NCBI RefSeq assembly: GCF_021412625.1
Contig: NZ_JAKCFI010000001.1
Coordinates: 806,001 to 870,000 of the forward strand
Source: Myxococcus stipitatus
Lineage (GTDB): Bacteria; Myxococcota; Myxococcia; Myxococcales; Myxococcaceae
Length of the DNA stretch: 64,000 bases
Direction: 5' to 3'
Part shown: positions 1-64,000 of the stretch, piece by piece
Numbering within the stretch: the stretch's first letter is position 1
Layout of the letters: each line of letters opens with the position of its first letter
Made by a program: the position numbers and the translations under genes
Notes under the pieces: model-generated
Databases searched by the model: none
Told to the model about the DNA's origin: nothing
Seen by the model: the letters and a program-made list of their open reading frames with translations, nothing else

Positions 1-62
1 CGTGGGCCGGACGCGGTGGACGACCCAACCCCCACGAAGCCCGCTAGGATGCCCGGCCTCGC

Positions 63-1265
63 ATGCGCACCTCCGCCTCCGTCCTCGTCCCGCTGCTGAC
101 GCTCTCCTGCCTCGCCGTCTCGTGTCGCGACGAACAGGCGGGGCCCAAGCCGCGTGTGGCCAGCGTGCCGGTGCCCGCGCAGGCCCGCGCGCTGGATGCC
201 GCGCCGGCGGACCTCACGTTCCGCAGCGGCGCGACGTTCGCGGGAGGCACCGTGGTGTACCTGGGCTCGAAGGTGACGCCGGCGCAGGCCGCGCCCGGCA
301 CCCAGGTGCGTCTGGCGCACTACTTCCAGGCGAGGAGCGCGCCGCCGCAGGGCTTCGGCTTCTTCGTGCACGTCGTGGACCCGAACTCGGGCGGGATGCT
401 CGTCAACGCCGACCACGAGGTGCAGGACGGCGCGGCGCCGCTGGCGACGTGGCCGGTGGGCAAGGTCATCGAGGACGTGCACACCCTCCCCATGCCGAGC
501 GTGCCCGCCCGCGTCGTGCTCGGCTTCTGGCGAGGGGACGAGCGGCTCCCGGTGGACGACCCGAACGCGCAGGACGGCAGCAACCGCATGCACGGCCCCC
601 GGTTGGGCGGCGCCGCTCCGGAGCTGCCCGAGTACGTGGTGCGCCGCGTGGCCCAGCCGCCCAAGCTCGACGGGGTGCTCGACGACGCGGCCTGGAAGGC
701 CGCCACGCCGGTGGTGCTGCGCGGCAGCTTCGATGGCCGCGAGCCGAGGCTGCGCACCGAGGCGCGCATCGTCCGCGACGACGAGTTCCTCTACGTGGCT
801 TTCGACAGCGAGGACCCGGACATCTGGGGCACGCTGCTCGAGCGCGACGACCCCATCTACGAGCAGGAGGTGGTGGAGGTCTTCCTGGATGCCAACGCGG
901 ACGGACGCACGTACAACGAGCTCCAGGTGTCCCCGCACAACGTCATCTTCGACGCCTACTTCCCCGCGCGCCGGCAGGGCATGGACCTGTCGTGGGACTC
1001 GGGGATGACGACGGCCGTGAAGGTCCGCGGCACGCTGGACGACGCGTCCGACAAGGACGAGGGCTGGTCCGCGGAGATGCGCATCCCCTTCGCCCGGCTC
1101 GCGGAGGTGCCGCACATCCCGCCGCGCCTGGGAGACCGGTGGCGCTTCAACCTCTACCGGCTGGAGCACCACCAGCGGCGCACCGTCGAGGGGCAGTCGT
1201 TCTCCCCGCTCTTCGTCGGGGACTTCCACGCGCTGCCGCGCTTCGGGTGGCTGACGTTCGAGTGA
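63..1265 (+). CDS. Secreted lipoprotein with a CBM9-like domain
   Basis: The product is 400 residues. It opens with a short charged segment, a hydrophobic stretch and cysteines at about residues 16 and 21, which looks like a lipoprotein signal. Residues about 195-395 resemble the carbohydrate-binding family 9-like domain found in bacterial secreted proteins: the segment begins with a PKLDGVLDDAAW motif, has a central FLYVAFDSEDPD strand, and continues through EVFLDANADG. The N-terminal half is not recognised. The family binds sugars or sits beside enzymes that act on polysaccharide, but no catalytic domain is visible here. The ATG at 63 is chosen because the signal sequence follows it directly. 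The gene converges on the small minus-strand gene that ends at 1269, only three bases away. The domain call is fairly firm; the ligand is unknown. Confidence 0.75.
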   Translation: MRTSASVLVPLLTLSCLAVSCRDEQAGPKPRVASVPVPAQARALDAAPADLTFRSGATFAGGTVVYLGSKVTPAQAAPGTQVRLAHYFQARSAPPQGFGFFVHVVDPNSGGMLVNADHEVQDGAAPLATWPVGKVIEDVHTLPMPSVPARVVLGFWRGDERLPVDDPNAQDGSNRMHGPRLGGAAPELPEYVVRRVAQPPKLDGVLDDAAWKAATPVVLRGSFDGREPRLRTEARIVRDDEFLYVAFDSEDPDIWGTLLERDDPIYEQEVVEVFLDANADGRTYNELQVSPHNVIFDAYFPARRQGMDLSWDSGMTTAVKVRGTLDDASDKDEGWSAEMRIPFARLAEVPHIPPRLGDRWRFNLYRLEHHQRRTVEGQSFSPLFVGDFHALPRFGWLTFE

Positions 1266-1268
1266 CGC

Positions 1269-1523
1269 TCACGCGTGCGGCGTGATGTCCCACTGGGCAT
1301 CCGCCACGGACCGCTCGGTGGGGTCGCCGAGGAAGCGCAGGAAGCCCTGCAGCTCCATCGTGTCGATGAGCTCCTCCGCCTCCTGTTGGGAGAAGCCCTT
1401 CAGGTCCACGAGCATGTCGCGCATCACCGACTTGCCACGCAGATAGCCCACCGGCTCACCAGGGCCGAGGGCGTCCTTCAGGTCCGCCGTGAGCTGACGC
1501 AGGTCGATGTCCTCGGGAATCAT
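1269..1523 (-). CDS. Small conserved-looking protein overlapping the comEC 3' end
   Basis: This reads as an 84-residue acidic soluble protein starting MIPEDIDLRQ. It has no signal, membrane segment or metal motif, and appears helical (for example GFSQQEAEELIDTMELQGFL). I do not recognise a family. Its start lies inside the last codons of comEC in another frame, giving a 68-base overlap on the same strand, which suggests translational coupling. A longer in-frame reading upstream exists but would lie wholly inside comEC. The protein-like composition and the tight packing between comEC and the convergent lipoprotein gene argue that it is real. Its function is unknown. Confidence 0.55.
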   Translation of the reverse strand: MIPEDIDLRQLTADLKDALGPGEPVGYLRGKSVMRDMLVDLKGFSQQEAEELIDTMELQGFLRFLGDPTERSVADAQWDITPHA

Positions 1524-3987
1524 CGGCTCGAACCTGCGAACGCTCCGCCTCCACGGCAAGCCGGGGGACCGGGGAAGGGGGCTCGCGCGCCAGGTGGGGA
1601 ACCAGCCGGACATCCCGCCCGTCACTCTCGACGGTGACGGCTCCGTCCACGTCCGTTCGCCAACACTCGCTGCCCAGCGCGCGGTAGCGCTCCTCCACCT
1701 CCGGATGGGGGAACCCGAACCGGTTGCGGCGGCCCACGCAGAAGATGACGTGCCGGGGCCGGGCACGACGCAGCAGGGCCGGCGTCGACGACGTCCGCGA
1801 ACCATGGTGCGGCGCCTTCATCACCGTCACCGCCTCCAACCCCGGCAAAAGCTCCGCCTCGGCCTCCGCCTCCACGTCCCCGGGCAGCAGGACGGTGACG
1901 TCGCCATGGCGCACCCGCAGCACGATGCTCCGGTCGTTCACCCCCTCCAGCAGCTCCCGCTCCGGAAGCGTGGGAGGGCCGAGCACCTCCAGCCGGGCCT
2001 CCCCCAGCCCGAGGCTCGGGTGGCCCGCTTCGATTTCCTCCACGCGCGCGTCTCGCGCGGCGGCGATGACCTGGCGGGACAGCGGGCCTCCCTCGTCGCC
2101 AGCGGGCAGCCACAGCCGCGCGGTGGGCACCTGCTCCAGCGCCGAGACGAGGCCCAGCGCGTGGTCCGGGTGCGGATGGGACAGGACCGCCAGCTCCAGC
2201 CGCGAGATGCCCTGGTGGCGCAGGTAGGGCACGACGAACCGCTCCCCGGTATCGATGCCCCCGGGCGAGCCGCCGCCATCCACGAGCGCGTGCTGGCCGC
2301 GTGAGCTGATCACCACCGCGTCCCCCTGTCCGACGGAGAGGAATGTGACGCGAAGGCCCGGCTCCGGACGCAGCAGGGGCGTGAGCAGGGCGCCCACGAA
2401 CGCCAGGGGCACCAGCCCACCCGCCCACCGCCAGCGGCCCGTCCCCAGCGCCCAGGCCAGCAGCCCCACCGCGTACACCGCGGCCCATCCGCCGAACGGG
2501 GACACCTCCACCGACGCCAGGGGCGCGGCCGCGAAGGCGCGCGTCAGCCACAACAGCAGCTCCGATGCCCAGGCTCCGGCCCACAGCACCGGCGTGGCCA
2601 CCCAGGGCGACACGACGAACAGCGCGGCGCCGCCCGCGGCGAGCCCGGTGAGCAGGCCGCAGAGGGGGAGGGCGACGATGTTGGAGATGAGCCCCGCGAG
2701 GCTGACGCGACCGAAGGCCGCCGCGACGAGGGGCAGGCCGGCCAGGGTGGCCGCGCCGCTGGCGCAGAGCGTCTGGAGCACCGTCTCCCGCGCCCCGCCC
2801 AGGACGCGCGCCCAGCGGCGCGGCTCGCTCGGATTGGGTGGTGGCCAGGGCAGCGCCTGGCGCAGCGCGGGGACCAGCAGCACCAGCCCCAGCACCGCGA
2901 GGAAGGACAGCCGCAGCGACAGGTCCTCCACGCTGGAGGGCGCCCAGGCCACCATCACCACCGCCGCGGTGGCGAGGCAGTTGAGTCCATCCGCGCGCCG
3001 CCACAGCGCCAGCCCCAGCAGCGCCACCGTCGCCATCACCGCCGAACGCACCGCCGGAGGCTGGGTGCCCGTGAACAGCACGTAGGCCCAGACGAAGGGG
3101 ACCGCGGCGGGCGCGGCCAGTCGCCTCACGTCCCACTGCCTCCACCGGGCCCCCGCGCGGACGAGCAGCCGGCGCAACACGGCGAGCGTCATCAGCGCCA
3201 GCGCGGCGACGTGCAGGCCGCTGACGCTCAGCACGTGCGCGAGCCCCGCGCGCGAGAAGGCCTCCTCCCAGGTGTCGTCCAGCGCCGCGCGCTGTCCCGC
3301 CGCCAGCGTGAGGAACAGCGCCGCCGCGTCCTGCGACGGCGCCACGGCCCGCACCGCCGAGCCCAGCCGCTCGCGCAACTCCTCCAGCGTGCGCCGCCAG
3401 ACCGGTGCGGGCACGAGCACCAGGAGCCGTCCCGGGGCCACCGTGCCACCGAAGGCGATGCCCTGCCGCCGACGCGCGGACGAGAAGTCCTTCTCGCCCG
3501 GGTTCGCCGGAGGCGTGTCCGGCACCAGCCGCGCCGTGGCGCGCAGGCGCTGTCCGGGCAGGAGCGCGGACTCGCTTGCCCGCAGCGTCAGGTTCGCCCG
3601 GAACCGTGCGGGCTTCATCCCGTCCTCGCCGCGACCCGCGCTCACCACCACGAGGCGGATCCGCGTCGCGTCGTCGAACGGATCCACCCGCTCCACCACG
3701 CCCTCCAGCACCGCCTCCCCACCCGCCGCCAGCTCCAGCGGCACCTCCACCCGCGCCTCCCAGGCGGCCAGGCCCGCACCGGCCAGCCAGAGCGCCCCCA
3801 GCACCGCGAGATGCGCCCCAGGCAGCCGAGCGAGCGCCAGCCCGATCACTCCCAGGAAAACCCCGCAGAGCAGAAATACCCAAGCGGAGCTGCTCGTTCC
3901 TGGAAGCCAGAGAGCGCCCAGCAGCAAGCTCAACGAGGGAAAGAAAAGAGGACGCGTCCCCAGGTCGCGCCACGCGTAACGATCCAC
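1456..3987 (-). CDS. comEC: ComEC/Rec2-family DNA uptake channel
   Basis: ComEC forms the inner-membrane channel that carries single-stranded DNA into the cytoplasm during natural transformation. The product is about 843 residues, normal for the full three-domain type. It has N-terminal membrane helices, an OB-like periplasmic DUF4131 region, a competence domain with the LSVSGLHVAAL signature near residue 252, many further helices, and a C-terminal metallo-beta-lactamase-like domain. That last domain carries GQGDAVV near 552, the metal motif HPHPDH near 606 and an HHGS motif near 728. The GTG at 3987 is preferred because the membrane protein begins soon after it; an upstream start at 4059 would add 24 unconvincing residues. 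Other competence genes are not adjacent. Confidence 0.9.
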   Translation of the reverse strand: MDRYAWRDLGTRPLFFPSLSLLLGALWLPGTSSSAWVFLLCGVFLGVIGLALARLPGAHLAVLGALWLAGAGLAAWEARVEVPLELAAGGEAVLEGVVERVDPFDDATRIRLVVVSAGRGEDGMKPARFRANLTLRASESALLPGQRLRATARLVPDTPPANPGEKDFSSARRRQGIAFGGTVAPGRLLVLVPAPVWRRTLEELRERLGSAVRAVAPSQDAAALFLTLAAGQRAALDDTWEEAFSRAGLAHVLSVSGLHVAALALMTLAVLRRLLVRAGARWRQWDVRRLAAPAAVPFVWAYVLFTGTQPPAVRSAVMATVALLGLALWRRADGLNCLATAAVVMVAWAPSSVEDLSLRLSFLAVLGLVLLVPALRQALPWPPPNPSEPRRWARVLGGARETVLQTLCASGAATLAGLPLVAAAFGRVSLAGLISNIVALPLCGLLTGLAAGGAALFVVSPWVATPVLWAGAWASELLLWLTRAFAAAPLASVEVSPFGGWAAVYAVGLLAWALGTGRWRWAGGLVPLAFVGALLTPLLRPEPGLRVTFLSVGQGDAVVISSRGQHALVDGGGSPGGIDTGERFVVPYLRHQGISRLELAVLSHPHPDHALGLVSALEQVPTARLWLPAGDEGGPLSRQVIAAARDARVEEIEAGHPSLGLGEARLEVLGPPTLPERELLEGVNDRSIVLRVRHGDVTVLLPGDVEAEAEAELLPGLEAVTVMKAPHHGSRTSSTPALLRRARPRHVIFCVGRRNRFGFPHPEVEERYRALGSECWRTDVDGAVTVESDGRDVRLVPHLAREPPSPVPRLAVEAERSQVRADDSRGHRPASAHGGPEGRPRPW

Positions 3988-4178
3988 GCCCACCCCGCCC
4001 CAACACCGCCCGTTACGCTGGCTCGCACACTCAGCGATACCGCGTACGAAAACCGACAACGTAGTCGGGCGCGTCCCGGGTGGTCAAGGCGTTATCGTTG
4101 CCCGCGCATGTGGTTTGTGGTAGTTGTGCCCGGCGTTTGTTTGGAAGGCCGGGTGCGAGTCTTTCAAGGAGGCAGTTA

Positions 4179-4673
4179 GTGCAGACCAGCTTCAAGACTG
4201 GTGACAAGGCGGTTTATCCAGGCCAGGGCGTCGGTGAGGTGATGGGTATCGAGCACACCGAGGTGGCCGGACAGCGCCAGTCGTTCTACGTGCTGCGCAT
4301 CCTGGAGAACGGGATGCGGATCATGATCCCGATCAACAAGGTCGGGTCGGTCGGCCTCCGGGAGATCATCAGCGAGGAGGACGTCAAGCAGGTCTACTCC
4401 ATCCTCAAGGAGAAGGACATCTCGGTCGATTCCACGACCTGGAACCGTCGCTACCGGGAGTACATGGAGAAGATCAAGACGGGCTCCGTCTTCGAGATCG
4501 CCGAGGTGCTGCGCGACCTGTACCTCCTGAAGGGCGACAAGGACCTGTCCTTCGGCGAGCGGAAGATGCTCGACACCGCGCGCTCCCTGCTGATCAAGGA
4601 GCTGTCGCTGGCGAAGGATTGCTCCGAGGAAGAAATCGAGTCGGACCTGAAGAAGATCTTCAACCTCGCCTGA
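4179..4673 (+). CDS. cdnL: CdnL, CarD-family RNA polymerase-binding regulator
   Basis: CdnL binds the RNA polymerase beta subunit and stabilises open complexes at sigma-A promoters, including those of rRNA genes; it is essential in Myxococcus xanthus. The product is 164 residues, exactly the family size, and matches the M. xanthus protein as I know it over nearly all positions. The N-terminal Tudor-like RNAP-interaction module runs from FKTGDKAVYPGQGVG to about residue 65, followed by an all-helical C-terminal domain. It lacks the acidic and AT-hook tail of CarD itself, which separates CdnL from CarD. The start is a GTG at 4179 preceded by AAGGAGG at 4166-4172; longer readings from 4080 lack such a site. 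A strong hairpin follows the stop. Confidence 0.95.
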   Translation: MQTSFKTGDKAVYPGQGVGEVMGIEHTEVAGQRQSFYVLRILENGMRIMIPINKVGSVGLREIISEEDVKQVYSILKEKDISVDSTTWNRRYREYMEKIKTGSVFEIAEVLRDLYLLKGDKDLSFGERKMLDTARSLLIKELSLAKDCSEEEIESDLKKIFNLA

Positions 4674-4702
4674 GACTCACGGGCCCCGCCCGAGACTCGC
4701 AC

Positions 4703-4742
4703 GCCCCGGGTTCCCGGTCAGGGAGCTCGGGGCTTCGTGTTT
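4703..4742 (+). terminator. Probable intrinsic terminator of cdnL
   Basis: Positions 4703-4715 pair with 4721-4733 over 13 base pairs, with two G-U wobbles and a five-base loop. A T-rich stretch (TTCGTGTTT) follows. It starts 30 bases after the cdnL stop and ends just before the next gene. Confidence 0.6.
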
Positions 4743-4755
4743 CCGCCTCCTGGCC

Positions 4756-5412
4756 ATGAACGAACCTGTCTCCGTGGAGTCGGCGCGAGAGGAGCGTGAG
4801 CGGCGCATCGCCGAGCTGGAGTCCCGGCTGGCGCGTCGCCGCGTGGGCGTGCGGCCGTGGGCCGCGGCGATGGCCATCGGAGTGGGGCTCGTCTTCCTGG
4901 GCATGCTGCGCCGGGACCTGGTCTACTTCTTCTCGTCCCGGGTGCCGGTGACGCTGGGCGTGGAGGGCGCCTACCGCCCCGAAGTGCTCGCCTCCAACCG
5001 CTACGCGCAGGTGCATGGCGTGCCCACGTCCCGCGGAGCCTACGAGCGGGACGATGGCCGCCTGTACGTGCTCGTCGGGCTGCGGGAGTCGCCCTTCGTC
5101 GTGCGGCGACAGGCGCTCCCCGGCGAGGAGTGGGTGCCGGGACGGCCTCCTCCGCCTCCGGACGCCACGCCCTTCGCCGTCCGAGGGCGCCTGCTCTCGG
5201 AAGAGGACGCTCCCCGCTACCGGGATGCGCTCGCGCTGGTGCGGGGCATGGGCGAGGTGCTGCCCCAGGACGGCCGCGTGTGGCTGCTCGTCGAGGGGGA
5301 GCGCCCCGGCGAGGACCGGGGCCTGGTGCTCGTGGCGCTCGGCCTGGTGGCCTTCATCGCGCTGAACGGCGCGCTGCTGATCAGCGGTCTTGTGCGGCGT
5401 CGAGCCGCCTGA
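4756..5412 (+). CDS. Predicted inner-membrane protein of unknown function
   Basis: This 218-residue protein has a charged, possibly coiled N-terminus (EERERRIAELESRLARRR). Two membrane segments follow, near residues 35-52 and 190-210, flanking a soluble domain of about 135 residues that should sit in the periplasm. No catalytic or binding motif is recognised. The soluble part contains a short PPPPP run near residue 135. It overlaps the end of the convergent FHA-protein gene by 32 bases, so the two transcripts are antisense at their 3' ends. The topology is visible; the function is unknown. Confidence 0.7.
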   Translation: MNEPVSVESAREERERRIAELESRLARRRVGVRPWAAAMAIGVGLVFLGMLRRDLVYFFSSRVPVTLGVEGAYRPEVLASNRYAQVHGVPTSRGAYERDDGRLYVLVGLRESPFVVRRQALPGEEWVPGRPPPPPDATPFAVRGRLLSEEDAPRYRDALALVRGMGEVLPQDGRVWLLVEGERPGEDRGLVLVALGLVAFIALNGALLISGLVRRRAA

Positions 5413-7189
5413 GCCCCTCGCGGGCGATGCGGTTGCCCGAATCGTGCTGGAGCGCCTTCTGGAAGGCGTCGCGGGCCCCGTTGGTGTCTCCCGCCTTCAT
5501 GGCCGTGGTGCCCGCCTGGACGTGGAGCTCGACGAGCTGCTTGAGGAACCGCTTCCTCGGGTCGCCCCAGCCGTGGGACAGCTCCTGGTCCAGGTCGACG
5601 GCGGCGGTCAGCTGGGAGATGGCGCGCGGCAGGTCGCCCTTCGCGCGGGCCTTGCGCGCCTCGGCGTCGAAGGACTCGATGCGCTGCAGCCGCGCCTGCA
5701 AGGCCGGCAGCTTCGAGACGCGGGCCATCTCCACCGCGCCCGTCACGTCGTCGCTCTCGTAGCGCCGCATCACGTCCGCCTCCGTGCCAGGCTGCACGGC
5801 CGGCCTGGTCTCCCGCGTCTGCATGGGCGCGAGCCCGGTGCCGGACAGTTCGTCCTCCGCCGCCGGGGCTCCCCGAGCCGTCGAGGGCATGGCCGCGGGC
5901 GTCGGGCCCGCACGAACGCTGGTCTCGGCGCCGCCGCTCCTCGACACGGCCGACCCGGTGCCCGTCCCACGCCTCGTGGCGATGTCCGCGGCGCTCACCG
6001 CCGTCCCCCCGGAGCGCTCGGTGCTTGGGGCCTGGCCGCGGCCAGAGGCGATGCCGGCGGCGCTCGGGCCGCCTTGCGCGAGGGCGGCCCCCGACGCCAC
6101 GCGGCCGGAGGCGATGTCGGCGGCGCTCGGGGCGGAAGGCGTCGTGGGGCTCGAGGTCGCCGCGCCGGAGCGGCCCGACGCGATGTCCCGCGCGCTCGCT
6201 CCGCCCGCGCCCGCCTGGCTCCTCCCTCCCGAGGCGAGGTCCCGCGCGCCGCGCGCCCCGGGCTCTCCCGCCTCGTCCTGACGTGAGTCCGCAGCGGCCT
6301 GGGCACGAGGCGCTCCCGAGGGCGCGTCTTCCATCCGGGAGGCGGTGGCGTGCGGTCGCGAGTCCCCGGGCCGGCGGCTGGGGGGCGCGTCCACGAGCAG
6401 GGGCGTCTCGGGCTGCCCGGCCTGGGCGGCGCCGCCTTCGTTCGTGGAGGGCGGGGCCTTCACCCCGGGGCTCGAGCTGAGCCCCACCACGAGCACCGTG
6501 AAGAGCGCCGCGACAGCCGACCCCATCCCCGCGGCGATGAGCGCCACCGTCAGTCGCTTCATCCGCGGACGGGGCGCGGGCTCGGGCGCGACGGCGGGGA
6601 GCGGAGCGGGGATGTGGGGTGAGGACGGGGTGCCAGGGCCCCGCAGGCGCAGCACCGCGTTGCCGAGCGAGATTTCGTCGCCCGGCATCACCGGCACCTC
6701 GGCGACGACGCGGACGCGGTTGAGGAAGGTGCCGTTCTGGCTGCCCAGGTCCTTGAGGAAGTAGTCGTCCCCCTGACGGGTCAGCTGCGCGTGGCGCCGG
6801 CTGATGGACGGATGCTGGAGCCGCAGGTCGGACGAGGACGAGCGTCCCAGCACCAGGGGCCCCTGCTGCACCGGCACGAGCTGCCCCGCGCCCGGGCCGC
6901 GCTCCACGTACAGGAACGCCGGCGGGTGCCCTGGATTCGAGTACTCCCGGCCCCACTCGAACTTCGCGGACAGCTCCCGGTCCCTGTCGCGTCCCCGGCC
7001 GCTCCCCTGGCGGGACCTCTTGCGCGAGCCCGCCGGGAACTGGGGCACGCGCTGGGGCCTCGGGTCGTCCGCCTGGAGCGGCGCGACCTCGTCGTCATCG
7101 AACGGGAGCTCCACCTCCGAATCCTTCGGCGCCGGCGTTCCCGGGGGACGGGGAGGGCGGGGCGGGCGCTTCGGATTCGGTGGAGCCAT
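5381..7189 (-). CDS. FHA-domain transmembrane protein with Ala/Ser/Gly repeats and a helical C-terminus
   Basis: The product is 602 residues in four parts. A proline- and arginine-rich cytoplasmic head precedes an FHA domain at about residues 92-185, with the phosphothreonine-binding landmarks GRSSSSDL, SISRRHA and QNGTFLN. One membrane helix lies at 213-236. A low-complexity region at about 316-407 repeats a DIASGR-like unit four or five times. The C-terminal 130 residues look like TPR-type helices (LPRAISQLTAAVDLDQ, ARDAFQKALQHDSGNRIA). FHA domains read Ser/Thr kinase signals, which are abundant in myxobacteria, so this probably links cytoplasmic phospho-signalling to an extracytoplasmic assembly. 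No kinase gene is nearby. The ATG at 7189 fits the proline-rich opening. Confidence 0.8.
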   Translation of the reverse strand: MAPPNPKRPPRPPRPPGTPAPKDSEVELPFDDDEVAPLQADDPRPQRVPQFPAGSRKRSRQGSGRGRDRDRELSAKFEWGREYSNPGHPPAFLYVERGPGAGQLVPVQQGPLVLGRSSSSDLRLQHPSISRRHAQLTRQGDDYFLKDLGSQNGTFLNRVRVVAEVPVMPGDEISLGNAVLRLRGPGTPSSPHIPAPLPAVAPEPAPRPRMKRLTVALIAAGMGSAVAALFTVLVVGLSSSPGVKAPPSTNEGGAAQAGQPETPLLVDAPPSRRPGDSRPHATASRMEDAPSGAPRAQAAADSRQDEAGEPGARGARDLASGGRSQAGAGGASARDIASGRSGAATSSPTTPSAPSAADIASGRVASGAALAQGGPSAAGIASGRGQAPSTERSGGTAVSAADIATRRGTGTGSAVSRSGGAETSVRAGPTPAAMPSTARGAPAAEDELSGTGLAPMQTRETRPAVQPGTEADVMRRYESDDVTGAVEMARVSKLPALQARLQRIESFDAEARKARAKGDLPRAISQLTAAVDLDQELSHGWGDPRKRFLKQLVELHVQAGTTAMKAGDTNGARDAFQKALQHDSGNRIAREGLRRLDAAQDR

Positions 7190-7380
7190 GAGACCATTCT
7201 CGCTGATTGGGGACCGGCTGGAAGGTTCTCAGGCCCCAGGCGTCCGAAGTTGTCCAGACCATTGATTCTACCGACCTCGGGCCCTCCAGCCACGGGGTGG
7301 CGAATGCTGGCCTGTTCAAGGACCGCGACCCTAGAGTGCTGGCCACATCCACCACGCAGGTTCCCAGGAGATTGGCGCAA

Positions 7381-8850
7381 GTGACCCCCCCACCCATCCG
7401 GCTCTTCAACACCATGTCCATGCAGAAGGAACTGCTGGAGCCCGCCGTCCCGGGGTGTGTGGGAGTCTATGTCTGTGGGCCCACGGTCTACAGTTACATT
7501 CATATCGGGAATGCTCGTACCTTCACGTCCTTCGACGTGGTGGTCCGCTACCTGCGCTACCGGGGCTACACGGTGCGCTACGTCCGCAACTTCACGGACG
7601 TGGACGACAAGATCATCAAGGCGGCGCACGAGACGGGCGAGGCGCCGGTGGCGTTGGCGCAGCGGTTCGTGGACCGCTTCCGCGAGGACGCCGGGGCGCT
7701 GCACCTGGTGGAGCCGGACGTGGCGCCCAAGGTGAGCGACCACATCCCGGAGATCATCGCCATCATCCAGAAGCTGGTGGACAAGGGCTTCGCCTACGCG
7801 TCGCAGGGCGACGTGTACTTCTCCGTCAGCGCGGACGCGGACTACGCGAAGCTGTCCAAGCGCAACCTCGACGACCTGTGCGTCGGTGAGCGCGTGCAGC
7901 CGGGCGACCAGAAGCGCGAGCCGCTGGACTTCGCGCTGTGGAAGGCGGCCAAGCCCGGGGAGCCCTCCTGGGAGAGCCCCTGGGGCCCGGGCCGTCCGGG
8001 CTGGCACATCGAGTGCTCCGCGATGAGCGAGAAGTACCTCGGGGAGACGTTCGACATCCACGGCGGCGCGCTGGACCTCATCTTCCCCCACCACGAGAAC
8101 GAGATCGCGCAGAGCGAGTCCGCGCACGGCCAGCAGTTCGCCAAGTACTGGATGCACTGCGGCTTCCTCGACCTGGAAGGCGCGAAGATGTCCAAGTCGC
8201 TGGGCAACGTGGTGCGCCTGCGCGACGCGCTGGAGAAGGTGGACGCGGAGGCCCTGCGCTTCTTCTTCCTGTCCACGCACTACCGCCACCCGCTCAGCTT
8301 CTCCGACAAGGCGCTCGCCGACGCCGAGGCGCGCATGGAGTACTTCTACGAGACGCTGCGCAAGGTGGACGAGCGCGTGGGCGGCAAGGACTTCGGCAAG
8401 GGGCCGCTGCATGGCGAGCCGCACCGCTTCCTCTCCGAGTTCGAGTGCGCGATGGACGACGACTTCAACTCGGCGGGGGGGCTCGGCGCGCTCTCCGGCC
8501 TGTTCGGCCTGATGAACGAGCTGGCCGACAAGCCCCCGGTGAAGGACAAGGCGCTCGTCGGCCGCACGCTCCAGGCGCTGCGCGACGACGTGCGCAAGGC
8601 GTCCGGCGTGCTGGGCCTCTTCGAGGACGCCCCCTCCGCGTGGCTCCTGCGCCGCCGCGAGCGCGCCGTGCGCGAGCGCGGCATCGACGTGGCGGAGGTG
8701 GAGCGCCTGCTCGGTGAGCGGGCCGCCGCGCGCGCCGCCAAGGACTTCGCCGCCGCCGACCGGGTCCGCGCGACGCTGAAGGAGAAGGGCGTGGAAATCA
8801 TGGATACCGCCGCGGGCACCACGTGGAAGGTGGCCGCTCCCCCGGCGTAG
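7381..8850 (+). CDS. cysS: Cysteinyl-tRNA synthetase
   Basis: This enzyme charges tRNA-Cys with cysteine in the cytoplasm. The 489-residue product has the class I features of the family: the zinc/substrate motif CGPTVY at residue 32, the HIGH-type motif HIGNA at 41, a GWHIECSAM segment, and the KMSKSLGN loop near 268. The C-terminal DALR-type helical domain is complete. The GTG at 7381 is chosen because conserved sequence begins directly after it and a CAGGAG ribosome site lies about ten bases upstream; a reading from 7207 would add 58 residues without family character. It stands alone, divergent from the FHA gene, and a hairpin follows it. Confidence 0.95.
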   Translation: MTPPPIRLFNTMSMQKELLEPAVPGCVGVYVCGPTVYSYIHIGNARTFTSFDVVVRYLRYRGYTVRYVRNFTDVDDKIIKAAHETGEAPVALAQRFVDRFREDAGALHLVEPDVAPKVSDHIPEIIAIIQKLVDKGFAYASQGDVYFSVSADADYAKLSKRNLDDLCVGERVQPGDQKREPLDFALWKAAKPGEPSWESPWGPGRPGWHIECSAMSEKYLGETFDIHGGALDLIFPHHENEIAQSESAHGQQFAKYWMHCGFLDLEGAKMSKSLGNVVRLRDALEKVDAEALRFFFLSTHYRHPLSFSDKALADAEARMEYFYETLRKVDERVGGKDFGKGPLHGEPHRFLSEFECAMDDDFNSAGGLGALSGLFGLMNELADKPPVKDKALVGRTLQALRDDVRKASGVLGLFEDAPSAWLLRRRERAVRERGIDVAEVERLLGERAAARAAKDFAAADRVRATLKEKGVEIMDTAAGTTWKVAAPPA

Positions 8851-8859
8851 GGCTGCATG

Positions 8860-8889
8860 GACCCGGGCCCTCGTGTTAGGGCTCGGGTC
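8860..8889. terminator. Hairpin between cysS and the peptidase gene
   Basis: Positions 8860-8871 pair with 8878-8889 over 12 base pairs, including one G-U wobble, with a six-base loop. There is no T tract. It fills nearly the whole gap and ends three bases before the next ATG, so it could terminate cysS or mask the ribosome site of the downstream gene. Confidence 0.5.
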
Positions 8890-8892
8890 ACC

Positions 8893-10593
8893 ATGAAGCA
8901 CCTGCTGTCGCTCTTCGTCGCCCTGTCCTCGGTGCCCGCGCTCGCGCAGCGGGTGCCGCTCGTCACGCCCGCGGAGAAGGCCGCGTCCGCGAGCATCGAG
9001 CCGAACGTGCTCCGCGCGCACGTGCGCTTCCTCGCGCATGACCTGCTGGAGGGCCGAGGCCCCGGCACGCGTGGGGACGCCCTGGGGCAGGCCTACATCG
9101 CCGCGCAGTTCGAGGCGCTCGGCCTGGAGCCCGCGGGGGCGGATGGCACGTACTTCCAGCCGTTCGAGCTGGTGAGCGTCACGGGGCACCCCCAGACGCT
9201 GTCGGTGCGCGCGCCGTCGGGCGTGGAGGAGCTGAAGTTCCACGAGGACTTCATCGCGGTGTCCGGCGTGCAGGAGGCCGAGTCGCGGCTGGACGCGTCG
9301 GAGCTGGTCTTCGTGGGGTACGGCATCCAGGCGCCCGAGTACGCGTGGGACGACTTCAAGGGGATGGACCTGCGCGGCAAGACGCTGCTCATCCTCAACA
9401 ACGACCCGGAGGACGACCCGAACCTCTTCGCGGGCCGCACGCGGCTCTGGTACGGCCGGTGGGATTACAAGTACGAGCAGGCGGCGAAGGTGGGGGCCGC
9501 CGGCGCCATCATCCTCCACACCACCGCGAGCGCGGGCTATCCGTGGCAGGTGGTGCAGTCCTCGTGGACGGGCGAGCAGTTCGAACTGCCCGCCGCGTCC
9601 GGGCCGCGCCTGCAGGTGAAGGCGTGGATGACGGAGGCCGCCACGCGCCGGGTCGTCCAGATGGCCGGGGCGGACCTGGAGACGCTCATCGCCTCCGCGC
9701 GCTCGCGCGACTTCCGTCCGGTGCCGCTCGGCGTGACGGTGGCCACCCGCTTCGCCAACGAGGTGCGGCGCCGGCCCACCGCCAACGTGCTGGCCATGCT
9801 CCCCGGCTCCGACGCGAAGTGGGGGGGCGAGGTGGTGCTCTACAGCGCGCACCACGACCACCTGGGCCGCAAGGAGGGCGGCAAGCCCGGCGAGGACGTC
9901 ATCTACAACGGCGCGCTCGACAACGCGGCGGGCGTCTCCGGCATGCTGGCGGTGGCGAAGGCCTTCCGCGCGCTGCCCCAGCCGCCCCGGCGCTCCATCC
10001 TCTTCGCCGCCGTGGCCGCGGAGGAGCAGGGGCTGTTGGGCTCGCAGTACCTCGCGGAGCATCCCCCCGTGCCCCCGGGGCGGGTGGCCGCGAACATCAA
10101 CATCGACGGCGCCAACATCCACGGGCGCACCCGCGACATCACCGTCATCGGCCTGGGCAAGTCCAACCTGGATGGCGTCATCACCGCGCTGGCGAAGACG
10201 CAGGGCCGCGTGGTGAAGGCGGACCAGCTGTCGGACCGCGGCTTCTTCTACCGCTCCGACCAGTTCAACTTCGCCCGCCGGGGCATCCCCGCCGCCTACT
10301 TCGGCAGCGGCATGGACTTCGTGGGCCGGCCCGAGGGCTGGGGCCGCCAGCGGCGCGAGACGTGGGAGGCGCAGCACTACCACCAGCCCTCCGACGAGCT
10401 GCGCCCGGAGTGGGACTGGTCCGGCGCGGTAGAGGACGTGCGCCTGTTCTTCCTGCTGGGAGCCCACGTGGCGCGCGACCCGGAGCTGCCCCGCTGGAAC
10501 AAGGGGGACGAGTTCGAGGCCGCCCGCCTGGCGGCCCTGGAGGCGCTGAAGGCCCCTCGCACGCCCCCGTCCTCGGAGGGCGCCTCGAAGTAG
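8893..10593 (+). CDS. Secreted M28-family zinc aminopeptidase
   Basis: This is a predicted exported di-zinc metallopeptidase that removes amino acids from peptide N-termini. The 566-residue product starts with a signal peptide ending near LAQ. A PA-type insert lies between the first segment and the catalytic domain, seen as the GKTLLILNND and GAAGAIILHTTASAG strands. The zinc ligands of the family are visible in order: H in the AHHDHLG motif (about 320), D in NGALDNAAG (about 343), the E-E pair of AAEEQG (about 376), D in NINIDGAN (about 402) and H in HYHQPSDE (about 496). The ATG at 8893 places the signal peptide at the N-terminus. It probably serves protein scavenging, consistent with a predatory lifestyle. 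Confidence 0.9.
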   Translation: MKHLLSLFVALSSVPALAQRVPLVTPAEKAASASIEPNVLRAHVRFLAHDLLEGRGPGTRGDALGQAYIAAQFEALGLEPAGADGTYFQPFELVSVTGHPQTLSVRAPSGVEELKFHEDFIAVSGVQEAESRLDASELVFVGYGIQAPEYAWDDFKGMDLRGKTLLILNNDPEDDPNLFAGRTRLWYGRWDYKYEQAAKVGAAGAIILHTTASAGYPWQVVQSSWTGEQFELPAASGPRLQVKAWMTEAATRRVVQMAGADLETLIASARSRDFRPVPLGVTVATRFANEVRRRPTANVLAMLPGSDAKWGGEVVLYSAHHDHLGRKEGGKPGEDVIYNGALDNAAGVSGMLAVAKAFRALPQPPRRSILFAAVAAEEQGLLGSQYLAEHPPVPPGRVAANINIDGANIHGRTRDITVIGLGKSNLDGVITALAKTQGRVVKADQLSDRGFFYRSDQFNFARRGIPAAYFGSGMDFVGRPEGWGRQRRETWEAQHYHQPSDELRPEWDWSGAVEDVRLFFLLGAHVARDPELPRWNKGDEFEAARLAALEALKAPRTPPSSEGASK

Positions 10594-10600
10594 CCCGGGC

Positions 10601-10622
10601 CCGTCCGTCACCCGACGGACGG
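10601..10622. terminator. Hairpin after the M28 peptidase gene
   Basis: A perfect eight-base-pair stem (10601-10608 with 10615-10622) encloses a six-base loop, just after the peptidase stop. There is no T run, and its right arm overlaps the first copy of the uvrB upstream repeat, so it may instead be part of a regulatory site. Confidence 0.4.
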
Positions 10623-10650
10623 ATACAAACGTGCACGGATACAAACGTGC
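10619..10650 (+). repeat. Perfect 16-bp tandem repeat upstream of uvrB
   Basis: The 16-base unit ACGGATACAAACGTGC occurs twice head to tail, at 10619-10634 and 10635-10650, with no mismatch. The second copy ends 36 bases before the uvrB ATG. It is relatively AT-rich for this genome and is placed where an activator or repressor could act. Confidence 0.8.
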
Positions 10651-10686
10651 AGTGTTCCGGCGCGGCGGGTGTTAGATCTTCCGGCC

Positions 10687-12798
10687 ATGCCGGAGTTCCA
10701 GATCGTCAGTGACCATCAGCCCGAGGGCGACCAGCCCCGGGCCATCGCCGAGCTCACCGAGGGCGTGCTGCGTGGCGACCGCTACCAGACCCTCCTGGGC
10801 GTCACGGGGTCGGGCAAGACGTTCACCATGGCGAACATCATCGCCAGGGTGCAGCGGCCCACCCTGGTCATCGCGCACAACAAGACGCTGGCCGCCCAGC
10901 TCTACGGCGAGTTCAAGGCGCTCTTCCCGAACAACGCCGTCGAGTACTTCGTCTCGTACTACGACTACTACCAGCCCGAGGCCTACGTCCCGTCGACGGA
11001 CACCTTCATCGAGAAGGACTCGTCCATCAACGACAACATCGAACGGATGCGCCACTCGGCCACCCATTCGCTGCGCACGCGCGACGACGTGGTCATCGTC
11101 GCCAGCGTGTCCTGTATCTACGGCCTGGGCGCGGCCCGCAGCTACGTGGACCTGGCCGTGCGCGTGGACACCGGCGCGGAGATGGGGCGCGACGCCTTCA
11201 TGCGCCGGCTGGTGGAGGGCCAGTACGAGCGCAACGACATGGACTTCCACCGCGGCACCTTCCGCGCGCGCGGCGACACCGTCGAGGTCTTCCCCGCGTA
11301 CGAGGAGGAGCGCGCGGTGCGCGTCAGCTTCTTCGGTGACGAGGTGGAGCGCATCACCGAGTTCGACCCGCTGCGTGGCGTGACGCTGGGCACGCTGGAC
11401 AAGATCGTCATCTTCCCCGCCAGCCACTACGTCGCGGGCGAGGACGTGCGCAAGCTCGCGCTCAAGACCATCCGCGACGAGCTGACCGAACAGCTCCAGA
11501 CCTTCAAGCGCGAGGGCAAGCTGCTGGAGGCGCAGCGGCTGGAGCAGCGCACCCTGTTCGACCTGGAGATGATCGAACAGGTCGGCTACTGCAACGGCAT
11601 CGAGAACTACTCGCGGCACTTCTCCGGGCGCGCGCCGGGCGAGCCGCCGCCGTGCCTCATCGACTACTTCCCGCGCAACCTCCTCGTCCTGCTCGACGAG
11701 AGCCACCAGACGGTGCCGCAGATTGGCGCCATGTACCGCGGAGACCGGGCGCGCAAGGAGACGCTGGTCAACTTCGGCTTCCGCATGCCCAGCGCGCTGG
11801 ACAACCGCCCGCTCAAGTTCGGTGAGTTCGAGGAGCTGGTGCCCCAGGCCATCTTCGTCTCCGCGACGCCGTCCGAATACGAGCTGCAGAAGTCCCAGGG
11901 CGTGGTGGTGGAGCAGATCATCCGCCCCACCGGCCTGACCGACCCGGAGGTGGAGACGCGCCCCGTCGGCAACCAGGTGGACGACCTGCTGGAGGAGGTG
12001 CGCCTGCGCGTCAGCCGCAACGAGCGCGTGCTGGTGACGACGCTCACCAAGCGCATGGCGGAGGACCTCACCGAGTACTTCGCCGACGTGGGCGTGCGCG
12101 TGCGCTACCTGCACTCGGACATCGACGCCATCGAGCGCATGGCCATCATCCGCGACCTGCGCAAGGGCGAGTTCGACGTGCTGGTGGGCATCAACCTGCT
12201 GCGCGAGGGCCTGGACATCCCCGAGGTGTCGCTGGTGGCCATCCTCGACGCGGACAAGGAGGGCTTCCTGCGCAGCCACGTCTCGCTCATCCAGACCATC
12301 GGCCGCGCCGCGCGCAACGTGAACGGCCGCGTCATCATGTACGCGGACCACGTCACCGATTCGATGAAGAAGGCGCTCGACGAGACCACGCGCCGCCGCG
12401 AAATCCAGCGTCAATACAACAAGACGCACGGCATCACCCCGCGCTCCGTCAAGAGCAACATCACCGACCTGTCCGAGCACAGCGCCTACGAGGCGGGGGA
12501 CGCCGGCGCGCTGCCCATGGCGGCCGAGGGCGAGGACGACGTGCTCGACTCGAAGGAGATCAAGCGCCTCGTCGAGGAGTACACGAAGCAGATGCTGGCG
12601 GCGGCGGAGGAGATGCAGTTCGAGAAGGCCGCCGAGTATCGTGACCGCGTCCAGCTGCTCAAGGACATGGACCTGGGGCTCAAGCCCGCGTCGCGCTCGC
12701 TGCTCAAGGCGCCGCCCAAGGCGGAGGACGCGGAGCCGCCCAAGCGTGGCCGGGGTGGCAAGGGCGGGCGGATGTCGCGCGCCCGGAGCCGTCGGTAG
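10687..12798 (+). CDS. uvrB: Excinuclease ABC subunit B
   Basis: UvrB is the damage-verifying helicase-like subunit of nucleotide excision repair; UvrA loads it and it recruits UvrC. The product is 703 residues. Visible landmarks are the Walker A motif GVTGSGKT at residues 38-45, the beta-hairpin signature [12 protein letters not shown] near 92-103, the DESH box near 337, helicase motifs in the second domain ([18 protein letters not shown]), and a C-terminal UVR helix pair at about 625-660 that contacts UvrC. The ATG at 10687 aligns with the family start. uvrC follows after 14 bases, so the two form an operon. A lysine/arginine-rich tail extends beyond the UVR motif. Confidence 0.97.
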
Positions 12799-12812
12799 AG
12801 GAGGCGCGGCCC

Positions 12813-14753
12813 ATGGACGCCAGGCTCCAGGAGAAGCTCGACGCCCTGCCCACCGAACCCGGCGTGTACCTGATGAAGGACCGCCGGGGGCAGATCATCT
12901 ACGTCGGCAAGGCCGTCAACCTGCGCAGCCGGGTGCGCTCGTACTTCACGCGCACCGGCGACACGCGCGTGTTCGTGTCGCTCCTGGACGAGCTGCTCGG
13001 CGACCTGGAGACGGTGCTCGTCCACAACGAGAAGGAGGCGCTGCTCCTCGAGAACGAGCTCATCAAGAAGCACAAGCCGCGCTTCAACGTCCTGCTCAAG
13101 GACGACAAGCAGTTCATCTCCCTGCGCCTGGACCGCACCCAGCCGTATCCACGCCTGGAGGTGGTGCGCAAGTACGAGCGCGACGGCGCGCGCTACTTCG
13201 GCCCGTACTCCAGCGCGGGCGCCATCCGGGAGACGCTGCGCATCATCAACCGCTACTTCCGCCTGCGCACCTGCACGGACCACGTGCTGGCCAATCGCAA
13301 ACGTCCATGTCTGCTGTACCAGATTGGCCGCTGCCCGGCGCCGTGTGTCTACCCGGTGCCGGAGGAGGACTACCGCCGCAGCGTGGACGAGGTGGTGATG
13401 TTCCTGGAGGGCAAGGCCAACGAGTTGGTGGAGGGCCTGCGGCTGCGCATGAAGCGCGCCTCCATGGACCTGAAGTTCGAGGAGGCCGCGCGGGTGCGCG
13501 ACCAGCTCCAGGCCATCGAGCGCAGCCTGGAGCGGCAGAAGATCGCCACCACGGACTTCAAGGACCAGGACGTCTTCGCCTTCCACCGCGAGGCGGACCG
13601 CATCCTGTTCTACGTGCTGTGGGTGCGTCAGGGGCGCATCAACGGCGGCCAGGCCTTCCCCTTCGGCAGCCAGGAGTTCCCGGACGCGGAGCTGCTCGCG
13701 TCCTTCGTGAACCTCTACTACGACCAGGGCAGCTTCGTGCCGGAGGAGGTCCTGCTGCCGCTGGAGCCGGACGACGGCACCCAGGGCCTGGAGGCCCTGC
13801 TGTCCGAACGCAAGGGCGAGCGCGTGCGCGTGCTCGTCCCCAAGCGGGGCGAGAAGCACGACCTGGTGCTGATGGGCGCCAAGAACGCCGAGCAGGCCTT
13901 CCTCGAGCGGCGCCGCACCAAGGACGAGACGGACCAGGTCCTCTCCCGGCTCCAGCAACGCCTGAACCTGCGCAACTTTCCACGCAGGATGGAGTGCTTC
14001 GACATCTCCCACTTCCAGGGGTCGGCCATCGTCGCGTCGCAGGTGGCCGTCACGGATGGCGAAGCGGACAAGTCCCGCTACCGGAAGTACAAGATCAAGA
14101 CGCTGGAGAAGCAGGACGACTTCGCCAGCATGTACGAGGTCGTGACGCGCCGCCTCAAGCGCGGGGTGGAGGAGGGCGACCTGCCGGACCTGCTCGTCAT
14201 CGACGGCGGCAAGGGCCAGTTGGCGAGCGCGCAGGCGGCCATGAAGGACGTGGGCGTCACCACCGTGGACGTCGTGGGCCTGGCCAAGAGCCGCGACCTG
14301 GAGGTCTTCGACCGCGACGCGGAGCGCGCGAGCAGCCCCGAGCGTGTCTTCGTCATGGGGCGAAAAGACCCCATCGTGCTGGCGCAGAATTCGGCGGAGC
14401 TGTTCATGCTCACGCGCATGCGCGACGAGGCGCACCGCTTCGCGATCACGTTCCAGAAGTCCGTGCTGCGCAAGAGCCGGGTGCGCTCCGCGCTGGAGGA
14501 CATCCCGGGCGTGGGCGAGGTGCGGCGCAAGGCGCTCTTGCGGCACTTCGGTTCGCTCAAGCGCGTGGGCGAGGCGAGCATCGAGGAGCTGGCGGAGGTG
14601 GTGGGCCCGGCCGTCGCCGAGCGGGTCCATGCGGGGCTCCATGGACACCCGGACGAGGAGGCGGAGGACCCCGTCCGGGAGGCCTCGCTGGACGACGCCG
14701 CCGAACCGGTGAACGAAAAATCGCAGGGAGGGTCGCCACCCGGAGCAGCGTGA
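12813..14753 (+). CDS. uvrC: Excinuclease ABC subunit C
   Basis: UvrC makes both incisions around a lesion marked by UvrB. The 646-residue product has the N-terminal GIY-YIG nuclease domain (GVYLMKD then IIYVGKA, residues about 17-92), which cuts on the 3' side. A UVR helix pair follows ([11 protein letters not shown]). The RNase H-like domain cuts on the 5' side and carries the FDISHFQG and [11 protein letters not shown] segments. A tandem helix-hairpin-helix module with [13 protein letters not shown] ends the conserved part. About 40 C-terminal residues are acidic and variable. It is the second gene of the uvrBC operon. The family length is typical and no defect is seen. Confidence 0.97.
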
Positions 14754-14816
14754 TTAATTTCCGCTCCAGACTGCGGGGGAAGTGCGCTGGAACCGCGACG
14801 TTCCTGGGGTTTTTAA

Positions 14817-14846
14817 TTGCGACTGGGCTCGGCGCTGATTTATAGC
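14817..14846 (+). promoter_or_regulatory. Candidate sigma-70-type promoter for the DUF507 gene
   Basis: TTGCGA at 14817-14822 and TATAGC at 14841-14846 are separated by 18 bases, in a locally AT-rich stretch about 45 bases before the next ATG. This is a match by eye only. Confidence 0.35.
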
Positions 14847-14888
14847 GGTTGACGATTCGAGCACGTCCAAAGAGGGCGAGGGACCGAC

Positions 14889-15407
14889 ATGAGGCTGTAT
14901 CCGAAGGTGATCCCGATCATCTCGCGAGAGGCGATTCAGCAGCTCATGCAGGATGGGGACATCGAGGTGGAGCCGATGCGCGTGGCGGACGCCGAGATGG
15001 ACCTGTCGGCCATCATGCGCGAATACCTTGCGAATGAAGAGCGTGTGAACCAGGCGACGCGCGAGGCGCTGGAGCGTCGCGGATATGACTACTCGAAGTT
15101 CAACCAGGTGAAGCGCGAGATGGCGGATGTCCGCGGCTTCAAGATGGGCGACGAGGGCATCGAGTACGTCATCAACCAGATGATCGAGTTCCTCCTCATC
15201 AGCCGCAACGTCGAGGAGGTCTACTCGGCGGACAACTCGCTGCGTCAGAAGATCTTCCAGGTCATGAAGCGGCACCTGGACGTGGACGACGAGATCGACA
15301 AGGAGGCCCGCTCCCGCCTGAAGCACCTGCAGGAGGGCACGAGCGCCTTCGACATCGAGTACAACAAGACGGTGGAGCAGATCCGCCGCGCGCGGGGCCT
15401 CATCTAG
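14889..15407 (+). CDS. DUF507 family protein
   Basis: This 172-residue, charged, mostly helical cytoplasmic protein belongs to the DUF507 family, found mainly in deltaproteobacteria-type lineages and some thermophiles. The family signature is visible as MRLYPKVIPIISREAI at the start and the segment DEGIEYVINQMIEFLLISRNVEEVYSADNSLR in the middle (quoted here only by its ends, DEGIEYVI and YSADNSLR). No biochemical role is established for the family that I know of. The gene is preceded by a candidate promoter and followed by a hairpin, so it is probably its own transcription unit rather than part of uvrBC. Confidence 0.85.
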   Translation: MRLYPKVIPIISREAIQQLMQDGDIEVEPMRVADAEMDLSAIMREYLANEERVNQATREALERRGYDYSKFNQVKREMADVRGFKMGDEGIEYVINQMIEFLLISRNVEEVYSADNSLRQKIFQVMKRHLDVDDEIDKEARSRLKHLQEGTSAFDIEYNKTVEQIRRARGLI

Positions 15408-15416
15408 TTCTGCTGG

Positions 15417-15443
15417 GGAGAGGGGACTGCCGTTCCCCGCTCC
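15417..15443 (+). terminator. Probable terminator after the DUF507 gene
   Basis: GGAG/CTCC and GGGGA/TCCCC pair across one A-G mismatch around a seven-base loop (15417-15443), starting ten bases after the stop. No T tract follows. Confidence 0.4.
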
Positions 15444-15477
15444 GCTGCCTACCTTGTTCCACAAGGAGGCAGCGTCG

Positions 15478-16833
15478 ATGGCGGGACCTCTCACCACGTT
15501 TCTGTTGTCCGGCATCCTGGCCGCCGCGCCAGGCGGGTTCACGTTCGAGGGCCGAACGGCCAGCGCGAGGACCGAGCAGCCAGACGGCTTCTTCATCCAG
15601 GGACCTCTGCCGTTCACCGACCTGGCCGAGTCCGGCACGGGGAGCGCCACCCTCGACGTCCAGGATCGGGTGGACCTGCCGGAGGCCACGTACGGCGACC
15701 AGGCGGCCTTCTCCGCGACGTTCCGGTTGGGGGCGACGGAGTACCGGGTGGAGCTGTCACAGGCTGGTTTCCCGCCCCTCCAGCGCTTCCAGCCAGCGCC
15801 TTCCCAGCCGCTCCCCGCGCCTCCGCCGCACACCATCGGCGGTGGCGTGCTGCTGGGCGTTCCGCTCTATGGCGACAGCGGCCTGGGCTGGGCCGCGATG
15901 ACGCGGACGCATGCGGCCATCGCGGTGTGGGGCGTGGGCAGCGTGTGGCGCAACGGGCACCTGCTGACGGACGCGGCGTTCGTCCACGTGGCGGCGCTCG
16001 ACGCGGGGGCCTTCGCGGACGACGACACTCACCGGTTGCTGCGGCAGGCGCGCTTCGAGGACACGGAGCTGGTGGTGCTCGTGTGGAACCTGCCCGCGCG
16101 GGTGGAGCCGCGGGGCTTCGTCCAGTTCGTGTTCGAGGATGTGAGCATCGACCTGGACGGACGCTCGCTGCCCTGGGTGGCGGTGGTGGAGAACACGGGG
16201 AACATCACGGTGGACCCGCGTTGGCTGACGCCCGTGCCGCCCTCCGCGTACGCGGGCGGCATTCCCGTGCTGTCGTCGCCCGAGTTCGCCGCGACGGGAG
16301 GGAGCGGCGTGACGGGCACCCCGGCGGGCACCATGCGTGTCTCCGTGGGGGGCGCGACGACGGCCTCGGGGGCGGCGGCCAGCCCGCTCCCGGTCGAGCC
16401 GCAAGTGACGAGCGGGGCCTTCCCGACGCCGCAGCCGCGGAGTCCGCCAGTCAACATCACGGGTGTGCCGACGGTGACCGCCGTGCCGTCGACCACGGCC
16501 ACGGCGGGCTCGTTCTCCGTCGTCCCGTTGTCGCAGGGGAACTTCAATGCGTTCTCCGGGACGGCGCAGGTGAGCCCGGGCATCCTCGCGACCGCGCCGC
16601 CATTGAACTCGAGCGCCGTCACGCCCTCCAACGGGTTGCTCGCCGCGCCCGCGCCCATCACCGCGTCTCCCGCCACGCCGCTGTTCGGCGCGCCCACGCC
16701 GCTCAACGCGACGCCCGCCGCGCCGCTGCCCGGCTCACCCGCGCCCGGCAATGTCGCGGCGGGCGCGAGCCCCGTCGCGCCCGCGCCGGCCGCGCCAGCG
16801 GCGGCACCTGGCGGAGCGACGCCATCGCGGTGA
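15478..16833 (+). CDS. Exported protein of unknown function with a Pro/Ala/Thr-rich C-terminus
   Basis: This 451-residue protein begins with a short signal-like segment (LTTFLLSGILAAAPG). Its N-terminal 250 residues look like a compact beta-rich domain. From about residue 270 the sequence becomes low-complexity, rich in Pro, Ala, Thr, Ser, Gly and Val, with loosely repeated ATP- and APL-type units up to the C-terminus. Such tails usually act as flexible wall or surface linkers. A strong ribosome site, AAGGAGG at 15463-15469, fixes the ATG at 15478. I do not recognise the folded domain. The stop codon lies inside the first copy of the downstream repeat array. Confidence 0.75.
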   Translation: MAGPLTTFLLSGILAAAPGGFTFEGRTASARTEQPDGFFIQGPLPFTDLAESGTGSATLDVQDRVDLPEATYGDQAAFSATFRLGATEYRVELSQAGFPPLQRFQPAPSQPLPAPPPHTIGGGVLLGVPLYGDSGLGWAAMTRTHAAIAVWGVGSVWRNGHLLTDAAFVHVAALDAGAFADDDTHRLLRQARFEDTELVVLVWNLPARVEPRGFVQFVFEDVSIDLDGRSLPWVAVVENTGNITVDPRWLTPVPPSAYAGGIPVLSSPEFAATGGSGVTGTPAGTMRVSVGGATTASGAAASPLPVEPQVTSGAFPTPQPRSPPVNITGVPTVTAVPSTTATAGSFSVVPLSQGNFNAFSGTAQVSPGILATAPPLNSSAVTPSNGLLAAPAPITASPATPLFGAPTPLNATPAAPLPGSPAPGNVAAGASPVAPAPAAPAAAPGGATPSR

Positions 16834-16991
16834 GCCGGGGGCCACCGGGGAGGGTGGCGCGATGCTCGGCGCAGTGAGCTGGCGGCCAGGAGGCGCCCGC
16901 GCGGGGAGACTGATGCGGGACGCTCGGTGCAGGTGAGCCGGCGGCCACGGGGCGACCGCGCGGGGGGACTGATGCGTGACGCTCAGCGGGT
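16830..16991. repeat. Array of two to three ~59-bp imperfect direct repeats
   Basis: Units start at 16874 and 16933, exactly 59 bases apart, and match at most positions through GTGAGCnGGCGGCCA and GACTGATGCG. A shorter, more diverged copy starts at 16830. The array spans the gap between two convergent genes and touches both stop codons. It carries no coding sequence that I can support. Confidence 0.75.
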
Positions 16992-17348
16992 GGCGCGCGG
17001 TGTGGGCCCGTGCCGGACGAGGGCGGCGGCCTGCGCCAGTCGCTTGCGCACCTGGAGGACGAGGTCGTGCAGGTCGTCGAGCCGCTCGAGGACGCGGGCG
17101 TCGTCGCTCGCGTTCACCAGGCTCGTCGCCGACAGCGGGCCTGCTCGCAGCGTCTCGAGCAGGTCCTGGAAATGCGCCTCCACGTCCCCCAGCGCGTCCA
17201 TTCCCTCGCGCAGGTCGTCCTCGAGGAGGTCCACGAGGACCGTCGAGTCCGCGCGGGAGGGGAGGGCGCGCGCCAGCCTCTCGGTGGCCACACGAACCGG
17301 GTCGGCCTGACGCGACAGCGCGGGGACGGTGAGGGCGAGAGGGGCCAT
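16983..17348 (-). CDS. Small helical protein of unknown function
   Basis: The product is 121 residues and soluble. Most of it looks alpha-helical, with heptad-like leucines (ERLDDLHDLVLQVRKRLAQAAALV), so a coiled coil or helical bundle is likely. There is no signal, cysteine or metal motif. I do not recognise a family. The last codons lie inside the repeat array that ends at 16991, so the C-terminus (HGPTPRATR) was probably shaped by the repeat. It is transcribed away from the neighbouring reductase gene's end, with about 60 bases between them on the same strand. Confidence 0.6.
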   Translation of the reverse strand: MAPLALTVPALSRQADPVRVATERLARALPSRADSTVLVDLLEDDLREGMDALGDVEAHFQDLLETLRAGPLSATSLVNASDDARVLERLDDLHDLVLQVRKRLAQAAALVRHGPTPRATR

Positions 17349-17409
17349 GCCTCGACGCTACAGGCCCGTAGCACGCCGTCAATTTTCCCACCCCCGCCGG
17401 CGGGAGGGG

Positions 17410-18309
17410 TCAGCGGGTCGCGCCTCGAAGCGCGTCGCGGTGGGCGGCCAGGAAGGTGGCGACGCTCGTGGGGGCGCGCCCCGACAACTCCGTGACGGTG
17501 CCCGCCACGTCGCCCATGCGGCCCTGGGCCACCGCGACGTCGAACGAGGCCAGCGCCCGCGCGAGCGGCGCCGGGACACCGTGGGACACCATGCCCTGTT
17601 CGAGGGCGGCGACGTCCACCGGGGTCCACTGGACGGGCCTCCCGGACAGCTCGCTGGCCAGTCGCGCCAGGTCCGCGTGGCTCACCGCGGCGGGGCCGGT
17701 GACGTCGAGCGTCCGCTTCCCGTCGAAGGTGGCGGCCAGCGCGGCGGCGGCGGTCCGCGCGCAGTCCTCGCGCGTCACGTACGCGGTGGTGCCGGTCCCC
17801 GTGGCGGAGACGAGCTGGCCGGCCGCCACCGCCTGGGGGAGCGAGTGCAGCAGCATCTCCGCGTAGACGTTGTTGCGCAGCACCGTGTAGCCCAGGCCGC
17901 TCTGCTGGAGGGCCTGCTCCGTCGCCCAGTGGTCGGCGGCGAGGGTGATGGGGCTGTCCGGCTCCGGCCGGGTCAACGAGGTGTAGACGACGTGGCGGGC
18001 CCCCGCGCGCTTCGCGGCCTCCACGGCATTGCGGTGCTGGACGACGCGGCGGCCCGGCACGTCCAGGGAGTCCGTGCTGATGAGCAACAGGCGATCCGCG
18101 CCGGCGAAGGCGGCGTCGAGCGTCGCTGGCGCGTCGAAGTCCGCCTGGCGCACGGTGACGCCGCGGGCCGCGAGCGCCGCGAGCTTCTCCGGGTGGCGCG
18201 TGGTGACGACGAGCGGCCCCCGATGGGATTCGAGCAGGAGCTCGACGACGCGGCGTCCGAGCTGGCCGGCGGCACCGGTGACGAGGAGGGTGGGGGAGGA
18301 GGCGGGCAT
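17410..18309 (-). CDS. NmrA-like NAD(P)-binding reductase (quinone reductase 2 type)
   Basis: This 299-residue atypical short-chain dehydrogenase has the N-terminal Rossmann signature VTGAAGQLGRRVVELL and the HVVYTSLT strand of the NmrA/QorB group. QorB-type proteins reduce quinones with NADPH; NmrA relatives only sense the cofactor ratio. The usual Tyr-x3-Lys catalytic pair is not evident, as is normal for this group. The ATG at 18309 gives a family-length protein starting just before the nucleotide-binding strand; a longer reading from 18423 would run into the regulator's start. It is divergent from a LysR gene, a common arrangement in which the regulator controls the reductase. Confidence 0.8.
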   Translation of the reverse strand: MPASSPTLLVTGAAGQLGRRVVELLLESHRGPLVVTTRHPEKLAALAARGVTVRQADFDAPATLDAAFAGADRLLLISTDSLDVPGRRVVQHRNAVEAAKRAGARHVVYTSLTRPEPDSPITLAADHWATEQALQQSGLGYTVLRNNVYAEMLLHSLPQAVAAGQLVSATGTGTTAYVTREDCARTAAAALAATFDGKRTLDVTGPAAVSHADLARLASELSGRPVQWTPVDVAALEQGMVSHGVPAPLARALASFDVAVAQGRMGDVAGTVTELSGRAPTSVATFLAAHRDALRGATR

Positions 18310-18404
18310 GGGGATTCTCCGTAGGGCGAAGGTCCATTCCTCCGCGCCGACCCCAGGGTTAGCCGTCGCCTCCGCCCTGCACAATGCGCCGTGACGGAGC
18401 ATAC

Positions 18405-18422
18405 TGTTCCACTGGAGGAACA
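18405..18422. promoter_or_regulatory. Palindromic operator abutting the LysR start codon
   Basis: TGTTCC (18405-18410) and GGAACA (18417-18422) form a perfect inverted repeat with a six-base spacer, ending directly before the ATG at 18423. The ribosome site of the LysR gene lies inside the right half. It is a likely autoregulatory site that also serves the divergent gene. Confidence 0.55.
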
Positions 18423-19316
18423 ATGGACCTGAACCAGCTCGCGCTCTTCGTCGCAGTGGCCGAGGGGCGCGGCTTCTCCAGCGCGGCGAAGAAGTTGGGA
18501 TTGCCCAAGTCGTCGGTGAGCCGTGGCATCGCCCGCCTCGAGGCGTCGATGGGGGTGCAATTGCTCAACCGGACGACGCGCACGGTGGCGCTCAGCACCG
18601 CGGGGGCGGCGCTCTACGAGCGCGTCTCACCCATGCTCGCGGCGCTGCGCAAGTCGGTGGGCGAGCTGCCGGAGTTGGAGGATGCGCCGTCGGGGGAGCT
18701 TCGCATCACCGCGGTGGTGGACTGGGGGACGTCGGTGCTCGCGGACGTCATCACCCGCTTCACCGCCCGCTATCCCGCGGTGAGCGTGGACCTGCACCTG
18801 GACAACCGCGTGGTGGACCTGGTCGCGGAGGGCTTCGACGCGGCCCTGCGGTTGTCCGTCACCCCGCTCAAGGACTCCTCGCTGCGCGCCAGGCGCCTGG
18901 GGCCGCTGGCGCTGCGGCTCTACGCGGCGCCGTCCTACCTGGCTCGCAAGGGGATGCCCCGGCATCCGCGCGAGCTCGAGGACCACGCGTGGGTGGCGTT
19001 CCGGAGCGGGCTGCCGCTGCGGCTGGTGGGGGCCGGAGAGACGGTCCTCCCTCCCAGGCGCGGCGCCATCCAGTGCGATGACATGTTGTTCATGCGCGAG
19101 GCCCTGCGGCTGGGCGGAGGCATTGGCTACCTGCCCACCATGCTCGCCGAGCCGGACGTGGCGGAGGGGCGCCTCGTCAACGTGTTGCCGAAGTGGAGCA
19201 CGCCCCTGGGGAGCGCGTGGTTCGTGTCCACCGCGGAGCGCCACATGCCGCGCAAGGTGGCGGCCTTCCGGGACTTCCTCGTCGAGACGTTGAAGCAGCG
19301 CCCGCTCGCCACGTGA
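18423..19316 (+). CDS. LysR-family transcriptional regulator
   Basis: This is a 297-residue LysR-type regulator. The N-terminal winged helix-turn-helix spans about residues 1-60, with the typical opening MDLNQLALFVAVAEGRGFSS and the recognition region LPKSSVSRGIARLE. A periplasmic-binding-protein-like effector domain starts near residue 90 (GELRITAVVDWG). It resembles the large CrgA/DsdC-like group by its residues after the HTH (LLNRTTRTVALS). The start is set by GGAGGAA just upstream. Its probable target is the divergent NmrA-like reductase at 17410-18309, through the palindrome at 18405-18422. The inducer is unknown, possibly an electrophile or quinone. Confidence 0.9.
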   Translation: MDLNQLALFVAVAEGRGFSSAAKKLGLPKSSVSRGIARLEASMGVQLLNRTTRTVALSTAGAALYERVSPMLAALRKSVGELPELEDAPSGELRITAVVDWGTSVLADVITRFTARYPAVSVDLHLDNRVVDLVAEGFDAALRLSVTPLKDSSLRARRLGPLALRLYAAPSYLARKGMPRHPRELEDHAWVAFRSGLPLRLVGAGETVLPPRRGAIQCDDMLFMREALRLGGGIGYLPTMLAEPDVAEGRLVNVLPKWSTPLGSAWFVSTAERHMPRKVAAFRDFLVETLKQRPLAT

Positions 19317-19326
19317 GCGGGGCGCG

Positions 19327-20673
19327 TCAGAGCGAGCCGAGGAACTTCAACAGCGCGGCGCGCTCGTCGCTTCGCAGGGCGCGGAAGCCCTCGCGCGCGT
19401 CCTGTCCCTCGCCGCCGTGCCACAGCACCGCCTCTTCAATCGAGCGGGCGCGCCCGTCGTGCAGGAACCCCGAGTACGGCAGCACCGTGTGTGTCAGCCC
19501 CAGGCCCCAGAGCGCGGGCGTGCGCCACTCGGTCCCGGTGGCCGCGCCATCCGGCCTTCCATCCGCGAGTTCCGGCCCCATGTCGTGCAGCAGCAGGTCC
19601 GTGTACGGGTGGATGCGCTGCCAGGCCAGCTCCTCGTGGAGCGCCGGGCCGGTCTCGAGCGTCTCACGGTGGCAGGACTCGCAGCCCAGCGAGCGGAACA
19701 GCTTTTCGCCGCGCCGGACCTCGGGGTCGTCCAGGGCCGCTCGCGCGGGGACGCCGAGCGATTCGGAGTAGAAGACGGCCGCCCCCAGGATTTCGGCGCT
19801 GATTTCGTGGGTCCCGTCCGGCTCCGGGAAGAGGGGGCTGCTGATGCCCATGTCGTTGAAGTAGGCCTCGGCGGATTGCTGCATCAGGTGGGGGCTGTTC
19901 GCCTTCCACCCGAAGCGCCCGGGTACGAGCGCGCGAGACGCCACGTCCCAGACCTCGTTCATCCGTCCGGAGACGCCGTCGCCGTCCCGGTCGTCCGGAT
20001 CCTCCAGAGCGCGCAGCGTCTCGACGGGAATGGCCTCCAGCAGCCCCAGCCCGAACACGGGGGGCGGCAGCCGCAGCGACATCAGCATGTCCTCCGGCAG
20101 CGCAGAGCCATCCGTCGGGACGATGCCCACGTCGGGCGAGCGCAGCGAGTACGGCGTGCCGTCCGCGTACTGGCCAGTGCGCTCCACCCACGAGAGCGTG
20201 AGCGCCGCCGGAGGCGTGGAACCGTAGACGGCCTGGTCCCGCACCTGCAGCCCCAGGCCTGGGACGGGGACCGCGCCGCGCGGGTGGTCGGGCACTCCGT
20301 TGGGGAGGCTCACGCGCACGAGGAGCTGGGTGCGCTGGGACGTGCGGCCCATCACCGGCATGCCACGCCCGTTGCGCAGGTGGCAGCCGTTGCAGGAGAC
20401 GTTGTTGTACGTCGGCCCCAGGCCGGGGTTCAGGTTCGACGGCGCCGGGACGAAGATGGCGGCGAAGGCCGCGTCACCGGCCCGGTGCGGTCGGTCGTTC
20501 TCCGGGCGGAGGTTCGCCGCGGGCTGGGCGAACGCCTGCGACGTGCGGTTGTCGACGGTGGTGTCCCCACCCGCCCTCGGTGGCGCCAGAGGCACGCCCG
20601 GTGCCTCCTCGCCACAGGCGGCGGTCAACGACAACAGGGCTCCCAACATCGCGGCGCGTCGCATGGCGTTCAC
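19327..20673 (-). CDS. Di-heme oxidoreductase-like lipoprotein (DUF1111)
   Basis: This 448-residue exported protein has a lipobox ending at Cys20 and two c-type heme motifs, CNGCH at residues 94-98 and CESCH near residue 331. The spacing and the flanking sequences (PGLGPTYNNVSCNGCH; LFRSLGCESCH) match the DUF1111 'thiol oxidoreductase' or di-heme peroxidase-like family. In several bacteria such proteins are encoded next to imelysin and are induced by low iron. Here it is the last gene of a three-gene minus-strand unit, 18 bases after the imelysin gene. It probably transfers electrons at the outer or inner membrane surface. Substrate not known; the family label is firm. Confidence 0.85.
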   Translation of the reverse strand: MNAMRRAAMLGALLSLTAACGEEAPGVPLAPPRAGGDTTVDNRTSQAFAQPAANLRPENDRPHRAGDAAFAAIFVPAPSNLNPGLGPTYNNVSCNGCHLRNGRGMPVMGRTSQRTQLLVRVSLPNGVPDHPRGAVPVPGLGLQVRDQAVYGSTPPAALTLSWVERTGQYADGTPYSLRSPDVGIVPTDGSALPEDMLMSLRLPPPVFGLGLLEAIPVETLRALEDPDDRDGDGVSGRMNEVWDVASRALVPGRFGWKANSPHLMQQSAEAYFNDMGISSPLFPEPDGTHEISAEILGAAVFYSESLGVPARAALDDPEVRRGEKLFRSLGCESCHRETLETGPALHEELAWQRIHPYTDLLLHDMGPELADGRPDGAATGTEWRTPALWGLGLTHTVLPYSGFLHDGRARSIEEAVLWHGGEGQDAREGFRALRSDERAALLKFLGSL

Positions 20674-20691
20674 CTGCCCCGGCTCTCTACA

Positions 20692-21798
20692 TCACTGGGT
20701 GACGAGGGGCAGCACCTCGCCCTGGAAGGTATCGTGCAGGGCGCGGATGGCCTCCTGGGCCGCCACGATCTTCGGGCGCTCGGTGTCGTTGTTGATGGAC
20801 TCGCGGAACGGCTCGGCGATGGCGCCCAGCGCGCTGATGGAGGCGGCGATCTGCTGGCGGATCCTGGTGTCGAGCGCGCTGTCCACGCCCACCACGTCCC
20901 GCAGCGACGTACCCGTCTTCGCCTCGCCCTGCAGGTGGCCCAGGTAGGCGTTCTCCACGCTGCGGATGTTGTTGGTGAAGTCCTCCAGGGAGTTGTACGC
21001 GAACTGGCTCTCCACCACGTTCGGGTCGCGGGAATAGTACGGCTCGGCGATCTTCCCGTTGGCGACCTCGTCGAGGATGGTGGTGATGCCGCCCACCATC
21101 TCCTGCGCCGCGGCGTGCACGGACGGATACGCGGAGTTGCCGGCCTGGCCCGCGGTGGCCAGCGTGTCACGGAACGGCTTGTTGCCGTCCAGCGACTGCG
21201 CCCACGCGCCGTGCAGCAGCTGCCCCACGGCCTTGAGCTCTGCGGACAGGGCCTTCACGTACTCGTATTCGCGGGCGGTGAGCTCGCCCACCGTCTTGGT
21301 GCCACCGTCGCCGAAGATGAGGTACTCCAGCGTGTGGAAGCCCTTCTGCTCGTTCGCGAGGTTGCTCACGTACTGCTGCGTGAGCGCGTCGTTGCTGGCC
21401 AGCACCGCGTCCAGCTCCGTGTGGCTCACCGGCCAGCTGTCCAGCGCCGGGTCATAGCCGAAGCTGTCCACGGGGCCGAACAGGAAGCCCTCGCTCTGCT
21501 CCCAGGGGATGCGCGCCGCGCGCCAGGCGGCCCTGGCGGCCGTCAGCTTGTCCTCGGAGGGCTCCGCCGCCAGCGCGATGCAGGCTGCGTCCAACTCGGT
21601 CAGCCGGGTGGCCAGTCGCGCATAGGTCGGAACCACGACCTTGTCCGCGAAGGTGACGACGAGCTCCGTGCCGACCTTGGAGTCGTTCTCGCCGGGGTTG
21701 GTGGTGCCGTCGTCGTCGCCGCAGGCACCGAGGAGCAGCGAACCGGAGAGGAGCGCCGGCGCGAGCGCCAGACGCAGGGGCAGGGACATACGCTTCAT
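20692..21798 (-). CDS. Imelysin-family (M75) lipoprotein
   Basis: The 368-residue product has a lipoprotein signal (LLLGAC, Cys26) and the imelysin fold. The GxHxxE motif is present as GFHTLEYLIFG near residue 152, and a conserved PWEQSEGFLFGPVD segment precedes it. Imelysin-like proteins (IrpA, ICMP, EfeO relatives) take part in iron uptake; the peptidase label of the family is doubtful for most members. It sits between the porin-like gene upstream (40 bases) and the di-heme gene downstream (18 bases), which supports a shared iron-acquisition role. An N-terminal acidic linker (GDDDGTT) follows the lipid anchor. Confidence 0.88.
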   Translation of the reverse strand: MKRMSLPLRLALAPALLSGSLLLGACGDDDGTTNPGENDSKVGTELVVTFADKVVVPTYARLATRLTELDAACIALAAEPSEDKLTAARAAWRAARIPWEQSEGFLFGPVDSFGYDPALDSWPVSHTELDAVLASNDALTQQYVSNLANEQKGFHTLEYLIFGDGGTKTVGELTAREYEYVKALSAELKAVGQLLHGAWAQSLDGNKPFRDTLATAGQAGNSAYPSVHAAAQEMVGGITTILDEVANGKIAEPYYSRDPNVVESQFAYNSLEDFTNNIRSVENAYLGHLQGEAKTGTSLRDVVGVDSALDTRIRQQIAASISALGAIAEPFRESINNDTERPKIVAAQEAIRALHDTFQGEVLPLVTQ

Positions 21799-21838
21799 GA
21801 CCGACCTTTCGTTGGGGAGACAGGACGCGGAGCCCGCG

Positions 21839-23323
21839 TCAGTAGTTGAAGCCCGTGGCGAGGCGCAGGGTGTTCTCGGGACGGAAGACGTCCGAGCCCA
21901 GTCGCCGGTGGCCGAAGTCGAGCTTCGCGTACACCGTGTTCAGCAGGTTGTAGGCCACGCCCACCGTGTAGATCTGCCTGCGGAAGCGCGGGTTGTCGTA
22001 CAGCTCCTCCCGCGGCTTGAACTGCGTGTCCACGTAGTCGTAGCGGACGAACGGGAACAGGTGGTGCGCGTCGCTCAGCCCGACGACTCCCGCGATGTCG
22101 TAGCCAACCTCGCCCCACGCGGCCAGCGCGTTGTCGGACACCGGCGTGCGCATCACGCCCAGCAGGTTGGACAGGCGCGAGTTGCGCTGGGAGACCAGCT
22201 CCGCGTTCTTCAGATGGCCGTACATCACCAGGCCCTTGGCGCTCCAGCGGCCCTTGCGCACGGACAGGTGCGCGTCCAGCAGCGTCAGCGGCGCGGACAC
22301 ATAGCCGCACGGGGCGACCTCGCGGTCGTTCGCGTCCTCGCAGGCCTTCACCAGATCCGGCTTGGGGCGGTTGCGCGTGGTGTCGCCGCGGTAGGCGGAC
22401 ACGCCGAAGATGAAGCCGTCGAAGTGCGTGACGTCCGCGCGCACCACCAGCGCCATGTCCGTGGCGCGCTGCACCTCGAAGCGGCGCTGATGGCCGCCCA
22501 CCGCCCACAGCTGCGAGCTGAAGCCCGTGGAGTCCAGCCCGTTGACCAGCTGTCCCGTCAGCCGCAGGCCCCAGGGGAACTTGTAGCGCAGCCGCAGGCC
22601 CATCTCGTCCCAGGTGTTGGGGATGATGCCCGTCTCCGCCTCGTCGCGGACGGTGCCCAGGTAGTCGGTGGGGCGCGAGAACTCGCTCAGCGTGCCCACC
22701 GCGACGTAGAAGCGGCCCACCGCGAGCGAGGCGTTCTGGCCCAGCTTCTTGGAGATGAACAGCTCCTCGACGAGGATTTCGCCACCCTTGTCGAGCTCCT
22801 GGTCGAACTCGCCGAACTCCTCGTACTCGAGCTCCAGCGCGGAGCCGGTGCCGCCGTGCTCGAACTCGACCTCCGCCTCCACCTCGAGCCCGTACTCCGG
22901 CAGCGTCCCCTTCATCTCCACCACCAGTCGCGTGGTGTCGAACTCCAGGCGGGAGTCGCGCTGCGAGCCGCCCGTCCGGTTCTGGTTCAAGCCGTAGTCG
23001 TGGTACCCGAACAGCAACTCACCGTACGCGGTGAGGAACGTCTCGATCTGCGGGCGGGCCCGGCTCAGCGCGGACGGCACGGGGACCGCGGCAGCGGGCG
23101 CCGGCGCGGGCTGGGCGACCCCCGGGACGGGCGCGGGCTCCTGCGCCACCGGGGCGGCGGGTGAGGGCTGGGCGATCCCTGGGACGGGCGCGGGCTCCTG
23201 CGCCACGGGTGCAGCACCCGGGGCGGGAGTCCGCGGAGTCGCGGCCTGGGAGACCGGAGCGGAGAGCAGCAGGGTGGAACAGAGCAGCAGGATCGAAGGT
23301 GCGAGACGAGGACGTAGGCGCAT
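21839..23323 (-). CDS. Outer-membrane porin-like beta-barrel protein
   Basis: The product is about 494 residues. A signal peptide ends near VSQA. A Pro/Ala linker with a near-exact tandem duplication of PVAQEPAPVPG follows. The rest is made of alternating amphipathic strands typical of a porin and ends in an aromatic residue (RLATGFNY), the usual mark for barrel insertion. Strands such as YGLEVEAEVEFEHGG and GLRLRYKFPWGLRLTGQLVNG resemble the phosphate-selective porin O/P group. The ATG at 23323 is preferred over an upstream TTG at 23365, which would place 14 charged residues before the signal and run through the palindrome. As the first gene of the imelysin/di-heme unit, it likely admits an iron-bearing substrate. 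Confidence 0.78.
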   Translation of the reverse strand: MRLRPRLAPSILLLCSTLLLSAPVSQAATPRTPAPGAAPVAQEPAPVPGIAQPSPAAPVAQEPAPVPGVAQPAPAPAAAVPVPSALSRARPQIETFLTAYGELLFGYHDYGLNQNRTGGSQRDSRLEFDTTRLVVEMKGTLPEYGLEVEAEVEFEHGGTGSALELEYEEFGEFDQELDKGGEILVEELFISKKLGQNASLAVGRFYVAVGTLSEFSRPTDYLGTVRDEAETGIIPNTWDEMGLRLRYKFPWGLRLTGQLVNGLDSTGFSSQLWAVGGHQRRFEVQRATDMALVVRADVTHFDGFIFGVSAYRGDTTRNRPKPDLVKACEDANDREVAPCGYVSAPLTLLDAHLSVRKGRWSAKGLVMYGHLKNAELVSQRNSRLSNLLGVMRTPVSDNALAAWGEVGYDIAGVVGLSDAHHLFPFVRYDYVDTQFKPREELYDNPRFRRQIYTVGVAYNLLNTVYAKLDFGHRRLGSDVFRPENTLRLATGFNY

Positions 23324-23348
23324 CGGAGCGGCGCGCACCCTACGCTTC

Positions 23349-23375
23349 TGATTCTGATTTTGCAAACCAGAATCA
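23349..23375. promoter_or_regulatory. AT-rich inverted repeat ahead of the porin-imelysin operon
   Basis: TGATTCTG (23349-23356) and CAGAATCA (23368-23375) are perfect inverted arms around 11 bases, 26-52 bases upstream of the porin ATG. The site is far more AT-rich than its surroundings. It is positioned to block a promoter, and Fur is the natural candidate given the operon content, though it is not a textbook Fur box. Confidence 0.55.
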
Positions 23376-23449
23376 ATTTCCGCTCATCAAGGAAAAACCC
23401 AGGAGGGACTCTCACCGGGTTCCAGGTCCGCGCGCTCAGGCTGGGGGCA

Positions 23450-24376
23450 TCACCACTTCATGTCTTCCTTGCCGCCGCCGGCCTCCTGGCGTTTCTCGCC
23501 GGGGCGGGTGACGCCGGTGAGGGTGGCGCGCACGGCGCCCAGGTCCAGGGTGCCCACGGCGGCGAGCGGGAGGCGGCGCGCGTCGTCGGACAGCCAGACG
23601 TGGACCTCCCGCTTCATCTTGGGCCGGTCGATGCGCACCGCGGTCCCGCTCAGGTGCCAGGCCTTGAACTGGCCCAGCGGGGTCGTCACCTCCTCGCGCT
23701 TGAGCACCTGGCCCTGCATGCGCCACATGCGGCGCACGCCGTAGACGTCGAAGCAGACGGACAGGTTCTCCTCGAGGGGGAGCTGGCGCAGCAGGTAGAT
23801 GGAGCCGGCCACGTCCAGGCCGTCCTTGTCGTAGGTGTAGTTGTACTGGCCCTTGGGGCGCTTGCCGACCTGGTAGTCCACCGTCACGGCGCGATCCTTG
23901 TGGGTGAAGGCGACCTCCACCTTGCGGCGCAGCTCGTTCTCGGTGGCGTCCTCGACGTAGCGCTTGGGCCGGAGCGTGCGCGGGTGCAGGTAGGTGGTGG
24001 CGGTGCCCCGGACGCGCCGCACCTTGGAGAAGAAGGAGTTGGTCTGCGCCTCGACCTGGACGGGTATCTGTCCATCCTGTTGCTTCTGCACCCGCATGGT
24101 CATCTTCCCGGCCTGCGCGCCCATGGCGTCGAGCTCGAACTCGAGCACCTCGCCGGGCATGAAGGCGAGGGGCGTGCGCAGGTTCGGGAGGGCCTGGGCG
24201 CACGGGGCCACGGTGAGGGGCACCTCGTCCTCGGGCTTCTGCGCGTCGGCGGGGCCGGCCTCGGCGGCCTTGTCCGTCTCCAGCTTGTCGGCCTCGACGT
24301 CGGGAAGCTGGGCCCAGGCGGTTCCACCGGTGGTCAACAGCAGGCAGGCCGCGAGGAGGGTGCGCATCGAGCTCAT
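23450..24376 (-). CDS. DUF3108 domain protein, exported
   Basis: This 308-residue protein has a signal peptide ending at AWA, an acidic linker with a single Cys near residue 58, and a DUF3108 domain from about residue 70 onward. The domain opens with the family pattern LAFMPGEVLEFELDAMGAQAGKM and ends with HVWLSDDARRLPLAAVGTLDLG. DUF3108 proteins are periplasmic or surface beta-rich proteins of unknown function. It is a distant paralogue of the protein encoded at 26112-26918; a DUF4091 gene lies between them on the same strand, so the three may form one unit. The start has a GAAGG-type ribosome site. Confidence 0.82.
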   Translation of the reverse strand: MSSMRTLLAACLLLTTGGTAWAQLPDVEADKLETDKAAEAGPADAQKPEDEVPLTVAPCAQALPNLRTPLAFMPGEVLEFELDAMGAQAGKMTMRVQKQQDGQIPVQVEAQTNSFFSKVRRVRGTATTYLHPRTLRPKRYVEDATENELRRKVEVAFTHKDRAVTVDYQVGKRPKGQYNYTYDKDGLDVAGSIYLLRQLPLEENLSVCFDVYGVRRMWRMQGQVLKREEVTTPLGQFKAWHLSGTAVRIDRPKMKREVHVWLSDDARRLPLAAVGTLDLGAVRATLTGVTRPGEKRQEAGGGKEDMKW

Positions 24377-24396
24377 CCTTCATCCTTCCAGAGGGA

Positions 24397-26085
24397 CTAC
24401 GGGGTGCTCCTGGGCTGCTGACGGCCCGGGCGCTTGGCAAATTCGGACGCGGTCCACCGCTGCCGGAGCCGGGCCGTCACGACCTGTCGGACCTGCTCCC
24501 ATTCTCGCGCATCCTGGCGGATGTCCCAACCGGTGCGGGCCAGCCTGAGCGCCGCGTCCCGAGCGAAGGTGGCGTCGCCCAGCCCGGCGAGCAACCTCAG
24601 GTATTCGTAGTCCTCGAGCCCGTCGCGGATGTGCTTGAGCCGCAGGCTCTGGACGGGGTGGTGTCCGGATTGTCCCAGGCGGGCGGGGGTCCCCGGGTAG
24701 AAGAGGGTGCCGTCGCCGTTGCCGCCGAACTCGAACAGGCTCGTCCAGGGGTCTGGCCGCGTGTTGTAGGCGAAGACGGTGTCGAAATAGAGCTCGCCGT
24801 CCACGCCGCTCGCGAAGGCGAGCACGCCCATGGCGCGGTTGAGCGGGGCGGGGTGGTCCACCATGTACGAAGCCCAGCCGCTGTAGACCCGCTCCTGGGC
24901 GGGGGCCGTGGACGGTCCCCCGGTGCACCCGTGGGCGTTGCAGCTCTGGTACCACCAGACCTTCGTCCCGACGGGGAGCCGCTCGCGCAGCCGCGCCATC
25001 TCCACCACGGCGCGGCAGGTCGCGGGGCCCGGCCGGGGATAGAAGCAGTTGAGGGTGGGCGCGAGGATGTCCGCCGCGTCCTTCAGCTTGTCGTCCAGGG
25101 GGCTGGTGACGAGCACGAGGATGTCGCCGGCCTCGCGCACCCTGCGGGACTGGGCCAGCACCACGGGGATGTCCTCCGGCCGCGGCTCGTCCTTCGTGTA
25201 GAAGAACAACCGCGCCGGCCAGCCCTTCTCGCGGACGTGGCGGGCGAAGGCGCGGTAGTACGCGACCTTCTGGGCGTCCGTCCTGGCCTGGGGGCTGTCG
25301 CGCACCTCGGTGGTGGTGAAGCGGGCGCCCGAGGCCAGCACGTCGCCCTCGAGGAAGGGCGCCATCTCCGCGTCGTATCCCGTCCAGTCCACCACCGCGT
25401 CTCCCTCCGGCGTGAAGGTGACGGGCGGCGGGTCCATGCCCATGCCGTGCGCGCTGAGCCGGTGCTCCAGCAGGACGCGGGCGTAGTCCCGCAGCAGGGC
25501 CCGCGCCTCCGGGCTCGCGGCGGGAAGGCCGTGTCCCCGGGCGATGCTGTAGCGGGAGATGCCGAAGCTGGTGGGCAGCGAGGCGGTGGCCGGCAGCGCG
25601 AAGGGCTGCACCTCCACGACGAAGGCGAGGGTGGTGCGCTCCATCCGGTCCAGCCTCGCCAGGAACTGGCCCCGGTAGGTGCCTGGCGCCTGGTCCTCCG
25701 GCGCGCAGAACTCCGCGTAGACGACGACGGGGAGGGTGGGCCCGGGCGCGGGCGCGTCCAGTGGCAACAGCGCGTCCGGCCATGGCCCCGTGGCGCCCGC
25801 GCCGTTCGACGCGACCTCCACGTCCAGGAAGCCCACGCGCCATTGGTTGGCGCGCAGCGGGGCGCCGGGGCCCCGGACCACCAGCGGGGAGACCTCCAGG
25901 TGCTCGACGGGGCCGGGCACCACCACCTGCATACCCTCGCACTCACCTCGGGCGAGGCTCACGCGGGCGACGTGGCGCTCGGGCAGCGCGGCTCCGGGCC
26001 TCACCTTGACGAGCGGCGAGACGGCCGCGGGCACCCGCGCCGCGGACATCGTCGCCATCAACAACCAGGCCCACCCCACGCCCAT
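24397..26085 (-). CDS. Exported DUF4091 glycoside hydrolase-like protein
   Basis: The 562-residue product has a signal-like N-terminus (GWAWLLMATMSAARVPA). It contains an N-terminal beta domain, a TIM-barrel-like middle (SFGISRYSIARGHGL, RLFFYTKDEP, KVWWYQSCNAHGC) and the C-terminal DUF4091 segment with LKHIRDGLEDYEYLRLLA. DUF4091 regions occur at the end of proteins that resemble family 42 or 20 glycoside hydrolases. The YTKDEP acidic pair near residue 295 is a plausible catalytic site by position. The ATG at 26085 is chosen because the signal follows; the frame is open 950 bases further upstream but only over the next gene. It lies 26 bases after the DUF3108 gene that precedes it. Confidence 0.78.
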   Translation of the reverse strand: MGVGWAWLLMATMSAARVPAAVSPLVKVRPGAALPERHVARVSLARGECEGMQVVVPGPVEHLEVSPLVVRGPGAPLRANQWRVGFLDVEVASNGAGATGPWPDALLPLDAPAPGPTLPVVVYAEFCAPEDQAPGTYRGQFLARLDRMERTTLAFVVEVQPFALPATASLPTSFGISRYSIARGHGLPAASPEARALLRDYARVLLEHRLSAHGMGMDPPPVTFTPEGDAVVDWTGYDAEMAPFLEGDVLASGARFTTTEVRDSPQARTDAQKVAYYRAFARHVREKGWPARLFFYTKDEPRPEDIPVVLAQSRRVREAGDILVLVTSPLDDKLKDAADILAPTLNCFYPRPGPATCRAVVEMARLRERLPVGTKVWWYQSCNAHGCTGGPSTAPAQERVYSGWASYMVDHPAPLNRAMGVLAFASGVDGELYFDTVFAYNTRPDPWTSLFEFGGNGDGTLFYPGTPARLGQSGHHPVQSLRLKHIRDGLEDYEYLRLLAGLGDATFARDAALRLARTGWDIRQDAREWEQVRQVVTARLRQRWTASEFAKRPGRQQPRSTP

Positions 26086-26111
26086 CCCACGCCTGCTCTC
26101 TCCGGCGGGAC

Positions 26112-26918
26112 CTACCCGCCCTTCTCCGCCGTCGCCACCGCCTCGACGCGGCCCGGCGAGTAGTCCGTGATTTCCGCCACCACCGTGCCCAGCGCGAACT
26201 CCGCCTCGATGCGCACGGGGACGTGCTGCGCGTCGGTCGTGAAGTACGCGACCATGTCCCGCTTCGACGTCAGGTTGCCGCCGAACTCCGCCTGGACCCG
26301 CAGGCGGAACACTTCCTTCTTGCCCAGCTCCGTCTCCAGCACCTCGCGCGCCTCCACCTTCGCGCGCATGGTGAAGCTCTTGCTGCCCGTGAACACGGGG
26401 TAGGCATACTCGCCGCCCACGACGAGCTCCCGGTTGCGCAGGGCGAAGGTGGCGCCGGTGACGTCCAACGTCCCCTCGGTGATTTCGGTGACGGACTCGC
26501 GCGGCGTCTCGCCCTCCTTCTGCTTCACGACGAGCGCGCTCTTGCCGTCCGGCTGGACCTTGATGCGCTGGCGGCGGCGCTTGCCGTTCTCGTCCGCGTG
26601 CAGGTCGCTGCCCACCACGCGCTGGCTGGGGGCCTGCCAGTAGGAGACGAACTTGTCCTTGATGGGCCACACGCCGATGAGGGCATCCGAGCGCGCCACC
26701 GCGACGATGGGCCACACGTCCTGGCCCCACTGCTTCATGGGCGCGCCCACCGTCACCTGCGCGGTGCCCGCCGTCATGCCCAGGTACCGGATGCGGTACT
26801 GGCTCTGCTCTCCGGGACCGAACGCCGGGTTCGCCAATGCTTCCTGGGCCATGGCTGCCGAGGACCACACGAGGCCCGCCACCACCGCCGCGAACCCCCA
26901 GCTGGACTGCGCACGCAT
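26112..26918 (-). CDS. DUF3108 domain protein, exported (second copy)
   Basis: This 268-residue protein has a signal peptide ending at AMA and a DUF3108 domain over most of its length, from FGPGEQSQYRIRYLGMTAGTAQV to VPVRIEAEFALGTVVAEITDY. It is more compact than the copy at 23450-24376 and lacks that protein's acidic linker. A GAGGGAG ribosome site precedes the ATG. It is the first gene of the DUF3108-DUF4091-DUF3108 cluster. The family has no assigned activity; the fold and export suggest binding of a lipid or polymer at the envelope, which is inference only. The upstream gap is rich in hairpins. Confidence 0.82.
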   Translation of the reverse strand: MRAQSSWGFAAVVAGLVWSSAAMAQEALANPAFGPGEQSQYRIRYLGMTAGTAQVTVGAPMKQWGQDVWPIVAVARSDALIGVWPIKDKFVSYWQAPSQRVVGSDLHADENGKRRRQRIKVQPDGKSALVVKQKEGETPRESVTEITEGTLDVTGATFALRNRELVVGGEYAYPVFTGSKSFTMRAKVEAREVLETELGKKEVFRLRVQAEFGGNLTSKRDMVAYFTTDAQHVPVRIEAEFALGTVVAEITDYSPGRVEAVATAEKGG

Positions 26919-27228
26919 TGATCGAACTCCCTCGCTTGGACGTTAGGAAGCCCGGCTGCTGCCCGCCAGGCCTCGCCCCCGAACTCCCTCCGCCACTCCA
27001 CACTTCCCATGGACGTGCGCGCCCGGTGGGCATTCACCGGGCGCTCGCCCCCTCGCCAGGGGCGGCGAGGACGCCCAGTTTCGCACGTCGCGCCGCGCCG
27101 CGCCCCTTCCCGACCCCGGGCGGCATGCCCGGGGGGCGAGCGGGCGGGTGTGCACCGGTCGGCGGCGCTGGTAGCCTCGGGCTCCGGAGCCCCGCACGCC
27201 TGGTGGCTCCACGAGGAGCCCGACGTCC
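26919..27228. other. Divergent intergenic region rich in inverted repeats
   Basis: This 310-base gap separates the divergent DUF3108 gene and the zinc-ribbon gene. I see no coding sequence. It holds hairpin-forming repeats at 27021-27042 (8-bp stem), 27051-27070 (7-bp stem), 27114-27134 (8-bp stem) and a perfect 14-base palindrome at 27179-27192, all on the side of the plus-strand gene. No convincing promoter boxes are visible. Confidence 0.6.
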
Positions 27229-27438
27229 ATGGCCAGCGAGTACGACTTCGATGACGACGACTCCAAGGACGCCCAGGCGGGGCGCTCCTTCAAGGAGTTC
27301 GACTGTCCGTCCTGCAACGCCAACAACCCGGTCGATGACGGCTTCACCGACCAGGACGAGGTCCGTTGCAACTACTGTGGCTGCGAGTTCAGGGTCGTCA
27401 TGAACGCGGAAGGGCGCGTGCGCTTCAAGGAACTCTGA
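27229..27438 (+). CDS. Small zinc-ribbon protein
   Basis: This 69-residue protein has an acidic N-terminal tail (YDFDDDDSKD) and then a treble-clef-like zinc ribbon with two knuckles, CPSCNANN and CNYCGCEF. The four cysteines are spaced as CxxC, 21 residues, CxxC. Such ribbons bind one zinc ion and usually serve protein or nucleic-acid contacts. I do not recognise the specific family. A GAGGAG stretch lies about 12 bases before the ATG. It is convergent with yggS, with only 15 bases between the stops. Confidence 0.7.
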   Translation: MASEYDFDDDDSKDAQAGRSFKEFDCPSCNANNPVDDGFTDQDEVRCNYCGCEFRVVMNAEGRVRFKEL

Positions 27439-27453
27439 GGCGGCGCCAGGGGC

Positions 27454-28125
27454 CTACGCGCGCTCACCGAAGATGGCGGTCCCCACGCGCACCACGGTGG
27501 CCCCCTCCGCGATGGCCTGCTCGAAGTCGTGGGTGGTGCCCATGGACAGGCCGGGCAGTCCATGGCGCGCCGCCAGCTCCCGCAGCGTCCGGAAGTAGCC
27601 GCGCGCGCGCGCCTCGTCGTCGGTGGGTGGGGGCAGCGACATGAGCCCCACCAGCTGGAGGCCGGGCAGCTCCCGCGCCTGGGCGAGGAAGTCCGCGAGC
27701 GCCGCGGGCTCGAGCCCGCTCTTGGTGGCCTCGCCGCCCACGTTGACCTCCGCGTAGCAGGGCAGGGGAGCGGCGCCCTCGCGGCGCTTCGACAGCTCCC
27801 GCGCCACCTCCAGGCGATCCAACGCATGGAACGCGCTGGCCACGCGCGCCACGTACTTCACCTTGTTCGTCTGGAGCGGCCCGATGGCGTGCCAGCGCAG
27901 GCCCTCCAGGTCCGCCAGCTCCGCGGCCTTGTCCCGCAGCTCCTGCGCGTAGTTCTCCCCGAAGTCGCGCTGGCCCGCGGCATGGGCCTCGCGGATGAGC
28001 GCCGCGGGCTTGAGCTTCGACACCGCGACCAGCGTCACCGACTCCACCGGGCGTCCCGCGCGAGCGCACGCCGCCTCCACCCGCCGCCGCACCTCCGCCA
28101 GCCGCTCCGCCACGGACGCGCTCAT
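27454..28125 (-). CDS. YggS/PROSC-family pyridoxal phosphate homeostasis protein
   Basis: This 223-residue protein is a monomeric PLP-binding barrel that buffers free pyridoxal phosphate and has no known catalytic activity. Family marks are [11 protein letters not shown], whose Lys (about residue 37) forms the Schiff base with PLP, then [20 protein letters not shown], the Gly/Ser phosphate-binding segment [13 protein letters not shown] and the C-terminal VRVGTAIFG. The ATG at 28125 overlaps the maf stop codon in an ATGA arrangement, so the pair is translationally coupled. The length is normal. Confidence 0.92.
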
Positions 28126-28724
28126 CGCCGCGCGCTCCAGGCCAGCGGCACGCCCGCGCGCTCCATCAGCGCGAGCGTTTCGCCCAGCGGCAGGCCGATG
28201 ACGTTGGTGGGGCTGCCCTCCACCGAAGCGACGAGGAAGGCGCCCTTGCCCTGGACGGCGTAGGCCCCCGCCCTGTCCAGCGGCTCGCCCGTGCCCGCGT
28301 ACCATTCGATTTCCGCGCGGGTCAGCTCGCGGAAGGTGACGCGGGTGTGCACCACGAGGGCCTCGTCATGCCGCCCGGCGAGCGCGACGCCGGTGAAGAC
28401 GTCATGCGTCCTGCCCGACAGCCGGCCGAGCATCGCGCACGCCTCGGCCGCGTCCTGGGGCTTGCCGAGCAGCTCGCTGTTGCCCAGGGCCACGGTGGTG
28501 TCCGCGGCCAGCACCCACGCGCCGGGGTAGCGGGTCGCCACCACGCGGGCCTTCTCCCGGGCCAGGCGCAGGACATAAGGGGCCGCCTCCTCGCCTGGGT
28601 GCGGTGTTTCGTCGATGTCCGCCGCGCAGACGGTAAAAGTGAGGCCCAGTTGGGTGAGGAAGTCGCGCCGACGGGGGGAACCCGACGCGAGGACGAGCAA
28701 CGTTTGATCAGCGTGCGTGTGCAT
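28122..28724 (-). CDS. maf: Maf-family nucleotide pyrophosphatase
   Basis: Maf proteins hydrolyse non-canonical or modified nucleoside triphosphates and have been linked to septum formation. The 200-residue product has the opening motif [14 protein letters not shown], the [17 protein letters not shown] segment, and [13 protein letters not shown], with the C-terminal [13 protein letters not shown]. This combination fits the dTTP/UTP-type (YhdE) group better than the YceF group, but that is a judgement by eye. It is the first gene of the maf-yggS pair and is divergent from the diguanylate cyclase gene with about 50 bases between. Confidence 0.92.
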
Positions 28725-28777
28725 GTTACGGCTCCCGGTGCCCTTAGCAGACTAGCGCCTCGGAGCGGACTCTACGG

Positions 28778-29869
28778 ATGAATCCCGCGGACCTCCTGTC
28801 GGCCATGAAGCGGACAGTGGAGCAACTGGCCGCCTACAACGAGATGGCGAAGGCGCTGACCTCCACCCTGGAGCTGCGCGAGGTGCTCGCGCTCGTCATG
28901 CAGAAGGTCAGCAGCCTGCTCCTGCCCCGCAACTGGTCGCTCATCCTCCAGGACGAGCGCACCGGGAAGCTCTACTTCGAAATCGCGGTGGGGGAGGGGG
29001 CCGGCGTCCTCAAGGGCCTCCAGCTCAACCCGGGCGAGGGCATCGCCGGCGCCGTCTTCTCCTCGGGCGTGGCCCGGCTCGTCCACGACGTGGGGGGCGA
29101 CCCCAGCTTCTCGCCCCGCTTCGACGAGGCCTCCGCCTTCCACACCCGCTCCATCCTCGCCGTGCCCCTGCTCGCCCGGGGCCACGTGCTGGGCGTCATC
29201 GAGCTGGTCAACGGCCCGACCGACCCGCCCTTCTCCAACGACGACCTCACCACGCTCACCGCCATCGCCGACTACGCGGCCATCGCCATCGAGAACGCCC
29301 GCAACTTCCGCCGCGTCCAGGAGCTCACCATCACCGACGAGCACACCGGCTGCTACAACGCCCGTCACCTGCGCGCGCTGCTGGACCACGAGGTGAAGCG
29401 CTCGGCCCGCTTCCGCCACCCGCTGTCGCTCGTCTTCCTGGACCTCGACCACTTCAAGAGCGTCAACGACCGCCACGGCCACCTGATGGGCAGCGCCACC
29501 CTGAAGGAGGTGGGCGACCTGCTCATGGCCCTGGGACGCAACAGCCTGGACGCCGTCTTCCGCTACGGCGGTGACGAGTTCGCCATCCTCCTGGTGGAGA
29601 CGGACCAGGACGGGGCGGCCGTCATCGCCCAGCGCGTGTGCGAGGCCTTCCGGGGCCGCGCCTTCCTCCAGGAGCACGGGCTGGACGTGCGCGTCACCGC
29701 CAGCGTGGGCGTGGCCACCTTCCCGGACCACGCCACGTCCGCGCTGGACCTCATCCGCGCCGCGGACTTCGCCATGTACGCGGTCAAGGCCCGCGGCAGG
29801 GATGGCGTCTGCGTCGCGGACGCCCCCGTCCCGGACGACGGCGGCGGCTCCGAGTTCCCCGTCCGCTGA
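28778..29869 (+). CDS. GAF-GGDEF diguanylate cyclase
   Basis: The 363-residue cytoplasmic protein joins an N-terminal helix, a GAF sensor domain at about residues 25-180 and a GGDEF domain at about 185-350. The active-site loop is intact as GGDEF at 264-268, and the upstream metal-binding LDLDHFKSVND is intact too, so it should make cyclic di-GMP from GTP. The allosteric inhibitory site normally reads RxxD five residues before GGDEF; here that place is NSLD (255-258), with an Arg one position earlier. Product feedback may therefore be weak. The GAF ligand is unknown. It is a single gene with a terminator-like hairpin downstream. Confidence 0.93.
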   Translation: MNPADLLSAMKRTVEQLAAYNEMAKALTSTLELREVLALVMQKVSSLLLPRNWSLILQDERTGKLYFEIAVGEGAGVLKGLQLNPGEGIAGAVFSSGVARLVHDVGGDPSFSPRFDEASAFHTRSILAVPLLARGHVLGVIELVNGPTDPPFSNDDLTTLTAIADYAAIAIENARNFRRVQELTITDEHTGCYNARHLRALLDHEVKRSARFRHPLSLVFLDLDHFKSVNDRHGHLMGSATLKEVGDLLMALGRNSLDAVFRYGGDEFAILLVETDQDGAAVIAQRVCEAFRGRAFLQEHGLDVRVTASVGVATFPDHATSALDLIRAADFAMYAVKARGRDGVCVADAPVPDDGGGSEFPVR

Positions 29870-29906
29870 AGGCCCCCCGCCCACGCCGCCGCGCGGGGCC
29901 CGCAAT

Positions 29907-29937
29907 GGCCGAGGGCCGGGGAGGGAAACCCTCGGCC
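29907..29937. terminator. Bidirectional terminator between the GGDEF gene and the foldase gene
   Basis: GGCCGAGGG (29907-29915) pairs perfectly with CCCTCGGCC (29929-29937) around a 13-base loop, midway between two convergent genes. Confidence 0.6.
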
Positions 29938-29975
29938 CGGCCCTCGTGGGGACGACGTGACGTGAGGCGGGAGGA

Positions 29976-31544
29976 CTACCCGGCGCCCACCACCGAGTCG
30001 ATGGCCTCGGTGTTCGTCACGACGTTGCCGTTCTTCTTCAGCGCCTTGAGGAAGGACTCCGTCTGCTCGATCTGCTTGGCCTGCTGGGCCTGGGCGCGCA
30101 GCGTGTCCTTCTTCGCCTCGAAGCCCGCGGCGTCCGGCTTCTGGCGGTCCACCACCTGCGCCACCACGAAGCCCTCGCCCACGGCGAACGCCTCGCCCAG
30201 CACCTGCGGACCGCTCGCCGCGAAGATGGCCTTCACCAGCTCGGGCGCGGGGCCCAGGTGCGGGACGGCCTCGCCCTCGGCGGTGAAGCTGTCTGTCTCC
30301 ACGGCCTCCGGCCGCGTCTCCGTCTCGAAGCGCAGCAGCGCGGGCTGCTCCTTCTCCGGCGGGAACTGCTCCTTCAGCGTCTTGCCACCCTGCGTGGTGG
30401 CCAGCGCCTTCTGGGCCTCGGCCTTCGCCAGCTCCTTGGCCTTCGCCTGCTTGTAGAGGGTGGTGGCGATCTCCCCCTGGACGTCCTCCAGCTTCTTGTC
30501 CTGGGCCGCCTGCTTCTCCTCCACCTTCACCAGATGCACGCCGAACTTCGTCTCCACCGGCTGCGTCACCTCGCCCGCCTTCAGGGCGAAGGCCGCGTCC
30601 GCGAGGGCGGGCTCCCAGCTGCCGCGCTCCACCCAGCCCAGGTCGCCGCCGCGCGCCTTGCTGCCGGGGTCCTCGCTGCTGTCGCGCGCCACCTGCGCGA
30701 AGTCCTTGCCGCCGTCGATCTCCTTCTTCAGCGCCTCCGCCTTCTTCAGCGCCTCCGCCTTCTGCTCGGCGGTGGCCTCCGGGGGCAGCTTCACCAGCAC
30801 CTGACGGGCGCGGATGCGCTCGGGCTGCTGGTACACGAACTTGTTGGCCTCGAAGTAGTCCTTGATCTCCTTCTCGTGCGACTTCGTCCACTCTGCGAGC
30901 TGGGCGGCGGTGGGCGCCGGCACCTTGTCCGCGTACATGGTGGGCAGGAAGCGCGCGAAGACGACCTTGGCCGTGTTGCCGTCCTTCTCGTAGCGGGCGT
31001 ACACCTCGTCATCCGACACGACGGCGTTGGTGCGCACGACCTCCATCATCTTCTGGGCGGCCAGCTGGCGGCGCAGCTCCGCCTCGTAGTCCTGCGGCGT
31101 CTTCCGGTAGAAGTCGCGCAGCACCTGCTGGTAGCGGGCGAAGTCGAACTGGCCCTCCTTGTTGTGGAAGTCCGTGTTCTGGTGGATGAGCTTGCGCAGC
31201 TCGTCGTCGGAGGGGTTGATGCCGCGCTGTTCGGCCGCCTGGGCCAGCAGCTCCGTGTTCACCAGCTGGTCCAGCACCTGGGTGTGCATGCCGAACTGTC
31301 GCGCGACGGATTCCGGGATGGGGCTGCCGCGCGAGCGCAGGAAGCTCATCTGCCGGGCCCACGCCGTGGCGAAGTCGCGCAGGGGAATCTCCTTGCCGTT
31401 CACCGTGGCCACGGAGCCGGGGGCCGTCGTGGTGTCGGAGGCGCGGAACCCGGAGCTGCCCGGACCGAACTGGAGCGTGAACACCACCGCGATGCCGATG
31501 ATGAACAGCAGGGAGAAAGCCTTCCGGGGGTTGAGTCCGTCCAT
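29976..31544 (-). CDS. PpiD/SurA-type periplasmic peptidyl-prolyl isomerase
   Basis: This 522-residue protein is anchored by one N-terminal helix (AFSLLFIIGIAVVFTLQFG) with the rest in the periplasm. It has a SurA-like N-terminal helical chaperone domain to about residue 230. A parvulin rotamase domain follows at about 240-345, with IRARQVLVKLP, SSEDPGSKARGGDLGWVERG and FGVHLVKVEE. A C-terminal helical region completes the PpiD-like architecture. It should help fold outer-membrane and secreted proteins. The ATG at 31544 is preferred; a GTG nine bases upstream is possible. It is divergent from the mre operon, whose promoter probably lies in the 217-base gap. Confidence 0.88.
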   Translation of the reverse strand: MDGLNPRKAFSLLFIIGIAVVFTLQFGPGSSGFRASDTTTAPGSVATVNGKEIPLRDFATAWARQMSFLRSRGSPIPESVARQFGMHTQVLDQLVNTELLAQAAEQRGINPSDDELRKLIHQNTDFHNKEGQFDFARYQQVLRDFYRKTPQDYEAELRRQLAAQKMMEVVRTNAVVSDDEVYARYEKDGNTAKVVFARFLPTMYADKVPAPTAAQLAEWTKSHEKEIKDYFEANKFVYQQPERIRARQVLVKLPPEATAEQKAEALKKAEALKKEIDGGKDFAQVARDSSEDPGSKARGGDLGWVERGSWEPALADAAFALKAGEVTQPVETKFGVHLVKVEEKQAAQDKKLEDVQGEIATTLYKQAKAKELAKAEAQKALATTQGGKTLKEQFPPEKEQPALLRFETETRPEAVETDSFTAEGEAVPHLGPAPELVKAIFAASGPQVLGEAFAVGEGFVVAQVVDRQKPDAAGFEAKKDTLRAQAQQAKQIEQTESFLKALKKNGNVVTNTEAIDSVVGAG

Positions 31545-31662
31545 TGTCGTCACTTCGAGAGCAAACGCGCCGAGAAAAGTCGTGCGGAAGGACTCGCGAC
31601 GCGGTGTTGTTGGTAGCCCGGCCGGAGGGTGGCTGACCCGCGACCACCCCCCTCGCAGGGCC

Positions 31663-31691
31663 TTGACTGCCTAGGACAACGCACCAGAAAA
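31663..31691 (+). promoter_or_regulatory. Candidate promoter of the mre operon
   Basis: TTGACT at 31663-31668 is followed after 17 bases by AGAAAA at 31686-31691, about 70 bases before mreC. The -35 match is good and the -10 match is poor. The surrounding 50 bases are AT-rich for this genome. Confidence 0.3.
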
Positions 31692-31761
31692 TGCAAGCGA
31701 TTTAGAGAGTTTAGCCGCACCCCCTTCCTCGCCCACCCCTCCCACCCCGGAATCCTCCTCT

Positions 31762-32622
31762 GTGCTGTCGCTCCTCAAGCGATATCGGCGTCCGCTCATC
31801 GTGGGCGCGCTGCTGCTCTACCCGCTGGTCGCCTTCCTGCTGAGCGGGCGCAAGGGGCGGGACCCCAACCCCATCGACCGGGCGGTCATCGCCGTCAGCT
31901 CGCCCGTCCAGCAGGCGCTCACGGCGGGCATCGAGGGGACGGTGTCGGCGGTCCAGCACTACCTGGACCTGCGGGGGGTGCGGCAGGAGAATGACGCCCT
32001 GCGCCTGGAGAACCTCCAGCTCCGGGCGTCGGTGCAGGCGCTGGGCGAGTCGCGCACGGAGAACGAGCGGCTGCGCAAGCTGCTGGGCTACGCGGAGGCG
32101 GCGCCGGGGCCGGAGATTCCCGCGAGGGTGGTGGGAGTCAACCCGGTGGCCAAGCTCCTGTCGGTGCGGATCAGCGGTGGCGAGAAGGACAACGTGTTCC
32201 GGGGCATGTCCGTGGTGACGCCGGACGGCATCGTCGGGCAGGTCATCCGGGCCACGGGCAGCTATTCGGACGTGGCGCTGGTGACGGATCCTCAGAGCCG
32301 GGTGGCGGTGCGGGTGCAGCGCTCGCGGGCGCGCGGCACGGCGGCGGGGGCGGGCAGCGGCCCGCTGAAGCTGGAGAACATGCTGCGCACCGAGGACGTC
32401 GAGGAGGGCGACCTCATCATCACCTCCGGCACGGACGGCATCTATCCTCCGGGCCTGGTGGTGGGGCGGGTGACGAACCTGGAGAAGAAGCAGCACGGCA
32501 TGTTCCAGGGCGCGGACATCGTGCCGGCGGTGGACACCTCCAAGCTGGAGGAGGTCCTGGTGGTGGGCAGCCCGTACAGCGCCATGGCGCAGGGCAACGC
32601 GGCGGAGGGCGCGGCGAAATGA
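31762..32622 (+). CDS. mreC: Rod shape-determining protein MreC
   Basis: MreC is a membrane-anchored periplasmic scaffold of the elongasome that activates PBP2-RodA. The 286-residue product has a short cytoplasmic tail, one membrane helix (about residues 10-27), a coiled coil at about 73-110 (QENDALRLENLQLR, RTENERLRKLL), and the paired beta-barrel domain with GMSVVTPDGIVGQVI and VALVTDPQSRVAV. The start is a GTG at 31762. mreD overlaps its stop by four bases. The gene heads mreC-mreD-mrdA-rodA; mreB, often upstream, is not in this window, since the preceding gene is on the other strand. Confidence 0.94.
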   Translation: MLSLLKRYRRPLIVGALLLYPLVAFLLSGRKGRDPNPIDRAVIAVSSPVQQALTAGIEGTVSAVQHYLDLRGVRQENDALRLENLQLRASVQALGESRTENERLRKLLGYAEAAPGPEIPARVVGVNPVAKLLSVRISGGEKDNVFRGMSVVTPDGIVGQVIRATGSYSDVALVTDPQSRVAVRVQRSRARGTAAGAGSGPLKLENMLRTEDVEEGDLIITSGTDGIYPPGLVVGRVTNLEKKQHGMFQGADIVPAVDTSKLEEVLVVGSPYSAMAQGNAAEGAAK

Positions 32623-33119
32623 AGTTCCTGGTGACGGTGGGCATCGCGCTGGCGCTGCTCACGCTGGAGTCCGTGGTCGTCAAGCAGGCGGGGCTGGTGC
32701 TCGGCCGCATCGACGTCACCGTGGTGCTGGTGGCCTTCCTCGCGCTGCGCGCGACGCTCCTGGAGGGCGCCTTCTCCGCGTTCGCGGTGGGCTACCTGCT
32801 GGACCTGATGAGCGGTCAGCCCACGGGGTTGTTCACCTTCCTCGCCGTCTTCACGTTCCTCGTCGGCAGGCTGGTCTCCAGCTTCGTGGACGTGCGCGGC
32901 GCGCTGTCCTTCGCGCTGTTCGCCATGGGCGCGGACGTGGGCCACGGCCTGCTGGCCACCTTCTTCACCTGGCTGACGGTGAAGGACGGGGGCACGGGGC
33001 AGGCCTTGGCGGGGCTGCCGCTGCAGGTGGCCCTCACCGGCGCGGCGGCGTTGGTGCTCTTCCCCCTGTTCCGCCGGTTCGAGGCGGCGCAGGACCGGCC
33101 GGCGGGGTTGCTGCGGTGA
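32619..33119 (+). CDS. mreD: Rod shape-determining protein MreD
   Basis: This 166-residue protein is almost entirely hydrophobic, with five or six membrane helices. The family segment ATLLEGAFSAFAVGYLLDLMSG is visible by its ends (LLEGAFSAF, YLLDLMSG), followed by PTGLFTFLAVFTFLVGRL. MreD acts with MreC in the elongasome. It overlaps mreC by an ATGA and its own stop overlaps the GTG of mrdA by four bases, so translation is coupled through the operon. MreD is poorly conserved, so gene order supports the call as much as the sequence does. Confidence 0.9.
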   Translation: MKFLVTVGIALALLTLESVVVKQAGLVLGRIDVTVVLVAFLALRATLLEGAFSAFAVGYLLDLMSGQPTGLFTFLAVFTFLVGRLVSSFVDVRGALSFALFAMGADVGHGLLATFFTWLTVKDGGTGQALAGLPLQVALTGAAALVLFPLFRRFEAAQDRPAGLLR

Positions 33120-35158
33120 CGCCCCCCACGCTGGGCAACACGACGCCGGGGCGCGAGCTGAAGCGGCGCTTCCTCTGGCTGGGCCTGGCCATGTCGCTGG
33201 GCCTGGGCCTGTTGTCCATCCAGCTGTACCGGCTGCAGATCACCCGCGGCGAGGAGTACGCGGCCAAGAGCGTGGCCAACTTCGTCAAGGAGGTGCGCCT
33301 GCGCGCCGACCGCGGCGTCATCAAGGACGCGCGCGGCACCATCCTGGTGGACAGCCGCCCGTCGTTCGACGCCTTCATCACCCCCGCGTTCTGCACCGAC
33401 TGCGCCGAGCAGGTCATCCCGCGCCTGGCGGAGCTGCTCCAGTGGGACGCGGACCAGGCCAAGAAGGTGGAGGACCTGGTGCGCCAGGGCCGGCGCAACG
33501 CGCCGTTCCAGCCGGTGCCCGTGCGCGTGGACCTGTCTCGCGACGAATACGACCGGCTGGCGGCCCGCCGCGACATCCTCGACGGCGTGGAGGTCGCGCC
33601 CGTCCCGCACCGCTTCTACCGGACCAACACGGTGCTGTCGCACGTGCTGGGCTACATGAACGAAATCACGCAGGAGGAGCTGGAGCGGCTCAACGCGGAC
33701 GGCTCGCGCTACGCGCTGGGGGACTACATCGGCCGGCGCGGCCTGGAGCGCTACTTCGAGCAGCGGCTGCGCGGCGAGGACGGCGTGCGCAAGGAAGTGG
33801 TGAACGCGCGCGGGCAGAAGATCGAGGAGCTCAACGTCAAGCTGGGCGACAACGCCGTGGTGCAGCCCAAGGCGGGCAGCAACCTGGTGCTCTCCATCGA
33901 CATGCGCCTGCAGGAGGAGGCGGAGCGGGCCTTCCCCGGCGTGACGGGCGCGGTGGTGGCCATCGACGTGCACACCGGCTTCATCCGCGCGCTGGTGTCG
34001 CGGCCGGGCTTCGACCCCAACCTCCTGACGGGCCGCGTGACGCCGCAGCAGATGGCGCAGCTGTCGCGCGACCCGCTGGAGCCCATGGTCAACCGCGTGG
34101 CCGCCGAACACTACAGCCCGGGCTCCACCTTCAAGGTCGTCACCGCGCTGGCGGCCTTCAAGTCCGGCGCGTTCCGCCCGGAGACGGTCATCAACTGCCC
34201 CGGCGGCTACCGGCTCGGCGCGCGCACCTGGCGCTGCCACCTGGACCGCGGCCACGGGCTGGTGGACGGCCTGGACGCGATGAAGAGCTCCTGCGACACG
34301 TGGTTCTACAAGGTCGCGGACACCATCGGCCTGGACCCCATCGGCGAGATGGGCAAGTCGCTCGGCCTGGGCAGCCCCACCGGCATCAGCGTGGTGGCGG
34401 AGGTGCCCGGCATCATGCCCACCAGCGCGTACCACGACAAAGCCTCCCCCGGCGGCTACACCAAGGGCATGGCGCTCAACAGCGCCATCGGCCAGGGTGA
34501 CAACAACGTCACGCCGCTCCAGCTGGCGTTGATGTACGCGGCCATCGCCAACGGCGGCACGCTGTTCAAGCCGCAGCTGGTCCAGCGGCTGGAGAACCTG
34601 GACGGGCAGGTGGTGCAGGAGTTCGCGCCGGAGGTGGTGCGCCGGGTGGACCTGCCGCCCGCGCACCTGAAGGCCGTCATCGAGGGCCTGGTGAAGGTGG
34701 CGCACGAGCCCGGCGGCACGGCGATGCGCTCGCGCCTCAAGTACATGCGCGACCTGGACGTGAAGATCGCCGCCAAGACGGGCACGGCGCAGGTGGCCCG
34801 CCTGGGCGCGGTGCGCCTGAAGACGCACCAGATGAGCTTCTTCGAGCGCGACCACGCGTGGTTCGCGGGCTTCGCGCCGGCGGACAAGCCGGAGATCGCC
34901 GTGGTGGTGCTCAACGAGCACGGCGGCCACGGCGGCGCGGACGCGGCGCCCACGGCCATGGCGGTCATCCAGAAGTACCTGGACCTCAAGAAGCTGGACG
35001 CCACGGCGCCGCCGCCGCGTCCCAACCAGCCCTACACGCCGTCGCTGTCGCGCGCGCCCTCGCCCGACGAGAGCGCGATGACGCGGGCCGTGCCCCCGCC
35101 GTCCCAGCTCCCCGGGGACGAGGAAGGCGAGGACCTGAACAATGCAACTGCGGATTGA
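33116..35158 (+). CDS. mrdA: Penicillin-binding protein 2 (elongation transpeptidase)
   Basis: PBP2 cross-links peptidoglycan during side-wall growth, paired with RodA. The 680-residue product has a cytoplasmic tail, one membrane helix (about 18-36), the dimerisation/pedestal region (RADRGVIKDARGTIL) and the transpeptidase domain. Catalytic motifs are the nucleophile S337-T-F-K340, the SSCD segment near 391-394 in the SxN place, and K554-T-G-T. About 40 proline-rich C-terminal residues extend past the domain, ending in acidic sequence. The GTG at 33116 overlaps mreD. The last 17 bases overlap the start of rodA. Confidence 0.95.
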   Translation: MTPPTLGNTTPGRELKRRFLWLGLAMSLGLGLLSIQLYRLQITRGEEYAAKSVANFVKEVRLRADRGVIKDARGTILVDSRPSFDAFITPAFCTDCAEQVIPRLAELLQWDADQAKKVEDLVRQGRRNAPFQPVPVRVDLSRDEYDRLAARRDILDGVEVAPVPHRFYRTNTVLSHVLGYMNEITQEELERLNADGSRYALGDYIGRRGLERYFEQRLRGEDGVRKEVVNARGQKIEELNVKLGDNAVVQPKAGSNLVLSIDMRLQEEAERAFPGVTGAVVAIDVHTGFIRALVSRPGFDPNLLTGRVTPQQMAQLSRDPLEPMVNRVAAEHYSPGSTFKVVTALAAFKSGAFRPETVINCPGGYRLGARTWRCHLDRGHGLVDGLDAMKSSCDTWFYKVADTIGLDPIGEMGKSLGLGSPTGISVVAEVPGIMPTSAYHDKASPGGYTKGMALNSAIGQGDNNVTPLQLALMYAAIANGGTLFKPQLVQRLENLDGQVVQEFAPEVVRRVDLPPAHLKAVIEGLVKVAHEPGGTAMRSRLKYMRDLDVKIAAKTGTAQVARLGAVRLKTHQMSFFERDHAWFAGFAPADKPEIAVVVLNEHGGHGGADAAPTAMAVIQKYLDLKKLDATAPPPRPNQPYTPSLSRAPSPDESAMTRAVPPPSQLPGDEEGEDLNNATAD

Positions 35159-36293
35159 GCGACGGATGGTGCCCCACGTCCCGTGGGGCCTCATCACCTG
35201 CGTGCTGGGCGTGGCCCTGCTGGGCATCTGGAACCTCGCCTCCGCGTCGCGCCCGCCGCTCGCGCCGGTGTGGTCCAGCCAGGCCGCGTACCTGGGGCTG
35301 GGCGTCGTCGCCGTGCTGGTGGTGTGCCTGGTGGACTACCGGTGGATCCAGCGCATGGCGCTGCCCATCTACGTCCTGAACATCCTGGCGCTCATCGCGC
35401 TGCGCTTCGTGGGCCACACCGCCAAGGGCGCGGAGAGCTGGTTCGCCATTGGCCCGCTGCGCCTGCAGCCCGCGGAGTTCATGAAGATTGGCGTGGTGCT
35501 GATGCTGGCCAAGGTCTACCACGACGACTTCCGCCCCAACGAGCCGTCCTACGGCCTGGTGCGCCTGTGGAAGCCGCTCGTCGTGGTGGGGGTGCCCTTC
35601 ATCCTGGTGCTGGTGCAGCCGGACCTGGGCACCGCGCTGATGATCGGCCTGTCCTCGCTCACCGTCATCCTGTTCGGCAAGGTGCGCTGGTACCTGGTGG
35701 CCACGCTGGTGGCGGGCATCCTCGCGGGCGCCATCGTCATCTGGAACGACTACATCCGCGACGTGCCGGAGCCCCGGCCCACCATCGTCCGGCACTACCT
35801 GAAGAAGCACCAGAGCCAGCGCATCTCCGGGTGGTTGGACCCGGAGGCGGACCTGCGCGGCAGCGGCTACCACGCGGCGCAGTCGAAGATCGCCGTGGGC
35901 AGCGGCGGCGTGTCCGGCAAGGGCTGGCGCGAGGGGACGCAGACGGGCCTGCGCTTCCTCCCCGAGCAGCACACCGACTTCATCTTCTCCGTGTGGGCGG
36001 AGGAGCATGGCTTCGTGCTGTGCACCCTGCTGCTGGTGCTCTACGGCGCCATCTTCATCTTCGGCCTGGGGGTGGGCTTCAACGCCCGGGACAGGTTCGG
36101 CGCCTTCGTCGCCGTGGGCGTGGTGGCCATGCTCTTCTGGCAGGTGTTCGAGAACATCGGCATGGTGATTGGCTTGCTCCCGGTGACCGGCATCACCCTG
36201 CCGCTGATGAGCTATGGCGGCTCTTCCATGATGTCCGTGATGCTCAGCATTGGCTTGCTGGTGAACATCAGCATGCGTCGTCACATGTTCTGA
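35142..36293 (+). CDS. rodA: RodA, SEDS-family peptidoglycan glycosyltransferase
   Basis: RodA polymerises lipid II into glycan strands for cell elongation. The 383-residue protein has about ten membrane helices and the SEDS landmarks AESWFAIGPLRLQPAEFMKI, LVQPDLGTAL, the catalytic-Asp loop PEQHTDFIFSVWAEEHG and, near the end, GITLPLMSYGGSSMM. It is translationally coupled to mrdA by a 17-base overlap, as expected for partners of one complex. FtsW is excluded by the gene neighbourhood rather than by sequence alone. Confidence 0.95.
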   Translation: MQLRIERRMVPHVPWGLITCVLGVALLGIWNLASASRPPLAPVWSSQAAYLGLGVVAVLVVCLVDYRWIQRMALPIYVLNILALIALRFVGHTAKGAESWFAIGPLRLQPAEFMKIGVVLMLAKVYHDDFRPNEPSYGLVRLWKPLVVVGVPFILVLVQPDLGTALMIGLSSLTVILFGKVRWYLVATLVAGILAGAIVIWNDYIRDVPEPRPTIVRHYLKKHQSQRISGWLDPEADLRGSGYHAAQSKIAVGSGGVSGKGWREGTQTGLRFLPEQHTDFIFSVWAEEHGFVLCTLLLVLYGAIFIFGLGVGFNARDRFGAFVAVGVVAMLFWQVFENIGMVIGLLPVTGITLPLMSYGGSSMMSVMLSIGLLVNISMRRHMF

Positions 36294-36439
36294 GACGTCG
36301 CGAAGCGGGCATCCGGCCGGGGGTGTCCCAGGGCTGGGAATGGACGGGAGCGCTCGGCGCCCGCCCGCCGGTGGTGTATGAAAGACCCCACCAATTCCGG
36401 GGGGAGGGCGAGTCCCTCTCGGGCCGGTGGAGGTCAGGC

Positions 36440-37102
36440 ATGCAGAGGAAGGGTGGGCAGAAGGGAAGCGGGAGTGTCCGCGTGGCGGACGTGGCCGCGG
36501 CCAGGGACGTGAAGCCTGCGGCGCCGGTCGAGGTGGCACGCAGGCCCGAGCCTGTGCGGGACGAGCTCAAGAAGCCCGTCGCGGCGCTGGCGCCCCTCAT
36601 CGAGATGAACCAGGGCGAGCCCGAGCACCGCGAGTTCCCGCGCGCGCAGCTGGCCACGCGCTTCGACGTGTGGATCGACGACGAGGACGGCGCGAGGCGC
36701 TTCGCCGCCAGCCTGTCGTCCGTGAATGTCAGCGTCAGCGGCGCCTTCCTGGGCAGCACCTTCTACCTGCCCCTGGGCACGGTGCTGGAGGTGCGCTTCT
36801 CCCTCGAGCCTGGCGCCGCCCCGGTGCAGGCGCGCGCGCAAATCGTGCGCGAGGAGCGGGGAGATGGGCCGGGCGGACGCAGCGGTTTCGGCCTGCGCTT
36901 CCTCGACTTCAGCGGGCAGACGGAGGTCGCGCTGGCGCGGCTGTTCGTGGGTGCGCGGCTGCGAGCCTTCGCGGAGGAATACTTGAAATCCCAGCGGGCG
37001 CGTTCACTACCCAACGAATTGGAGCGGGTGGTGGATGTGCTGTCAGCCTGGGAGCTGCTCAAGGCGACGGGGACCGAAGCCAACCCCTGGCAGGGGAAAT
37101 AG
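36440..37102 (+). CDS. PilZ-domain protein, probable cyclic di-GMP receptor
   Basis: The 220-residue product has a basic, Ala/Pro-rich N-terminus of about 55 residues followed by a PilZ domain. The two ligand motifs are present: RxxxR as R64-E-F-P-R68, and (D/N)xSxxG as N96-V-S-V-S-G101. A helical C-terminus (LFVGARLRAFAEEYLKSQ) follows the barrel. The start is set by GGTGGAGG about eight bases before the ATG. It lies 146 bases after rodA on the same strand and may be co-transcribed with the elongation genes. The partner and output are unknown. Confidence 0.88.
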   Translation: MQRKGGQKGSGSVRVADVAAARDVKPAAPVEVARRPEPVRDELKKPVAALAPLIEMNQGEPEHREFPRAQLATRFDVWIDDEDGARRFAASLSSVNVSVSGAFLGSTFYLPLGTVLEVRFSLEPGAAPVQARAQIVREERGDGPGGRSGFGLRFLDFSGQTEVALARLFVGARLRAFAEEYLKSQRARSLPNELERVVDVLSAWELLKATGTEANPWQGK

Positions 37103-37155
37103 ACGGCGGACGACCGGCTCGCCCAGGGCCGTGGGCGTCACCGTGACGTCTTGTC

Positions 37156-37476
37156 TCAGGCGGGCTTGCCTCCGGCCAACAGCCGGCGGCGCTCCGCCTG
37201 GTAGTGCGCGGAACACAGACCCTTGGAGCGCAGCTCGCGCGTGCAGTCCGGCACCGTGCAGCGCCGGTCCGCGGCGACGATGTTGCCCACCAGCGCCTTG
37301 GGCGGCCGTCCCCGGCGGCGGTTCGCCGCGACGCCGTTGGTGCCTCCCACCGAGGGAATTCCCTGATTCATCGCCCGAAGGACGCCCCGCCCGATGGCGT
37401 CTCCCAGCGCCTCCGCCCAGTTCATCAGCGCGGGGGTCAACGGGACTTTCGACAACTCCTTACGCGGCCGTGCCAT
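37156..37476 (-). CDS. Small AT-hook and zinc-finger protein
   Basis: The product is 106 residues. Near residue 55 it has an AT-hook-like basic core, RRRGRPPKAL, which in known proteins grips the minor groove of AT-rich DNA. Residues about 72-92 form a C-x4-C-x9-C-x2-H motif (CTVPDC then LCSAHY), probably a single zinc finger of the type often appended to phage and HNH-related proteins. The N-terminal half is a helix-like segment (LMNWAEALGDAIGRGVLRAM). GGAG precedes the ATG by about eight bases. It is probably a DNA-binding protein; target and role are unknown. Its upstream region is strikingly AT-rich. Confidence 0.72.
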   Translation of the reverse strand: MARPRKELSKVPLTPALMNWAEALGDAIGRGVLRAMNQGIPSVGGTNGVAANRRRGRPPKALVGNIVAADRRCTVPDCTRELRSKGLCSAHYQAERRRLLAGGKPA

Positions 37477-37975
37477 GAATACTCCATGTGAAAACAGTCA
37501 AACCAAACAAGACTTCCAATGTGCCTATTTGGCGGTTGATGTCAATGCTGTCAATACAAGCTAGGCGGGTCTCTCATGACTCGCAAACCATCGCGGCAAA
37601 TTGATGACAAGGCTGCAAAGGGATACGTGGTTCCCGCAGTGACGCTGGACATGGCTCCACCCGGTGCGGTGGATTTGTCCGCGACGGCCGGAATCGTTTG
37701 GGGAGCGGGGGACGTCGCGCGCGCCAGAGAGCACGCAGCCACCGGACGCGACACAACGTGGCATCGGGAGACGGGTGCAACCCAGTCGCATTTGTGGCCG
37801 GGAAGCAGCCGAACCGCGGGAATGCGGACGCTCTTCGTGTGTTCGCGGCGAGGGGCGGACGACGTGGGGCGCGCAAGCCTTGCGTGTCGACCGGGTGCCC
37901 CGGCGCCGGGGGCGGCGCACCGGAGGCCAGGATGCCTCGGGTGCGCGCGAGCCCGGCGCGTGGAGCGGACAGCCG
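37477..37975. other. 499-base gap: AT-rich promoter region and non-coding remainder
   Basis: The first 100 bases (37477-37600) are AT-rich and carry the tandem ATTGACA repeat upstream of the minus-strand zinc-finger gene. The remainder to 37975 returns to high GC and holds only an unconvincing plus-strand frame (37576-37992) whose codon use is unlike neighbouring genes and which runs into trxA. I see no RNA gene or mobile element. Confidence 0.5.
37540..37555 (-). promoter_or_regulatory. Tandem ATTGACA repeat, candidate promoter or activator site
   Basis: On the minus strand ATTGACA occurs twice, at 37555-37549 and 37546-37540, separated by GC. Each contains a perfect -35-like TTGACA. No good -10 box follows at the usual distance, so this may be a regulator's direct repeat instead. 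It is 64-79 bases upstream of the start at 37476. Confidence 0.35.
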
Positions 37976-38305
37976 CTACAGCGCCTTCTTGATGGCGTCC
38001 TCGATGCGCGTCTTCGGGACGGCGCCGACGATCTGCTCCACGACCTTGCCGCCCTTGAAGACGAGCAGGGTGGGGATGGAGCGGATGCCGTACTGCTGGG
38101 GCGTGTCCTGGTTCTCGTCGATGTTGAGCTTGGTGAACTTCACCTGCTCGCCATACTGGGTGGCCAGCGCGTCGATGGACGGGGCGATGGCCCGGCACGG
38201 CGCGCACCAGGTCGCCCAGAAATCCACGAGCACCGGCTTCGAGGATTGAAGCACCTGTTGGTCAAAGTCGCCGTCTCCGACATTCGTCACGTTGTCGCCT
38301 GCCAT
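37976..38305 (-). CDS. trxA: Thioredoxin
   Basis: This 109-residue protein is a classical thioredoxin that reduces cytoplasmic disulfides. The redox site is W33-C-A-P-C37, with Ala replacing the usual Gly of WCGPC, a change known in several functional thioredoxins. The conserved VLVDFWATWC strand, the KLNIDEN segment and the cis-proline loop IRSIPTLLVFKGG are intact. The ATG at 38305 is supported by AAGGAG eight bases upstream and by family length; a longer reading to 38440 is not needed. It appears to be a single-gene unit. Confidence 0.93.
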   Translation of the reverse strand: MAGDNVTNVGDGDFDQQVLQSSKPVLVDFWATWCAPCRAIAPSIDALATQYGEQVKFTKLNIDENQDTPQQYGIRSIPTLLVFKGGKVVEQIVGAVPKTRIEDAIKKAL

Positions 38306-38487
38306 GGTGTCTCCTTGGGGCCCTGTCCGGCCTGCACGGCGGCTCGTGTAGTACGCGTCCCGTGGGCCTGCAAGAACCGGTGGTTCATGAGCCGTTCTGC
38401 CGGAAATGATGCGGACAGGTGTCGTGGGTTTCGCCCCCATTCCCGAACGGGCCCCCTGGCCCCTGGCGGCTGGTGTAGGCTGGGGGG

Positions 38488-38871
38488 GTGACGAAGCTCT
38501 TCCTGCCCCAGGCCCAGCTCGAGGAGTGGGCCCTGGCCGACAAAGCGGACCTGCGCGACGGCAAGCTGGTGGTCATGGCGGAGGGGGGTACCACCTTCTC
38601 CGTCTCACCCGCCGTGCATTTCGTGCAACTCGTGACGGGTGAGGACACCCACGGGCTGGTGGCCCGGGTGAAGACCGAGGAGCAGCTCTCCCGGCTGGGC
38701 GCCGAGCAGATGGCCGACTCGGTGCTGGTGGGGGAGACGGCCTACGAGGTCGTTCCGGGGTATGTGACGGAGGTCCCCGCGGGAGTACCCCGTCCGGACG
38801 GGGTGGCGGGCAAGAAGCCTGATTCGGAGACCGACCTGTTGGCCGCCTTCCTTCTCAACAAGATGGGCTGA
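38488..38871 (+). CDS. Protein of unknown function, 127 residues
   Basis: The product is a soluble acidic protein beginning MTKLFLPQAQLEEWALADKA, from a GTG at 38488. It has no signal or membrane segment. The middle, from residue 28 to 60, looks like a beta-strand-rich domain that includes TTFSVSPAVHFVQLVTGEDTHGLVARV (seen by its ends), and the C-terminus ends in a helix, DLLAAFLLNKMG. I do not recognise a family, though the sequence has the even composition of a real myxobacterial gene. It lies 22 bases before the heme operon, on the same strand, and may be its first gene. Confidence 0.7.
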   Translation: MTKLFLPQAQLEEWALADKADLRDGKLVVMAEGGTTFSVSPAVHFVQLVTGEDTHGLVARVKTEEQLSRLGAEQMADSVLVGETAYEVVPGYVTEVPAGVPRPDGVAGKKPDSETDLLAAFLLNKMG

Positions 38872-38893
38872 TTCGCCCGTCATCCGCGGTTAT

Positions 38894-39721
38894 GTGCCCG
38901 ACCCCATGAGCCACTCGCTCGTTTCGCTCGCCTGCCATGCCTACGGCCTCGCCGCCGTCGCGTATCTCGCCTACCTCGTCCGCCAGTCGGACGCGCTGGC
39001 CATGGCGGGGCGCGTGCTGGTGGGCGGCGGGCTGGTGTTGCACGGCGTCGCGCTGTTCGAGCTGCTGGGCGCCCAGTCCGGGCGGCCGGTGGGCATGGCG
39101 CAGGGCTTCTCCACGCTGGCCTTCCTGCTGCTCGCCATCTTCCTGGCGCTGGACGTGCGCTACCGGCGGCCCGTCATCGGCGCGTTCCTCACCCCCCTGG
39201 CGGTGACGGTGCTGCTGCCGGGGCTGTTGATGCATGGTGGACAGTCGCCGCTGCCTCCGGGGGTCCGCCAGCCGCTGCTGCCGTTGCACATCACCCTGGC
39301 CCTGCTGGGGCTGGCGGCGTTCGCCGTGGCCGCGGGGGTGGGCGTCATGTACCTGTTGATGGAGCGGCAGGTGCGCGCCAAGCGCTTCGGGTTGTTGTTC
39401 GCCCGGCTGCCGTCGCTCGAGTTCCTGGACACCCTCAACCGGCGGCTGGTGGTGTGGGGGTTCATCGCGCTGTCGATCACCCTGGCCACCGGGGCCTTCT
39501 TCGTGAGCACCACGCGCGGGTGGTCCTGGGATGGCAAGTCCATCGCCACGGTGGTGGCGTGGGCGGTGTTCGCGGCGCTGGTCAACGCGCGCATCTTCGC
39601 CGGCTGGCGGGGGCGGCGCGTGGCCCTGCTGACCATGGCGGGGTTCTGCCTGGTGCTGGTCTCCTTCCTGACCTCGTATGAACCCGCGTCGAGCGCCGCG
39701 GCCGTCATGAGGATGCCCTGA
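38894..39721 (+). CDS. CcsA/HemX-like cytochrome c assembly membrane protein
   Basis: This 275-residue protein has seven or eight membrane helices and resembles the CcsA/HemX group that handles heme for cytochrome c maturation or modulates glutamyl-tRNA reductase. Visible marks are LLPLHITLALLGLAAFAVA, whose histidine is typical of the family, and the RLPSLEFLDTLNRRLVVWGF segment that precedes the last helices. The family's WWD motif is present only in degenerate form (RGWSWDGKS). The GTG at 38894 and an ATG at 38906 are both possible. It is followed after two bases by hemA, the order seen for hemX-type genes in other bacteria. Confidence 0.82.
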   Translation: MPDPMSHSLVSLACHAYGLAAVAYLAYLVRQSDALAMAGRVLVGGGLVLHGVALFELLGAQSGRPVGMAQGFSTLAFLLLAIFLALDVRYRRPVIGAFLTPLAVTVLLPGLLMHGGQSPLPPGVRQPLLPLHITLALLGLAAFAVAAGVGVMYLLMERQVRAKRFGLLFARLPSLEFLDTLNRRLVVWGFIALSITLATGAFFVSTTRGWSWDGKSIATVVAWAVFAALVNARIFAGWRGRRVALLTMAGFCLVLVSFLTSYEPASSAAAVMRMP

Positions 39722-39723
39722 CC

Positions 39724-41055
39724 ATGGAGCTCGTCTGCATCGGATTGTCTCACCGGACGGCGCCCCTGGGGGTTCGCGAGCGGCTGGCGCTCTCCGAGTC
39801 CCGGCAGGTGGAGGTGCTCCAGCGCCTGGCCCAGGCGCCGGTGGAGGTGCTGTGGGTGTCCACCTGCAACCGCGTGGAGGTGTACCTGTCCGCGCCGGAC
39901 GCGGTGGCCGCCAGGGAGCGGGTGGTGGCGGAGCTGCAGTCGCTGGGCGGGGCGGAGGCGCGAGACCACCTGTACGAGCACCGGGGCGAGGCGGCCCTCA
40001 TCCACCTGTTCCGCGTGGCCTCCAGCCTGGACTCCATGGTGCTGGGCGAAGCGCAGATATTGGGGCAGGTGAAGGACGCCTTCGAGCGGGGGCAGGGCGC
40101 GGGCGCGGTGCGGGGCGAGCTGACGCGCGCGTGCGCGGCGGCGTTCGGCTGCGCCAAGCGGGTGCGCACGGAGACGGCCATCGGCCGGGCGGCCACGTCG
40201 ATGGCGTCCGCGGCGGTGCAGCTGGCCAGCAAGGTGTTCGACGGTTTGAAGGGCAAGACGGTGCTGGTGGTGGGGGCGGGGGAGATGGGCGAGCTGGCGG
40301 CGCGCCACCTGCAACAGGCGGGCGCGACGAAGCTGTTCATCACCAACCGCACGCTGGCCCGCGCGGAGGCGCTGGCCACGGAGGTGGGCGGCACGCCCCG
40401 GCCCTTCGAGGAATTGTTCTCCCTGTTGACGGCGGCGGACGTGGTGGTGTGCAGCACCGCCTCGCCGGTGCCCATCTTCACGCGGGAGAACGTGGGCGCG
40501 GTGGGTAAGGCGCGCAAGGGAAGGCCCCTGTTCATGGTGGACCTGGCGGTACCTCGCGACATCGACCCGGGCGTGGGCGCGCTCGAGTGGGTGCACGCGT
40601 ACGACGTGGACGACATCCAGAAGTTCGTGGCGGACAACGCCGCCGCGCGCGCCGAGGAGGCGCACAAGGCGGGCGTGCTGGTGGCGCAGGAGGTGGCGCG
40701 CTTCGTCAAGGAGCGGGCGCTGCGCGAGGGCATGCCGGTGCTGGCGCGGCTGCGGCAGCGCGCGGAGTCCATCGCGAAGGCGGAGGTGGACCGGACGCTC
40801 GCGTCGCTGGGCGACGGCCTCACCGACAAGCAGCGCAAGAGCATCGAGGCCATGGGACGCGCCATCGTCAACAAGCTGTTGCACGAGCCCACCGCGCGGC
40901 TGCGCGCCGTGGGGCCGGAGGGCGAGGGCAACCGCCTGGCCGGCGCCGCCGCGGAGCTGTTCGGGCTGACGGAGCAGGAGGCGCAGGCCGCCGCCGCGCA
41001 GCAGGTCCCGGACGCCCTCGCGCCGCAGGCCGCCGCCACGGGGGCCAAGCGATGA
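39724..41055 (+). CDS. hemA: Glutamyl-tRNA reductase
   Basis: HemA reduces glutamyl-tRNA to glutamate-1-semialdehyde, the first committed step of heme synthesis. The 443-residue product has the catalytic segment [11 protein letters not shown] with Cys48. A second conserved stretch is [20 protein letters not shown], followed by the NADPH-binding [17 protein letters not shown], the [10 protein letters not shown] segment and the C-terminal dimerisation helix. The last 40 residues are Ala/Gln-rich and variable. It overlaps hemC in an ATGA. The neighbouring hemX-like gene may regulate its stability. No defect is visible. Confidence 0.96.
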
Positions 41056-41993
41056 GCACCGTGCGCATCGCCACCCGGCAGAGCCCCCTGGCGTTGTGGC
41101 AGGCGCGCCACGTGGGCGCGCTCCTGAAGGCGCACCACCCGGGGCTGGAGGTGTCCCTGGTGGAGATGACCACCGAGGGGGACCGCTTCCTGTCCGCGCC
41201 GCTGTCGGCGGTGGGCGGCAAGGGGCTGTTCGTGAAGGAGATCGAACAGGCGCTCCTCGACGGCCGCGCGGACCTGGCCGTCCACAGCCTCAAGGACATG
41301 ACGTCCGAGCTGCCCGACGGGCTCGTGCTCGCCGCGGTCCCCACGCGGGAGGACCCTCGGGACGCCTTCTGTGGGACGTCGGGTCAGACGCTGGACGCGC
41401 TGCCCCCGGGCGCGCGCGTGGGGACGTCCTCCCTGCGCCGCAGCTGCATCCTCCGCTCGCGGCGGCCGGACCTGGAGATCGTCAGCCTGCGCGGCAACGT
41501 GCAGACGCGGCTGCAGAGGACCAAGGAGCTGGGCCTTTCGGGCGCGGTGCTCGCGTACGCGGGGCTCAAGCGCCTGGGCCTGGAGGCCGTCATCACCGAG
41601 GTGCTGCCGACGGAGGTGAGCCTCCCCGCGGTGGGGCAGGGCGTGCTGGCCATCCAGTGCCGGGGCGGGGACGCGCGGGTGTGCGGGCTGCTCGCGCCGC
41701 TGGAGGACGCCACCACCCGCGTCGCGGTGACGGCCGAGCGGGCGCTCCTGGCGAAGCTGGAGGGCGGCTGCTCGGTGCCGCTCGCGGGCCACGCCACGGT
41801 GTCCGGCGGGGAGGTGTACCTGCGCGGACTCGTGGGCCGGCCGGATGGGATACGCGTGGTGCGAGGCGAGGTGCGCGGCCCCGTGGAGCGCGCGCAGGCG
41901 CTGGGCGAAGCGCTCGCGGCGGACCTCCTGTCGCGGGGCGCGGCGGACATCCTGCGTGATTTCGCTCGCCGCCCCGACGCGCAAGCGCCCTAG
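41052..41993 (+). CDS. hemC: Porphobilinogen deaminase (hydroxymethylbilane synthase)
   Basis: This enzyme links four porphobilinogen units into hydroxymethylbilane. The 313-residue product carries the opening [12 protein letters not shown], the catalytic Asp82 in AVHSLKDM, the RGNVQTRL loop and Cys240 in [13 protein letters not shown], which holds the dipyrromethane cofactor. The ATG at 41052 overlaps the hemA stop, indicating translational coupling. hemD follows after 12 bases. It is complete and of family length. Confidence 0.97.
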
Positions 41994-42005
41994 AGTGCCG
42001 CGCGC

Positions 42006-42767
42006 GTGGAACGGCGACTGGAAGGCATCCGAGTCTTGGTGACTCGCCCGCGTGAGCGGGCCGAGGAGCTGTGTTTCCTCCTGGAGGACGAGGGGGCCGA
42101 CGTGTTCGGCCTCCCGTTGATGGAGCTGCGTCCGCCGGAGGACCCTCGTCCCCTGGCGTCCGCCGCGGAGCACATCCAGCGCTACCGCTGGGTGGTGTTC
42201 GCCAGCCCCTCCTCCGTCGAGGCGCTGATGGACGCGCTGCGCGAGGCGGGCACGGTGGACCGGCTGTCGCGGGTGCGACTGGCGGCGGTGGGCCCCCGCA
42301 CCGCGCGCGCGGTGAATGGCCACGGCTTCGACGTGGCGGCGGAGCCCCCGGAGGGGACTGGCGCGGCCCTCTTCGAGCTGATGAAGGACGGCCTCCAGCC
42401 GGGAGACGAGGTGCTCCTGCCCGCGGCCGAGGAGGGCCGGCGCGAACTGGAGGACTCGCTGCGCGAGGCGGGGGTGCAGGTCTCGCGCGTGACGGCGTAC
42501 CGCTCCACGCCCGTGTCGCTGCCGCCCGAGGCCCTGGAGTTGTTGGAGTCCTCTCCGCCGGACGTGGCGGTGTTCGCCTCGCCGCGCACGGCGGAGGCGT
42601 TCCTGGAGGCCGCCGGGCGGGAGCGGTTGGGCTCCGCGCGCGTGGTGGCCATCGGGCCCACGACGGCGGCGGCCCTGGAGCAGCTCGGCATCCCCGCGAC
42701 GACGGTGGCGGAGCGACCCACGCCGGAGTCGCTGGTGGATGCCACCGTCCGAGCCGTTCGCGGCTAG
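42006..42767 (+). CDS. hemD: Uroporphyrinogen-III synthase
   Basis: HemD closes and inverts ring D of hydroxymethylbilane to give uroporphyrinogen III. The family diverges strongly, but the 253-residue product shows its two-domain pattern: IRVLVTRPRERAEELCFLLE at the start, YRWVVFASPSSVEALMDAL, then DEVLLPAAEEGRRELEDSL and VAVFASPRTAEAFL, and at the end AIGPTTAAALEQLG. The start is a GTG at 42006. It completes the hemA-hemC-hemD run, and the order strengthens a call that sequence alone would leave moderate. Confidence 0.9.
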   Translation: MERRLEGIRVLVTRPRERAEELCFLLEDEGADVFGLPLMELRPPEDPRPLASAAEHIQRYRWVVFASPSSVEALMDALREAGTVDRLSRVRLAAVGPRTARAVNGHGFDVAAEPPEGTGAALFELMKDGLQPGDEVLLPAAEEGRRELEDSLREAGVQVSRVTAYRSTPVSLPPEALELLESSPPDVAVFASPRTAEAFLEAAGRERLGSARVVAIGPTTAAALEQLGIPATTVAERPTPESLVDATVRAVRG

Positions 42768-42837
42768 ACTGGCCCTTCGGTCGGCGCCAGCGGCACGTCG
42801 GTGTGCCCGCGCCCGAGACGGATTGAAGGTGCCTTCG

Positions 42838-44637
42838 ATGACGCGGGGATTGCTGCGAGGCGCGGTGTGTTTGGGGTGGGTCCTGGTGGCCGCCGTGGCG
42901 GCGGCGCAGGACGTGGAGGACTACAAGGACCTGGGGCACCGGGTTCTCGCCTCTCCGGACGACCCGTTCGTCTACTACGTGGACGGCCGCAATCCGAAGC
43001 CGGCGGGCACGGACCTCGCGCTGGTGCGCTCGGCGGTGGCCGCGGCCTTCAAGACGTGGCAGGACGTCGACTGCGCCTGGCCCGCCTTCCAGACGAGTGA
43101 CGCGGGGGTCGCCACCAACGGCTCGCCCATGCCGGATGTGACGGACCCGTACGACGGCTTCAACGTCGTGCCCATCTGGGTGACGGACCGCGCGGACCCC
43201 CGCTACGTGGACACGCTCAACGCGGGCTCGCGCCCGGGCGCCGCCAAGCCGCTCACCTTCAACGGCTACGTGTACCAGTGCGACATCTACCTCAACGGCG
43301 TGCCGGGGGAGTTCAACTGGTCGACGCTGTCTCCCACGCCCGCGGGGGCCATGGACCTGCAGAGCGTGCTGACGCGGGAGATCGGCCACTGCCTGGGCCT
43401 GGGCGACACGCTCGAGGTCAACGACGCGGTGATGTCGCTCATCCTCCGCCCGGGCGAGAGTCGCCGTCAGCTCTCGAACTATGACCGCACGGCGGTGTGC
43501 CGCTTCTACCCTCAGGCGGGCGCGGTGGGCTCTCCCTGCACCACGACCTGCACGAACGGCCTGACCTGCGTCTCCACCGAGTCCACCGTCACGGGCAACG
43601 CGCTGCGCATGTGCACGCGGGGCTGCACCGGCACCACCGGTGGCGAGTGCCCGGCGCCCTACGTGTGCCGCGATTCGTCGGGGGTGGGCGGCTCCACGCG
43701 CGCCTGCCTCCCCGCGCTGCCGAACGGCCTCACGCCGGTGGGCAAGGCCTGTGACGCGTCCGTGCGCTCCTGCGTCACCGGGACGGGCCGCTGCATCCTC
43801 CCCTCGCCGCTGCCCTCGGGACAGGCGGACTACGACGAGTGGGAGGATGGCTATTGTACGGAGACGTGCACGGGGCCGGGGACGTGTCCCATCGGCTCCG
43901 AGTGCGCGGACGTCCCGGGGCAGGGCAAGGTGTGTCTGAAGACGTGTGCCTCCGGCACGGGTGACTGCCGGCCCGGCTATTCCTGCTCGACGCTGAAGGA
44001 AGGCGACGTGTGCCTGCCCAGCTGCGTGACCAACGCGGACTGCCGGGGCGGCACGGTGTGCCGCAACTGCGACAGCGTCTGCGTGTCGAAGGGCACGGTG
44101 GGGCGCCAGATTGGCGACGCGTGCACGGCGGACGACCAGTGCGGGACGGACCAGTTCTGCTTCCTCGTCGAGGGGAACACGCGGGGCGTCTGCGCGCAGG
44201 CGTGCTCGGTGGCCTCGTGCCTCTGCCCCGCGGGGACGACGTGCCAGGCCATCGACCGCGACGGCAAGCAGGCCTGCGTCAAGGAGTGCGTGACGGGCAC
44301 GTGCGAGTCGTCGTTGCGGTGCGCGGTGGTGGCGACGGGCGTCTCGGCCTGCATGCCCAGCTGCCTGTCCGAGAAGGACTGCGCGCCCGGCATGCTCTGT
44401 GGCAGCGGGGGGACCTGTTACGATCCGACCGCGAAGCCGGACGCGGGCTCGTGCACGCTGTGCAACGACGGAGGCACACAGCCGCCGCCGGTGCCGGACG
44501 CGGGCACCAAGACGCCCTCGTCGGGCGGTCCCGGGGGCTGCGGCTGCCAGGGTGCCCCCGCGTCGGCCGTGTTCCTCGGGGGCGTGGTGATGTTGCTGTG
44601 GTTGGCTGGAAGGAGACGCACGTGGCACAAGGAGTGA
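42838..44637 (+). CDS. Matrixin-fold surface protein with altered zinc site and MYXO-CTERM-like tail
   Basis: The 599-residue product has a signal peptide ending near AAAQ. A matrixin/metzincin-like domain spans about residues 35-220, and a long cysteine-rich region (about 225-550) has repeated short Cys loops. The C-terminus GGCGCQGAPAS, a membrane helix and RRR match the MYXO-CTERM sorting tail of myxobacteria. The zinc motif of the family is HExxHxxGxxH. Here it reads R180-E-I-G-H184-C-L-G187-L-G-D190, so two of the three ligand histidines are replaced, while the Met-turn (AVMSLI) remains. It is therefore probably a binding protein, or an enzyme with a changed metal site. Its last 16 bases overlap the ATPase gene. 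Confidence 0.82.
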   Translation: MTRGLLRGAVCLGWVLVAAVAAAQDVEDYKDLGHRVLASPDDPFVYYVDGRNPKPAGTDLALVRSAVAAAFKTWQDVDCAWPAFQTSDAGVATNGSPMPDVTDPYDGFNVVPIWVTDRADPRYVDTLNAGSRPGAAKPLTFNGYVYQCDIYLNGVPGEFNWSTLSPTPAGAMDLQSVLTREIGHCLGLGDTLEVNDAVMSLILRPGESRRQLSNYDRTAVCRFYPQAGAVGSPCTTTCTNGLTCVSTESTVTGNALRMCTRGCTGTTGGECPAPYVCRDSSGVGGSTRACLPALPNGLTPVGKACDASVRSCVTGTGRCILPSPLPSGQADYDEWEDGYCTETCTGPGTCPIGSECADVPGQGKVCLKTCASGTGDCRPGYSCSTLKEGDVCLPSCVTNADCRGGTVCRNCDSVCVSKGTVGRQIGDACTADDQCGTDQFCFLVEGNTRGVCAQACSVASCLCPAGTTCQAIDRDGKQACVKECVTGTCESSLRCAVVATGVSACMPSCLSEKDCAPGMLCGSGGTCYDPTAKPDAGSCTLCNDGGTQPPPVPDAGTKTPSSGGPGGCGCQGAPASAVFLGGVVMLLWLAGRRRTWHKE

Positions 44638-46460
44638 GCGGGGCGGGCGGCGTCCCGGCGCGGAGCCGAGACGACTTCACCACGCTCTTCGTCCTGGAGG
44701 CGCTCGTCGGACAGGGGTTGCTCACGCCCCAGCAGGCCCAGGACGTGCTCGCGCGGGAGTCCGCCGCGCGGGCGCGCGTCCTCAAGTCGCAGACGGCCGC
44801 GGCGGGCAAGGACGCCGCGCGCTACGACGTGTCTCCCGTGGAGGTCGTGGCCGCGTTCCAGGTGCCCCTGGCCAACGGGCGCGGCCTGCTGGACGAGGAC
44901 CGCGTGACGGAGGCCGCGGCGCGCGCCGCGGGCATCGCCTACCGGAAGATCGACCCGCTCCGGCTGGACATGACGCTGGCCACGCGCACGGTGTCGCGGC
45001 CCTATGCGCAGAAGCACGTGCTGCTGCCGCTGGAGCGCACCCAGCAGGGGCGGCTGGTGGTGGCGGTGGCCAACCCGTTCGACCGGGAGCTGTTCGAGAG
45101 CTTCCACCGGCTGACGGGGCTGGTGGTGGAGCCGGTGCTGAGCGCGAAGGCGGACATCCTCAAGTCCATCGCGGACATCTACGGCTTCAAGAAGACGCTG
45201 GCGGCCGCGGCGGACGACTTCGGCGGAGCGAACGTCCAGATCGCCAACTTCGAGCAGCTCGTGTCGCTCAGCGGCACGCAGGAGCTGGAGGCGTCGGACC
45301 GGCCGGTGGTGCAGGCGGTGGACTACCTGCTGCGCTACGCCTTCGACAACCGGGCGTCCGACATCCACATCGAGCCCAAGCGCGCGACGAGCGTGGTGCG
45401 CCTGCGCATCGACGGGGTGTTGCACCCGGTGTACACGTTGCCGGCGCCGGTGCATCCGCCGGTCGTGTCGCGCGTGAAGATGCTGGCGCGCATCGACATC
45501 TCGGAGAAGCGCAAGCCGCAGGACGGCCGCATCAAGACGGAGCGCGACGGCCGCGAGGTGGAGCTGCGTGTCAGCACGCTGCCCACCGCCTTCGGCGAGA
45601 AGGTCGTCATCCGCATCTTCGACCCGGAGACGCTGGTGCAGGACATCGCCCAGCTGGGCTTCGAGCCCGACGAGAAGAGCGCCTTCGAGTCGTGGATCGA
45701 CCAGCCGCACGGGCTCATCCTCGTCACCGGGCCCACGGGCAGCGGCAAGACGACGACGCTCTACTCGGCGCTCAAGGCGCTGGCGGGGCCGGACGTCAAC
45801 GTCACCACCATCGAAGACCCCATCGAGATGGTGTGGGACGCCTTCAACCAGGTGCAGGTGCAGCCCAAGGTGGGGCTCGACTTCGCGGGGGCGCTGCGCC
45901 ACATCCTCCGCCAGGACCCGGACGTCATCATGGTGGGCGAGATTCGAGACCCGGAGACGGCGGAGAACGCCATCCAGTCCGCGCTCACCGGCCACCTCGT
46001 CCTCTCCACGTTGCACACCAACGACGCGGTGGGCGCGGTGGCGCGCATGCGGGACCTGGGCGTGCCGTCCTTCCTGCTCGCGCAGTCCTTGCTGGGCGTC
46101 ATGGCGCAGCGCCTGCTCCGGCGCGTGTGCAGCCACTGTGCGCAGGAGGCGACGTTGACGCCGGACGAGTTGATCGCGCTCCAGGCGCCCTTGCCCCTGC
46201 TGCCGGGCGGCGTGCGCATCCTCACGGGCGCGGGCTGCGTGCGCTGCCGGGGCACGGGCTACGTGGGGCGCACGGGGGTCTTCGAAATCGTCACCACGGG
46301 CCCGGAGCTGCGTGACCTGATTGCGCGCGAGGCCCCCTATTCGACGCTGGTGGACGCCGCGCGGCGCTCGGGCATGCGCACCCTGCGCGAGGCCGCCGTG
46401 CGCAAGCTGGCCCAGGGGCTCACCGCGTTCGACGAGGTGGTGCGCATGACGTCCGCGTGA
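44622..46460 (+). CDS. GspE/PilB-family secretion or pilus assembly ATPase
   Basis: The 612-residue product is a hexameric ATPase of the type II secretion/type IV pilus kind. It has an N-terminal MshEN/GspE-N domain (about 80-200) and a central domain (RASDIHIEPKRATSVVRLRIDG). The RecA-like core has Walker A GPTGSGKT, the Asp box TTIEDPIE, Walker B RQDPDVIMVGEIRDPETAE and a His box LSTLHTNDA. The tetracysteine zinc module (CSHC, CVRC) near residues 502-545 is typical of GspE and PilB. The start is a GTG at 44622 with GGAAGGAG upstream. No pilin, inner-membrane partner or secretin gene is in the window, so it is an orphan ATPase coupled to the matrixin-like gene. Confidence 0.9.
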   Translation: MAQGVSGAGGVPARSRDDFTTLFVLEALVGQGLLTPQQAQDVLARESAARARVLKSQTAAAGKDAARYDVSPVEVVAAFQVPLANGRGLLDEDRVTEAAARAAGIAYRKIDPLRLDMTLATRTVSRPYAQKHVLLPLERTQQGRLVVAVANPFDRELFESFHRLTGLVVEPVLSAKADILKSIADIYGFKKTLAAAADDFGGANVQIANFEQLVSLSGTQELEASDRPVVQAVDYLLRYAFDNRASDIHIEPKRATSVVRLRIDGVLHPVYTLPAPVHPPVVSRVKMLARIDISEKRKPQDGRIKTERDGREVELRVSTLPTAFGEKVVIRIFDPETLVQDIAQLGFEPDEKSAFESWIDQPHGLILVTGPTGSGKTTTLYSALKALAGPDVNVTTIEDPIEMVWDAFNQVQVQPKVGLDFAGALRHILRQDPDVIMVGEIRDPETAENAIQSALTGHLVLSTLHTNDAVGAVARMRDLGVPSFLLAQSLLGVMAQRLLRRVCSHCAQEATLTPDELIALQAPLPLLPGGVRILTGAGCVRCRGTGYVGRTGVFEIVTTGPELRDLIAREAPYSTLVDAARRSGMRTLREAAVRKLAQGLTAFDEVVRMTSA

Positions 46461-47059
46461 GGCGGGCGTCGCGACGTCGGTCGCTCGGGGGCCGACGTCG
46501 CCGAGATGGCCGCAGATGATCTGCGCAGCGAAGCCGGCGGGGGCACATGTGGACGAACGCGGGCGCGGAGCTTTGTGAAGCCACCTTGTCGTAGGCGCTG
46601 GGCTTCTCGCTGTCGGGTAAAGACAGCCATCGAGCGCTCGAGTTCGTTTGTCTCGGTGAAGCCGAGAGAAGTGAGTCCTTGCGTTGGTGTCTCGTGAGAA
46701 TTCATGCGCCGAACCATCTCCTCGAGTCGCATCCGTTCCTGCGTATGTCTGGATTCGCGCCCATTCCGAGCGTTCCTGATTGCATCTGTCTGTTTGGAAT
46801 TGTCGGGGGATTCCAGACGTCTTCCAGGGGCTCGATGCCGTGGTCCAGCTCCATGTGGGGAACGGGACTGTCGTGCGCGGTGGACCGTTGTTACTCGATG
46901 ACGAGTTTGGCCAGGACCCTGGATTCCGGAAGGGCACCGCCGAGGGGGACTGGCGCCCCTGACTCACGAGGGTCCCCGTGCCGTCGAACACCTGCGTGTA
47001 CACCTTGCCCTGGCTGGCGCCCATCCTGGGCGCGCGAACGCAATGGCCATGCGGCCTCT
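46461..47059. other. 599-base gap of lower GC with no confident gene
   Basis: After the terminator the sequence from about 46503 to 47059 is clearly less GC-rich than its surroundings and has short open frames on both strands, none longer than about 130 codons and none with a recognisable domain. A minus-strand reading near 46960-47020 gives a protein-like fragment (GKVYTQVFDGTGTLVSQG) in an otherwise empty frame, so a decayed gene is possible. Confidence 0.45.
46471..46501 (+). terminator. Probable terminator of the ATPase gene
   Basis: GCGACGTCGG (46471-46480) pairs perfectly with CCGACGTCGC (46492-46501) around an 11-base loop, ten bases after the ATPase stop. No T run follows. Confidence 0.55.
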
Positions 47060-48496
47060 TCACTCCGTGATGAGCTCCGCGCTCACGAGCGAGGAGGGCT
47101 CGAGCTCCGGCCCGAGGAGGAAGTAGGTGCTCAGGAACCTCGAGGTCACCTGGCATCGGAGCGCTCCCATGTCATCGGGCTGGAGCGCGTAGACGGAACC
47201 CAGGTGCCGCTCGCCCAGCGAGTACACGTGGTGCAGGAGCCGCGGAGCCCCACCGGGGTCCGAGCGTCGCTCGAGGGCGAACGGCTGACTGAAGCACTCG
47301 TCCGGATAGGCAATCGCCAGTCGCTGGGTGCAGCCTGGATCTGCGAAGTGCTGCACCGCGAGGTAGCTCGCGGCGGGAATGCACCGCAGCTGGGCGTCAC
47401 CCGCCAGGAGGAACTCACACTCCACACCCCACCGCGTATCGACAGGTTTCCACGGCAGCGTCAGCGAGGGGGCCACGGAGAGGAGGCTCTCCGTCAACTG
47501 GCCCCTCGCGTCGCCGTGCACGACGGCGGCGCCGACCCAGGACGACGCCGGCGATTCCTCTCCGCGGCGGTAGGCGAAGCCGGGGACCTCCGAGGTGCCC
47601 GACCGGACGTCATGACAGGCGCCGTCCCTCGCGAATTCATAGACGCTCTCGAGCACCTCGCCCACCTCGTGGATGGACGTGGTCGTCCCGCAGTGGTCGA
47701 TCGTGGTGTCGCGGATGAAGCGAAGGGAGGTGCAGGTGCTCGCGGCGGCCCGTTCGGCGCAGCGCTCGTCCGCGAAGTAGCCGAAGGCACCTTCGCTCAC
47801 GGACACTCCAGACGGCAGGCAGCGAACGCTCGAGTCACTCGCCAGGGCGAACGTGCACGAGGTGCTTCGGGCATCGTCCTCGATGTCGAGCAACGCGGAC
47901 GACCCGTCCTCGCCTTCGATGACCTGGACCGCCAGGCCCGCCTCGCGGGCCGCCTGCCGCGCCTCGCCACGCACGAAGGTCCACTCCGGGACGGGCTCGC
48001 CCACCTCGTAGGCGTACGCGGCCCAGGAGGGCAGGGGCTCACTCACACAGGGGCCCTCCGGGGAGGTCTTCCGGAAGGTCGCTCCCATCACGCGCTGCCC
48101 CAGGTAGCGCAAGCGCCATCCCTGCTCACAGGAGGTCGCCTGCATCCGCAGCGCGGTGGCGGGGCGTTGCTCCTCGAGGAAGTACGCGACGGGCCGCGTG
48201 CAGGTGTTGTCCGCGAAATAGCCCACGCGGGACTCGAAGAAGACCTGCGCGTCGGGGAGGCAATACAGCGCGCCCTCGGAGGTGAAGCGCCGCCAGTGAC
48301 ACGGCTGCCCCGTCACGAGGTCCACCTGCTCGAGAGGCTGGCGATAGCCCCCTTCGGCGGACAGCCACCTCACCTGGAGCCGGCTGCCGCTCCGGAAGAG
48401 CTCGAGGGGACGCGCCGGCCCCGGCTCGGCGTCTCCGCTGCAACCCGTGCTCGTCACGACGACACCTGCCACCAGGACTCGGAACCACTGTCGCAT
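47060..48496 (-). CDS. Lipoprotein with three Cys-containing internal repeats
   Basis: This 478-residue exported protein has a lipobox-like STGC with Cys19. It contains three related segments, each with a small residue pattern (Y/R)C(L/I)P, then about 12 residues, then (Y/H)FAD, two residues and Cys: around YCLPDAQ..GYFADNTC, RCLPSGV..GYFADERC and RCIPAAS..QHFADPGC. Each repeat probably forms one disulfide-stapled unit. I do not recognise a family or an active site. It is the first or only gene of its minus-strand unit and lies beside other envelope proteins. A surface or periplasmic binding role is plausible but unproven. Confidence 0.72.
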   Translation of the reverse strand: MRQWFRVLVAGVVVTSTGCSGDAEPGPARPLELFRSGSRLQVRWLSAEGGYRQPLEQVDLVTGQPCHWRRFTSEGALYCLPDAQVFFESRVGYFADNTCTRPVAYFLEEQRPATALRMQATSCEQGWRLRYLGQRVMGATFRKTSPEGPCVSEPLPSWAAYAYEVGEPVPEWTFVRGEARQAAREAGLAVQVIEGEDGSSALLDIEDDARSTSCTFALASDSSVRCLPSGVSVSEGAFGYFADERCAERAAASTCTSLRFIRDTTIDHCGTTTSIHEVGEVLESVYEFARDGACHDVRSGTSEVPGFAYRRGEESPASSWVGAAVVHGDARGQLTESLLSVAPSLTLPWKPVDTRWGVECEFLLAGDAQLRCIPAASYLAVQHFADPGCTQRLAIAYPDECFSQPFALERRSDPGGAPRLLHHVYSLGERHLGSVYALQPDDMGALRCQVTSRFLSTYFLLGPELEPSSLVSAELITE

Positions 48497-48653
48497 CGGT
48501 CTCCTTCACGGAAGACGCGAGGGCCGAGGCGCGGGACTCGCTCGCGCTCGCTCATGGCCTCGCGGGGTGTGGCGCAGGAGACGGATGAGTCGTGGATTCC
48601 GGACAACGGCCCGTGCACGCGCGGAGCCATGAGCCCGCCCCCACGAACGCGAA

Positions 48654-48683
48654 CGGCCCGGCCCCTGGGGAGGGACCGGGCCG
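48654..48683. terminator. Probable terminator downstream of the barrel operon
   Basis: CGGCCCGG (48654-48661) pairs perfectly with CCGGGCCG (48676-48683) around a 14-base loop. It is 31 bases past the stop of the minus-strand barrel gene and could also mark the start side of the lipoprotein gene. Confidence 0.5.
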
Positions 48684-48713
48684 CGAGCGCGTCACGGGGG
48701 ACGCTGGCGCCGA

Positions 48714-50246
48714 CTAGAAGCGGGCCTGGAGCAGCGTGTTGAAGCCCAGCGCGTGCGGCTTCTCGAACGTGGGCTGGGCAATGCCCGTCACGTCGTCCCG
48801 GAACGTGGTCCGGTTGGTGTCGTACGTGTAGTAGACCTCGCCCACCGCGGCGACGGAGTCCGACAGGTCCCAGCGGAAGGTGGCCTTCGCGGAGTAGATG
48901 GGCTCCGCCTCGCACGCGCCGGAACCACCGCACGTCTCCGGCAGGATGCTCAGCTGGTTCACGTCACGCACCACCACCGTGCGCGTGCCGACGAGGTTGT
49001 CCGGCGGGTTGTTGCCACCCAGGATGGTGGTGGGGCTGCGGAAGGAGGCCGGCCGCTGCACGCCGACGATGAAGCCCGGCGTGAAGTGCAGGGCGGGGAA
49101 GTGGTAGTCCGCGCCCAGCGCCAGGAACATCTCCGGGTTCAGCTTCGTGCCCTCGGGGAAGTCCTGGAACGGCGGGAAGCCAGGCACCTCGAACTGGATG
49201 AAGGACAGGCTGCGGTACAGGCCGAGCAGGCTGATGCGCAGGAAGTCGAGCTTCGCGCGGGCCTGGAGGGCCACGGCCGTGGCGCCCTGGGGCTTGGTCG
49301 CGCCGAACTCGTCCGGCTTCTCCAGCGTCTGGGACAGGTAGCTGCCCTCGAGCGACACGGAGTAGGACAGGCCACCCGGGTACTGCTCCGGCGCGAAGAA
49401 GCGCTGGTAGATTTCCGGGTCGTTCTTGTACAGGCGGAAGTCCACGCTCGTGCCCACCGGCACGCCCACGTGGTAGACGACCTGCGCGGACAGACCCGCC
49501 GCGTTCACCGGAGCCTCGACGCCCAGGGTGGCGAGGCCCGGCACCAGGCCCTTCTGGAAGTAGCCGCCACCGGCCTCGACGCGCAGCGTGTCCAGGATGT
49601 CCCAGCCCGCGCCCGCCATGACACCGTAGAGCGTCTCCTCCTCGAGGATGAGCTCGTTCTGCACCAGCGCCGTCTTGCCGCCGATGTACGCGTACCACTT
49701 GTCGCGGGTGATCTGCAGCTTGGCGCCCGGCACGCCGTTGGCCGTGGAGCGCGTGGTGAACACGCCGCTGCCGCCCCAGGAGATGCGGTACGCGTAGCCC
49801 AGACGGAAGCGGTCCGCGGACACCGGGAAGCCGACCAGCGAGATGCCTTCCTTCTCACCCCAGCCCGGCGGCTGGTAGTTGAGCCGGATGTAGCTGGAGT
49901 TGTCCTGGATGGCCACGCCACCGTTGGGACGCTCCAGCATCAGCAGCGTGAGGGCGGCCTCCGTGGTGAGCCCCTCGAAGAAGGCGGGGGCCTTCTTGTA
50001 GAGCACCACGTTCGACAGCGACTCGAAGCCGGAGAAGCGGGTGTTGAAGTTGTCGTAGAACTGAGTGTTCTGGTTGCCCGCGCCAAAGCGCGCGTTCGGG
50101 CTGTTGGGCGTCGTCTCACCCGAACCCGCCAGGACGTTGTCGTCAGCGAAGACGAACGACAGGCGCGTGTCGACGAAGTCACCAGCCCAAGCGGGCGCAC
50201 TCAAGGAGATAAGCCCGGTCAGGGCCAGCGTCTGCAGCGTTTTCAA
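48714..50246 (-). CDS. Outer-membrane beta-barrel protein of unknown function
   Basis: The 510-residue product has a signal peptide ending at AWA and then many amphipathic strands separated by polar turns. The final residues, FNTLLQARF, end in phenylalanine as expected for barrel insertion by the BAM complex. Strands such as AKLDFLRISLLGLYRSLSF and AKATFRWDLSDSVAAVGEVYYTYD are clear by eye. One loop carries two cysteines (ETCGGSGAC), perhaps a disulfide. No specific porin family is recognised. It lies 86 bases downstream of the large lipoprotein gene on the same strand and is likely the third gene of the phosphoesterase module. Confidence 0.75.
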   Translation of the reverse strand: MKTLQTLALTGLISLSAPAWAGDFVDTRLSFVFADDNVLAGSGETTPNSPNARFGAGNQNTQFYDNFNTRFSGFESLSNVVLYKKAPAFFEGLTTEAALTLLMLERPNGGVAIQDNSSYIRLNYQPPGWGEKEGISLVGFPVSADRFRLGYAYRISWGGSGVFTTRSTANGVPGAKLQITRDKWYAYIGGKTALVQNELILEEETLYGVMAGAGWDILDTLRVEAGGGYFQKGLVPGLATLGVEAPVNAAGLSAQVVYHVGVPVGTSVDFRLYKNDPEIYQRFFAPEQYPGGLSYSVSLEGSYLSQTLEKPDEFGATKPQGATAVALQARAKLDFLRISLLGLYRSLSFIQFEVPGFPPFQDFPEGTKLNPEMFLALGADYHFPALHFTPGFIVGVQRPASFRSPTTILGGNNPPDNLVGTRTVVVRDVNQLSILPETCGGSGACEAEPIYSAKATFRWDLSDSVAAVGEVYYTYDTNRTTFRDDVTGIAQPTFEKPHALGFNTLLQARF

Positions 50247-50332
50247 GTTCCCTCTCCACGGAGCGGCCCGCTCGGGATCGCTCCTCCCTGCGTCCCGGGG
50301 TCACCGGGACGCGAGTTCTTTCAAAAAGTGAG

Positions 50333-52324
50333 TTACGGCGTCACGCAAGGCTTGATGGGGCGCGGGCACTCCAGGCCCGGACCGGGGTAGCAGCACACGT
50401 CGTCCTGGTCCCGGGGCTGCACCACCCACCGGGGCCGCGCGGCGCTGACGTGCCGCAGATGGCCCGTCACGTCGAAGGTGGCCGCGTGCAGCAGCTTGCA
50501 CTGCTGCTGACGGTCCGCGTCGCCGTCCGTCTCGCTGCAGTTGACCACCAGGTCCGGCACGGCGTCCTTCATCACCACGTTGATGCGCGAGCGCGGGTGC
50601 TGCGACACCGTGCAGTTGGCCGTGGTCGTCGTGTCCTTCCCGGACACCCAGACGTAGGACTCGCTCGCGGCCATGACGTGGTCCAGGCGGGTGAGCGCCG
50701 CCAGCTCCTGCGTCCCCTCCGCGGCGGGCACGCTCGTGCCGCCGAAGCGCACGCTCACCGGCTCGTCGCACGCCACCGCGACCGTCACGCCCGCGGCGAA
50801 GCCGTTGGTGGAGCGCGTCCACTGCTCGGTCGCCGGGGCCACCGGGGGCACCGCCGCCAGCGCCTGGAGCCGCGCGGGCACCGAGTCATCCAGCCCCGCG
50901 GCCGGCTGGCCCGGCGGGTTCATCTCCACCACGAACTGGCCGAAGCTGTCGTACGTGTTCTTCTCCGCGCAGACCTGGTTGGCGAACTGGCCCACGCCCA
51001 GCGTGCAGTCGATGTTGCACTGCCGCTCCGGCACGTCCGGGTCGGACGGGTTGTCCGTACCGCAGGAGCCGAACGTCCCCGCGCGCGTGTCCGGGCAGAA
51101 GAAGGGGACCGTGTTGTTGCCGTTGGCGTCGCAGTTCTTGAAGACGGTGGGGAACTTCACCCGGCGCACCTTCACCAGCGACGACTCCAGGCTCTCCATC
51201 TTGTAGTTGCCGTAGCTGTAGCCACACAGCGGGTCCGTGACGTACGGCGACGCGCTGTAGCCACACAGCCGGCCGTTGATCTCCGTCGGCGGCGCCAGCG
51301 CCAGGTACTTGTTCCACTCGGACTGGGGCAGCAGGCGGACCTTCTCGCGGATGCTCCACGACGGGAAGGTCAGCTGCGTGGTGGCGGTGAACTCCTGCAC
51401 GGAGCCCGCGATGGTCCACAAGAGGTCGCCCGGGTCCAGGCCCTCCGGGAAGGAGTAGTTGTAGATGTAGATGGAGTTGAAGCGGCCCGGGTAGTAGCCG
51501 CTGGGCTCCGGCGTCTGGGTGTTGCCGCCGCTGACGGAGCCTTCCTTGATGCGGCAGGCGGTCAGGTCCGTGACGTAGAAGCCGCCGGGGTCCGTGCCCG
51601 TCACCAGCAGCGTCACCGGCTGGTCGTGGTTCGGGTCGTCCGGGGCGCAGTTCTGCTTGAGCACCGCGCCCGCCTCCGGGTTGACGCCGATGCGCATGAA
51701 GGTGCCGTTGTACGCGGTGAGCTGGTCACCGTTCTGGGGCACCTGCACCGTGGCGATGGTGGGCTCCTCGAAGAAGATGGAGCGCGACAGGCCCGTGGCG
51801 TACGAGCGCGACGCGGGCTCCTGGGGCAGCTCCCCGGCGATGACCTCGCCGTTGGAGTAGTCGACCTCGACCGGCTCGTCCTCCACCCAGACGTGGACCT
51901 CGCCGTAGAGCTGGCCGGTGCGCACCGTGCCGGAGCCCTGGCCCTGGTTGAGCTGGGACCAGCGGTAGCGGTACGCGCCCGTCAGGTTGCCCGGCACCGT
52001 GCGGAAGGAGACCGGGTTGTTGAACTCCGGCATCGGCTGGCCGTTCACGTCGACGGCGACGACGTCCAGGTCGATGTCCACCGCCGTGCGCGGCAGCGCC
52101 AGGCGGCAGTCCGGCGTACCCCGGACCTCGAGGGGCACCGCGTTCAGCGAGCCGTACCGGGCCAGGCACGAGCTCACCACCGGCAGCGCCGCGCGCGGGT
52201 TGGTGTCCGCGGCGTAGAAGCCCTTCACCGTCACCTGGAAGGACCCCACGCCGGAGGGCTGTTCGGTTTCCTTGGTGTAACAGCCGGCCAAGGCGAGGGC
52301 CGACAGCAGCATCAGTCGCTTCAT
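50333..52324 (-). CDS. Large surface lipoprotein of unknown function
   Basis: This 663-residue protein begins with a clear lipoprotein signal (LMLLSALALAGC, Cys15). The mature part looks beta-rich with several immunoglobulin-like stretches and 18 or so cysteines, many in the second half (CGYSASPYVTDPLCGYSY, QCNIDCTLGVG, CKLLHAATF, CCYPGPGLECPRPIKPC). I recognise no catalytic motif. Its ATG shares one base with the stop of the upstream phosphoesterase gene (TGATG), so the two are translationally coupled and their products probably work together at the outer surface. The final 30 residues are Cys/Pro-rich. Confidence 0.75.
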   Translation of the reverse strand: MKRLMLLSALALAGCYTKETEQPSGVGSFQVTVKGFYAADTNPRAALPVVSSCLARYGSLNAVPLEVRGTPDCRLALPRTAVDIDLDVVAVDVNGQPMPEFNNPVSFRTVPGNLTGAYRYRWSQLNQGQGSGTVRTGQLYGEVHVWVEDEPVEVDYSNGEVIAGELPQEPASRSYATGLSRSIFFEEPTIATVQVPQNGDQLTAYNGTFMRIGVNPEAGAVLKQNCAPDDPNHDQPVTLLVTGTDPGGFYVTDLTACRIKEGSVSGGNTQTPEPSGYYPGRFNSIYIYNYSFPEGLDPGDLLWTIAGSVQEFTATTQLTFPSWSIREKVRLLPQSEWNKYLALAPPTEINGRLCGYSASPYVTDPLCGYSYGNYKMESLESSLVKVRRVKFPTVFKNCDANGNNTVPFFCPDTRAGTFGSCGTDNPSDPDVPERQCNIDCTLGVGQFANQVCAEKNTYDSFGQFVVEMNPPGQPAAGLDDSVPARLQALAAVPPVAPATEQWTRSTNGFAAGVTVAVACDEPVSVRFGGTSVPAAEGTQELAALTRLDHVMAASESYVWVSGKDTTTTANCTVSQHPRSRINVVMKDAVPDLVVNCSETDGDADRQQQCKLLHAATFDVTGHLRHVSAARPRWVVQPRDQDDVCCYPGPGLECPRPIKPCVTP

Positions 52325-54834
52325 CACTTCACCCTCCGGCCGATGCGGCCGTCTTCCACGGCGTCGGCGATGGGCGTCGCCGACGGGTTCGTGCAGAAGT
52401 TTCGCAGCTGCTGCGTCACGGTGCCGCACACCGGGTTGGTCCCAGCGAGGACCTCGCGGCAGTCGCAGCGGCCGGTGTACGGGCCGGGGGACTCCGCGCA
52501 CGCCGCCTGGGCCTCCGCCACGGTGGAGACGCCGGGGATGTCGCAGCCCGCCGGGTTGTAGCCGCGCGAGGCCAGGTCCGCGCAGGTGCACTGGCCCACC
52601 TGCTTGGCCGCGATGCAGGCCGCCCGGGCCTGCTCCGGCGTGGTGACCTCCGCCACGCCGCAGTGGCTGGGGTCGAAGCCGTTGCGCAGCAGGTCGCCGC
52701 AGCTGCAGCTGCCCACCTTCGCGTCCAGCTCGTTCTCGTAGTCCTGCATCTCGCGGCAGGCGGCCTTCAGGCGATCGTTCACCACCCACTGGCCGTTGAC
52801 GAGGCTGCCGCAGCGCTGGCCGTCCGCCTTGTTGCCGCGCGTGGCGTAGCCCGCGTTGATGTCGTCGCAGGTGCAGAAGTCCTGCATGTAGCCGATGAGC
52901 GAGTCACGCAGCGAGATGCCCGTCTCCTGGCGCGTGGTGTTGCGCTTGAGCACGTTGAAGCCCGAGCCGCCCTTGGCGATGTAGTCGTTGACCGCCACGC
53001 GGTAGGTGCCGAACGGGTTGAGCGGCTTGCCGCCGATCTGGATGTCCGTGCCCGGGTTGGCGTAGCAGCGGCCCTCGCCCGGGGCCGTCGTCTCGTCCTC
53101 GATGCACTGCCAGGCGGCGTGGCCCTCGCGGTTCTCCGAGGGGCAGTCCGCGGCGGCGAGCGCCTTCTTGCAGGGGATGCGCAGGTCGTTGAGCTGCACC
53201 TGGGCGCAGTCCATGGTGAACTTCGCGCCGGAGATCTGCGCCTGGCTCACGCAGCCGCGCTCGCTGGAGCGCTCGGCCACGAAGTCGAACATCTCCTGCA
53301 TCTCCTTGCCGGACAGGTACATGATGTTGATGGTGTTCTCGAACGGGAACACGTTGAACATCGACTCCTGGGAGACGACGCCGGCGTAGAGGTTGTCGCG
53401 GATGCCCAGCGAGTTGGTGAGGGCCATCTGCGCCTCGACGCGGCGGCGCTTGCGCATGGAGTCCGCGGCGATGTTGCCCAGCGGGGAGTCACCGCCCGTG
53501 GAGTTATTGCGGCGCGCCACGTCCGTGGGCGCGTAGGCGAAGATGTTGGTCAGCTGCAGCCGCATGTCCATGCCGATGATGTAGGGCTGCAGCAGGTGGG
53601 TGGTCTGCCGGTCCTCCTGCTCCTTGCACGCGTCGATGGCCGCGCGCACCGCCGGGGTGGAGATGAACTGGCCGTCCTCCCAGAAGATGGACGAGTCGTA
53701 GCGGTAGGCGCGCATGGCGTCGTTGCACCACAGGCCGTCGATGGGGAACGCGCGGTAGTCCTGGCTGATGACCTCGCCGCCCTCGCCCTCGCCCCGGTGC
53801 TCGGGCATCTTCACGACCAGCTCCAGCCGGCCCACGTACTTGGCGAAGGCGCCGGAGTGGGAGAGCACGACCTTGCGGCCGCTGGGGTCGGTGAGCAGCT
53901 GCGGCGGGTTGAGCACCACGTGCAGGTGGCCGCCGAGGATGACGTCCACGCCGGAGACGCCCGGGATGAACACGCGGACGACGGAGTTCTCCTCGCCCTC
54001 CGGACCGAACCACTCCAGCACCTGCCACGGGCTGTGCTCCCGGCGGATGAAGGAGCGAGCGCGGCCGTACTCGTAATAGGCCTCGTAGCCCTGGATGACG
54101 TCCTGGTCCTCCGTGAGGCCCAGGTGGCTGACGATGACGATGAGGTCCGTCACCGGGCGCAGCAGGCCCACGTAGGCGCGGACGACCTCGTTCTGCTCCA
54201 GGGGGGTGGCCTGCAGGCTGTTGCCACCCTCGACGATGGAGTTGAGCGAGGAGATGTTCGCCATGCCGATGACGCCCACCCGCAGGCCCTTGATGTTGCG
54301 GATGGTGTACGGCGCGGTCTCCAGCGCCGTCTCGTTGCTGCCGTTCTGCCGCCAGTCGTTCCACTGGTAGTTGGCGGCCAGCAGGGGGAAGGAGGCGTAG
54401 CGCTTGGCCTGCTCGGTGAAGTTGAGCGCGCCCGCGTCGAACTCGTGGTTGCCCACCACGGCCGCGTCCAGGCGGGCCTGGGACAGGAACCGGAACTCCA
54501 CCTCGCCCGTGTTGAGGTTGAAGATGGGGGCGCCCTGGAAGCAGTCACCCGAATCGAGGTGGATGACCCGGTCGCCCTTCTCGCGCTCGCGCTTGAGCAG
54601 CGCCGCGATACGGGTGGCGCCACCGAACGGGCCGGCCTCCGGGACGAGTCCCAGGTCCTGGTCCGTCTTCAGCGGCGCGAAGTCGTAGGGGATGAGGCGG
54701 GAGTGGATGTCAGAGGTATGGAGGAGCGTCAGGCGCACCTCCTGCCCCTCGAGGTTGTAGTCCTGGCCTTCCACCACTGGCATGCACGAGGCAGTGGCCA
54801 GGGCGCAGATGAGGCCGAGCAGAAGGCGACGCAT
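52324..54834 (-). CDS. 5'-nucleotidase-family metallophosphoesterase with a cysteine-rich tail
   Basis: The 836-residue exported protein (lipobox-like ATASC, Cys17) has the UshA/5'-nucleotidase architecture. The dimetal motifs are intact: HTSDIHSR, DSGDCFQG, GNHEFD, VSHLG and GGHLHV. The substrate-binding C-domain shows GDSPLGNIAADSMR, FPFENTINIMYLSGKEM and VAVNDYIAKGGSGFNVLK. It should hydrolyse nucleotides or similar phosphoesters outside the cytoplasm. Beyond the domain, residues about 652-836 carry four units of the form CxC-(D/E)-(L/I/V), later Gly/Pro, then Cys, near 654, 710, 749 and 790, not normal for UshA. The ATG at 54834 places the lipoprotein signal first. Confidence 0.88.
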   Translation of the reverse strand: MRRLLLGLICALATASCMPVVEGQDYNLEGQEVRLTLLHTSDIHSRLIPYDFAPLKTDQDLGLVPEAGPFGGATRIAALLKREREKGDRVIHLDSGDCFQGAPIFNLNTGEVEFRFLSQARLDAAVVGNHEFDAGALNFTEQAKRYASFPLLAANYQWNDWRQNGSNETALETAPYTIRNIKGLRVGVIGMANISSLNSIVEGGNSLQATPLEQNEVVRAYVGLLRPVTDLIVIVSHLGLTEDQDVIQGYEAYYEYGRARSFIRREHSPWQVLEWFGPEGEENSVVRVFIPGVSGVDVILGGHLHVVLNPPQLLTDPSGRKVVLSHSGAFAKYVGRLELVVKMPEHRGEGEGGEVISQDYRAFPIDGLWCNDAMRAYRYDSSIFWEDGQFISTPAVRAAIDACKEQEDRQTTHLLQPYIIGMDMRLQLTNIFAYAPTDVARRNNSTGGDSPLGNIAADSMRKRRRVEAQMALTNSLGIRDNLYAGVVSQESMFNVFPFENTINIMYLSGKEMQEMFDFVAERSSERGCVSQAQISGAKFTMDCAQVQLNDLRIPCKKALAAADCPSENREGHAAWQCIEDETTAPGEGRCYANPGTDIQIGGKPLNPFGTYRVAVNDYIAKGGSGFNVLKRNTTRQETGISLRDSLIGYMQDFCTCDDINAGYATRGNKADGQRCGSLVNGQWVVNDRLKAACREMQDYENELDAKVGSCSCGDLLRNGFDPSHCGVAEVTTPEQARAACIAAKQVGQCTCADLASRGYNPAGCDIPGVSTVAEAQAACAESPGPYTGRCDCREVLAGTNPVCGTVTQQLRNFCTNPSATPIADAVEDGRIGRRVK

Positions 54835-54975
54835 CAGGAAATTCCGTGTTCCGGTAGGACTGCAGAAGTAGAGCGCGCGCAAGGTAGAGGATTGGACACT
54901 GAGGGGCAAGCAACGCCGCCATGGCATCCCCTACTCGCACTGCGCGGGAAGTCTACTCCAGGAGAGAATGAAGAC

Positions 54976-55656
54976 ATGGGCCAGAGCCATTCCAGTGTGA
55001 CTGACATCGAGATCATCGAGGATTTCTCGGCGACGGCGCGGTGCGACGAGGGCTTCCTGCGAGTGAAGCGGCTGCGCTGTCGCAACCGGCGCGCGGACGG
55101 GACGTCATCACCCGTGTATCGAGTGGACGTGGTGGACCGGCCCCGGTTGGACGCGGTGGCGGTGCTCGTCTATCGACGCGGTGCGGCGGGACTGGAGGTG
55201 TTGACGCGGATGAACCTGCGGCCCGCGGCGTACTTCCGGAAGGAGCAGCGGGACGCGATGACGGTGCCGGATCCGGCGGCGGGCTACCTGCGGGTGGAGG
55301 AGATCGTCGCGGGGCTGCTGGAGCCGGAGGACAAGGGGGAGCCGGGGCTGCGGCGGCGGGCGGCGGAGGAGGTGCGGGAGGAGGCGGGGTACCGGGTGCG
55401 GCCGGAGGACATCCAGTTGTTGGGGGGGGCGTTCTTCCTGGCGCCGGGCATCCTTTCGGAGAAGGTGTTCCCGGCGGCGGTGGACGTGACGGAGGTGGCG
55501 CAGGAGGAGCCGGAGGGAGACGGCTCGCCATTGGAGGAGGGGACGCTGCTGCGCTGGCGGCCGGTCATGGAGGTGTTGGAGGCGTGCCGGCGCGGTGACA
55601 TCCCCGACGCGAAGACGGAGGTCGCGCTCACGAGGTTGCTCGCCCGTCAGGGATGA
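54976..55656 (+). CDS. Nudix hydrolase
   Basis: The 226-residue product has a Nudix domain at about residues 40-200. The box ends EEVREEAGYRV near residue 135, keeping the metal-binding E-E pair and the AGY segment but with Glu in the place of the usual first Arg of REUxEE. A downstream FFLAPGILSEKVFPAAVDV stretch resembles ADP-ribose or sugar-nucleotide pyrophosphatases. The start has AGGAGAGA about ten bases upstream of the ATG at 54976. It is divergent from the phosphoesterase operon, about 140 bases apart. Substrate unknown. Confidence 0.85.
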   Translation: MGQSHSSVTDIEIIEDFSATARCDEGFLRVKRLRCRNRRADGTSSPVYRVDVVDRPRLDAVAVLVYRRGAAGLEVLTRMNLRPAAYFRKEQRDAMTVPDPAAGYLRVEEIVAGLLEPEDKGEPGLRRRAAEEVREEAGYRVRPEDIQLLGGAFFLAPGILSEKVFPAAVDVTEVAQEEPEGDGSPLEEGTLLRWRPVMEVLEACRRGDIPDAKTEVALTRLLARQG

Positions 55657-55730
55657 CGCGGGGTTCCTCCGGGCCCCGTGCCGGGGTAGGGTGCGCGGCG
55701 TCTGACGTTCACCACTGACGAGGTCGCTGC

Positions 55731-57188
55731 ATGTCGTCGCTGCCGCCGTGGCTGGCCAACCTGTTGCCCATCCTCATCCTCCTGGGCGCCATCTCGCTCG
55801 TGCTGGCGCGGCTGCCCAAGGTGGAGCTGGGCCACACCGACGCGTTCCGGCGCCGGCGCTTCTTCAACTGGTTCCCGCTGGGGATGACGTACGCGTTCCT
55901 CTACATGGGGCGCTACAACCTCAACGAAGCCACCAGCGCGATGAAGAGCCACCTGTCCAACGCGGACTTCGGCACCATCTTCTTCTGGGGGACGCTCGTC
56001 TACGGCTCGGCCTTCCTCCTCAACGGGCCGCTGACGGACCGGCTCGGCGGGCGCAAGACCATCCTGTTGTCGGCGGCGGGGTCGTCCGCGGCCAACGTGG
56101 CCATGGGCTTCGTCGTCTACAAGGTGCTGACGGATGGCTGGGTGCCGCCCGGTGGGCTCGTGGTGACGATGTCCGTGCTCTACGCCGTCAACATGTACTT
56201 CCAGAGCTTCGGCGCGGTCTCCATCGTCAAGGTGAACGCGTCCTGGTTCCACGTGCGCGAGCGCGGCCAGCTGGGCGGCGTGTTCGGCATCCTCATCTCG
56301 CTGGGCGTCTACTTCGCCTATGACTGGAGCCGCTTCATCAGCAAGGCGGCGCCCACGTACTGGGTGTTCTTCGTTCCGGCGGCCATCCTCGCGGCCTTCG
56401 TGGTGCTGGACTTCTTCGTCATCCGCGACACGCCGGGCCAGACGGGGCACCCGGACTTCGACACGGCGGACGCGTCCAGCGGCGACACGGGCAGCGCGAG
56501 CGTCTGGGACGTGTTCGTGAAGATGGTGACCAACCGCACCATCGTCATCATCCTGCTGGTGGAGTTCTGCAGCGGCTTCATGCGCAACGTCATCATGCAG
56601 TGGTACCCCAAGTTCGCGAAGGCGACGGGCATCGGCGAGACGTTCGTCGCGGCCAACTGGGGCATGCTGCTGTGCGTGGCGGGCATCACCGGCGGCATGT
56701 TCGCCGGCGTCATCAGCGACCGCGTGTTCGACTCGCGCCGCGGGCCCGTCTCCGCGGTGCTCTACGCGGGCATGTCCACGGGCGCCGTGGCCGCGCTGTT
56801 CCTGCTCGGCAGCCCCGCGCTCGGCTGGACGGTCATCTTCATGTCCCTGTGCGTCATCGGCGTGCACGGCATGCTGTCCGGCACGGCGAGCATGGACTTC
56901 GGCGGCAAGAAGAACGCGGGGCTGGCGGTGGGCATCATCGACGGCGCCGTCTACGCGGGCACGGCGCTGCAATCCATCCTGCTGGGCTCCATCCTCCCCA
57001 AGGGCGAGCTGGCCAAGGACCCGGCCAACTGGGGCAACTGGCCCCTGGCCATGCTCCCCCTGTCCTTCGCGGGATTGTTGCTGGCCACACGGGTCTGGAA
57101 CGCGAAGCCGCAGCCCAAGGGGCAGCCGGTGGCGACGCCGCAGGTCGCCGCGGCGGCGCAGGCTCCCAGGACCGGCACCGGCGGCTGA
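55731..57188 (+). CDS. MFS transporter of the organophosphate antiporter type
   Basis: The 485-residue protein has twelve predicted membrane helices in two six-helix halves. The sequence near residues 50-60, LGMTYAFLYMGRYNLNEA, and the LNGPLTDRLGGRK loop after the second or third helix resemble the GlpT/UhpT (organophosphate:phosphate antiporter) family, in which a conserved Arg in helix 1 binds phosphate; the Arg of YMGRYN fits that place. It should exchange a phosphorylated metabolite for phosphate, or hold a related function. A Pro/Gln/Ala-rich tail follows the last helix. A strong hairpin follows the stop. Confidence 0.82.
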   Translation: MSSLPPWLANLLPILILLGAISLVLARLPKVELGHTDAFRRRRFFNWFPLGMTYAFLYMGRYNLNEATSAMKSHLSNADFGTIFFWGTLVYGSAFLLNGPLTDRLGGRKTILLSAAGSSAANVAMGFVVYKVLTDGWVPPGGLVVTMSVLYAVNMYFQSFGAVSIVKVNASWFHVRERGQLGGVFGILISLGVYFAYDWSRFISKAAPTYWVFFVPAAILAAFVVLDFFVIRDTPGQTGHPDFDTADASSGDTGSASVWDVFVKMVTNRTIVIILLVEFCSGFMRNVIMQWYPKFAKATGIGETFVAANWGMLLCVAGITGGMFAGVISDRVFDSRRGPVSAVLYAGMSTGAVAALFLLGSPALGWTVIFMSLCVIGVHGMLSGTASMDFGGKKNAGLAVGIIDGAVYAGTALQSILLGSILPKGELAKDPANWGNWPLAMLPLSFAGLLLATRVWNAKPQPKGQPVATPQVAAAAQAPRTGTGG

Positions 57189-57209
57189 TGGCCGTGTGGA
57201 CCGCCCGAC

Positions 57210-57236
57210 GTCACGGGGGTGTCACTCCCCCGTGAC
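57210..57236. terminator. Perfect 10-bp stem hairpin after the MFS gene
   Basis: GTCACGGGGG (57210-57219) pairs with CCCCCGTGAC (57227-57236) around a seven-base loop. It is 22 bases past the MFS stop and 19 bases before the next start codon, so it is either a terminator or an operator of the downstream gene. Confidence 0.55.
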
Positions 57237-57254
57237 AGGGTTGTGACGTAGAGT

Positions 57255-58820
57255 GTGGACGTGTCCCAGGCATCCGCGCCACTGCAAAGCCGCTTCGAGG
57301 TCCACGACCGGAAGCAGTTCGAGATCAAGCTCGAGTACCAGCCCTCGGGGGCGGACGAGACGCGCTACCTCGTGGAGGCGCACCTGTTCCTGCCGGGGAG
57401 CCTGAACATCGACGCGGAGACGTACCCCCGCGCGGACTTCTACGCGGACATCCACAACTACGTGCGCTTCAAGACGCCGGTGATGGGCGTGGAGGAGCTG
57501 CTCTCGTCGGACACCTCGCCGCTGGTGCGGCTGGAGGCGTGGCTGCGCACGGGGATTGGGGCGGAGCAGGACGTCGTCTACCAGGCGAAGCTGTTGTCGT
57601 GCGTGCTGCGCGGGGCGCTGCGCCGCTTCGCCACGGGCGTGGAGTCGCGCTGCGAGGGGGTGGTGGCGTCGCCCGCGGAGGCGTGCTCGACGCTGGAGGC
57701 GGACGTCCTGGCGATGCAGAGGGGCGTCACGCAGGTGCTGGAGCGCTTCCGCGCGTGGCTGCGCGCGGTGGGGGACCTGCGGCTGCAGGAGAAGTCGCGC
57801 GCGTCGCTGCGGCTGGTGGACGAGTACGTGAGCCTGCTGGTGGAGAACGGCTTCCGGCGCTCGGTGGCGGACATGAAGGCGCTGCCGCGCGGCGAGCCCT
57901 GGATGGCGCTGCGCAAGGGGCTGATGGAGGCGGTGCTGCGCGAGGAGGCGTACCGCAAGGAGCACCGGCTGCGCAGCGTGCTCAGCCCCACGGGGGACAA
58001 CGAGGAGTACATCCAGCGGCTGGGCGCGCTGAAGAAGTTCTGCATGAACGTGCTGTTCCTGTCGTCGCGGCGACGGCAGAAGCGGCAGGGGTGGGAGGAG
58101 ATCCTCTTCGCGCTGGCGGCGGGCATCGCCATGGCGTTCGCCACGGCGGTGGCGTTGTGGGCGCAGATCCGCTTCACGCAGGTGAGCCTCAACTTCTTCC
58201 TCATCGCCGTGGTCGGCTACATGATGAAGGACCGCATCAAGGAGGGCCTGCGGCGGCTGCTCAGCCGGGTGGCGGCGACGCACCTGTCCGACCGGACGGC
58301 GGACCTGGTGGACCCGGTGACGGGGCGCACCATCGGCACGTGCGAGGAGCGCGTGGACTACAACCCCAAGGTGCCCGACTCCGTGAGCGCGCTGCGCCAC
58401 CAGGACGACTTCCTCACGGTGTCCCAGGGGGAGCTGTCGGAGACGGTCATCCGCTACCGCAAGAACATCGACCTGGACGCGCGCCTGCTGCCGCGCTCGG
58501 AGCGGGGCCTGTCCGGCGTGACGGACATCCTGCGGCTCAACGTGGGGCGCTTCCTGCGGGACATGGACGAGCCCGAGCTGGCGCTGGAGTACGTGGACCT
58601 GGCGGACCTGTCCGTGGGGCACATCCGCGGCACCAAGCGCTATCCGGTGGACGTGGTCTTCCGCTTCACGGTGGAGGAGGAGGAGACGGACCGGAAGCAG
58701 GAGACCGTCGAGCTGGTGCGGCTGGTGCTGGACCGCAATGGCATCCAGCGGATGCAGCGCTTCTCGGAGGCCTCGCAGGGGACGCCTCCCGGGCCCATGC
58801 CCTGGCAGTCGGCCGCCTGA
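57255..58820 (+). CDS. Large membrane-associated protein of unknown function
   Basis: The 521-residue product has a soluble N-terminal region of about 280 residues, one or two membrane segments at about 283-330 (ILFALAAGIAMAFATAVALWA and NFFLIAVVGYMM), and a soluble C-terminal region of about 190 residues. The N-terminal part is mostly helical and charged; the C-terminal part is beta-rich. There is no recognisable catalytic motif. The start is a GTG at 57255, with a second GTG at 57261 possible. I do not recognise a family. It may be a cytoplasm-facing membrane scaffold. Confidence 0.72.
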   Translation: MDVSQASAPLQSRFEVHDRKQFEIKLEYQPSGADETRYLVEAHLFLPGSLNIDAETYPRADFYADIHNYVRFKTPVMGVEELLSSDTSPLVRLEAWLRTGIGAEQDVVYQAKLLSCVLRGALRRFATGVESRCEGVVASPAEACSTLEADVLAMQRGVTQVLERFRAWLRAVGDLRLQEKSRASLRLVDEYVSLLVENGFRRSVADMKALPRGEPWMALRKGLMEAVLREEAYRKEHRLRSVLSPTGDNEEYIQRLGALKKFCMNVLFLSSRRRQKRQGWEEILFALAAGIAMAFATAVALWAQIRFTQVSLNFFLIAVVGYMMKDRIKEGLRRLLSRVAATHLSDRTADLVDPVTGRTIGTCEERVDYNPKVPDSVSALRHQDDFLTVSQGELSETVIRYRKNIDLDARLLPRSERGLSGVTDILRLNVGRFLRDMDEPELALEYVDLADLSVGHIRGTKRYPVDVVFRFTVEEEETDRKQETVELVRLVLDRNGIQRMQRFSEASQGTPPGPMPWQSAA

Positions 58821-58875
58821 GGCGGACGGTTTCGGCGGCATCGGCGGGCGGGCGCGGGTAGTCTTCGCCGCGCCC

Positions 58876-59622
58876 ATGTCCCAAGAAGACTTCAAGAAGC
58901 GCATCCGCGACGACTGGCGCGACAGCCTGCGGGCCGTCCTGGAGAGGGCCCGCTCGCTCGGCGCCCAGGCCGTGCTGGCGTTCGACCTGGACTCCACCCT
59001 CTTCGACAACCGCCACCGCCAGGCCCGCATCCTGCGGGAATACGGGGAGGCCCACGGCGTGCCGCTGCTGGCCGCCTGCGCGCCGGACCACTGGTCCTCC
59101 GGCTGGGACATGCGCGACGCGATGCGCGCCTGCGGGCTGGAAGCCGCGCAGGTGGAGGCGCACTTCCCGGAGGCCCGGCGCTTCTGGGCCCAGCGCTTCT
59201 TCACCAACGAGTACTGCGTGGACGACGGGGCCATCGAGGGCGCCGCCGCCTTCACGCACGCGGTGGTCGCCACGGGGGCGAGGCTCGTCTACGTCACCGG
59301 CCGCCACGAGGGGATGCGCGAGGGCTCCGTCGGGTGCATGCGCCGTCACGGGCTGGTCACCCCGGACGACACCCGGGCGCTGCTCATCATGAAGCCCACC
59401 CTCCAGGAGGACGACGATGCCTTCAAGCGGGAGGCCCACGCGAGGCTGGGTCGGCTGGGCACCGTGGTGGCCGCCTTCGACAACGAGCCCACCCACGCCA
59501 ACGACTACCGGCGGCGCTTCCCGGAGGCCACCGTGATTCATCTCGCGACGGATCATTCCGGTCGACCCGTCGCGTTGCTGGACGGCATCATCACGGTGCC
59601 GCATTTCACGCTCGTTGCCTGA
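58876..59622 (+). CDS. HAD-superfamily hydrolase
   Basis: The 248-residue cytoplasmic protein has the HAD nucleophile motif DLDSTLFDN (first Asp near residue 37), a second motif with the threonine of VYVTGRHEG near residue 139, a Lys in the MKPTLQEDD segment and the acidic motif FDNEPTHAND near 200. The four motifs together indicate a phosphatase or phosphotransferase. The cap is short. The substrate cannot be read from sequence. The ATG at 58876 is the best start because the first helix precedes the nucleophile strand by the usual distance. Confidence 0.85.
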   Translation: MSQEDFKKRIRDDWRDSLRAVLERARSLGAQAVLAFDLDSTLFDNRHRQARILREYGEAHGVPLLAACAPDHWSSGWDMRDAMRACGLEAAQVEAHFPEARRFWAQRFFTNEYCVDDGAIEGAAAFTHAVVATGARLVYVTGRHEGMREGSVGCMRRHGLVTPDDTRALLIMKPTLQEDDDAFKREAHARLGRLGTVVAAFDNEPTHANDYRRRFPEATVIHLATDHSGRPVALLDGIITVPHFTLVA

Positions 59623-59669
59623 CGCACCGCGCCTGGGAAGTCCGGCGTGTCCGGAGGGTTTGAAAGGCT

Positions 59670-59697
59670 TTGAAGTCCCCCTGCCGCGCGCTATGAG
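59670..59697 (+). promoter_or_regulatory. Candidate promoter of the pyruvate dehydrogenase genes
   Basis: TTGAAG at 59670-59675 and TATGAG at 59692-59697 are 16 bases apart, about 44 bases before the E1 alpha start. Each box matches the sigma-70 consensus at four of six positions. Confidence 0.4.
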
Positions 59698-59740
59698 GCG
59701 CTCGGCGTCCGCCGCCCCGAAGAGAGGAGGGGCGGCCAGC

Positions 59741-60880
59741 ATGGAGGCACTCGCGGTGGCCAGCCCGTACTCGAAGGACCTGCTGTTGACGATGTACCGG
59801 AAGATGTACCTCATCCGCCGTTTCGAGGAGCGCGCGGGCCAGCAGTACACGCTGGGGAAGATCGCCGGCTTCTGTCACCTGTACATCGGCCAGGAGGCGG
59901 TGGCGGTCGGCCCCATCGAGGCCATCCGGACGGACGACTACATGCTCAGCGCCTACCGCGACCACGGCCAGCCCCTGGCGCGCGGCAGCGACGCGGGCAT
60001 GGTGATGGCGGAGCTGTTCGGCCGGGGGACCGGCTACAGCAAGGGCAAGGGCGGCTCGATGCACATCTTCGACATCGAGCACCACTTCTACGGCGGCTAC
60101 GGCATCGTCGGCGGGCAGATTCCGCTGGCGGCCGGCATGGCCTTCGCCAGCCGCTACCGCAACGAGGACCGCGTGACGGTCTGCTACTTCGGCGACGCGG
60201 CGGCCAACCAGGGCGCGCTCCACGAGACGTTCAACATCGCGTCGAAGTGGAAGCTGCCGGTCATCTACATCTGCGAGAACAACCGCTACGGCATGGGCAC
60301 GGCCATCTCCCGCACGTCGGCGGTGCCGGAGATCTACAAGCGCGCCAGCGCGTACGACATGCGCGGCGAGCCGGTGGACGGCATGGACGTGCTGAAGATG
60401 TACGAGGCCGTGAAGGACGCCGCCGCGTGGTGCCGCGCGGGCAAGGGCCCGGTGCTGCTGGAGGCGAACACGTACCGCTTCCGCGGCCACTCGATGGCGG
60501 ACCCCGCCACCTACCGCAGCAAGAGCGAGGTGGAGGAGGAGCGCAAGAACGACCCCATCCCGAAGCTGCGCGAGTACACCCTGAAGCAGGGGCTGGCCGT
60601 GGACGCGGACTTCGAGCGCATCGAGGAGGAAGTGAAGGCGCAGGTGGACGCCGCGGTGAAGTTCGCGGACGAGTCCCCGGAGCCGAGCCTCGACGAGCTG
60701 TGGCGCGACACCATCGTCGAGCCGGGCGAGGAGGACGTGCGCCCGCGCGAGCGCGTGCTGGGTGTCAAGGTGACGAACTGGCCGAAGTACCCGAGCGGCC
60801 AGGAGCTGAAGGTGACGTGGGACCTGGAGCCCCGCGAGCAGGCCGACCTGGCCGACAAGAAGGCGGGCCTGAGCCACTAG
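59741..60880 (+). CDS. pdhA: Pyruvate dehydrogenase E1 component, alpha subunit
   Basis: With E1 beta this subunit decarboxylates pyruvate using thiamine diphosphate and passes the acetyl group to lipoyl-E2. The 379-residue product has the ThDP motif GDAAANQGALHETFN to CENN, the phosphorylation-loop-like YRFRGHSMADPATYRSK, and the FCHLYIGQEAVAVG segment. The ATG at 59741 follows GAGAGGAGG by about ten bases; a start at 59693 is possible. The E1 beta gene follows after 52 bases. This is the two-subunit form of E1, not the single-chain AceE type of enteric bacteria. Confidence 0.95.
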   Translation: MEALAVASPYSKDLLLTMYRKMYLIRRFEERAGQQYTLGKIAGFCHLYIGQEAVAVGPIEAIRTDDYMLSAYRDHGQPLARGSDAGMVMAELFGRGTGYSKGKGGSMHIFDIEHHFYGGYGIVGGQIPLAAGMAFASRYRNEDRVTVCYFGDAAANQGALHETFNIASKWKLPVIYICENNRYGMGTAISRTSAVPEIYKRASAYDMRGEPVDGMDVLKMYEAVKDAAAWCRAGKGPVLLEANTYRFRGHSMADPATYRSKSEVEEERKNDPIPKLREYTLKQGLAVDADFERIEEEVKAQVDAAVKFADESPEPSLDELWRDTIVEPGEEDVRPRERVLGVKVTNWPKYPSGQELKVTWDLEPREQADLADKKAGLSH

Positions 60881-60932
60881 CGCTCCCGCCCCTCACCCAA
60901 CCCTTTTTCCTGATTCCGAGTCGGAGCCGACG

Positions 60933-61919
60933 ATGCCCGAGTTGATGTACCGCGAGGCCCTGAACCAGGCGCTCGCCGAGGAGATGGAGCGCGACGCCAA
61001 CGTCTACCTGATTGGCGAGGAGGTCGGCCGCTACAACGGCGCCTTCAAGGTGTCGCAGGGACTGCTGGACCGCTTCGGGAGCGCGCGCGTCATCGACGCG
61101 CCCATCTCCGAGCTGGGCTTCGGCGGTCTGAGCGTGGGCGCGGCCATGGTGGGCTTGCGCCCGGTGGTGGAGATGATGACCTGGAACTTCGCGATCCTCG
61201 CGATGGACCAGATCGTCAACAACGCGGCGAAGCTGCGGCACATGTCCGGCGGCCAGCTGCGCTGCCCCATCGTCTTCCGGGGCCCCGGCGGCGCCGGCGG
61301 CCGGCTGTCCAGCCAGCACAGCCAGGCGCTGGAGGCCAACTACGCGCACTTCCCGGGCCTGAAGGTCATCGCGCCCGCGACGCCCGCGGACGCCAAGGGC
61401 ATGCTCAAGGCGGCCATCCGCGACGAGAACCCCGTCATCATGTTCGAGGGCGAGCGGCTCTACGCCCTCAAGGGCGAGGTCCCCGAGGGTGAGCACGTCG
61501 TGCCGCTGGGCAAGGCGGACGTGAAGCGCGAGGGCACGGACGTCACCCTCATCACCTGGAGCCGCATGTACTACTTCTGCATGCAGGCGGCGGAGGAGCT
61601 GGCGAAGGAGGGCATCAGCGCGGAGGTGCTCGACCTGCGCACGCTGCGTCCCCTGGACGAGGAGGCCATCCTCGCCAGCGTGCGCAAGACGAACCGCGTG
61701 GTCATCGTCGAGGAGGGCTGGGCGCTGGCGGGCATCGGCGCGTCCGTGGTGGACATCATCCAGTCCAAGGCGTTCGACGACCTGGACGCGCCGGTGGAGC
61801 GCGTCACGGGACTCGATGTGAACATGTCGTACGCGGCGAACCTGGAGAACGCGACCCAACCGGACGCGCCCAAGATCGTCGCGGCCGTCAAGAAGGTGCT
61901 GTACCGCCAGGGAGCCTGA
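60933..61919 (+). CDS. pdhB: Pyruvate dehydrogenase E1 component, beta subunit
   Basis: The 328-residue protein completes the E1 tetramer and binds the pyrimidine side of ThDP. Family marks are MYREALNQALAEEMERD, GAFKVSQGLLDRFG, FGGLSVGAAMVGLRPVVEMMTWNF, SSQHSQALEA and the C-terminal VEEGWALAGIGASVVDI. Translation starts at the ATG at 60933. The gene sits between E1 alpha and E2 with a six-base gap to E2, a standard pdhABC order. No change in the key residues was noticed. Confidence 0.96.
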   Translation: MPELMYREALNQALAEEMERDANVYLIGEEVGRYNGAFKVSQGLLDRFGSARVIDAPISELGFGGLSVGAAMVGLRPVVEMMTWNFAILAMDQIVNNAAKLRHMSGGQLRCPIVFRGPGGAGGRLSSQHSQALEANYAHFPGLKVIAPATPADAKGMLKAAIRDENPVIMFEGERLYALKGEVPEGEHVVPLGKADVKREGTDVTLITWSRMYYFCMQAAEELAKEGISAEVLDLRTLRPLDEEAILASVRKTNRVVIVEEGWALAGIGASVVDIIQSKAFDDLDAPVERVTGLDVNMSYAANLENATQPDAPKIVAAVKKVLYRQGA

Positions 61920-61925
61920 ACCCGT

Positions 61926-63500
61926 ATGGCCACGCCCATCCAGATGCCGAGCCTGTCCCCGACGATGACGGAGGGGAAGATCGTCAAGTGGCTGAAGAAG
62001 CCAGGGGACAAGGTCTCCTCCGGTGAGGCCATCGCCGAGCTGGAGACGGACAAGTCCAACCTCGAGATCGAGGCCTACGACGACGGCTACCTGCTCCAGA
62101 TCGTCGTCGGGGAGAACCAGACGGCCCCCGTCGGCGCGCCCATCGCGTACATCGGCGCCCAGGGCGAGAAGGTGGCGGGAGGACCCGCCGCGCCCGTCGC
62201 TGCCGCCGCGCCCGCGCCGGCACCCGCACCCGCTCCGGCTCCCGTGGCCGCGGCGTCGGCGGGTTCGGAGGGTCGCATCGCCATCCAGATGCCGAGCCTG
62301 TCCCCGACGATGACGGAGGGGAAGATCGTCAAGTGGCTGAAGAAGCCAGGGGACAAGGTCTCCTCCGGCGAGGCCATCGCCGAGCTGGAGACGGACAAGT
62401 CCAACCTCGAGATCGAGGCCTACGACGACGGCACGTTGGCGGAGATCGTCGTCGGGGAGAACCAGACGGCGCCGGTGGGCTCGCCCATCGCGTACCTGAC
62501 GGCGAAGGGCGCCAAGGCCGCCGCGCCCGCTCCGGCCGCGAAGCCCGCGGCGCCCGCACCGGCGCAGCCCGTGGCCGCGCAGGCGCCCGTCGCGAAGGCT
62601 CCGCAGGCGCCCGCGTCCCCCGCGGGACGACGCCTGCGCGCCAGTCCGCTGGCGAAGAAGATCGCCCGTGACCGGGGCCTGGACATCCACCAGGTCCAGG
62701 GGTCGGGGCCGTCCGGTCGCGTGGTGAAGCGCGACATCGAGGCGGCGCTGGCCCGGGGGGGTGCGGCGCCGGTTGCCGCGCCCGCCGCGAAGAAGGCGCC
62801 CACGGCGCCGGTGGCCGCCCGCGCGGAGGCCCGGACGGAGCCGCTGTCCTCCATGCGCAAGGTCATCGCCCAGCGGATGACGGAGGTGAAGCCGGGCGTG
62901 CCGCACTTCTATCTCACCATCGAGGTGGAGATGGACGCGGCGGTGAAGGTCCGCGAGGAGGCCAAGGCGATGGACCTCAAGGTCTCCGTCAACGACCTCA
63001 TCGTGAAGGCCGTGGCCATGGCCGTGCGCCGCTACCCGAAGATCAACGTGTCGCTCCAGGGCGACCAGGTCATCCACCACGGCTCGGTGGACGTGGGCAT
63101 CGCGGTGGCGCTGGAGCAGGGCCTCATCACGCCCATCGTCCGGGACGCGGACCAGAAGGGGCTGCAGCAGCTGTCCACGGAGATCCGCGAGCTGGCGGAG
63201 CGCGCGCGCAAGCGGGCCCTCAAGCCGGACGAGTACTCCGGCGGCTCCATCACCGTGAGCAACCTGGGCATGTACGGCATCGACCAGTTCGCGGCCATCA
63301 TCAACCCGCCGCAGGCGTCCATCCTCGCGGTGGGCGTGGTGACGGACAAGGCGGTGGTGCGAGACGGGCAGATCGTCGCGCGCAAGATGATGTCGGCGAC
63401 GTTGTCGTGTGACCACCGCATCGTCGACGGCGCCATCGGGGCCGAGTTCATGCGGGAGCTGCGGGGCCTGCTGGAGCACCCGACGCGGCTGCTGTTCTAG
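61926..63500 (+). CDS. pdhC: Dihydrolipoyl acetyltransferase (pyruvate dehydrogenase E2)
   Basis: E2 forms the core of the complex and transfers acetyl groups to CoA. The 524-residue product has two lipoyl domains (about residues 2-78 and 118-196) with lipoyl lysines K43 and K158 in ETDKSN. Pro/Ala linkers follow each domain. A peripheral subunit-binding domain lies at about 236-273. The catalytic domain ends with SCDHRIVDGAIGAEFM, whose His and Asp are the acetyltransferase residues. The two lipoyl domains are nearly identical in DNA as well as protein over 150 bases. The E3 gene is not in this window. Confidence 0.96.
   Translation: MATPIQMPSLSPTMTEGKIVKWLKKPGDKVSSGEAIAELETDKSNLEIEAYDDGYLLQIVVGENQTAPVGAPIAYIGAQGEKVAGGPAAPVAAAAPAPAPAPAPAPVAAASAGSEGRIAIQMPSLSPTMTEGKIVKWLKKPGDKVSSGEAIAELETDKSNLEIEAYDDGTLAEIVVGENQTAPVGSPIAYLTAKGAKAAAPAPAAKPAAPAPAQPVAAQAPVAKAPQAPASPAGRRLRASPLAKKIARDRGLDIHQVQGSGPSGRVVKRDIEAALARGGAAPVAAPAAKKAPTAPVAARAEARTEPLSSMRKVIAQRMTEVKPGVPHFYLTIEVEMDAAVKVREEAKAMDLKVSVNDLIVKAVAMAVRRYPKINVSLQGDQVIHHGSVDVGIAVALEQGLITPIVRDADQKGLQQLSTEIRELAERARKRALKPDEYSGGSITVSNLGMYGIDQFAAIINPPQASILAVGVVTDKAVVRDGQIVARKMMSATLSCDHRIVDGAIGAEFMRELRGLLEHPTRLLF
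61938..62087 (+). repeat. First copy of a 150-bp repeat in the E2 gene
   Basis: This 150-base segment, encoding most of the first lipoyl domain, recurs 345 bases downstream at 62283-62432 with a single visible base difference (GGT versus GGC codon). It is coding throughout. Confidence 0.85.
62283..62432 (+). repeat. Second copy of the 150-bp repeat in the E2 gene
   Basis: This is the copy of 61938-62087 inside the second lipoyl domain. The flanking linker DNA is not repeated, so the identity is limited to the domain core. Confidence 0.85.
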
Positions 63501-63510
63501 GCCGTGTCCG

Positions 63511-63546
63511 CCGTCCCCGTGCCGCCGCGCTGGCGCACGGGGACGG
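63511..63546. terminator. Bidirectional terminator after the pdh operon
   Basis: Twelve base pairs form between CCGTCCCCGTGC (63511-63522) and GCACGGGGACGG (63535-63546), with a 12-base loop. It lies between the converging E2 gene and the small gene ending at 63559. Confidence 0.65.
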
Positions 63547-63558
63547 GGCGGGCGCGTG

Positions 63559-63807
63559 CTATCGCCGTGTCCGGCCGGGGTCGCCGGACTCCTCTTCTTC
63601 TTCCAGACGTCGCTGCTCGCGGGTCACGCTCGCCTGCTGCTCGCGAGGCGTGCCGGTGGGCAGCTCGTGCTCGTCTTCGAGCGAGCGTCCGGTGATGCCC
63701 GGCCAGGGCTCCGGTCGCGTGCCCTCCACGTGCTCGATGTGCTCGACGTAGTCGCCGTCGCGCTTCGCGTTGCGCGGCACGTCGTCCTTCGTGTCCTGGT
63801 GCGCCAT
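63559..63807 (-). CDS. Small hydrophilic protein of unknown function
   Basis: The product is 82 residues, very charged, without any hydrophobic segment or cysteine. It begins MAHQDTKDDVPRNAKRDGDY and ends in a Glu run (EEEEES) with a basic tail. It is probably disordered, like stress-related hydrophilic proteins, but no family is recognised. An unusually strong ribosome site, AAGGAGG about eight bases before the ATG, supports real and possibly high expression. It stands alone next to a terminator shared with the pdh operon. Confidence 0.65.
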   Translation of the reverse strand: MAHQDTKDDVPRNAKRDGDYVEHIEHVEGTRPEPWPGITGRSLEDEHELPTGTPREQQASVTREQRRLEEEEESGDPGRTRR

Positions 63808-63933
63808 GACGCGTTCCTCCTTCGGCCTGGGTGAATGGCGGGGGCCTGGAAGTACGGTGGGGGCCGTGCGGGAGGGTTGTCACCCGGGGGGACGATGCAG
63901 GCCCGGCCCCATGCTCGCTGGGCGGGCGCGAAA

Positions 63934-63951
63934 AAAGACCAGCAGGTCTTT
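63934..63951. promoter_or_regulatory. Short perfect inverted repeat near the window end
   Basis: AAAGACC and GGTCTTT flank a four-base loop in an A-rich stretch, 25 bases before a possible start codon. It could be an operator or a terminator for an unseen gene. Confidence 0.4.
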
Positions 63952-63976
63952 CGGTTCGCTGCTTAACTTCAGCGCA

Positions 63977-64000
63977 ATGAACGACGACATGACACGCGAA
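63977..64000 (+). CDS. Possible start of a gene cut by the window edge
   Basis: An ATG at 63977 opens a frame reading MNDDMTRE to the last base. No ribosome site is obvious, but a promoter-like, AT-richer stretch with an inverted repeat precedes it. Too little is present to name the product. Confidence 0.25.

Follow-up and report, generated by a model that had tools for sequence, protein, structure and literature searches.

We analysed 64,000 nucleotides of Myxococcus stipitatus DNA (the window), in which three genes, here called A, B and C, follow one another on the minus strand (Table 1). The initial annotation, which gave no strand, had described a 5'-nucleotidase-like protein and a lipoprotein sharing a TGATG start/stop, with a barrel gene downstream on the same strand, and all of this was borne out. 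The stop codon of A and the ATG of B overlap by one base at 52324, and C, which starts at 50246, is separated from B by 86 bases. The predicted products are two lipoproteins (A and B) and a protein with a signal peptide and a C-terminal Phe (C). Calling B 'Cys-rich' is fair (21 of 663 residues); A is likewise Cys-rich, with 27 Cys in 836 residues, 16 of them in its tail.

Table 1. Features of the A-B-C locus, in coordinates of the window
Feature	Position	Strand	Details
Gene A, UshA/CD73-type metallophosphoesterase lipoprotein, 836 aa	52324..54834	-	ATG start; lipobox TASC/MPVVEG
A Metallophos domain, residues 36-306	53917..54729	-	D42 H44 D97 N129 H130 H237 H303 H305 in 38/38
A 5_nucleotid_C domain, residues 440-631	52942..53517	-	changed pocket L476, E499, S624
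A Cys-rich C-terminal tail, residues 627-836	52327..52956	-	16 Cys, four CxC
Gene B, Ig + OB-fold lipoprotein, 663 aa, 21 Cys	50333..52324	-	TGATG start; lipobox LAGC
B Ig-like domain, residues 24-187	51764..52255	-	weak structural match, Z 7.8
B OB-fold core, residues 188-327	51344..51763	-	structure and profile comparison
B inserted beta-sandwich/jelly-roll, residues 482-576	50597..50881	-	absent from distant B proteins of alignment A2
B putative last OB strands, residues 616-646 (VTGHLRHV..ARPRWVVQPRD)	50387..50479	-	assigned by eye, inference
Gene C, LamB/OprD/AlgE-type outer-membrane barrel, 510 aa	48714..50246	-	TTG start
Conserved two-hairpin RNA between B and C	50244..50333	-	hairpins 50312-50290 and 50284-50260
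Promoter-like conserved block before A	54881..54909	-	TTGCCC, 17 nt, TACCTT; conservation only
Divergent Nudix-like gene, outside core	54955..55656	+	kept beside trio in Myxococcaceae; TIGR00052 E 2.3e-7, below cut-off

The trio is a conserved unit, and its arrangement is beyond chance. At least one member was found in 122 of 195 Myxococcota genomes and all three in 112 (overlap counted by hand); taken singly, A was present in 121, B in 115 and C in 119, the E limit being 1e-60 for A and 1e-3 for the other two. The order A-B-C is kept in 59 of the 65 named loci that have enough flank, the remaining six having C without an adjoining A, or without A and B. Among 40 fetched loci, 30 carry the three genes contiguously on one strand, four have 1.1-1.5 kb between A and C at the expected position of B, and four have A-B without C; one of the other two has C on a separate contig and one is an orphan C paralogue. 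Synteny is conserved, and far from being missing from relatives the trio is widespread in the phylum. In a contig scan, the best 80 of 226 relatives bore Myxococcota or 'Deltaproteobacteria' titles, except for one labelled Comamonas sp. and one labelled Proteobacteria, and a plasmid search for C gave no match.

Protein A matched two Pfam families, Metallophos (6.9e-9, 36.9 bits; cut-off 21.5) and 5_nucleotid_C (1.2e-28, 100.7 bits; cut-off 23.6). We aligned 38 A sequences, four of 42 candidates being absent because the start was not found or the locus lacked A. Eight metal/catalytic positions were invariant and Asp133 was present in 37 of 38; we take these positions to be equivalent to those in UshA numbering. 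By sequence, then, the two-metal phosphoesterase centre of A is intact. The nucleoside pocket is altered. In CD73, Asp506 contacts both ribose hydroxyls, as described in PMC8677862; in A, Ser624 (38/38) stands at this position, as placed by the GGDG motif in the alignments, and the ribose-binding Asp is lost. In addition, PFEN replaces PFGN (38/38) and N-[ST]-L-G-I-R replaces N-x-G-G-I-R, and all three changes are fixed or nearly fixed phylum-wide. Since the ribose-binding Asp is absent, we call A a family enzyme rather than a proven 5'-nucleotidase. A thus resembles UshA and CD73 in its two domains, in all metal/catalytic residues and in being secreted and membrane-anchored, but differs from them in these pocket residues, including a Leu in the NxGGIR loop, in its Cys-rich tail and in having B and C as fixed partners.

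Protein B had no Pfam or NCBIfam match; a PDB sequence search gave nothing, and Foldseek alone nothing useful. We compared B with a profile seeded from OB domains of secreted proteins of the same phylum, which partly match NF033681 below its cut-off. Of 35 B proteins, this secreted-nuclease-type profile matched 14 at E<1e-3 and 30 with the limit relaxed to E<0.1; it matched none of 700 shuffles or of 72 A and C proteins. HHalign scored B against this type of OB domain at 98.1%, with the controls A and C at 2.0% and 0.1%; the window's own B, taken alone, gave a profile E of 0.06 and a weak structural match (Z 6.6). These profile comparisons indicate that B carries an OB-fold of the kind seen in secreted nucleases. 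OB-folds can bind other ligands too. In some loci, 7 of 40 in one set and 7 of 78 in a second, and including some distant lineages, the gene immediately upstream of A encodes an additional OB-rich protein, which in some cases has lamin-tail and thrombospondin-3 domains. B and this upstream protein share their kind of OB-fold with Bacillus YhcR (PMC4118848 describes such a fold in it) and with ExeM/NucH/SWAN-type nucleases, and a YhcR-type protein is reported with a 5'-nucleotidase C domain in PMC7860044. In contrast to those enzymes, here the functions are divided among separate proteins, a porin is added and no nuclease domain was found: curated libraries gave no nuclease catalytic domain in A or B and domain searches gave none in C, which counts against a module scavenging nucleic acid.

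Protein C of the window had no Pfam family above cut-off, and a PDB sequence search detected no similarity to any solved chain. Its predicted structure (pLDDT 83.7), however, resembles in fold and size the LamB, OprD (Occ) and AlgE channels (Z 18-21 across about 300-350 residues), the match to LamB having Z 21.1 and rmsd 3.9 over 341 aligned residues and those to OprD-family channels Z about 20. By its model C is thus a pore of LamB/OprD/AlgE type and has the fold of channels for substrate-specific diffusion. SusCD-like systems also pair surface lipoproteins with an outer-membrane transporter; unlike them, the trio has a porin-type barrel, and domain searches of C found no TonB-dependent receptor or plug domain.

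The pair of hairpins in the RNA between B and C is followed by one Shine-Dalgarno-like stretch (50257-50249). The two-hairpin structure covaries in an alignment (A3) of 25 out of 33 B-C intergenic stretches; a duplicate (L112) and L133, L134 and L136-L140, which had no two-hairpin pattern or an uncertain start, were excluded, and the counts of covariation therefore hold for selected rows. Rfam gave no match at gathering score and two below threshold (E 0.17 and 0.33). We reject the element as a plain terminator of the trio: it is followed by C on the minus strand, and the one terminator-like call at this place falls on the plus strand. No minus-strand intrinsic terminator was called in the B-C gap or past C, the one weak minus-strand match (50172-50157) lying inside C. 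Upstream of A, the promoter-like block was conserved in an alignment of 16 loci (out of 17 chosen) and the window; a sigma-70 scan called no promoter there. Judged from these features, there is no sign that the genes form separate transcription units.

In M. xanthus, MXAN_2659, MXAN_2660 and MXAN_2661 are the probable orthologues of C, B and A, respectively. In complete genomes of the genus (G122, G136) the nearest rho-like gene lies ~222 kb from the trio, and a Rho is at MXAN_2479 (PMC6627406); the distance fits ~180 genes, which leads to MXAN_2659-2661. A search with a simple Rho pattern found nothing in the window, nor in six loci. On the same ground we rejected as orthologues of A the two proteins that PMC3222651 names 5'-nucleotidase, MXAN2470 and MXAN5361: ~222 kb does not correspond to nine genes. 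In the outer-membrane fraction of M. xanthus, MXAN2659 was represented by 17 peptides and MXAN2660 by six (PMC3222651); MXAN_2661 was detected in vesicles and is in a list of predation-upregulated hydrolytic enzymes, for which the text consulted prints no fold change (PMC9548883). If this orthology is right, the members of the trio are outer-membrane or vesicle proteins, and one of them is upregulated in predation.

Taken together, these results make it about an even chance that the trio is an outer-membrane scavenging module used in predation. Separate secreted nucleases would first cut the polymers. B, anchored in the outer membrane and possibly facing outwards, would hold nucleic acid or oligonucleotides via its OB-fold; A, anchored beside it, would strip phosphate off nucleotides or related phosphate esters; and C, as a substrate-specific channel, would admit nucleoside or phosphate to the periplasm. 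The three proteins may form a physical complex. One promoter before A probably serves all three genes, and the hairpins before C probably allow a different, higher level of the porin. Secreted 5'-nucleotidases together with nucleases are described in PMC8475336 as enabling bacterial life on DNA. The nutrient-capture unit proposed in the initial annotation thus stands as regards the conserved unit, the intact centre of A, the OB-fold of B, the channel fold of C and the probable outer-membrane or vesicle orthologues, one of which is upregulated in predation, but the altered pocket of A counts against A acting on nucleotides.

It is possible, though unlikely, that the trio harvests another phosphorylated compound, such as a phosphorylated sugar or lipid or a dinucleotide cofactor, with the pocket of A retuned and C channelling the product. 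This would account for pocket changes held across the phylum around an intact catalytic centre, and the closest structural matches of C are sugar and carboxylate channels; neighbours in Myxococcaceae point the same way, among them an MFS gene resembling organophosphate antiporters and the Nudix-like gene. However, these neighbours are divergent and, apart from a single Nudix match (L096), were not encountered in distant lineages, the common barrel fold does not reveal a substrate, and the OB-folds of B and of the upstream protein indicate nucleic acid. We think it improbable that feeding is secondary and that the OB-fold lipoproteins, located in the outer membrane, anchor extracellular DNA, which PMC9073016 describes in M. 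xanthus biofilms, in the biofilm matrix or cell-cell contacts, as this leaves unexplained a catalytically intact phosphoesterase and a porin whose conservation in the genus is 90-99%.

Just as little probability attaches to C chiefly carrying or displaying A and B on the cell surface. One barrel is encoded alongside two lipoproteins, and its first long loop (residues 36-76) has a conservation of 0.69, unusually high for a porin loop; among the paralogue matches listed, 30, from Myxococcaceae and one related family, start past residue 41. But second copies of C in another family (G004, G005, G006; L179) retain this segment, which also weakens the idea that A or B docks on it; four of 40 loci have A-B without C, and narrow substrate channels have this same fold. 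Co-location without joint function is highly improbable: although a shared gene order is no proof of a complex, and correlated evolutionary distances (0.88-0.93, computed without any control gene) are expected from vertical inheritance, A, B and C share presence, absence and order phylum-wide and are jointly absent from three of the four genomes of one genus (g7).

The scavenging module may be taken further, to a predation-induced, phylum-wide surface machine in which B captures prey nucleic acid, A is retuned for deoxy- or non-standard nucleotides and a dedicated porin is dosed by a cis-acting RNA, making it a Gram-negative, split-gene counterpart of YhcR with its own channel; we regard this as a doubtful extension. 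The components are known kinds of protein, and we did not find their joint assembly described in the literature searched. How the contents of lysed prey, nucleic acids above all, pass the outer membrane of predatory myxobacteria is poorly known. The trio is a concrete and widely conserved candidate whose three genes can be deleted in a laboratory species that is tractable; it gives a place to two protein families, B and C, for which Pfam has no model, and its B-C element is a candidate regulatory RNA whose influence on porin level is directly measurable.

The initial annotation placed three genes within 48714–54834, the first two sharing a TGATG start/stop and a barrel gene following on the same strand. 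All three were borne out, with the limits exact and the strand being the minus strand of the window (C1:806001-870000 of a 10.1-Mb genome). The genes for A (a UshA/CD73-type phosphoesterase lipoprotein, 836 residues) and B (an OB-fold lipoprotein, 663 residues) have a single base in common, and that for C (an outer-membrane barrel, 510 residues) follows B after 86 bases.

Positions in the window of the A-B-C genes and of associated elements
Feature	Position	Strand	Remarks
Gene A	54834-52324	minus	lipobox present
Gene B	52324-50333	minus	lipobox present; one base common with A (TGATG)
Gene C	50246-48714	minus	signal peptide; C-terminal end ARF
Two-hairpin RNA element	50244-50333	minus	B-C gap, covarying
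Promoter-like block TTGCCC-17-TACCTT	54881-54909	minus	strongly conserved upstream of A

We searched 195 genomes of the Myxococcota (E<=1e-60 for A, E<=1e-3 for B and C) and found A in 121, B in 115 and C in 119. From lists counted by hand, 122 genomes carry at least one gene, 112 all three, 118 both A and C, and 73 none. Loss of the trio is joint, as three of the four genomes of one genus (G091-G093, with G094 the exception) are without A, B and C. Contiguous same-strand A-B-C was seen in 30 of 40 fetched loci; A and C flanked an unfilled gap of 1.1–1.5 kb in four, A-B stood without C in four (L070, L087-L089), and in L071 C lay on a separate contig. In locus L103 an ORF between A and C matches the OB domain, suggesting that B is sometimes too divergent to be detected. 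Among the 65 of 78 named loci whose sequence reaches 4.5 kb or further upstream of C, A and B lay in order upstream of C in 59, B alone in three and neither in three. Thus, by co-occurrence, joint loss and gene order, A-B-C is one unit, with the conserved synteny that had been proposed as a check.

A contains Metallophos and 5_nucleotid_C domains, both above Pfam cut-offs, and its solved relatives are 5'-nucleotidases. As D42, H44, D97, N129, H130, H237, H303 and H305 are unchanged in 38/38 aligned sequences, A very probably has phosphoesterase activity, yet that its substrates would be nucleotides is our inference, since its nucleoside side differs from that of CD73-type 5'-nucleotidases. The accessible text of PMC8677862 has Asp506 of CD73 hydrogen bonding to both ribose hydroxyls; the corresponding residue of A is Ser624 in 38/38, whereas two solved relatives aligned with A have Asp. 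In addition, PFEN replaces PFGN (38/38), and Leu476 lies within the NxGGIR loop (36/38). The genome has ten 5_nucleotid_C loci; six other paralogues of A whose motifs were compared carry GGDG (three), GGGG (two) or no such motif (one).

B of the window had no match in Pfam or NCBIfam, and single members of its family gave weak matches at most in curated family libraries. Its structure model is confident (pLDDT 89.2) and comprises Ig-like (24-187) and OB-like (188-327) domains and an inserted beta-sandwich (482-576); in the model the C-terminal segment seems to complete the OB pattern. Structural matches were weak, with Z 7.8 for the Ig-like domain, 6.6 for the OB-like domain (against a HIN domain) and 8.9 for the sandwich, so the case for the OB fold is made from sequence. 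A profile seeded with 31 OB domain sequences from large secreted proteins of this genome and the phylum (one seed protein partially matches the ExeM/NucH DNase family, below the family cut-off) matched 14 of 35 B proteins at E<1e-3 and 30 at E<0.1, and 0/700 shuffled B and 0/72 A or C proteins; the window's B alone reached only E 0.06. HHalign gave 98.1% for B, versus 2.0% for A and 0.1% for C.

In some lineages a fourth gene joins the trio. A same-strand, OB-matching ORF lies immediately upstream of A in 7/40 loci (L081-L083, L092, L094-L096), and such an ORF was found in 7/78 loci of a second set whose organisms overlap with the first. These proteins have two or three OB domains each, with a lamin-tail domain in 3/7 and thrombospondin-3 repeats in 2/7; the one inspected has a lipobox. 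At the corresponding place the window has a divergent Nudix-like gene, which the Myxococcaceae retain. An MFS gene (55731-57188, plus strand), nearest to GlpT/PgtP organophosphate antiporters but below their cut-offs, occurs near the trio in 5/32 loci compared, all of the window's family.

The structure model of C (pLDDT 83.7; residues 275-284 unreliable) has maltoporin as its best neighbour (Z 21.1, rmsd 3.9, 341 aligned), followed at Z about 18-20.5 by C. jejuni MOMP, OprD-family channels and AlgE; general porins such as OmpF relatives score lower (Z about 17). Within the genus, C shows the highest conservation of the three (90-99%); the closest named relative among the best 80 of 226, from Myxococcus dinghuensis, is 99% identical. 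An orphan paralogue with 38% identity (G000:C5:734300-735598; L090:9294-11507, minus, 1/40 fetched loci) has no A or B alongside and is without the conserved segment after strand 1. A record titled Comamonas sp. (L116, BNCN01000003.1) has a C gene 90% identical to that of Myxococcus and is probably a mislabelled Myxococcus. Just downstream of C lies a DUF7481 lipoprotein gene (47060-48496, minus strand); another locus of the genus has three tandem relatives at the matching place (L107:1982-6985), and none was beside the trio in the remaining loci of the 40-locus set.

The B-C gap has the two-hairpin fold in Myxococcus, Pyxidicoccus, Corallococcus, Hyalangium, Citreicoccus and Archangium loci. 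In an alignment of 25 sequences selected from 33 (eight left out), 91.8% of cells pair, falling to 34-47% when the structure was slid along the alignment. Both-side changes occur at 6/18 pairs versus a mean of 2.1 in shuffles that keep relatedness; four of five measures were above all 500 shuffles, the fifth being reached by 32/500, and the RNAalifold covariation term was near zero. With 150 of 20608 genomic candidates scored, a covariance model gave one strong hit at 85.6 bits, the next best reaching 15.6; outside its training set, it matched L072, L085, L086, L107, L108 and L109 at E<=3e-8 and L106 at 0.006, some of which may be close kin of training rows. No Rfam family matched at gathering score. 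As the element ends in a purine-rich, ribosome-site-like stretch followed by the TTG of C, an effect on the level of C is a natural guess. The promoter-like block before A is conserved across Myxococcus, Corallococcus and Archangium; a sigma-70 scan gave no promoter call.

Gene density is about 1.24 kb per gene. In two complete genomes of the genus the trio and the nearer rho-like gene are ~222 kb apart, hence some 180 genes, which, counted past MXAN_2479 (Rho of M. xanthus in the accessible text of PMC6627406), fits the numbering of MXAN_2659-2661. In the accessible text of PMC3222651, MXAN2659 is entered as a beta-barrel of the outer membrane (17 peptides) and MXAN2660 as a lipoprotein of that membrane (six peptides); that of PMC9548883, which cites Kahnt et al. 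2010, gives MXAN_2661 as a hydrolytic enzyme upregulated in Sinorhizobium meliloti co-culture and present in outer-membrane vesicles. These consecutive numbers for barrel, lipoprotein and hydrolase match the order C, B, A, and from gene order and numbering, rather than sequence alignment, we infer that they are C, B and A.

Searches of the open literature turned up no paper that treats the trio as a system. The trio was initially suggested to release nucleosides or phosphate outside and admit them through the barrel; the trio and the general idea of nutrient capture hold, with that release and the entry through C putative. The evidence favours a surface module that scavenges phosphate-bearing products of lysed prey, the material being probably nucleotides.
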